From a virus, in IMG/VR virus record IMGVR_UViG_3300037963_002268, positions 1 to 26,742 of that record: a DNA stretch of 26,742 nucleotides; one strand, 5' to 3'. The translations under genes were made by a program, and so were the position numbers. Position 1 is the stretch's first letter. The number at the start of each line of letters is the position of its first letter. This document shows, in pieces, positions 1-26,742 of the stretch. The notes beneath the pieces were generated by a model. The model was not told the origin of the DNA. It did no database searches and worked only from the letters and a program-made list of their open reading frames with translations.

Positions 1-1
1 C

Positions 2-229
2 TGCAATAGTGAACTATGGGATAACAGAATAGATAAAGCTAGCGGTAAGATTAAAGATACATATCCTGATTGGAAGTGCAAGAATAAAGAGTGCGACAAT
101 GGTAATCCACGTATTTATTATATGGATTCATTTAACGCAAGTAAGCAAGCGCCAGAAGAATGGTTTATGCCTGCAATGCCTGAACCTAAATCATTAGATG
201 ATGTAGCTGAAGGTGAAGCACCATTCTAA
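2..229 (+). CDS. C-terminal part of a zinc-ribbon protein with SSB-like acidic tail (partial)
   Basis: The reading frame is open from the left window edge to TAA at 227-229, so only the last 75 residues are visible. The visible part begins with a Cys, then a stretch with LWDNR and WKCKNKEC, which looks like the second half of a four-cysteine zinc ribbon (CxxC ... CxxxxC style). The chain ends in an acidic, proline-containing tail, SLDDVAEGEAPF. A flexible acidic tail closing with Pro-Phe is the known signature by which single-stranded DNA-binding proteins recruit partners. The zinc ribbon with a WDNR-type sequence is also frequent in phage ssDNA-binding/recombination proteins. I infer a replication or recombination accessory protein. 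The N-terminal domain that would prove an OB-fold is outside the window. Confidence 0.55.
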   Translation, partial: CNSELWDNRIDKASGKIKDTYPDWKCKNKECDNGNPRIYYMDSFNASKQAPEEWFMPAMPEPKSLDDVAEGEAPF

Positions 230-358
230 ATGATACATTTAAAAATTATTGTAGATAGTGGTGGAACTTTTCAAGACGTAGAGATAGTAAGTAAACCAAC
301 ACATATAGATCTAAAGATAGAAGAAGTTATACAAGATATGGAAGGAGAAGAAGAATGA
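230..358 (+). CDS. Small hypothetical protein, 42 aa
   Basis: ATG at 230 directly follows the TAA of the upstream gene, and the frame ends in TGA at 356-358, overlapping the next ATG (355) by 4 bases. The product is 42 residues, starting MIHLKIIVDSGGTF and ending in a Glu-rich tail. It reads as two beta strands followed by an acidic helix. No family is recognised. The case for a real gene is the tight coupling on both sides and the absence of any gap in this operon. The 3' end (GGAGAAGAAG) doubles as the ribosome-binding site of the next gene. Confidence 0.5.
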   Translation: MIHLKIIVDSGGTFQDVEIVSKPTHIDLKIEEVIQDMEGEEE

Positions 359-489
359 AAATAGGTAAAGGGAGGTCTATTTATTTTACATATACAAGAA
401 GTAATTGTAATGTTCCTGCTTTGTCAGATATGGAATATGCGTTGTCTTGGCGAATAGATATATACAAGAAAAAAAAAGGGGAAGTATAA
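355..489 (+). CDS. Small basic hypothetical protein, 44 aa
   Basis: ATG at 355 overlaps the previous stop (ATGA), is preceded by GGAGAAGAAG, and ends at TAA 487-489. The 44-residue product begins MKIGKGRSIYF and ends in a lysine run (YKKKKGEV). It is strongly basic, so it may bind nucleic acid, but no fold is recognised. The stop overlaps the ATG of the next gene as TAATG. Short length and lack of a known family keep confidence moderate. Confidence 0.45.
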   Translation: MKIGKGRSIYFTYTRSNCNVPALSDMEYALSWRIDIYKKKKGEV

Positions 490-584
490 TGTGTATAGAG
501 TGCGGTGAACCACCACAAACAACATTAAATTTTGATGGTAGATGTGTAGGTTGTATTGCATTTATGGTGGAGGATTGCGTATGA
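489..584 (+). CDS. Micro-protein with CxxC...CxxC zinc-knuckle pattern, 31 aa
   Basis: ATG at 489 overlaps the previous TAA as TAATG, and the stop is TGA at 582-584. The 31-aa peptide has Cys at positions 2 and 5 (MCIEC) and a second pair in RCVGC near residues 19-22. This is a complete four-Cys metal-binding pattern in a mini zinc-ribbon. Such micro zinc-ribbons are common among early phage genes, but their roles are mostly unknown. It is translationally coupled to the following Cys-containing gene at 581 (stop/start overlap GTATGA). No function is assigned. Confidence 0.45.
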   Translation: MCIECGEPPQTTLNFDGRCVGCIAFMVEDCV

Positions 585-760
585 AATGTGATTATTGCAC
601 AGATGGTAATAGTTTTATGTTAGGCGAACCAAACATAGTTAGTTATGGTAAGTCATATCATAAAGAATGTTATTCAAAAGTTAAACCTATACATGAACAT
701 TACAGAAACGGTGGTACTTGGCAAACACTTGCAGTAAAAATTAAGGAAGGAAAAATATAA
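581..760 (+). CDS. Small Cys/His-containing hypothetical protein, 59 aa
   Basis: I place the start at ATG 581, not at an upstream in-frame codon at 542: 581 overlaps the previous stop in an ATGA and has GGAGG (569-573) upstream at proper spacing. The 59-aa product starts MKCDYCTDG and carries a second cluster SYHKECYSK near residues 26-34. The pattern CxxC ... HxxC is a plausible one-zinc fold, resembling half of a LIM/treble-clef knuckle. The rest is basic. It ends TAA 758-760 overlapping the next ATG. Function unknown. Confidence 0.55.
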   Translation: MKCDYCTDGNSFMLGEPNIVSYGKSYHKECYSKVKPIHEHYRNGGTWQTLAVKIKEGKI

Positions 761-1017
761 TGACAATGAGAGATGACATATTGCAGCTACTTGATGATGA
801 CAAGTGGCATTGTGCAACAGAACTTATAGAGTTCGGTTGGTCAGCACGCAATAGAATATCAGAGATACGTGCAGATCATGGAGAAAAATATATTCTTAGT
901 GCTAAATGTACTATGCACTCACACAAAGGTGGTGTAAGTATGTACAAACTAAATGATGAAAAGAAAAAACAACAGTTATTAAATAGACTAGATCAACAAA
1001 TTCAGCTACAGTTGTAG
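760..1017 (+). CDS. Winged helix-turn-helix DNA-binding protein, 85 aa
   Basis: The layout is characteristic of the small winged-HTH proteins (HTH_39-like) found in phages. Helix 1 is RDDILQLLDDDKWH, followed by ATELIEFGWSARNRISEIRAD with the recognition helix around residues 27-40, then a two-strand wing ending VSMYKL. The C-terminus (residues 68-85) is a Gln/Lys-rich helix. It overlaps the upstream stop (TAATG) and follows AAGGAAGGAA. An alternative start at ATG 766 would remove two residues. It is likely a small regulator or architectural DNA-binding protein of the early operon. The specific target is not inferable. The fold call comes from pattern recognition, not a search. Confidence 0.6.
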   Translation: MTMRDDILQLLDDDKWHCATELIEFGWSARNRISEIRADHGEKYILSAKCTMHSHKGGVSMYKLNDEKKKQQLLNRLDQQIQLQL

Positions 1018-1019
1018 TA

Positions 1020-1457
1020 ATGAAAGAAGTATTACAGAGCAAAGGCGCACGTAACGTCTGGGATATGATGGACGAATGTAATGGTTTTTTAGAAGCTATA
1101 ACATATTGTTTAGAAGAAGATGAATCAAAGAAGATAGATTTTTTTCCATACGATAGTGCTGCTGAATCTAATTTAGTAAAGTCAATACTTAAAATTGATC
1201 CTTCATTCCCAACAAAAGCAGGTCCACATTATGGTGGGGTTAGAGTCGGTATCGTAACGAACAAAGGAGTAGGCGAACTTGAAGTCGTGCATGATATGTA
1301 CGATTTCTTTAGTTATTCTTTTATATCACGTGGTACACAGATAGATTACGGACGACTACCACGTGCAGATATGATGGAATACATTAAAGCTATTGCAAAA
1401 GTTCTTAATAGTTCTAAAGCATTGAAAGGCAGAAAATTATTTAAGAAAGAAGAGTAA
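1020..1457 (+). CDS. Hypothetical protein, 145 aa
   Basis: A long open frame starts at ATG 1020, two bases after the previous TAG. No clear Shine-Dalgarno sequence precedes it, so it probably relies on coupling. The 145-aa product is mixed alpha/beta: an N-terminal helix (ARNVWDMMDECNGFLEA), then a strand-rich middle with PHYGGVRVGIVTN and GELEVVHDMYDFF. It ends in a basic helix (LNSSKALKGRKLFKKEE). No signal peptide, membrane span or catalytic motif is visible and I do not recognise the family. It sits directly before a PD-(D/E)XK nuclease, with the stop overlapping the nuclease ATG, so the two are probably co-translated. Confidence 0.7.
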   Translation: MKEVLQSKGARNVWDMMDECNGFLEAITYCLEEDESKKIDFFPYDSAAESNLVKSILKIDPSFPTKAGPHYGGVRVGIVTNKGVGELEVVHDMYDFFSYSFISRGTQIDYGRLPRADMMEYIKAIAKVLNSSKALKGRKLFKKEE

Positions 1458-1834
1458 TGTCAAAGCAAAAACAACAGGGTACGAAGCTAGAGACATTTGT
1501 AGCAAAGATGTTAAATGGATCTAGGATTGCGGAAGGTGGTAAGAATGACAAAGGTGACGTGTTATTTAATTGGAATGGAGAAAAGTTTTATATAGAGTGT
1601 AAAGCTAGACAGTCTCTTAACGTCACACGTGAGTTAGCTAAGTCAATAAAGAAGTCAAAGTCGCAATTTACAGCACTGGTATGGAAGCGTTTAGTTAAAA
1701 CAGACAAGTCTAGGAGACAACCTGATGGTGTACCTATTGTAGTTTGTTTGACATTGGATACTTTTGTAGAGATCGTAGAATCAAAAATAGGTAATGATTT
1801 TTTTGATGATCCGTTTTGGAAACAGTTGCCGTGA
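1457..1834 (+). CDS. PD-(D/E)XK nuclease, Holliday-junction-resolvase-like
   Basis: The 125-aa protein shows the core motif order of the PD-(D/E)XK superfamily as used by phage and archaeal Holliday-junction resolvases. It has an N-terminal basic segment followed by an acidic helix residue (E12 in GTKLETFVAK), then KGDVLF with D34. After one beta-hairpin comes YIECKAR with E47-C48-K49, the metal-binding (E)xK element. A basic middle (residues 60-85) could bind DNA. Length fits the small resolvases (100-150 aa). In a phage it would resolve branched replication or recombination intermediates before packaging, which fits its place among replication-type genes. An alternative is a restriction-like or repair endonuclease of the same superfamily. 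The gene overlaps the next by 4 bases (GTGA). Confidence 0.65.
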   Translation: MSKQKQQGTKLETFVAKMLNGSRIAEGGKNDKGDVLFNWNGEKFYIECKARQSLNVTRELAKSIKKSKSQFTALVWKRLVKTDKSRRQPDGVPIVVCLTLDTFVEIVESKIGNDFFDDPFWKQLP

Positions 1835-2049
1835 GTCGTACTCAGGATATAGATAAAGCTGCACGTAAAACTGCACTAGCGCTGCAATCACTCATGGCGC
1901 AAGTAGATTTTCAGTACAACAGACATCAACAATGTATCGTATGTAAAGAAAAATTTGTACATCACATTGACGGACTGCCTTGTGAATCAGATGACTCCAG
2001 GAAACAGATAATTAGAAACAATCGTTGGAATAAGAATTTGACTAAATAG
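1831..2049 (+). CDS. Small zinc-binding-type protein, 72 aa
   Basis: I choose GTG 1831 as start because it forms a GTGA overlap with the previous stop. A TTG at 1816 in the same frame would add five residues. The N-terminal half is a helix (QDIDKAARKTALALQSLMAQ). The middle holds CIVCKEKFVHHIDGLPC, which is a CxxC, a His-His pair and a further Cys within 17 residues, so a single zinc site is likely. The tail is basic (NNRWNKNLTK). The pattern is too short for an HNH nuclease and I see no catalytic Asn-His pair. Function unknown. It is the last gene before a 37-base gap that precedes the clamp-like gene. Confidence 0.5.
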   Translation: MSRTQDIDKAARKTALALQSLMAQVDFQYNRHQQCIVCKEKFVHHIDGLPCESDDSRKQIIRNNRWNKNLTK

Positions 2050-2086
2050 AATCCTTCAACTAACTTATATATTAGGAAGGAGTTAT

Positions 2087-2932
2087 ATGGATAAGATAAA
2101 TATTCATGACGGAAAAATACAGGTTGACGTTCCTATTACCTTAGCAGATTTGAAGCTGCTTAAAAATATGACAACTTTAACAGGAAGCACACAACGATTA
2201 AGCAGATTATATTTTGTTATACAACAAAATTGTTGGTATGCCTGGTCAAGTGATAGTTATGTACTTGGTCTTACAGAGTGGATACGTGTTGATAGTTCAT
2301 TTGTTGATTTCAAAAAAACTGATAGATACATAATGGCGCAATACAAAAAAAATGATCCACAACATTTTGGTAAGTATGCAGATAGATTGTATGCAAGTGT
2401 TGATGTAAAAGAATTTAACATTGACGTAGCTGACATAAACAAACACTACAAAGCAGACCAGTTAGACGGATACATGTATCTACGATTCGAAGGACATGCA
2501 AAAGTTATTGAGCCACGTGTAATTACTGATGAAATAACTGGTGATAAATATCCTATGCCTGACGGCAAAGAAATAACAGTTGACTGGGTATCTATTGCTA
2601 TCAATGACGTAGGAGTATTCACTATGTTAAATAAAACTGACGGCATTGGAGAATCAAGAGACGTGTTTAGAAATTTCTGGGCAGACGCAAGAGGTGCGCT
2701 TGCACCAGATAAGCGCAGACCAATTACGCATATACAATACTCTCCAGTACATCTAAAGAAGGTTATGACGTACTTAACTTTTAATAAAGATGACAACTTT
2801 ACATACATGTATAACTATGACGGCAATTTTGCTGACGCAGTTTTATTTGAGAAAACATGTAGCGGCACTGACAATGCAACAGCTAAATATGCCTGGATAA
2901 TGCCGCAGCGCAGTGAATTGGAGGAGGAATAA
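2087..2932 (+). CDS. Sliding-clamp-like protein (DNA polymerase III beta-like), 281 aa
   Basis: ATG 2087 has a strong AAGGAG ribosome-binding site at 2077-2082. The 281-aa product shows no catalytic motif. Its C-terminal third has the look of the last domain of bacterial beta clamps: a helix starting YSPVHLKKVMTYL, strands with DAVLFEK, and a terminal strand AKYAWIMPQR. Beta clamps characteristically end in a similar ...MPMR/MPVR strand. The middle includes alternating strand segments such as DWVSIAINDVGVFTML. I infer a divergent phage processivity clamp. It is shorter than the usual 360-380 aa, implying reduced domains. Similarity is by eye and weak over the N-terminal half. Another all-beta DNA-associated protein is the main alternative. 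A candidate promoter (TTGACT 2038, TAACTT 2061, 17-bp spacing) lies upstream but matches poorly. Confidence 0.4.
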   Translation: MDKINIHDGKIQVDVPITLADLKLLKNMTTLTGSTQRLSRLYFVIQQNCWYAWSSDSYVLGLTEWIRVDSSFVDFKKTDRYIMAQYKKNDPQHFGKYADRLYASVDVKEFNIDVADINKHYKADQLDGYMYLRFEGHAKVIEPRVITDEITGDKYPMPDGKEITVDWVSIAINDVGVFTMLNKTDGIGESRDVFRNFWADARGALAPDKRRPITHIQYSPVHLKKVMTYLTFNKDDNFTYMYNYDGNFADAVLFEKTCSGTDNATAKYAWIMPQRSELEEE

Positions 2933-3108
2933 TGCCTAATTTATATTGTGAAAACGATTGTACTAAACACGAAGTAGAGTTGTATCCTGCTGAAGAAGGA
3001 GAACTACAAAAAATATTTGATGATATTAAATATGATTTTAAGAATATTCAATATGATGAAAAAACTAAAGACATAATAATAACAATGAAACCACTAGAGG
3101 AGGAATAA
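2932..3108 (+). CDS. Small acidic hypothetical protein, 58 aa
   Basis: ATG 2932 overlaps the TAA of the clamp-like gene (TAATG) and is preceded by GGAGGAGGA. The frame ends at TAA 3106-3108. The 58-aa product begins MPNLYCENDCTKHEVELYP with two Cys and one His, then has a helix (EGELQKIFDDIKYDF) and a strand (KDIIITMKPL). Composition is acidic. No family is recognised. The strong ribosome-binding site and overlaps at both ends support a genuine gene. Confidence 0.55.
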   Translation: MPNLYCENDCTKHEVELYPAEEGELQKIFDDIKYDFKNIQYDEKTKDIIITMKPLEEE

Positions 3109-3425
3109 TGTTAAAGCTAGGTGATCTAATTACTCCAGGAGATGACATAGACGGCGCAACTCTATGTGATTGGTGCAACATGCACTTCAAAGGAGACGGT
3201 AAGTTAGAACGTTGTAATGATTGTAAAGAAATTACATTTGCAAGTGAAAAAAAATGCGGATTGTATAACATACATTACACATTTGACGCAGTTGGTATTG
3301 AACGTGCAGAATCATTTTTGCTTGAACACGTATTTAAGGTTAAAAGTGTAGATGAACTAAACCAATACCAGACAGACGTGTTTAGGTCTATTGAATTGAT
3401 GGAAGTATGTGATTGTAATGAGTGA
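3108..3425 (+). CDS. Zinc-ribbon-type hypothetical protein, 105 aa
   Basis: The start overlaps the previous stop as TAATG, with GAGGAGGAA upstream. The 105-aa product contains LCDWC and RCNDC about 16 residues apart (about residues 20-40). This is a clean CxxC-CxxC zinc ribbon, with FASEKKC giving a possible extra ligand. It is followed by a helical region (IERAESFLLEHVF; VDELNQYQTDVF) and a CDC near the end. It may be a nucleic-acid or protein adaptor. No enzymatic motif is seen and the exact role is unknown. Confidence 0.6.
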   Translation: MLKLGDLITPGDDIDGATLCDWCNMHFKGDGKLERCNDCKEITFASEKKCGLYNIHYTFDAVGIERAESFLLEHVFKVKSVDELNQYQTDVFRSIELMEVCDCNE

Positions 3426-3636
3426 AATATCGTATCACTTTAACGTATTTAGTCATCTCATGTTTGCAATATCAGGTGTGCTAATAGGTTATTACTTTTG
3501 TAATGAATCCTGGAGAAGCAATAGACAATGGGAATGGAAAAATATTACACAAGAATATAGACTAAAAGAACAGGAGATAGTTAGATTAAAAGATATTAAT
3601 GATACATTAGTAGAACAATTAAAGGAGTTGAGATAA
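3418..3636 (+). CDS. Single-pass membrane protein with coiled-coil tail, 72 aa
   Basis: ATG 3418 gives MSEISYHFNVF and overlaps the preceding gene by 8 bases. A GTG at 3409 in the same frame, three bases after GGAAG, is an alternative. Residues about 8-27 (FNVFSHLMFAISGVLIGYYF) form one hydrophobic span. The remaining part is charged and heptad-like (RLKEQEIVRLKDINDTLVEQLKEL), predicting a coiled coil. The layout resembles small phage membrane anchors, and also spanin- or holin-associated Rz-like proteins. Its early position makes a lysis role doubtful. Function unassigned. Confidence 0.55.
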   Translation: MSEISYHFNVFSHLMFAISGVLIGYYFCNESWRSNRQWEWKNITQEYRLKEQEIVRLKDINDTLVEQLKELR

Positions 3637-3824
3637 TGGAAGAACTTATAAAGCTGCTTGAAGATAGACAAAAAGATAGTGAAAAATATTGGGAAGAGCA
3701 ATATCATGAAGAAGGATTTATATCCAATGCACAGGAAACTGATAATCAAAGTTGGGAAATAGGTTTTTATGCAGGATTGCAACATGCAATAGATACTATT
3801 AAAGAAATACATACAAATGTATAG
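3636..3824 (+). CDS. Small acidic hypothetical protein, 62 aa
   Basis: ATG 3636 overlaps the previous TAA and follows AAAGGAGTTGAG. The 62-aa product is acidic, with an N-terminal helix (MEELIKLLEDRQKDSEKYW), a Gln/Trp-containing turn and a second helix (FYAGLQHAIDTIKEI). The overall shape, a small two-helix protein with EIGFYAGL, is common among uncharacterised phage early proteins. No motif indicates function. Confidence 0.55.
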   Translation: MEELIKLLEDRQKDSEKYWEEQYHEEGFISNAQETDNQSWEIGFYAGLQHAIDTIKEIHTNV

Positions 3825-3832
3825 GAGAAATC

Positions 3833-4054
3833 ATGATTTTATTTGAATACAAAGGCGTACAAGTCGAAGGCGAAAGTCGTGATAAAGTCGAACTTATAAC
3901 CGCCGAACTTAAAAAACAAATTGATCTCCGTATTTATAACGAAAGAGCTAAGGAAATATTATTTACTTATATTCCAGAGTCGGATTATGCAGTTAATAAA
4001 GAAATACTTTTAGAATTGGAGGAAATGGAGAGAGAACAAACATTAAATAAATAA
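3833..4054 (+). CDS. Small hypothetical protein, 73 aa; last gene of the first operon
   Basis: ATG 3833 is preceded by AGGAGA at 3823-3828, a good ribosome-binding site. The 73-aa product starts with a beta hairpin (FEYKGVQVEGESRDKVEL) and continues as an acidic alpha-helical segment (LELEEMEREQTLNK). It is not recognised as a known family. An intrinsic terminator begins 24 bases after the stop, so this closes the first transcription unit. Confidence 0.6.
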   Translation: MILFEYKGVQVEGESRDKVELITAELKKQIDLRIYNERAKEILFTYIPESDYAVNKEILLELEEMEREQTLNK

Positions 4055-4077
4055 CTTAAATAAGAGTAAAGAAGAAG

Positions 4078-4110
4078 CTGCAACGCCGCCTTGTTGCAGT
4101 TTTTTCTTTT
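4078..4110 (+). terminator. Rho-independent terminator ending the first operon
   Basis: A perfect 7-bp stem, CTGCAAC (4078-4084) with GTTGCAG (4093-4099), encloses an 8-base loop. It is followed at once by TTTTTTCTTTT (4100-4110). A matching A-rich run lies on the other side, so it may also work weakly in reverse. It sits 24 bases after the last stop of the first operon. Confidence 0.85.
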
Positions 4111-4111
4111 G

Positions 4112-4142
4112 TTGTTGATTAGTCCTGAAATTTTAGTATCAT
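4112..4142 (+). promoter_or_regulatory. Candidate sigma70-type promoter for the ArdA operon
   Basis: Two overlapping candidates lie between the terminator and the next gene. One is TTGTTG (4112-4117) with TAGTAT (4134-4139) at 16-bp spacing. The other is TTGATT (4115-4120) with TATCAT (4137-4142), also at 16 bp. Position supports the call: the stretch directly follows a terminator and precedes an AAGGAGG ribosome-binding site (4151-4157) by 8-10 bases. Neither -10 box is close to consensus, so the site is a candidate only. Confidence 0.4.
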
Positions 4143-4162
4143 AAATTTAGAAGGAGGTTGTT

Positions 4163-4348
4163 ATGACATGGGAATATCCCATTACATTAGAAAAATCAAC
4201 TACTAAAGATATACACGTTAAACAAGTGCGGCACAACGCCATGCTTATATTGACATGTCAACACACAGGAGAGACGCAGCGCTATATGGGTTATGGAATC
4301 CAGGAAGCAAAACGTCAATTTAAGAATCATTTGAAGGGAATTGAATAA
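4163..4348 (+). CDS. Small hypothetical protein, 61 aa; first gene of the ArdA operon
   Basis: ATG 4163 follows a perfect AAGGAGG (4151-4157) at 5-base spacing, the strongest ribosome-binding site in the early region. The 61-aa product (MTWEYPITLEKSTTKDIHV ...) is basic. It has a beta-rich N-terminal half with LILTCQHTGETQRYMGY and a C-terminal helix (IQEAKRQFKNHLKG). Such small proteins with a YxGYGIQEAKxxF-type C-terminus are common in phages but uncharacterised. It is coupled to the ArdA-like gene by TAATG, so the two are presumably made together. Confidence 0.6.
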   Translation: MTWEYPITLEKSTTKDIHVKQVRHNAMLILTCQHTGETQRYMGYGIQEAKRQFKNHLKGIE

Positions 4349-4932
4349 TGGATACAAAAACAGATAATTATATTGAAATATGTCCTGGTTGTTTAGCTTG
4401 TTATAATCAAGGGCGCTTGACGTTCTATTGGTTTCGTATAACTAAAGACACAACGCTTAAACAGATAGAGCAAGCGCTTGACATTGAAGAAATACACAGA
4501 AAAGCAAAAACTCCGTACGCATGCGGAGGGGACGAGGTACACATACAGGATAATGATTTTTGCGGCGGTGAGTACATGAGCGCAAAAGAATTATTTGGAT
4601 ATGTGCAATTATTAAAACTGATCCCCAACTTTGACTATGTGAGAGCCTTCAAAAATATTTATCTTATGGAAGATGAGTTTTATTATCCTGAAGGAAATCA
4701 TGAAGTTGAAGTAAGCAGCATGTTCAAAGAGTATGCGGAAAGTGTCCAGGTATTTGATTCACAGAATGATGTAGATATTTATTTAGATGATACTTTTACA
4801 GAAATAAACAACATAGATTATTCAAAGAATGTACACAATTATATTGACTGGGAAAAAGTACGCAGGGATTTAATGTATGACTATAAAAAGACAGAAGTTA
4901 ATAGTAAGATATATTTATGGAGGGAAATATAA
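4348..4932 (+). CDS. ardA: ArdA-like antirestriction protein (DNA mimic)
   Basis: The 194-aa product matches the ArdA family in three places in the right order. (1) Near the N-terminus, CLACYNQGRLTFYWFRIT corresponds to the ArdA signature of a strand, then Y-N-x-G-x-L and an aromatic W. (2) Around residues 63-92, DEVHIQDNDF and GGEYMSAKELFGYVQLL correspond to the conserved 'IxDxE ... Y.S..EL' segment. (3) Near the C-terminus, HNYIDWEKVRRDLM corresponds to the 'NYIDYxAxxRDL' motif. The chain is strongly acidic, especially residues 110-160, as expected for a protein that imitates DNA. Known ArdA proteins occupy the DNA groove of type I restriction-modification enzymes and protect incoming DNA. 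It is slightly longer than the usual 165-180 aa. An extra Cys-rich N-terminal patch (CPGCLAC) is unusual. Confidence 0.8.
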   Translation: MDTKTDNYIEICPGCLACYNQGRLTFYWFRITKDTTLKQIEQALDIEEIHRKAKTPYACGGDEVHIQDNDFCGGEYMSAKELFGYVQLLKLIPNFDYVRAFKNIYLMEDEFYYPEGNHEVEVSSMFKEYAESVQVFDSQNDVDIYLDDTFTEINNIDYSKNVHNYIDWEKVRRDLMYDYKKTEVNSKIYLWREI

Positions 4933-5139
4933 ATGGGAAGAAACGAAGTATATAAGTTATTGTTGAATTTTGCTAAAGGAGTTAAAGCAGATACAACAAT
5001 AGCAGAGCAAGTAATGGGCATGGGCAGAGCTATTAAGATATTAGATACAAATATTAGAGCAGTAGCTAATGCCGAACAGAGAGCAAAATATAATAAACTA
5101 TGTGACAAGATAGAGAAGGAGTACGTGCTATGGAGTTAG
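4933..5139 (+). CDS. Small basic helical hypothetical protein, 68 aa
   Basis: ATG 4933 follows GGAGGG (4919-4924) at 8-base spacing and lies immediately after the ArdA-like stop. The 68-aa product is almost all helix: NEVYKLLLNFAKGVKAD, IAEQVMGMGRAIKIL, then NAEQRAKYNKLCDKIEKEY. It has a balanced to slightly basic charge. No motif suggests activity. Co-transcription with ArdA could mean an accessory antidefence role, but this is only context. It overlaps the next gene by 10 bases. Confidence 0.6.
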   Translation: MGRNEVYKLLLNFAKGVKADTTIAEQVMGMGRAIKILDTNIRAVANAEQRAKYNKLCDKIEKEYVLWS

Positions 5140-5465
5140 TAATAATATTATCCTTAATAGCTGCTGCCTGGATTGTTTCAGGTTACGCTGCGGACGGATA
5201 CGCAATACGCAAATACAAAAATATCCAGATGGATTATAAATTGTATAAGCATATTAGAACAGTAATAGATTACTCATACGATATAGAGAGAAAAGACTAT
5301 ATCGAAAGCTACGGAGAAGAATCTAATAATTATTTATATTTAGATAGTGATTTAGATTTACATGTTGAGCAAGAAGATAATAATCATATCTTCAAGAGCT
5401 TGCACTACCTGGAAAGCAGACTGTCTCCTGCTGACCAGTACAGACTATGGAGACGTAATACTTAA
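5130..5465 (+). CDS. Membrane-anchored hypothetical protein, 111 aa
   Basis: ATG 5130 has AAGGAG at 5116-5121, 8 bases upstream, and overlaps the preceding gene. Residues 2-19 (ELVIILSLIAAAWIVSGY) form a clear hydrophobic span with few flanking charges, so it is an N-terminal anchor or uncleaved signal; there is no lipobox Cys. The rest (about residues 25-111) is soluble, rich in Tyr, Asp and Glu (YLYLDSDLDLHVEQEDNN), with a C-terminal helix (LESRLSPADQYRLWRR). Candidates include a membrane-surface superinfection or exclusion factor, but no known family is recognised. Confidence 0.6.
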   Translation: MELVIILSLIAAAWIVSGYAADGYAIRKYKNIQMDYKLYKHIRTVIDYSYDIERKDYIESYGEESNNYLYLDSDLDLHVEQEDNNHIFKSLHYLESRLSPADQYRLWRRNT

Positions 5466-5626
5466 TGCTTGATTTAATAAGAAGCAAAGGTAATTGTATG
5501 ACATGCGGAGAATTATTTTTTTATGATGTTCCGCGCAACGTTTGGGAAATTCAAACACATTGCAGTCAAACCTGTTGGGATAAGTATTTTTTAGGAGACG
5601 TAATACTGGTTGAATGTAGCCCTTAA
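5465..5626 (+). CDS. Small CxxC...CxxxC protein, 53 aa; last gene of the ArdA operon
   Basis: ATG 5465 overlaps the previous TAA as TAATG, and the frame ends TAA 5624-5626. The 53-aa product has CMTC at residues 11-14 and CSQTC at 33-37, a probable treble-clef-like or zinc-ribbon metal site, then a hydrophobic end (YFLGDVILVECSP). It resembles the tiny Cys-rich proteins in the first operon. Function unknown. A strong terminator begins 24 bases downstream. Confidence 0.5.
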   Translation: MLDLIRSKGNCMTCGELFFYDVPRNVWEIQTHCSQTCWDKYFLGDVILVECSP

Positions 5627-5649
5627 CATATACGTACCAGTAGAGAGAG

Positions 5650-5677
5650 CGCCGCACCCCCTGCGGCGTTTTCTTTT
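5650..5677 (+). terminator. Rho-independent terminator ending the ArdA operon
   Basis: A perfect 7-bp GC-rich stem, CGCCGCA (5650-5656) with TGCGGCG (5662-5668), has a five-C loop and is followed by TTTTCTTTT (5669-5677). It separates the early genes from the non-coding region before the late operon. Confidence 0.9.
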
Positions 5678-5949
5678 ATGTATCACGTGCGCAATAATAA
5701 TTTAGATCACCGTAAAAAAATTAAACAGATCCCCAGAATTAACAGTGCCTGGTATCTTCTTTTAAGCTGCTAGTGCTTCAGTTGGACGGCGAACGCATGA
5801 GCGACACGTACACGACAACACGCCTACAAACCGCAGCACCGCGCAGCACAACCTACGCATATAGTTATACCGCAATGTATAACCCCCATACCTTAACCTG
5901 GCGGCGGAGAAAATATATATGAATACGTCAATGTTTACCTGGCAATTTG
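5678..5949. other. Non-coding stretch with a GC-richer island and an 8-bp direct repeat
   Basis: I see no convincing protein gene here on either strand. The centre (about 5768-5850) is clearly more GC-rich than its surroundings. It contains a direct repeat, CGCAGCAC at 5832-5839 and 5842-5849, and a short segment dense in ACACG (about 5795-5820). GGCG near 5786 could pair with CGCC near 5820. The function is unknown: a structured RNA, a regulatory region or a remnant are all possible. Confidence 0.4.
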
Positions 5950-6026
5950 TGGAGGTGGTAGGAATCGAACCTACGTTGGTTAGATGAGTAGTTGGATAAG
6001 CATATAACCCTGACCAGATCACCCCC
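5950..6026 (-). tRNA. tRNA-like element with intact acceptor stem and T-arm but no recognisable anticodon arm
   Basis: Read on the - strand, the 5' end GGGGGTG (6026-6020) pairs over 7 bp (one G-U) with CACCTCC (5957-5951), and an A discriminator follows at 5950. The T-arm is perfect: GTAGG, loop TTCGATT, CCTAC (5974-5958). No CCA is encoded. The 45 bases between do not fold as a normal D-arm plus anticodon arm. I tried every 5-7-5 window and found no 5-bp stem. The only good pairing is GGTTA with TAACC, separated by 22 bases. It is either a degenerate tRNA, a tRNA with an insertion, or a tRNA-derived site. Amino-acid identity cannot be given. TATACT on the - strand (6039-6034) lies 7 bases upstream and could be its -10 box. 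Confidence 0.5.
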
Positions 6027-6037
6027 TGTCTACAGTA

Positions 6038-6091
6038 TACTATATATAGTGTAGTCTAAACATACTATATGTAGTGGTACTATATATTGTA
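6038..6091. repeat. Three copies of a TACTATAT-type partly palindromic motif
   Basis: Copies are TACTATATATAGTG (6038-6051), TACTATATGTAGTG (6063-6076) and TACTATATATTGTA (6078-6091). The first contains a perfect 12-bp palindrome, ACTATATATAGT. Start-to-start distances are 25 and 15 bases. Their place between the tRNA-like element and the late operon suggests repressor or activator sites, or divergent promoter elements. The sequence is AT-rich, so part of the similarity may be compositional. Confidence 0.45.
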
Positions 6092-6319
6092 TTGTTTATA
6101 TGTCGAGTATGAGTAGTAGACGTAACTAACCCTGTGTCACTCCCAACCCAAACCAGTTTATTAAGTGTAGTAACAGTAAATGCGCTCTCTCTCTAATAAA
6201 TAAAATGTGAGGAATGTGGCTCAACCCACGACTAAGGCGGTCCTGCTATGCCAACCCTGTTAACGGCTCTTGATCTTGTGGCGTTTGTATAGGCAGGAAC
6301 ACCACAATGCTTATCCCAG
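6092..6319. other. Non-coding leader region before the late operon, possible RNA structure
   Basis: No gene is seen. Two 6-bp complementary pairs stand out: TCCTGC (6241-6246) with GCAGGA (6293-6298), and TTGTGG (6276-6281) with CCACAA (6302-6307). They interleave, so together they would form a pseudoknot rather than nested hairpins. A smaller hairpin (GTGG/CCAC) is possible near 6217-6230. No consensus promoter was found. Confidence 0.3.
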
Positions 6320-6338
6320 TATGCTACACTATAGCATA
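6320..6338 (+). promoter_or_regulatory. Perfect inverted repeat overlapping an extended -10 promoter-like site before the terminase gene
   Basis: TATGCTA (6320-6326) and TAGCATA (6332-6338) are perfect 7-bp arms around CACTA. Inside lies TG-C-TACACT (6322-6330), an extended -10-like element. If used, transcription would start near 6337, leaving an almost leaderless mRNA for the ATG at 6344. This would agree with the absence of a Shine-Dalgarno sequence there. The repeat could be an operator covering the late promoter. No -35 box is recognisable. Confidence 0.4.
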
Positions 6339-6343
6339 GAGAT

Positions 6344-8251
6344 ATGTCAAATAATGAAAAAATCACCATCTGTGTAGCAGACAACTGTTTAGTCCCCTTA
6401 CCAGAAGGTCGTAAAAAATACTGTAGTGATAGATGTTCTAAAAGAACAAGACAACGTGCATGGCGTGCAAACAAACCAACTAAGGATTACCACGTAGACA
6501 AAGCAGTAGATGAGAATGTACAGAAGCGTAGAGGAGACTACTACGCCATTATGAAGAAAAAAAATTTTTTTAACGACATTTTAGAAGGCAAGAAAACAAA
6601 GAAGGAAGTAGCAAACATACTAAGCTGTAGTCCATCTACAATATCACGTGCAGTAGCAGCATATCTCGAAGATGTAGAAAAAGAAGCAGCATTAGAACGG
6701 CGTGGGGATCCCTTCGAGCTGCAAGCTGACGTAGATTCTTTTGTAGAGTTTCGTGATCAATATTTCTTAACAGAACAAGGTAAAAATTATGAGACACCAG
6801 ACTTTCAAAAGAAGTGGATAGGTGCTATCTTAGATAGTATAAAGCACGGTAAAAGACTTATGATCTTGTCACCACCTAGACATGGTAAGACAGATTTGTT
6901 AACACACTTTTGCGTATACATGATTTGTAAGAATCCAAACATACGTATCATGTGGTGCGGTGGTAACGAAGATATTGCACGTAACTCTGTAGGTGCGGTG
7001 CTAGATCACTTGGAGAATAATGAAGGACTCATACAAGATTACGGAGACTGGGACGGATTTAGACCTTCTAATAGAGGCGGAAAGAGTTGGTCGTCCAGTC
7101 AATTTACTGTTGCAACTAGAACAGTCTCTGGTATTAAGTCGCCAACTCTTGTCGCAATTGGAAAAGGAGGTAAGATCCTTTCCAGAGACGCAGACCTTAT
7201 TATCGCAGACGACATTGAAGATCATGGAAGTACTGTGCAACCAAGTGCTAGAGAAAACACCAGGAACTGGTGGACCACAACATTACAGTCTAGGAAAGAG
7301 GAACACACAGGCATGGTCGTCATTGGATCAAGACAGCACCCAGACGATTTATACCATCATCTCTTAGAAAACAAAGCATGGGAGACTATTGTAGACCGTG
7401 CGCATGACTTAGAAGTACCACTTGAAGATGAAACTATAGACCATACAAAACACATGCTATGGTCAACTAAACGTACACACAAGTGGTTAATGGAACAACT
7501 AAGTGCAGCAGAGACAACAGGTGGTAGAAATATATTTGAGATGGTCTATCTAAACAAAGCTATACCAGAAGGTATGGAGTTATTTACAGCAGAGATGATT
7601 GATAAGTGTTTAGATAAATCAAGGAAGCTAGGAGACATACCACCACACACAAGTCTTATTGCAGGACTAGATCCTGCTAGTACAGGATACCAGGCAGCAG
7701 TGCTTTGGGCATATAACGTAAAAACACAACAAGTATGGCTAGTAGATATGAAAAATGATCAAGGCGGTGGTATACAAAAAGCACATAACCTAATGAAAGA
7801 ATGGTATGACAAGTATTGGTTAAGTCACTGGATCATAGAAGAAAACGGATTCCAACGTGCTATTGGTCAAGATAGAGATATAAAGTTATGGGCAGCTAAT
7901 CATGGTGTACGTATAGAAGGACACCAGACATACAAAAACAAATGGGATCCTACGTTTGGTGTTACAAGCATGGTAGGCATGTATGAGCAAGAAAAGATAA
8001 ACATACCGTATGCAGACGCTAAGACACAAAGACTTGTCAATATATTTAGACAACAATTAATTTATTTTTCACAAGCAGGTGCTAGTAATTCACGTAACGT
8101 AAAAACTAAAACTGACTTAGTTATGGCTAGTTGGTTTCCTATGAAACGTATACGTACCAATGTAAAAATGATGTTAGCTGAAGCAGAAAGCGACTATACT
8201 CCTTCCTATAGCTATTATAAGCAAAGCGAATACAACGAGGTTTTTTGGTAA
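6344..8251 (+). CDS. terL: Terminase large subunit with fused N-terminal zinc finger and HTH
   Basis: The 635-aa product is the DNA-packaging motor. The ATPase part has an adenine-binding segment PDFQKKW (152-158), Walker A SPPRHGKT (176-183) and Walker B LIIADD (285-290). The nuclease part has acidic residues in LDPASTG (D443), IEENGFQ (E499/E500) and KTDLVMASW (D591), the RNase H-like arrangement of TerL proteins. Unusually, the first 110 residues carry a zinc finger (C10, C15, C27, C31, followed by a basic stretch) and an HTH at about 82-108 (TKKEVANIL ... SPSTISRAV). No separate small terminase is seen upstream, so this part may take over DNA recognition. An in-frame TAG at 6332 and the zinc finger fix the start at 6344. 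It overlaps the portal gene by one base (TAATG). Confidence 0.93.
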   Translation: MSNNEKITICVADNCLVPLPEGRKKYCSDRCSKRTRQRAWRANKPTKDYHVDKAVDENVQKRRGDYYAIMKKKNFFNDILEGKKTKKEVANILSCSPSTISRAVAAYLEDVEKEAALERRGDPFELQADVDSFVEFRDQYFLTEQGKNYETPDFQKKWIGAILDSIKHGKRLMILSPPRHGKTDLLTHFCVYMICKNPNIRIMWCGGNEDIARNSVGAVLDHLENNEGLIQDYGDWDGFRPSNRGGKSWSSSQFTVATRTVSGIKSPTLVAIGKGGKILSRDADLIIADDIEDHGSTVQPSARENTRNWWTTTLQSRKEEHTGMVVIGSRQHPDDLYHHLLENKAWETIVDRAHDLEVPLEDETIDHTKHMLWSTKRTHKWLMEQLSAAETTGGRNIFEMVYLNKAIPEGMELFTAEMIDKCLDKSRKLGDIPPHTSLIAGLDPASTGYQAAVLWAYNVKTQQVWLVDMKNDQGGGIQKAHNLMKEWYDKYWLSHWIIEENGFQRAIGQDRDIKLWAANHGVRIEGHQTYKNKWDPTFGVTSMVGMYEQEKINIPYADAKTQRLVNIFRQQLIYFSQAGASNSRNVKTKTDLVMASWFPMKRIRTNVKMMLAEAESDYTPSYSYYKQSEYNEVFW

Positions 8252-9996
8252 TGGTGTATACCCCAGACGAACTATTAATTAAGACGGACGACTTAAAAGG
8301 CATGCACGAGCATAGTGGTCACTATGAGTATCGTGATAGAGTCCGTTCTATTATGAATGGTGGTAGCAATGGTATTGCAGCATTACTTGGTGAGAGTGCA
8401 AAAAACTACGATATAGATTTACCAATACCTAATCTTATAAATTCTGGATTAGAACACCTAGCACAAAAATTAGGACGTATGCCAGACATAAAGGTAGACG
8501 CTTATGCAGATAGTGAACGTGCTAAAAACAAAGCAGAGAAATTAGAACGTATTGTATCTAACTTAGACGGTTATTCTAAAATGGATATGCAGCTACCACA
8601 AGCTGCTAGATGGCTACCTGGTTATGGTTTTTGTGTATGGATTATTAGACAAAAGATGTCACCAGATGGCATTATGTATCCACATGCAGAACTACGTGAT
8701 CCTTACGATTGTTATCCAGGATATTACGGACCAGACCAAGATCCAAAAGAATTAGCACTTATACGTTTAGTACCTAATCAAGTTATTAAAAGCATGTACC
8801 CACAAGCGCAAGTTATGGTTGACGAATCAAGTCAGTTCCCATCAGGTTATAGTAAATTCAAATACCATGATGGTTTTCAACGTGGTTGGGATAATCATTT
8901 AGCTGACGGTACAGAACTTGTTGAATACTATGACGAAGAAGGTACATACGTATTTTTACCAGATACAAAACAAATATTAGATTTTACACCTAATCCATTA
9001 AAGTCAGGACCACGCTTTGTTATATCTAAACGATTTAGTTTTGATAGATTAAGCGGTCAATACGATCACGTATTAGGACTTATGGCAGCTATGGCAAAGA
9101 TAAACGTATTGTCAATTATTGCTATGGAAGACAGTGTATTTACAGAGACAAACATTATTGGTGAGTTAGAAAGTGGGAACTACAAACGTGGTAGATTTGC
9201 AGTCAATTACTTAACACCTGGTTCACAAGTAGCTAAACCACCAAACAATGTTCCCTATCAGTTGTTTCAACAGATAGACAGAATAGAACGACAACTACGT
9301 GTTGGTTCTAGTTATCCAGTAAGTGATGACGCAATATCTCCTAACTCTTTTGTTACAGGTAGGGGATTACAAGAGTTACTATCGTCTGTTGATCTAAACG
9401 TAAAAGAATATCAGTTATCACTAAAAAACGCAATGGAAGAACTAGATTACAAACGTTTAGAGATGGACGAAGTGCTTAATGGTAATAAGAAAAAACCATT
9501 AGCAGGTTACTTAAAAGGTACAGCTTTTGCAGAACAATATACACCTTCAGCAGACATACAAGGTATGTACAAGACAAGACGTGTGTATGGAGTTATGGCA
9601 GGTTTTGATGAACCAACAAAGATTGTTTCTGGATTACAGTTATTACAAGCAGGCATTATTGACAAAGAGACATTGCAAGAAAACATGGACGGTCTTGACA
9701 ATATACAAAAAATTAATGACAGAATACTTAAAGACGAAGCAGAACGTACTTTGTTTGAGACATTAAAAGTACAAGCAAGTCAAGGTGATCCTAAAGCAAC
9801 TATGGCGTTAGTGCAGATTTACAAAAATCCTAATAGCATGCAAAGGATACTAGATAAATTTTATACAGCAGAACAACCTGAAGTACCAGAAGGTGAAGCT
9901 GCATTACTAGAACAAATGATGGGCGGAGGTCAAGTACCACAAGGTCCTGCACCAGACATAAGATCATTACTTCTTGGAGGTGTGCAAGGTGGCTAG
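8251..9996 (+). CDS. Portal protein
   Basis: I use ATG 8251, which overlaps the terminase stop as TAATG. TTG 8245 is less likely. The 581-aa product lies directly after terL, the usual place of the portal gene. It has the composition of portal proteins: an N-terminal helical region with NLINSGLEHLAQKLGRMPDI and a basic helix (ERAKNKAEKLERIV). A beta-rich wing follows (HAELRDPYDCYPGYYG; LVEYYDEEGTYVF), then a long helical stem/crown (QQIDRIERQLRVGS; SLKNAMEELDYKRLEMDEVL) and a flexible, Gly/Pro-rich C-terminus. A portal forms the dodecameric ring at one capsid vertex, through which DNA is packaged by the terminase and later ejected. Length fits the 450-750 aa range. Position and architecture support the call; I cannot name the subfamily. 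Confidence 0.8.
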   Translation: MVYTPDELLIKTDDLKGMHEHSGHYEYRDRVRSIMNGGSNGIAALLGESAKNYDIDLPIPNLINSGLEHLAQKLGRMPDIKVDAYADSERAKNKAEKLERIVSNLDGYSKMDMQLPQAARWLPGYGFCVWIIRQKMSPDGIMYPHAELRDPYDCYPGYYGPDQDPKELALIRLVPNQVIKSMYPQAQVMVDESSQFPSGYSKFKYHDGFQRGWDNHLADGTELVEYYDEEGTYVFLPDTKQILDFTPNPLKSGPRFVISKRFSFDRLSGQYDHVLGLMAAMAKINVLSIIAMEDSVFTETNIIGELESGNYKRGRFAVNYLTPGSQVAKPPNNVPYQLFQQIDRIERQLRVGSSYPVSDDAISPNSFVTGRGLQELLSSVDLNVKEYQLSLKNAMEELDYKRLEMDEVLNGNKKKPLAGYLKGTAFAEQYTPSADIQGMYKTRRVYGVMAGFDEPTKIVSGLQLLQAGIIDKETLQENMDGLDNIQKINDRILKDEAERTLFETLKVQASQGDPKATMALVQIYKNPNSMQRILDKFYTAEQPEVPEGEAALLEQMMGGGQVPQGPAPDIRSLLLGGVQGG

Positions 9997-10225
9997 TCCA
10001 TTTAACGAACGTGAATTATTAAATTATAAATTTAGTGACATTGTCAACAACTGTTTAGTAGATGTATGGCAAAAAACAGAAGAAGCAATAGCTGATCACG
10101 AAGATGAGTTATATATTGAAGAACCAGAATTATCACCTATGCCACAAGGCATGATTGTTCAATATATACCTAATGGACTTATAATATTTTTTGGACAACA
10201 GGGAGACTTAGATGGCGAATGGTAG
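9989..10225 (+). CDS. Small acidic hypothetical protein, 78 aa
   Basis: I place the start at GTG 9989: GGAGG at 9976-9980 lies 8 bases upstream, and the gene overlaps the portal stop by 8 bases. A TTG at 9974 would add five residues. The 78-aa product (MASPFNERELLNYKFSDIVN ...) is acidic. It has an N-terminal helix and a C-terminal hydrophobic strand pair (GMIVQYIPNGLIIFFG). Its position between the portal and structural genes suggests a virion or assembly role, but no family is recognised. Confidence 0.55.
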   Translation: MASPFNERELLNYKFSDIVNNCLVDVWQKTEEAIADHEDELYIEEPELSPMPQGMIVQYIPNGLIIFFGQQGDLDGEW

Positions 10226-10670
10226 TAGCAGAGAACGTGGCAGAAGAGGTGGAGTAAAGAGACCTGCTGCTGTTAGCGGTCCTGGACGACTTTCAAGAAG
10301 AACAGATGGTGCAGCACCTAGCATAGAAGATGTTAGAGGTATGATTACAGAATCTGCAGGTGAAGAACAAGCACTTGTAGAACAAGTAAGACAAGGCAAT
10401 GTAGAACAACCACAAACTACATTTGCAGCACAACCACAACAAGCACCACAACAATTAGGTGGAGTAGAACCTGGTGTAGCAGATGTATTTGCACCAGGAC
10501 AAGATGACCTAAATGCTTACACACGTCCACCAATGGAAGATCAATTCTTAGAACCTGATGATGTTATGTTAATACGTGCAATGGCAGAAGTTAATCCTAC
10601 TGCAGAACTTTTAGGTTTACTAAAGTTTGCTTCTGATAGGCAGATAGGTAGATCGCAGCGTAAACTCTAA
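10212..10670 (+). CDS. Arg/Gly-rich, Gln-rich low-complexity protein, probable virion or assembly protein
   Basis: ATG 10212 follows GGGAG (10201-10205) and overlaps the previous gene. The 152-aa product starts with a strongly basic, disordered stretch (SSRERGRRGGVKRP) and the segment VSGPGRLSRRTDG. From memory, very similar VSGPG-LS-RTDG segments occur in small post-portal proteins of other phages. The middle is Gln/Ala/Pro-rich (residues about 68-85). The C-terminus is a more ordered helix (DDVMLIRAMAEVNPTAELLGLLKFA). A basic disordered N-terminus could bind DNA or act as an assembly adaptor. No enzymatic domain is visible. Confidence 0.65.
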   Translation: MANGSSRERGRRGGVKRPAAVSGPGRLSRRTDGAAPSIEDVRGMITESAGEEQALVEQVRQGNVEQPQTTFAAQPQQAPQQLGGVEPGVADVFAPGQDDLNAYTRPPMEDQFLEPDDVMLIRAMAEVNPTAELLGLLKFASDRQIGRSQRKL

Positions 10671-13600
10671 TGGCAGAATTTCATAGAGATAATCCTGCAC
10701 AAGAGCAAGAGTTTTATCAAGAAATAATTAAAAGACAAGCAACGTATAAACGTGCTAAACAATCTATAAGTAAAGATGACGCAGTGCGTGCTTCTGCAAT
10801 ATCACAAGCGTATCCTAACTTTTCTCCTGATGTAATTACAGCGTTAACAACATTACAAGTAAAACCTGAAGCAACAGTGTTAAACGATATATCTAAGATG
10901 ATTGCACAATCTAACAGTCAAACAATATTAGATAAAGTATTTGAACCATTACAAGCAGGTGTACGTCTAGGATTTTTAGGATTAGAAGATTTATATAGAA
11001 CTACAGTAGATAGACCTATTAACTCTTTTATTGCTTCTACATTTGGTGATAAAGCAGAAACACTTACATTTAGTGAAGCATATAGACAGTCAGGTAAATC
11101 TACTGTTAAACAACTTATTGGTGAATTAAACAAAGGTAAAAAAATTAATTTAGGTGAAGGATTTTTACCACAATCAGAAGTATTTGATCCTGCTAATCCA
11201 CAGTCAAAGTTTTATGACGAATACCAGTACATGATACGTAGTGGTTTTGACGAAGGCAGAGCGCAATCAATTATACAAAATTATCTTGGTACACCAATAA
11301 CAACTATAGATAGACAAATGCAAGAAGGTAATGAAAACTTTACAATCACAAGTCAATACGGAACTGCACCAATATCTCTTGGTAGATCATTAGCATTGCA
11401 AGTTGCAGAACCTAACACTAGAACATTTAATGTTGTGTCAGGTGTGTTAGACGCAGGTAAAGCATTATTTTTAGATCCTGCAAACTATTTGTCATTAGGA
11501 TTAAAAGCATTTACTAAATCTAAAAAATCATTAAAGATACCTGATTATTTGGCAAAAGAATTAGAAAAAATAGAACCAGATAAATTAACAAAAGCACAAA
11601 AAGAATACATTGGTGCAGTTAATAAAGGTTGGGGACTGCCTTTTATATCTGGTAGGTCTGTATCTAATTATCTATCTAAAGATCCTGGTGGTAAAAAACT
11701 TATAAACTATTTTGCAGAATTAGATAGTCCTAATAAATTTATGGAGTTGACAGGTATTACAGATAGAGAAGCTATTGCAGCGTTTATGGACATATCACAA
11801 GACTTTACAAAGTCTGCAGCAGAAAAACAATCTGCTATGCAAAACTTATTGACTGAGTTTTTAGAAGATCCTTTTGGTCCATTTGGTACAGGTCAAGCAC
11901 CAACAGTAGGTGCAATAGGTAGATTTTTAGGTGGTAGAGCAGAAGATTTACTAGGTGGCGTACCAGAAGGTACAGGTAAATTATTTGGTGCAAAAAAAGT
12001 TATAAAGACAAAACTTATGGATAGTCCTAATAGATCAGCAAGAATATTATCTACATACGCAGGTGAGTTTCCATATAGATATGTTGACAGCAACCAGTTA
12101 GATGACGCAGTATCTAACATAAAAGGTTGGTTAGATCAAACTACTGTTGATCCTATAGCTAAAGATCAAATTATAAACAGAGCTGTAAGACTAGAAGATG
12201 GCGATCAAACAGGATTATTTAACGTTGTAAAAGACATGGTTACATTTGCTACAGATGATTTAGTAGATAACTATGGTGTAAACAAAGAGGACGCATTTAC
12301 ATTTAGCAGAATTTTTGAAGATTACTTACCAGAACTACGTGCATATTTTATTGACGCAGTTACAGGTAACAATGTTGCTAATCCTGGTGCAAAGATAAGT
12401 CAAACAATTATTGACAACAAAGCATTTGTTAATCCTGATCCACACTTGTTAACAGAGTTTATAAATAGAACTATACCTTTACCAGATCCAGGACAACTAT
12501 CCAGAGCTATGAACTCTATGTCATTGATTAGAGCTAAAGCGTCTGAAGCAGGAATAGATATGTTTAGTAAGTTACCTGCAAATATACGTGCAGGCACAAT
12601 GTCTAAAATTATAGATAGTTACTATTCAGACTTTTGGAAACCGTTTGTATTGTTACGTGGTGCTTGGTTATTACGTGTTGTTGGTGAAGAGCAGCTACGT
12701 ATGTATACACGTGGTTATGACAATATATTTTCAAGACCATTATCTGTATTGTCATTAGGATTACTTAAAAAACCTAATAAGACAGAAGCAGCAAGATGGA
12801 CAAGCAAAGATGTTAAGTTTGCAGATTTATTAGGTAATCCATTAGATGAAGCGTTAGAGTGGCAACAAGCTAGTTCACGTAGGTATGGATCAAATAACTT
12901 TGACTATTTGTTTGGTGGTGCATACAAAGCAGGTAGAAGGCGTAAAAAACCTGGTGTACACCCTATGGACGTTGTTACAAAAGAGGACGCATTACGTAAT
13001 AGAGAGACGCAACCAAGACTTATACAAAAATATTTTGATGACGGTATTGTACGTGAGATAGCACATTTGCATTATGACAGATTATTTAACTTCTTATTTA
13101 GAGGTGCAATGACTAAAAAACAAAGAGACGCAAGATTAAAAGAGTTTGTAGAAGGTGATAGCTTACGTGCTAAAGAAATTATAGAAGCATATAGTAAAGG
13201 CGGTCCTACATACAGAGCAAGAATGAATACTGCAGGTGGTCGATATGCTTATGCAGAATCTATTACAGCACGTGTAAATCAGCTAGCAGGTGGATCATTT
13301 ACACAAGAACTTGATGTATTAGATGATTTGTCAAGAAGAATAAACGTAGATGATATAGATTTTGGTAAAACACCATTTCCATTGTCAGTAGAAAAAACAG
13401 CTAATAACAATATACTAGAAATGTTGTTACGTAACAGATTAAACAGATTAGATGGTAAACAATTTGTTGATGAAACATTAGATGATTTTTTTGACAGCAT
13501 AAAAAATGGAGATCAAACAATATACAGAAATGTTAAAAAGAAATTATTAAGTGATGAGTACATAGAGAGCTTACCTAACGTTGTTGCTGTTGGTAAAACA

Positions 13601-16054
13601 GATTATATAGATAACGTTGGTAAATTAGAATTTTATACAAACAAAGCATTTGACGCATTAATGGGACAAAGAACTGACAATGCTTCACGTTCACCAGTGT
13701 TTAGACAAGCATACTGGAGAACAATATTTGATATGCTTCCGTATATGTCAGGCAAGATGAGACAAGTTATGTTAGAAGGCGGTACGTACACAATAGACGG
13801 TAAAGAGTTTAAAGTTGCAGGCGCATTAAATGCAAACCTACCTGGAGAAAACATGATAGCTACTTTTAAAGCTGATCTTGGTTTGCCTGCAGAAAAATTA
13901 CGTAAAGCAGATACAGAAATAAACATTGATATGTTTCAACGTAAAATAAAAGAACTTAACGATAGAGATACAGAATTAGGTTTAGGTTTTGAAGATATAG
14001 ACGAAGAGTTTGAGAATTTATCTAACGCATTAAATAAAAAGAAAAAAAGATTACAAGACAAGATGACAGATAAGCAAGAAGAGCTTATGCAACTAGAACT
14101 AGACATTACAGGAACTTATGGATCAGGAGTTACATACGAAGATGATATTGTACCTGCAAATATAAAACAACGTGTTGATGATTTACAAGAAGATATATTT
14201 GATCTTGAATCAGAGATAGATGATGTACAAGATGTATTTAACAACAACATGAAAGAAAAAGCAGAATTACTAGGATTTACAGATAAATCTGGTGACGTTG
14301 ATTTAATTGATAGAATAGCAAAAGCACGTGCATTAACAGAAGTGCAAGAGCTGTTGTATGACTTAACTAAACGTAAAAAAATTGCATATAACTTACGTGG
14401 TATTTTTCCATTCGGTGAAGCATATATAGAAATTATGACTACATGGGCTAAGTTATTAAAAGATAATCCAGAGATATTACGTAGAGGTCAAGTTACTGTA
14501 AACGCATTACGTAGAGATAATGTGTTTAGTCCTGTAGAAGGTGAAGGATTTTTAGGAGAAGATGAAGTTACTGGAGAAGAAGTATTTTATTATCCTATGA
14601 TTGATGACTTAGTATCTGACGCATTGTTTGGTGAAGATAGACAAGTTGGTGTAAGATTGCCTGGTTATGCAGGATCACTTAACTTAGCACTAGAAGTAGT
14701 ACCAGGCATTGGTCCTGCAGTTGCTATACCTGCTAGCTTTTTTATAAATGCAAGTCCTAACTTTGATGAAGTTAAAAAAATTATGTTTCCTTATGGTTTA
14801 CCAGATGTTAGATCTGCTAGTGACTTAATTGCTGCAGCAGGTGTACCTGCATGGTTAAGAAATACAGTACAAGGTTTATACGCATATAACGAAGATGTAG
14901 GTCAAAACGAACTAACACGTATTGCTTCTAACACAACTATTGATGTTTACAGAATATTAAAAGCAAATGGTAGTGATGACAGTACAACAGAACGTCAAGA
15001 AGAACTTATGAAAGAAGCTAGAAGTATTGCTAAAAATCTAGCATTTATAAAAGCAGCTTCACAGTTTGTTGGTCCAGTAGGACTTAATCCACGTTTTGAC
15101 GTAGGTAATGATAAAAATGGTGGTCACGTTTATTCTATGCAAATACTTGCAGATAGATATAGAGAGTTATTAGAAACACCGCCTAAAGATCCAGAGTCAG
15201 GTCAATTCTTATATCCACCTGGAGATAACTACTATGCAACTAAATATTTTATAGATGAGTTTGGTTTTAATCCACTAGACATAGCTACTCCTAAAACAGT
15301 AGTTGTAGAACCTAGACCTGTAGATGAGCGTGGTGTACAGTTCCAACAAGATAATCCAGAGTTATTTGAGCAATACTCTATAACTGCACAGTATGCAATA
15401 CCACAAGGCGGCGGTGGTCCATTTGATTATGAAGCATACGTTAGAACAATAGCTAGTGAGCAGAGAGAACCATTAAAACCAGAAGAATGGTTGCAAAAAC
15501 GTAATCAAAGATTAGGACAGTTTTTTATGGAAGAAAAGCGTGTATCTACATTACAGACATACGATATTACAGATCCATATCAAAACTTAATTAGAGAACG
15601 TGAAATGGCATTTTTTAGAGATATTGCACGTAGTAAGTTTCCTGGTTTTGATTCTACAATACCTGGTTTACCACAAACAGCTACATTAGAAATGCAGTAT
15701 CAAGAACTACAAAATTGGGAAAAGAATAGAAAACTAGCTAGTACACCTGTAGGCAAAGACTTACGTGTAGTCTTTAGCATGATTAATACACTAGAACAAC
15801 GTGCGTTAAATGGCGGTTTATCTAAGAATGGTTGGAGAACATCTAGGTCAATGCTAAAAGAACGTCAACAATTACGTGACACTATAGGTATGTTAATAAA
15901 TAAAAATCCAGATTTTCAATTAGTAGCTGAAAGAGTGCTGCTTCCATTATTCCAGGAACGTACAGATTTCTTAGAGGATTTGCAATACGATTATGATACA
16001 CTTAAAGAATACGGTGTATACTTACCACAGCTAACTGATACAGAGGATATTTAA
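10670..16054 (+). CDS. Giant virion-type protein, 1794 aa, function unknown
   Basis: This 5.4-kb gene starts at ATG 10670 overlapping the previous TAA (TAATG). The product is largely alpha-helical and has no catalytic motif that I can recognise. Visible features are a Gly/hydrophobic segment around residues 395-440, a helix-rich centre with FWKPFVLLRGAWLLRVVGEE (about 660-680), and a long charged coiled coil at about 1086-1215 (KELNDRDTEL; KKKKRLQDKMTDKQEELMQL). It also has IFPFGEAYIEIMTTWAKLL at 1245-1263, and a Gly/Pro hydrophobic stretch EVVPGIGPAVAIPASFF (about 1343-1360) that could insert into a membrane. The C-terminal 300 residues are hydrophilic and helical. Its position after the portal and its size suggest an internal or injected virion protein of the large polyvalent class, but I see no specific domain. 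It is one of the two largest genes here. Confidence 0.75.
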   Translation: MAEFHRDNPAQEQEFYQEIIKRQATYKRAKQSISKDDAVRASAISQAYPNFSPDVITALTTLQVKPEATVLNDISKMIAQSNSQTILDKVFEPLQAGVRLGFLGLEDLYRTTVDRPINSFIASTFGDKAETLTFSEAYRQSGKSTVKQLIGELNKGKKINLGEGFLPQSEVFDPANPQSKFYDEYQYMIRSGFDEGRAQSIIQNYLGTPITTIDRQMQEGNENFTITSQYGTAPISLGRSLALQVAEPNTRTFNVVSGVLDAGKALFLDPANYLSLGLKAFTKSKKSLKIPDYLAKELEKIEPDKLTKAQKEYIGAVNKGWGLPFISGRSVSNYLSKDPGGKKLINYFAELDSPNKFMELTGITDREAIAAFMDISQDFTKSAAEKQSAMQNLLTEFLEDPFGPFGTGQAPTVGAIGRFLGGRAEDLLGGVPEGTGKLFGAKKVIKTKLMDSPNRSARILSTYAGEFPYRYVDSNQLDDAVSNIKGWLDQTTVDPIAKDQIINRAVRLEDGDQTGLFNVVKDMVTFATDDLVDNYGVNKEDAFTFSRIFEDYLPELRAYFIDAVTGNNVANPGAKISQTIIDNKAFVNPDPHLLTEFINRTIPLPDPGQLSRAMNSMSLIRAKASEAGIDMFSKLPANIRAGTMSKIIDSYYSDFWKPFVLLRGAWLLRVVGEEQLRMYTRGYDNIFSRPLSVLSLGLLKKPNKTEAARWTSKDVKFADLLGNPLDEALEWQQASSRRYGSNNFDYLFGGAYKAGRRRKKPGVHPMDVVTKEDALRNRETQPRLIQKYFDDGIVREIAHLHYDRLFNFLFRGAMTKKQRDARLKEFVEGDSLRAKEIIEAYSKGGPTYRARMNTAGGRYAYAESITARVNQLAGGSFTQELDVLDDLSRRINVDDIDFGKTPFPLSVEKTANNNILEMLLRNRLNRLDGKQFVDETLDDFFDSIKNGDQTIYRNVKKKLLSDEYIESLPNVVAVGKTDYIDNVGKLEFYTNKAFDALMGQRTDNASRSPVFRQAYWRTIFDMLPYMSGKMRQVMLEGGTYTIDGKEFKVAGALNANLPGENMIATFKADLGLPAEKLRKADTEINIDMFQRKIKELNDRDTELGLGFEDIDEEFENLSNALNKKKKRLQDKMTDKQEELMQLELDITGTYGSGVTYEDDIVPANIKQRVDDLQEDIFDLESEIDDVQDVFNNNMKEKAELLGFTDKSGDVDLIDRIAKARALTEVQELLYDLTKRKKIAYNLRGIFPFGEAYIEIMTTWAKLLKDNPEILRRGQVTVNALRRDNVFSPVEGEGFLGEDEVTGEEVFYYPMIDDLVSDALFGEDRQVGVRLPGYAGSLNLALEVVPGIGPAVAIPASFFINASPNFDEVKKIMFPYGLPDVRSASDLIAAAGVPAWLRNTVQGLYAYNEDVGQNELTRIASNTTIDVYRILKANGSDDSTTERQEELMKEARSIAKNLAFIKAASQFVGPVGLNPRFDVGNDKNGGHVYSMQILADRYRELLETPPKDPESGQFLYPPGDNYYATKYFIDEFGFNPLDIATPKTVVVEPRPVDERGVQFQQDNPELFEQYSITAQYAIPQGGGGPFDYEAYVRTIASEQREPLKPEEWLQKRNQRLGQFFMEEKRVSTLQTYDITDPYQNLIREREMAFFRDIARSKFPGFDSTIPGLPQTATLEMQYQELQNWEKNRKLASTPVGKDLRVVFSMINTLEQRALNGGLSKNGWRTSRSMLKERQQLRDTIGMLINKNPDFQLVAERVLLPLFQERTDFLEDLQYDYDTLKEYGVYLPQLTDTEDI

Positions 16055-17838
16055 TGACAAAAGAGATGAAACAATCTTTGGTGGATAGCATAATACAACA
16101 AAATGGTTATGGTCCTGATGAGCAAATAACTAAAGATTTATTGGCTTTAGTAAATGAATCTAATGATCAATTATTTATAGCTAAGTTATACAACGAAATA
16201 GCTTTATACAATAAAGTGCAGGCAAAGATGTCAGACAACTATGTAGGTTTTTCTTCTGCTTTTCCAGTACAATCACAAGGCGTACCTGCAAGTAAGCGTG
16301 GACAAGCTGCAGTTAATCCTGCATTAGCAAACATAAACATTGCAATAGAAAACACAAATCCTGAATGGAGAACAGATGAAGCTATTGTTAAAGATTTTTA
16401 TAGAGGATTAGATGTTGCTACTGGTATAAAAGGACCAGAAGGTTCTGATAATGCAGAAGCATATTATGATTATCTAAATACAAAACTAAATCAGTTAGTA
16501 GAGGATACAGGATTACTAGGAGTTGTTATACGTCCACCACGTGGTGAAGGCGGTACAATTTACATGTCAGAAGATTTAGATGACTGGTTTAGAAATAACA
16601 CACCTATGGATATGACAGAAGGTTTTTATCCTGCAGAAGGTAAATCGTACAGAAAATATCCAGGATTTGCCAAACCTACAATTATAACAAAACCAGTTAT
16701 GACATTTAACGAAGAGTCTGGATACTGGGATCATACAGGTGATTATCTTAAAGGTGCAGAATCATTTAACAGTGATGGTAAATTTAACACAGGTTTAGAT
16801 ACTGGTGATACATTTCAGGTAGCTGTTGGTACAAAGAAACCAGACGGTACATCTGTAGGTGAAGTACAAACACTTAGTTATGATGAGTACAAATTATTAC
16901 AACAAGAAGTAGCAGAAGATCCAAGTAGTGAAATTATTAATGTATCTGGTGACAAAGCACAAGTGCAAGCACAGTTAGATAGATGGGTTGATTACAATAC
17001 TTCTGACGCAGCAGCGCCAGAGTATTCTATATTTGGTGGTATAACACCTGAATATGCAATCTACAAACAACCAGATCTTGCTAACGCATTTAAAGATGGT
17101 GATCCTACTGCAGCACAAATGAAAGACGCAATGTTACCTGAACAAGTATATGCAGGTAGTATTCCAGAAGAACAGTTTTATGGTGGTTTTGATCACATAT
17201 CTGGTCAAGGTCCAGGACTTAACAACTCACAAAAAATATCTTGGATTTCATTAGCACCACAAGAAATTAAAGCAATACAAACAGATCTTATGCAAGCAGG
17301 TTATTTAGATCCTGAATCATATTTTTTAGAGCAGGGTGCATGGCAAGATAAAACAGCAACAGCTATGGCTTCAGCTATGACTGACGCTAACTTAAATATG
17401 ACAGATGTGTATTCACAGTTAACTGCAGAAAAAGAACGTTACTTTACTAAACCACCGTTGTTGCCTAAAGTATATCAACAACCATCTCCAGAGTTTGTTA
17501 AATCACAAGTTGACGCGGCACTTAAATCTGCAGGTGTTACACGTAAACTTACAGACGCAGAACTTGTAGCGTTTTCTGATTACTACATACAAGCAGATAA
17601 AGATTACGAAACTGCAAATGCAGAATATCAAAAGAATTTAGATTTAGCTAATAGATTATTTCCTGGTGCGCCATCAGAAATTATGATACCTTCTACACCA
17701 GGCGAAGAATTAGCAGCATTTGCAGAACAACAATTTGAACCACAGTTACAAGCACAACAGAGAGGTATACAAGAACGTAACGATTTAAGTTATTTGTTTA
17801 GTTCTATAGATCAATTTGACCGTATGATTGGAGGATAG
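16054..17838 (+). CDS. Virion-type protein with peptidoglycan-binding-like segment, 594 aa
   Basis: ATG 16054 overlaps the upstream TAA (TAATG), with an AGAGGA-type ribosome-binding site just before it. The protein is acidic and Gln-rich. At about residues 397-442, WISLAPQEIKAIQTDLMQ is followed by AGYLDPESY and GAWQDKTATAMASAM. This is the pattern of a peptidoglycan_binding_1-like repeat (x-LQ-x-x-L-x-x-x-G-Y ... G-x-W/F-x-x-x-T-x-x-A). After it comes VKSQVDAALKSAGVTRKLTDAEL, a helical module often found behind such segments in phage minor structural proteins. The C-terminus is a helical, Gln-rich tail. A likely role is cell-wall contact or virion structure during entry. The enzymatic partner may be the lysozyme-like protein downstream. 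Confidence 0.6.
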   Translation: MTKEMKQSLVDSIIQQNGYGPDEQITKDLLALVNESNDQLFIAKLYNEIALYNKVQAKMSDNYVGFSSAFPVQSQGVPASKRGQAAVNPALANINIAIENTNPEWRTDEAIVKDFYRGLDVATGIKGPEGSDNAEAYYDYLNTKLNQLVEDTGLLGVVIRPPRGEGGTIYMSEDLDDWFRNNTPMDMTEGFYPAEGKSYRKYPGFAKPTIITKPVMTFNEESGYWDHTGDYLKGAESFNSDGKFNTGLDTGDTFQVAVGTKKPDGTSVGEVQTLSYDEYKLLQQEVAEDPSSEIINVSGDKAQVQAQLDRWVDYNTSDAAAPEYSIFGGITPEYAIYKQPDLANAFKDGDPTAAQMKDAMLPEQVYAGSIPEEQFYGGFDHISGQGPGLNNSQKISWISLAPQEIKAIQTDLMQAGYLDPESYFLEQGAWQDKTATAMASAMTDANLNMTDVYSQLTAEKERYFTKPPLLPKVYQQPSPEFVKSQVDAALKSAGVTRKLTDAELVAFSDYYIQADKDYETANAEYQKNLDLANRLFPGAPSEIMIPSTPGEELAAFAEQQFEPQLQAQQRGIQERNDLSYLFSSIDQFDRMIGG

Positions 17839-17839
17839 T

Positions 17840-20800
17840 TTGTCATTAAAAGATGATGTACAAAAACTCGAATCAGAATTATTAAAAAAATATGCTGATG
17901 TATTAGAGTTTGATGAATCAGTATTTGGTGATTTAGATAACAAGTCACCATTAAGTTTAAATTATTATGACGGTAAATTAAATATTGACGTAATATCTGT
18001 AGCACCTGCTAGTCAAAATCAAGGTGTTGGAAGAAATATAGTGAATGAAATTATTGCGTTTGCTAATGCTAATAATTTAGAAATAAGAGTTGATAGTTTA
18101 GTAGATGAATTTTTTGAAAAAATGGGATTTGAAAATTTTGCTGATGAACAAGGGTTTGTTGATGAAGCATTATTTCGTAAATTACCAGATACAAAAGAAG
18201 ATCAGGTTATGCAACTCCTTGACGACCTTAAAGAAAAATACGGACAATTTTTAGATGACACTGCAAGTGAAGCAGGAGATGGTAGTGGATTACATTTTGA
18301 TTTAACATCAGGCAATATAATAGATGGTGATGAAATATACATTGAAGCATTTTATTTAAAACCAGAAGCACAAGGTAAAGGCATTGGTAAAAAAATGGTT
18401 AATGCTATAAAAAAATTATCAGATGAAATAGATGTACCAATTACTTTATTAGATAAAACTTTAGAATCACCATACGGCAGTAGTTTTTGGAAAAGTATGG
18501 ATTTTGATATTGATGATGATACTGCTACAGCACTGTACAACTACGGTGGTGATCCTTCAAGCACAAGATTTGCAAAAGAAAGTTTACAATTAGCACCAGA
18601 CGATCCAAGCGAATTATTTAAAGATCCTGCTTCAGAAAATATGACAGGTGCTATGGAAAGTTTATCTGCTGCATTGCCAGAAGATTTATCAGATGTTGAT
18701 TTATCTGACGAAGATAAACAAATGATAGAAGATTTTAGAAAAAACAAAAAAGAATTTGAAGCTATAACAAATCCAGTAAATAGTTTAGAAGATGATGTAG
18801 CAGAAATAACGAATGATTTTGTTGCTAAAAAATTTGCAGAACCTGTAGATACTGCTGATGGTGTCATTATGCGTATTAATGATTCTAATGAATTAGAAGT
18901 ATTAGTTATTAAAAGAAAAAGAGGACCACACAGAGGTGATTGGGCATTGCCTGGTGGAATTATGGATTCTGAAACTCTTAAAGAATTTGACATGGCAGAA
19001 GAAGCATATATGGACAATAACGTTGACTCCAATAACAAATCTCATGTAGCTTTTGGTAAAACTCCTGCAGATGGAGATAGTAAACAAAGGAGATACACAT
19101 TTACAGCATTAAAAGAAATTATGGAAGAAGTTGGTTTAGACCTAAGCGATCCTGATGTAGTAGATACTTTAGGCGGTATGGTTAAATCATTGACACCAAA
19201 GTATGCAAGACTAGATTGGGACGCTAGAGCAACACAAGGAGTAAGTGTTGGTGGTGCATTTGTATTTGTACATAACAATGATTGGCAACCAAAAGCAGGA
19301 GATGACGCACTTAAAGCAGAATGGAAAACAGTCAAAAGTATTGTAGATGGTGATATTAAATTAGCTTTTGGACACACAGAATGGTTAACACAAGTATTGG
19401 GAAACCGTAAATTATTAAGACAAACTGGTATGACTAAAGCGTTTTCTAGTTTTAATACATATAATCCTATGAAGTTAGAAAACTATGTTGGAGATTATAC
19501 AGAAACAATGGATAAGCTGCATGAAATAAACATAAAAAATAAATCAGATATTACAGAATTAATACAAGCTGCAAACAAAGTACGTGTTGAAAAAGGCATG
19601 CCAGAAATTCCAGTAGACAAATCTAATATACAAGGAACAGCAGAAAGTATAATTAAAAATTTAAGATTAAATGGTCCTGGTGAACCTGAATTAATATTAT
19701 CAAATATGCAACCAGAAGAGTTTATTAATAGAATGTTGACAGATAAACAAATCAATTATGAATTATCTATAGATGATTATGTTCAAGATGTATTTATAGA
19801 AGAAGTTAATAAACAAAAAATTGGTGATGAAATTGTGACAATAGATGATTTTACAAATCCTACTAGCAATACAAAACTATTAGATGTTGGTGCATTAGAC
19901 GTACCACTAAACGAAACAGGTATTGATAATGTAGCAAGACAAATACAACAACAATCTATAAAAAATGTAGAAGATCAATTAGCATTTTTATCACGTCAAG
20001 GTTTTAATGATTATCAAATATTAGATGAATTAAGAAATGTTTATACAGAAAAATTGCTTACTCCAAAATTTTTAAAATTATTAAAACAAAATATTAGAAA
20101 TGCACAAAATGAAAAACGTACAAGTTATTACGCATTAAGTAAAATAGATACAATTTTAGATCCTTCAGTAACACAACCTCCAAAAGTTGTTATAAGATAC
20201 AATAACAATAGAAATATATTTAGCACTTTTATATTAAATAATGAAATACAAGATTATCTTAAAACTGAAAAGCAAGAGAATTTTTTGTCACAAGTGTTTG
20301 ATAATCAAATGATGAAATTACCACCTGCAGAGTTCTTTCAAAAATATGGTGAGTTTGATGAAACATTATCACAAAAGTCAGCTTATGTACAGGACGGAAA
20401 ATTATACTTTCAAACAAATCACGGTACACCTGGACCTAAACAAGGTATTTTAAATCTTATAGCTTATGCAACAAGCAGAGCAAAAGATGATCCTAGATTA
20501 GGCGATATTGCACCAGGATTAAAACAACAACGTCCTGTATTTTTTGACAACACATTTTCATTTGTTGATCCTACTTTAGGAAAAGGAGGACTTATAGGAC
20601 CTTTACTCTACACAACTACAAGTCCTTTTGTTGGTGCAGGTTATGCTACAGGAAGTGCTGATGGACATGATACATACAGTCTAAATTCAGTAATCAGAGA
20701 TGACATAGAAGGATTTGTAAATAGTAATAAATATAATATAAAATTTTTAAGTGAGTTAGAAGAAGTCGCAAAACAAAATGGAATAGTTATAGATTTTGTA

Positions 20801-23182
20801 AAATCAGATGATAATTGGACTTTCACAGGATTGTCTGATTTTAATGGTAATAATGATACAACATCAGCTAATGTTGCTAATATTCGTGGATCAGTAAATA
20901 TAGAAAATGTATTAAAAATTAATCAATCAACTTTACCTGGACAAGGTGATAACAAATTACAATCTTACTGGGAACAAGTGTTAGATATGTTTGGTGAAGA
21001 TTGGTATGAGAATGATTTAAAAAATGACGGCGGTGTAGTAAAGCGTTTAAATTTTGGTTTAAAAGATAATATTTTTTTTGATTCAGATCTTGGATTACCA
21101 GAACCAAAAACAAATTATAAATTAAAACCAGAAATTATACCGTATATAGTTGCTGCAAACAAAGTAAAAGCTATACCAGGCGCACAAGATGTATCGACAT
21201 TAAGAAATTGGTACAGATGGAAAACAACAACTGATCCTGATTTTTTTCCAAACATAGGTCACATTGTTGGAACAGGTAGTAACTTACCAAGAATATTAAG
21301 CGGAAATTTACAAAACAATATAAACAATGAAGTAATACAAAAAGCATGGAAAATTGATAAAAATATACCAGGTATATTCGACAACACTGATCAATATAAA
21401 AATGTAATTCAAGTTTTAGACAATAATCATCATTATTTTGGTATAGCAGATTCTATAGATTATCAAGTTCTTTCCAATACATTAAAAGGAATTGTTGCAA
21501 TACGTGAAGAAAATTATATTGAAGCAGCAAAATTCTTAGCAATAGAATTTTTAAATGGTGAATGGGTACCTGTAGCTGATAAATTGGCAACAGAATTAGA
21601 TGAAGCATTAAGTGGTCTTGATTTCAGTATGGACTATAAAAATAATTTAGTTTCAGACGTAGATAAAATATTAAATAAAGAATTAAAATTACAAGATAAT
21701 TTATTAATTAGTAATTTTAATAAAGAATTTTTTGATACAAATAGAGTAAATTTTGTAAATAATTATTTTGAAGCAAATAACTTAAAACCAATAGCTACTA
21801 AAGATAATGTTGAAGATATTTTAAATTCTATTTATTCTTACGAATTAGGTGATAGCGGTATAAACAGTGATATTTTAGATAGAAAAATTTATACATTAGC
21901 AGGTCAAAATGGTTACGAATTAGCATTAAGTACAGGCGGTGGAAGGGTTGGTAGTAATCCTCATTGGGTTTTAGGTATCATTGATCCTTCTAACAAATTA
22001 CAAACTAATATGCCAAAAACATTAGAAGTTGGTGTAAAAGGTTGGGCTTTTATGAACGAAGATGACGCTGAACATTTATATAGATTAGGTAGTAGAAACT
22101 TAGAAAATTTAACAGACGAAGATTTATTAGTAATGTCACGATATATGAATCCACAGACCATTATGGATTTAGATATATCAGAAGCACAATTAGAAAATCT
22201 TGATAAAATTACTAAAGAAAAAGGAATTTATTTTGGTACAAGTTTAGACAATTTAGCACCACAAGGTACTACAAATCTTTCAGTAAGACACATGATGTTA
22301 CAAAGTGAACTTCATAAAATACACACGCTTGCAGAAGTTGGACAAGTACCAAAAGAAGCTGTGTATCCAATAATAAATTCATTTCTTAAATTATTATCAG
22401 AACTACCAGAAGAAGCTAGAGCTCAATTTTTTATGGGCGCACCAAACACTGTAGATATAATTAACAAATATACTAAAGCTACAATGCGTGGTGCAGGTAC
22501 AGCATTGAAATACGGTGGAAAAGCTGCAGACAAATTTGACAAATATGTATTGTTACCTGCAGCTTTAGATATATTAGCTAGTCGTATATCTGGTCCTGGA
22601 TCACAGTACGAAACTATAGGTGGTGCAGTAGCTGACACAATAAATAGATACGAAGGAGAAGAAAAAGATACGATTATAGAAATGTTGTATGGAAATAAAA
22701 ATAATCCAGAAGTTAAAAACATATTTGGTGTAAATATTGCAGCACCAGTAACAGAGGGCATTGAATACGGCAAAGATAAATTTAAAGAATATGTTTATGA
22801 CAATAATATTTTTGGTATAAAAAGCATAGTTAAATTTTTAAAACCTAAAGTTATTGAAGAGTTAAAAGAAGTAAGAGATAAAGTTGGCTTAAATGATTGG
22901 CTTTACAAAGCAAAAAGAGATATGGTTGTTGAAATGATAATGACAGATAATAATGTTCCATATACAAAAGAAAATATAAACATATATACTAAAGCGTATG
23001 AAGATAATAATCCTAGAGAAGTAGACAAGTATGGTAATGAGTTACCTGATAATTATGACAACAGTTGGGCTAGCAGCATACCAGACAACAGACTTTCAAG
23101 AGACTTCCGTGTTTCTGAACGAATTAGAACAGGAGATAGATACACAAGAGGTGGTGGAGGAAGTGGAGTTGTACAAGAGTAA
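17840..23182 (+). CDS. Giant polyvalent protein: GNAT - GNAT - Nudix - ART-like, about 1780 aa
   Basis: I choose the TTG start at 17840 because GGAGGA (17830-17835) lies 4 bases upstream. TTG 17828 would add four residues. Domains in order: a GNAT acetyltransferase with VAPASQ-NQGVGRN (54-66, acetyl-CoA loop Q59-x-x-G62-x-G64), and a second GNAT with Q178-x-x-G181-x-G183 in LKPEAQGKGIGKK. Then a Nudix hydrolase with WALPGGIMDSE (G372 to E378) and KEIMEEVGL (425-433, catalytic E429/E430). Further on is an ADP-ribosyltransferase-like segment with NHGT (860-863, H861) and LLYTTTSPFVGAGYA (Y924). The remainder is helical with a hydrophobic C-terminal part (YVLLPAALDILAS). Multi-enzyme chains of this kind are known as polyvalent proteins, thought to be packaged and delivered with phage or plasmid DNA to modify or protect against host factors. 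Targets are unknown. By eye the gene is more AT-rich than its neighbours. Confidence 0.7.
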   Translation: MSLKDDVQKLESELLKKYADVLEFDESVFGDLDNKSPLSLNYYDGKLNIDVISVAPASQNQGVGRNIVNEIIAFANANNLEIRVDSLVDEFFEKMGFENFADEQGFVDEALFRKLPDTKEDQVMQLLDDLKEKYGQFLDDTASEAGDGSGLHFDLTSGNIIDGDEIYIEAFYLKPEAQGKGIGKKMVNAIKKLSDEIDVPITLLDKTLESPYGSSFWKSMDFDIDDDTATALYNYGGDPSSTRFAKESLQLAPDDPSELFKDPASENMTGAMESLSAALPEDLSDVDLSDEDKQMIEDFRKNKKEFEAITNPVNSLEDDVAEITNDFVAKKFAEPVDTADGVIMRINDSNELEVLVIKRKRGPHRGDWALPGGIMDSETLKEFDMAEEAYMDNNVDSNNKSHVAFGKTPADGDSKQRRYTFTALKEIMEEVGLDLSDPDVVDTLGGMVKSLTPKYARLDWDARATQGVSVGGAFVFVHNNDWQPKAGDDALKAEWKTVKSIVDGDIKLAFGHTEWLTQVLGNRKLLRQTGMTKAFSSFNTYNPMKLENYVGDYTETMDKLHEINIKNKSDITELIQAANKVRVEKGMPEIPVDKSNIQGTAESIIKNLRLNGPGEPELILSNMQPEEFINRMLTDKQINYELSIDDYVQDVFIEEVNKQKIGDEIVTIDDFTNPTSNTKLLDVGALDVPLNETGIDNVARQIQQQSIKNVEDQLAFLSRQGFNDYQILDELRNVYTEKLLTPKFLKLLKQNIRNAQNEKRTSYYALSKIDTILDPSVTQPPKVVIRYNNNRNIFSTFILNNEIQDYLKTEKQENFLSQVFDNQMMKLPPAEFFQKYGEFDETLSQKSAYVQDGKLYFQTNHGTPGPKQGILNLIAYATSRAKDDPRLGDIAPGLKQQRPVFFDNTFSFVDPTLGKGGLIGPLLYTTTSPFVGAGYATGSADGHDTYSLNSVIRDDIEGFVNSNKYNIKFLSELEEVAKQNGIVIDFVKSDDNWTFTGLSDFNGNNDTTSANVANIRGSVNIENVLKINQSTLPGQGDNKLQSYWEQVLDMFGEDWYENDLKNDGGVVKRLNFGLKDNIFFDSDLGLPEPKTNYKLKPEIIPYIVAANKVKAIPGAQDVSTLRNWYRWKTTTDPDFFPNIGHIVGTGSNLPRILSGNLQNNINNEVIQKAWKIDKNIPGIFDNTDQYKNVIQVLDNNHHYFGIADSIDYQVLSNTLKGIVAIREENYIEAAKFLAIEFLNGEWVPVADKLATELDEALSGLDFSMDYKNNLVSDVDKILNKELKLQDNLLISNFNKEFFDTNRVNFVNNYFEANNLKPIATKDNVEDILNSIYSYELGDSGINSDILDRKIYTLAGQNGYELALSTGGGRVGSNPHWVLGIIDPSNKLQTNMPKTLEVGVKGWAFMNEDDAEHLYRLGSRNLENLTDEDLLVMSRYMNPQTIMDLDISEAQLENLDKITKEKGIYFGTSLDNLAPQGTTNLSVRHMMLQSELHKIHTLAEVGQVPKEAVYPIINSFLKLLSELPEEARAQFFMGAPNTVDIINKYTKATMRGAGTALKYGGKAADKFDKYVLLPAALDILASRISGPGSQYETIGGAVADTINRYEGEEKDTIIEMLYGNKNNPEVKNIFGVNIAAPVTEGIEYGKDKFKEYVYDNNIFGIKSIVKFLKPKVIEELKEVRDKVGLNDWLYKAKRDMVVEMIMTDNNVPYTKENINIYTKAYEDNNPREVDKYGNELPDNYDNSWASSIPDNRLSRDFRVSERIRTGDRYTRGGGGSGVVQE

Positions 23183-23183
23183 T

Positions 23184-24134
23184 ATGTTTAATTTAGATAA
23201 TCTTAAAGAAATAAAATATTCATCTTCTGTTGTAGAAGGTGGTGGTGATGGTTCTGATCAAAAACCACGTATTAATACAGACGAACAAGACATACAAACT
23301 ATGAATCAAGATGATTTATATTTTTATATACACAATTATGCGAACAATGTTTTTGAAAAGGATTTATTAGGAAGAAATGCACAACCTTTTTACAGTAACG
23401 GTGTAAATAGAATTGACGAATTTATGGGTATATTAGCAGTAGAAAGTTTGTCAAACAGAGATTCTACTGGTGAATATACTGAATATAAACCTAAACCATA
23501 CAATGTAAATGCTTCTTTGCAAAATGATTTTAACGATAGCTACGGAGTATTTCAAATAGATACTGGACCTGCACTACCTTATATATTTATGACAATGGAA
23601 GGTGCTAATGCAGATGATGTAAGAAGTCTAGCTCAAACAGAAGATATGAATATAGTTATGACTTATGCAAAAAAACTTTTTGAAAATGATGATGTTAAAA
23701 ATGAAGTGTATAGTTTCTTAAAAGATCCTAACAATATTGATAAACATATAAAGATAGCTGCAACTATATGGAATGATCATCAATTATCAAAATTAAAAAA
23801 AGACGGCGCAAAAGGTTGGAACGCATACAATAATTATAATAACAAAACTAAAGGTAAAGAATATTTAGATACCTATGAATTATATATGAATAGAGCTAGC
23901 GATTTAGGATTAAATTTTTATAAAAAACAATTAAGAAATAGAACAGAAAGACACAGAGAAGATCTTGATGACCTTAAACAATTCTTAAATATGCCTGCAT
24001 TGGGTGCTACAATAGAGGAAGCTGCTAATAATTTAGCGGAAATTTATGAGGAAGCTGTGCAAACTGGACAAATACCAGATGAAGCAGCACCTGTAGATTA
24101 TTTAAAAGATTTAGGAAATATGTTTAGAAGATAA
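23184..24134 (+). CDS. Lysozyme/lytic-transglycosylase-like virion protein, 316 aa
   Basis: ATG 23184 lies one base after the stop of the giant gene. In-frame codons further upstream would run far into that gene. The central part has the layout of the lysozyme superfamily: a helix ending in GILAVESLSNRD with the candidate catalytic Glu (E87), then SYGVFQIDTG (about 119-128). The latter matches the conserved 'S-x-G-x-x-Q-I' strand of transglycosylases. A later helix has AATIWNDHQLSKL with GWNAYNNYN, like the substrate-groove end of these enzymes. The insertion between Glu and the YGVFQI segment is longer than usual. The C-terminus is helical and charged. A plausible job is local cell-wall cleavage during DNA entry. 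It could instead be a structural relative without activity. Confidence 0.55.
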   Translation: MFNLDNLKEIKYSSSVVEGGGDGSDQKPRINTDEQDIQTMNQDDLYFYIHNYANNVFEKDLLGRNAQPFYSNGVNRIDEFMGILAVESLSNRDSTGEYTEYKPKPYNVNASLQNDFNDSYGVFQIDTGPALPYIFMTMEGANADDVRSLAQTEDMNIVMTYAKKLFENDDVKNEVYSFLKDPNNIDKHIKIAATIWNDHQLSKLKKDGAKGWNAYNNYNNKTKGKEYLDTYELYMNRASDLGLNFYKKQLRNRTERHREDLDDLKQFLNMPALGATIEEAANNLAEIYEEAVQTGQIPDEAAPVDYLKDLGNMFRR

Positions 24135-25387
24135 TGGGTTTAGCAAATTTTTTACCAAATGACACACAGATAGTAGAAGAAATAGATTCTGCTACTGGTG
24201 CTAAAAGTTATTATCTTGTATACAGTCTTTCTAAAGACCTTATACCAGAAGGATTAACTTACAGATATAAATTTAATAATTTAAAAGAAGTGTCTGAAGC
24301 TGTTGGTCCGACTGCAGAAATAAATGCAACTATTACAAAAGACGGTGATGATTTTACTTTTACATCAGGTAGTTTACAAAACATAACTATTGATGATTAT
24401 GCAAATAGTTTTTATTTTGGAAATCATACGCAACTTAGATCTGTCTATACACAATTAGATTTAGCAGATCCTGAAGAAGGCGCACAAAGTTATGATTATT
24501 TAATAGAATCATTAAACATAGAATCACAGTACAAACCTTATTTAATGTCAAAAGACGCAAAAGGAAGATACGATTATTTAGCAGTTGTTATTGAGGCAGC
24601 ACTAGAAGGTAGAACTGCAAGAGAAGCAGAGCTTGCACAAACGACATGGTGGAAAAAACATACAGCTAGTGAAAGACAAGAGATGTTATTTGCACATCAA
24701 GATCCTGCAACATTTAGTAAGCGTGGTATACGAACTAGAGAAGATATTATAAGCAAGATGATGGCGGCAGGTATTACAGAACTTGATGGTGGAGTAATAG
24801 ACGCTATTACACAAAAAGCACAGTACGGTGTATTTGATGATAATGATATACAAAATACAATAAACAAATTAGCTAATCCACTTATTAGATATACATTAGA
24901 TCCTGAAATTAAAGCTGCATTAGAAGGCAAAACATTAGAGACAATAGAACTTACAAGACAAATAGAAAATACAATAAATTCTATACTTGGTCCAGGAGTT
25001 GCAGATAACTATAATTTAGAACAATTACTTGCAGATTACCAAGACAATCCTACTGCATTTACACAAGAGTTTTTACCTAATTTAGAAGATCAATTTCAAG
25101 CAAAGTTTACACAGTACGAAGGCACTAATGTAAAATCATACGAAAGCATTGCACCTTTATTAAGACAAGAATGGCAAGGCATTACAGGTCAAAGAGCAGA
25201 TGAGACTACTGCAGCATGGAACCAGTTTATTGCAACTAATGATGTAGCAGAGCGTAAGGATATTGCATTTGCTTTTGCAGCAGAATCTGGTTCACAAGCA
25301 TACAGAGATCAGTTTAAACAAGATATGGAAAGTGCATTTGGTAAAGCAGGTGCTAGATCAACAGGCGGAGGAAGGTTTGGACTATGA
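24134..25387 (+). CDS. Phage structural-type protein with WWKKHTASERQ segment, 417 aa
   Basis: ATG 24134 overlaps the previous TAA (TAATG). The protein is acidic and mostly helical after a beta-rich N-terminal part (YYLVYSLSKDLIPEGLTYRYKF). At about residues 170-195, TTWWKKHTASERQ is followed by HQDPATF. A W-W-K-x-T-x-x-x-R-x ... DPATF segment like this recurs, as I remember it, in large minor structural proteins of actinobacterial-type phages, usually near the tail or internal-protein genes. The C-terminus is Gly/Arg-rich and disordered (GARSTGGGRFG). No catalytic motif is seen. It is coupled to the next gene by an ATGA overlap. Confidence 0.6.
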   Translation: MGLANFLPNDTQIVEEIDSATGAKSYYLVYSLSKDLIPEGLTYRYKFNNLKEVSEAVGPTAEINATITKDGDDFTFTSGSLQNITIDDYANSFYFGNHTQLRSVYTQLDLADPEEGAQSYDYLIESLNIESQYKPYLMSKDAKGRYDYLAVVIEAALEGRTAREAELAQTTWWKKHTASERQEMLFAHQDPATFSKRGIRTREDIISKMMAAGITELDGGVIDAITQKAQYGVFDDNDIQNTINKLANPLIRYTLDPEIKAALEGKTLETIELTRQIENTINSILGPGVADNYNLEQLLADYQDNPTAFTQEFLPNLEDQFQAKFTQYEGTNVKSYESIAPLLRQEWQGITGQRADETTAAWNQFIATNDVAERKDIAFAFAAESGSQAYRDQFKQDMESAFGKAGARSTGGGRFGL

Positions 25388-26694
25388 GCATACTAGCTAG
25401 AATTATGAATTTGAATCCAATGATTGATGGTACTATTACACCACCAAATAGAACACCGCAAACACAGCAAGCAGTTATACCAGAACTTACTGCAGATACA
25501 GATTTAGAAGCATTGCGTGCAGCAGCAGCAGAAGATCCTGCAGTTGTAGCAGCTAGAGAACAAGCAGAAAGACTTGCTGCAGCAGGTGCGGCAGGTGCAG
25601 CAGGCGGAGACGGCGGAGACGGCGGAGACGGCGGAGACGGTGGAGACGGTGGCGAAACAGGCGGCGGCACAACAATATCTGATGAAACCGTTTTAGAAAA
25701 CGGTAGATTAATTGTTTACAGAATTACTAGGGATTCTGAAGGCAACATTGTAAGCAGAGTATTTTTAAAAGATTTAGGACCAGAAGGCGGCGGCGGTGGC
25801 GGCGGTGGACCAGAACCTGATCCTGAACCAGGAGATCCAGGAGAACAGTTTAATGCTAGAGAGTTTGCTAAAGCTAACTATAGTTTTTTAGGTGACGAAT
25901 TATTAGAAGTATTTATTAGTGAGTATGATACAAATGGTGGTGACGTTGATGAAGCACTACGTGCTATGCGTAGTACACAATCTTACAAAGATAAGTTTCC
26001 TGGCATATTTAGAGAAGATGGTACTACATTAAGATTTACTACTGCTACACCTGAACTTGATTATATAAAAATGCAAGAAGATTATTTTAACGCATTAGAA
26101 GATTACAATCTTAATCCAGAGTATTTTGAGGATAAAGTAACACAGTTGTTTTTAAATGACGTAGATCCTACAACATTTACTAATAGATTAGATACTGCAT
26201 ATACATCATTGTTTAATCAGTTTGACGCTGTAAAACAATACTATGTAGAGAACTATCCTGGACAATTTCCTACTACAGATGACATATCAGATGAAGCTAT
26301 ATTTGCTAGCTTTATATCAGAAGATATATCACAAGATATTATTGCACAAAGAATTAAAGTATCAGAAATAGGTGGTGCATTTGCAGAAGAAAAGTTTGCT
26401 GTATCAGCAGATCAAGCACAGAGATTAGTTAGTGCAGGATTATCTGGTACTGGTGCGCAACAAATAGCACAAAGAGCAGAAGCTCAATTACCAAGACTAC
26501 AAAGACTTGCTAGACGATTTACTGGTAGAGAAGATATATTTGGACTATCAGAGTTTATTGAGTCTGAAGTATTTGGTGAAGGAGTTTCGGCACAAGTAAG
26601 AGAAAGACTTGAAGCAGAGCAACGTACAGCGTTTACGCAAGAAGGCGGTGCTGCTGCTACACAAGCAGGAGTAACAGGATTGGTAGAACAGTAA
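25384..26694 (+). CDS. Virion-type protein with Gly-Gly-Asp repeat linker, 436 aa
   Basis: ATG 25384 overlaps the previous TGA (ATGA) and has a strong ribosome-binding site, GGAGGAAGG (25367-25375). The N-terminal 65 residues contain an Ala/Glu-rich helix (LEALRAAAAEDPAVVAAREQ). A low-complexity linker of G-G-D repeats follows (about 73-90), then a short beta segment (ENGRLIVYRITRDSEGNIV) and a second poly-Gly/Pro linker (about 136-155). The rest is helical and acidic, with a Gln/Arg-rich C-terminal part (AQLPRLQRLARRFTGRED). It resembles the previous gene in its composition and both may belong to one structural module. The role is unknown, probably structural. Confidence 0.6.
   Translation: MSILARIMNLNPMIDGTITPPNRTPQTQQAVIPELTADTDLEALRAAAAEDPAVVAAREQAERLAAAGAAGAAGGDGGDGGDGGDGGDGGETGGGTTISDETVLENGRLIVYRITRDSEGNIVSRVFLKDLGPEGGGGGGGGPEPDPEPGDPGEQFNAREFAKANYSFLGDELLEVFISEYDTNGGDVDEALRAMRSTQSYKDKFPGIFREDGTTLRFTTATPELDYIKMQEDYFNALEDYNLNPEYFEDKVTQLFLNDVDPTTFTNRLDTAYTSLFNQFDAVKQYYVENYPGQFPTTDDISDEAIFASFISEDISQDIIAQRIKVSEIGGAFAEEKFAVSADQAQRLVSAGLSGTGAQQIAQRAEAQLPRLQRLARRFTGREDIFGLSEFIESEVFGEGVSAQVRERLEAEQRTAFTQEGGAAATQAGVTGLVEQ
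25603..25656 (+). repeat. In-frame 9-bp tandem repeat coding Gly-Gly-Asp
   Basis: GGCGGAGAC occurs four times in a row (25603-25638), then GGTGGAGAC (25639-25647), then a decayed GGTGGCGAA (25648-25656). It is codon-aligned and encodes a flexible acidic linker. The stretch is far more GC-rich than the surrounding genome. Such repeats often change copy number by slippage. Confidence 0.9.
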
Positions 26695-26742
26695 TGTTTA
26701 AATGGGTTAGAGCAAGAAATAAAAAAGGTCACTACGTTGCTA
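26694..26742 (+). CDS. Start of the next gene (partial)
   Basis: ATG 26694 overlaps the TAA of the previous gene as TAATG and the frame is open to the window edge. Only 16 residues are visible, MFKWVRARNKKGHYVA, a basic start. The coupling pattern is that of this operon, so a real gene is likely. No function can be given. Confidence 0.5.
   Translation, partial: MFKWVRARNKKGHYVA

What the first reader, a model, noticed from the sequence alone, without database searches (positions are those of the whole stretch)
17840..23182. One virion-region gene fuses two acetyltransferases, a Nudix hydrolase and an ADP-ribosyltransferase-like domain
Seen: two separate Q-x-x-G-x-G acetyl-CoA loops (residues 59-64 and 178-183), a Nudix signature (372-378 plus 425-433) and an NHGT / LLYTTTSPFVGAGYA pair typical of ART-like folds, all in one chain of about 1780 aa. 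Known: polyvalent proteins of phages and conjugative elements combine unrelated effector domains and are thought to enter the host with the DNA. Inference: this is an injected host-modifying effector that could acetylate, ADP-ribosylate and hydrolyse nucleotide or ADP-ribose-type substrates. The Nudix next to the ART is suggestive because some Nudix enzymes process ADP-ribose or NAD-related molecules, so the pair could write and edit, or clear a defence signal.
Basis: partly seen in the sequence, partly recalled or inferred. Interest (0 to 1): 0.9.

Follow-up and report, generated by a model that had tools for sequence, protein, structure and literature searches.

The report
Phage effector gene with swappable enzyme modules
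A marine bacterial virus carries, among its particle genes, one giant protein with acetyltransferase modules and a domain predicted to cut ADP-ribose-like molecules, and its closest relatives have swapped the front modules cleanly in and out, as if the virus keeps changing the tools it may carry into its host.

Summary
One open frame (best start TTG 17840, end 23182, 1780 aa) holds two tandem GNAT domains (Pfam, above cut-off) and a Nudix domain. The Nudix fold is solid: the predicted structure matches ADP-ribose-bound NrtR (Z 14.5) and NadM ADP-ribose pyrophosphatase (Z 13.8). Its three catalytic glutamates are invariant in all relatives aligned, although an insert splits the Nudix box and its first Glu is missing. 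The ART claim remains motif-level only: the H and Y motifs are invariant in 17 sequences, but Pfam ART-PolyVal, profile comparison and fold search gave no support. Phages about 92-97% identical around it differ by clean, in-frame gain, loss or swap of N-terminal cassettes (GNATs, a 240-residue module, others) in front of the Nudix. The GNAT2 cassette stays 80-97% identical on bodies often only 25-47% identical, and recurs on a different C-terminal anchor at the same genomic position. One related phage lacks the gene. I read it as a polyvalent-type effector, probably carried in the virion. Packaging, injection and all activities are untested. New variant of a known kind.

The parts
17830..17834 (+). 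Shine-Dalgarno GGAGG for the start TTG 17840
   Evidence: sequence read
17840..23182 (+). the modular effector gene, 1780 aa from TTG 17840
   Evidence: open frame; relatives at the same position
17840..18175 (+). GNAT1, minimal GNAT with QNQGVG acetyl-CoA loop (18014-18031)
   Evidence: Pfam, weak RimI-like NCBIfam hit; paralogue of GNAT2; no close relative found by a narrow IMG/VR scan, but a tandem GNAT pair occurs in L211 and L213
18188..18577 (+). GNAT2, mobile cassette with QGKGIG loop (18371-18388)
   Evidence: Pfam; 80-97% identical on divergent bodies; found in 15 IMG/VR loci
18587..18775 (+). about 63-residue linker module (PDDPSELFKDPASENMTGAMESL..), before the Nudix here, after it in L129/L130
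18788..19432 (+). Nudix domain, NrtR/NadM-like (ADP-ribose pyrophosphatase type)
   Evidence: Pfam, PDB profile search, Foldseek and VIA
18977..19099 (+). insert of about 41 residues splitting the Nudix box; absent in L129/L130
   Evidence: alignment A5
19112..19138 (+). second half of Nudix box KEIMEEVGL; E430, E433, E434 invariant
   Evidence: alignments A4, A5
20369..20917 (+). ART-like region: NHGT (H865, 20420-20422), LLYTTTSPFVGAGYA (20603-20647); ART assignment not confirmed
   Evidence: invariant motif residues in A3; compatible strand/helix order in the model; negative profile and fold tests
21890..23179 (+). conserved C-terminal region, probable anchor; includes NGYELALSTGGG..HWVLGIIDP, whose E1364 is a candidate third ART residue (inference)
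   Evidence: invariant columns in A3; cross-clade similarity
16054..17838 (+). upstream conserved virion-cluster gene; marks the left edge of the exchange site
   Evidence: 97.5% DNA identity to G002 ends at 17837
23184..24134 (+). downstream gene (mechanical start 23031, likely start ATG 23184); in a sister branch a phage lysozyme gene stands beside the effector gene

Best explanation
The gene encodes a polyvalent-type effector of a marine tailed phage (probably short-tailed), made with the virion proteins and probably packaged and delivered with the DNA. Its C-terminal region is the constant part (probable docking or ejection part). Its Nudix domain is a near-constant core enzyme that probably hydrolyses ADP-ribose or a related NAD-derived nucleotide, which could clear an NAD-based host signal or product. 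In front of it stand exchangeable cassettes (in this phage two GNATs, probably acetylating host proteins) that recombination adds, drops or swaps in frame between near-identical phages, as expected if they counter varying host targets or defences. Shown here: GNAT and Nudix domains, conservation of catalytic residues, genomic position, cassette exchange. Inferred: packaging, delivery, substrates, biological target, and whether the middle region is an active ART.
For: GNATs and Nudix above Pfam cut-off. Nudix model Z 14.5 to NrtR Nudix with ADP-ribose (rmsd 1.9 over 139), 13.8 to NadM ADPR pyrophosphatase, most other Nudix enzymes about 10-12. Profile search hits NadM and NrtR, NadM on both sides of the insert. 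Catalytic Glus invariant. Gene lies between conserved virion-cluster genes; lysozyme genes occur at the same place in relatives. Exchange: window vs G002 97.5% over 12,084 bp, ending at 17837, just before the gene; L144 vs L145 95.7% and 93.6% flanks around a GNAT2/240-module swap; L149/L150, L150/L156, L154/L156, L158/L161, L149/L154 and L129/L132 show further clean swaps or indels; GNAT2 80-97% identical on cores often 25-47% identical. Gene absent in G020. Polyvalent and virion-packaged NAD/ADPr enzymes are described in PMC5512222 and PMC9503650.
Against: No virion proteomics and no cultured relative with this gene. The C-terminal region matched no known fold, so 'anchor' is inferred from conservation and position. 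The Nudix box is interrupted and lacks the first Glu; NrtR, one of the closest folds, is a regulator that senses ADP-ribose, so this domain might bind rather than cleave. GNAT models are of low confidence. Module exchange could also reflect a surface-exposed or receptor-related role rather than intracellular enzymes.
Confidence: 0.6

Rival explanations
1. It is mainly a structural or ejection protein (internal core or tail-tube lining) and the enzyme-like modules are passengers or structural add-ons with little catalysis.
For: Size, helical C-terminal half and position among structural genes; best BFVD rows for the C-terminal part include tape-measure and internal core proteins, but none is significant (E 0.07 and worse); first Nudix Glu lost.
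Against: Catalytic Glus and acetyl-CoA loops are kept while sequence diverges to about 25-50%; one phage of the group lacks the gene (G020), unlike an essential core protein.
Confidence: 0.2
2. One reading: an ART and a Nudix in one chain act together: the ART modifies host targets and the Nudix processes ADP-ribose products.
For: H865 and Y928 invariant in 17 sequences; strand/helix order compatible; virion-linked ARTs are common in polyvalent proteins (PMC5512222, PMC9503650). Nudix and ART-like region co-occur in the long relatives.
Against: No ART family hit, no profile match, no ART fold match, third acidic residue not identified. L129/L130 carry the Nudix on a 582-627 aa protein without that middle region.
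Confidence: 0.15
3. The exchange patterns are metagenome assembly chimeras rather than real recombination.
For: All relatives but one MAG contig are IMG/VR metagenomic contigs.
Against: Junctions fall at domain borders and stay in frame in many pairs, the same architectures recur in independent contigs (for example L156 and the MAG contig L165), and flanks differ by several per cent rather than being copies.
Confidence: 0.05

Closest known systems
Polyvalent proteins of phages and conjugative elements (Iyer et al. 2017, PMC5512222)
   Same: Very large multidomain protein in the virion gene cluster combining unrelated conflict domains, including RimI-like GNATs; a GNAT next to an ART in one chain is already reported there (for example BAR32501.1, known to me only from the paper).
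   Different: Here the core is an NrtR/NadM-type Nudix with a split Nudix box, there is no ART-PolyVal hit, and stepwise cassette exchange is visible between near-identical phages.
Virion-linked NAD/ADPr enzymes of phages, including T4 Alt and T4-like NudE (PMC9503650)
   Same: Nudix of ADP-ribose type encoded in the late cluster near virion lysozyme genes; proposed there to counter NAD-derived signals.
   Different: Part of a 1780-residue multidomain chain; nearest to NadM/NrtR by sequence and structure; delivery not shown.
NadM (NMN adenylyltransferase/ADP-ribose pyrophosphatase) and NrtR Nudix domains
   Same: Closest solved folds and sequence relatives (2r5w, 2qjt, 3gz8); Vibrio phage NadM-type genes are among the best phage hits (E 2e-3).
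   Different: No adenylyltransferase or HTH partner; insert inside the Nudix box.
Beephvirinae (Streptomyces phages such as Immanuel3)
   Same: Closest database phages by terminase (27%) and a short stretch of the 1794-aa protein; similar order TerL, portal, giant gene, cell-wall enzymes, capsid.
   Different: No recognisable relative of this effector protein.
Polymorphic toxins (from general knowledge)
   Same: Constant part with exchangeable enzymatic modules at conserved junctions.
   Different: Here the variable modules are at the N-terminus and can be stacked, the gene belongs to a phage virion cluster, and no immunity gene was looked for.

Membership tests
GNAT acetyltransferase | profile match above curated cut-off | tested here: met
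   Acetyltransf_7 46 bits (cut-off 27), Acetyltransf_1 41.4 (20.7), two stretches
GNAT acetyltransferase | acetyl-CoA loop Q/RxxGxG/A | tested here: met
   QNQGVG 63-68 and QGKGIG 182-187
GNAT acetyltransferase | GNAT fold | tested here: inconclusive
   strand/helix order fits but model confidence is low for both GNATs
Nudix hydrolase | Nudix fold | tested here: met
   pLDDT about 90; Z 14.5 to 3gz8, 522 chains with Z of 8 or more
Nudix hydrolase | uninterrupted 23-residue box GX5EX7REUXEEXGU | tested here: not met
   split by about 41 residues, Thr383 at the first Glu position, Lys429 for Arg in this clade; the family is nevertheless clear from fold and catalytic Glus
Nudix hydrolase | metal-binding glutamates of REUXEE | tested here: met
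   E430, E433, E434 invariant in all rows
ADP-ribose pyrophosphatase (NadM/NrtR-like Nudix) | closest relatives by sequence and structure | tested here: met
ADP-ribose pyrophosphatase (NadM/NrtR-like Nudix) | hydrolysis of ADP-ribose | not testable with these tools
   needs enzyme assay
ADP-ribosyltransferase (ART) | strand-1 His and strand-2 Tyr motifs | tested here: met
   H865 and Y928 invariant in 17 sequences; that they lie on the ART strands is not shown
ADP-ribosyltransferase (ART) | family profile match (ART-PolyVal PF18760, profile comparison) | tested here: inconclusive
   no hit in eight records although the roseophage control hits at 1.5e-11; hhalign not significant; too divergent to exclude
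ADP-ribosyltransferase (ART) | ART fold and catalytic Asp/Glu | tested here: inconclusive
   model of low confidence, no informative fold match; E1364 is only a candidate
Polyvalent protein | large chain combining several unrelated conflict domains | tested here: met
   GNAT, GNAT, Nudix and unknown domains in 1780 aa
Polyvalent protein | encoded with virion/packaging genes | tested here: met
Polyvalent protein | packaged in the virion and delivered to the host | not testable with these tools
   needs virion proteomics and delivery assay

The most novel reading that the evidence does not exclude
A phage counterpart of polymorphic toxins: a virion-delivered effector with a constant C-terminal docking part and a near-constant ADP-ribose-cleaving Nudix, whose N-terminal enzyme cassettes are stacked, dropped and swapped at fixed junctions between near-identical phages, tuning counter-defence to local hosts.
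Probability: 0.4. Interest if true: 0.8.

Novelty: new variant of a known kind. Interest (0 to 1): 0.62.

Why it matters
Polyvalent phage proteins are known from domain surveys, but here natural pairs of closely related phages differ mainly in one effector cassette. If the protein is delivered into the host, such pairs are ready-made experiments on what each cassette does against which host, and on whether phages bring an ADP-ribose-cleaving enzyme in with their DNA against NAD-based immunity.

Tried and rejected
Protein and DNA searches of 50,697 phage records with the gene or a relative: nothing. ART tests: Pfam scan and PF18760 search negative; hhalign of the two pieces and of the L131/L134/L135 N-termini against seven ART references not significant; Foldseek and VIA of the 790-1784 model gave only unspecific helical matches, BFVD nothing significant. 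I did not splice the two candidate ART halves together; the pieces were compared apart. PF18760 is rare in the sampled related bacterial genomes, so few references were gained. GNAT1 alone found no relative with the narrow pattern scan, yet a tandem GNAT pair turned up in L211 and L213 when GNAT2 was the query. The first viral-contig scan with the whole protein found nothing; going through the terminase opened the family. Considered and set aside: assembly chimeras (see rivals); NCBIfam hits to thymidylate synthase in the downstream gene and to an aminoglycoside acetyltransferase at 970-1024, both far below cut-off and taken as chance. A repeat search around the gene showed nothing that would mark a dedicated switching device.

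Full report
What was checked. The gene is one intact frame at 17828-23182. Residue numbers here count from 17828. The window is a 26,742-base virus record without tRNAs and without a near match in the phage collection.

Domains. Two GNAT domains are present above Pfam cut-offs, each with its acetyl-CoA loop; they are tandem paralogues (28% identity, E 7e-6), with RimI among the better NCBIfam hits although well below that family's cut-off. The Nudix domain is above the Pfam cut-off. Its model is confident, and the closest folds are the ADP-ribose-bound Nudix domain of NrtR (Z 14.5, rmsd 1.9 over 139 residues) and NadM ADP-ribose pyrophosphatase (Z 13.8), with most other Nudix enzymes at about 10-12. 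A profile search agrees and aligns NadM on both sides of the insert. The Nudix box is unusual: about 41 residues are inserted between its GG loop and its catalytic helix in this protein, the first Glu is replaced, and the Arg is Lys in this clade, yet E430, E433 and E434 are invariant in all aligned relatives. Relatives L129 and L130 lack the insert.

The ART claim. NHGT and LLYTTTSPFVGAGYA are really there, and their H, G, Y, T, P, F and Y are invariant columns of an alignment of 17 sequences with 20-53% identity to this protein. The order of strands and helices predicted for 852-1024 is compatible with the first half of an ART. But no ART profile rings, although the same search rings in the control roseophage RNA polymerase; profile comparison with seven ART references is not significant; and fold searches show no ART, on a model of low confidence. 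A possible third residue, E1364 in NGYELALSTGGG, is my inference only. Status: open.

Genomic setting. The terminase found 79 related loci in IMG/VR. Gene order is terminase, portal, small genes, a 1794-aa gene, a 594-aa gene, this gene, a 316-367-aa gene, two further genes, and then in longer relatives the major capsid gene. In a second branch the same place holds a phage lysozyme gene followed by a 580-630-aa protein with a Nudix (L129, L130) or with other N-terminal regions (L131, L132, L134, L135). In G020 the lysozyme gene is followed directly by the next conserved gene, so the effector is missing. The closest database phages are Beephvirinae, by terminase and gene order; that these are short-tailed phages is from my own knowledge. 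One relative lies in a contig binned with a Rhodobacteraceae MAG, a weak hint at the host.

Cassette exchange. This is the main new result. The window and G002 are 97.5% identical over 12,084 bp, and the identity stops at 17837, directly before this gene. G002's protein lacks both GNATs but keeps the 63-residue linker before the Nudix. L144 and L145 are 95.7% identical up to the gene start and 93.6% identical from the Nudix on, but one has GNAT2 and the other a 240-residue module of unknown fold. L149 and L150 differ by clean gain or loss of that module in front of GNAT2; L150 and L156 swap GNAT2 for a 130-residue domain behind the shared 240-residue module; L158 and L161 differ by about 500 bp at the front; L149 and L154, and L129 and L132, show further swaps. 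L140/L144 and L157/L162 show divergent middle parts between conserved ends. Across proteins, GNAT2 is about 80-97% identical while the bodies are only 25-47% identical in most pairs. GNAT2 relatives also sit on the other C-terminal anchor (L212) and, as a tandem GNAT pair, inside a longer divergent protein (L211, L213) at the same genomic place. I count about eleven N-terminal architectures among some sixteen distinct long proteins.

Mechanism. Shown: GNAT and Nudix domains, invariant catalytic residues, position, exchange. [quoted passage not shown] The best reading is a polyvalent-type effector whose constant parts are the C-terminal region and an ADP-ribose-type Nudix and whose front modules are exchanged. 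Packaging, delivery, substrate and target are not shown.

Limits. The exchange evidence rests on metagenomic contigs. The scans use short peptide patterns and miss divergent relatives. The C-terminal half has a poor model. No activity is measured. Interest is set at 0.62: a surprising, testable variation on a known theme.

Noticed in passing
window 23031-24134: The mechanical start of the downstream gene overlaps the effector gene by 150 nt, but an ATG at 23184 directly after its stop begins MFNLDN.., matching MFDARS.. in a relative; the overlap is probably not real.
   Followed up: partly
window 18977-19099: An insert of about 41 residues (longer in some relatives) lies inside the Nudix box, between the GG loop and the catalytic helix; two relatives lack it.
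   Followed up: partly
L156:6320-7081, also L145, L157, L159, L162: A 240-residue module of unknown fold (LLVYGPYDLE) is among the most frequent swapped cassettes, followed by a recurrent linker PDTVEAAAADVVPD that may serve as a junction.
   Followed up: partly
L131:4905-6737 (-), L134:2876-4711, L135:1998-3785: These slot proteins begin with LYHGS..GFHVGTY.AA.DR, which looks ART-like by eye, but Pfam and hhalign gave no support.
   Followed up: partly
window 25576-25656: Tandem 9-base repeats coding short Gly-rich units in the gene at 25384.
   Followed up: no
L168:8087-8629 (-): Roseovarius Plymouth podovirus 1: ART-PolyVal domain in the virion RNA polymerase found at E 1.5e-11; several other roseophages carry a similar stretch.
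   Followed up: partly
L157 vs L162, L140 vs L144: The middle part of the effector is a second divergent block between conserved ends, suggesting allele exchange there too.
   Followed up: no
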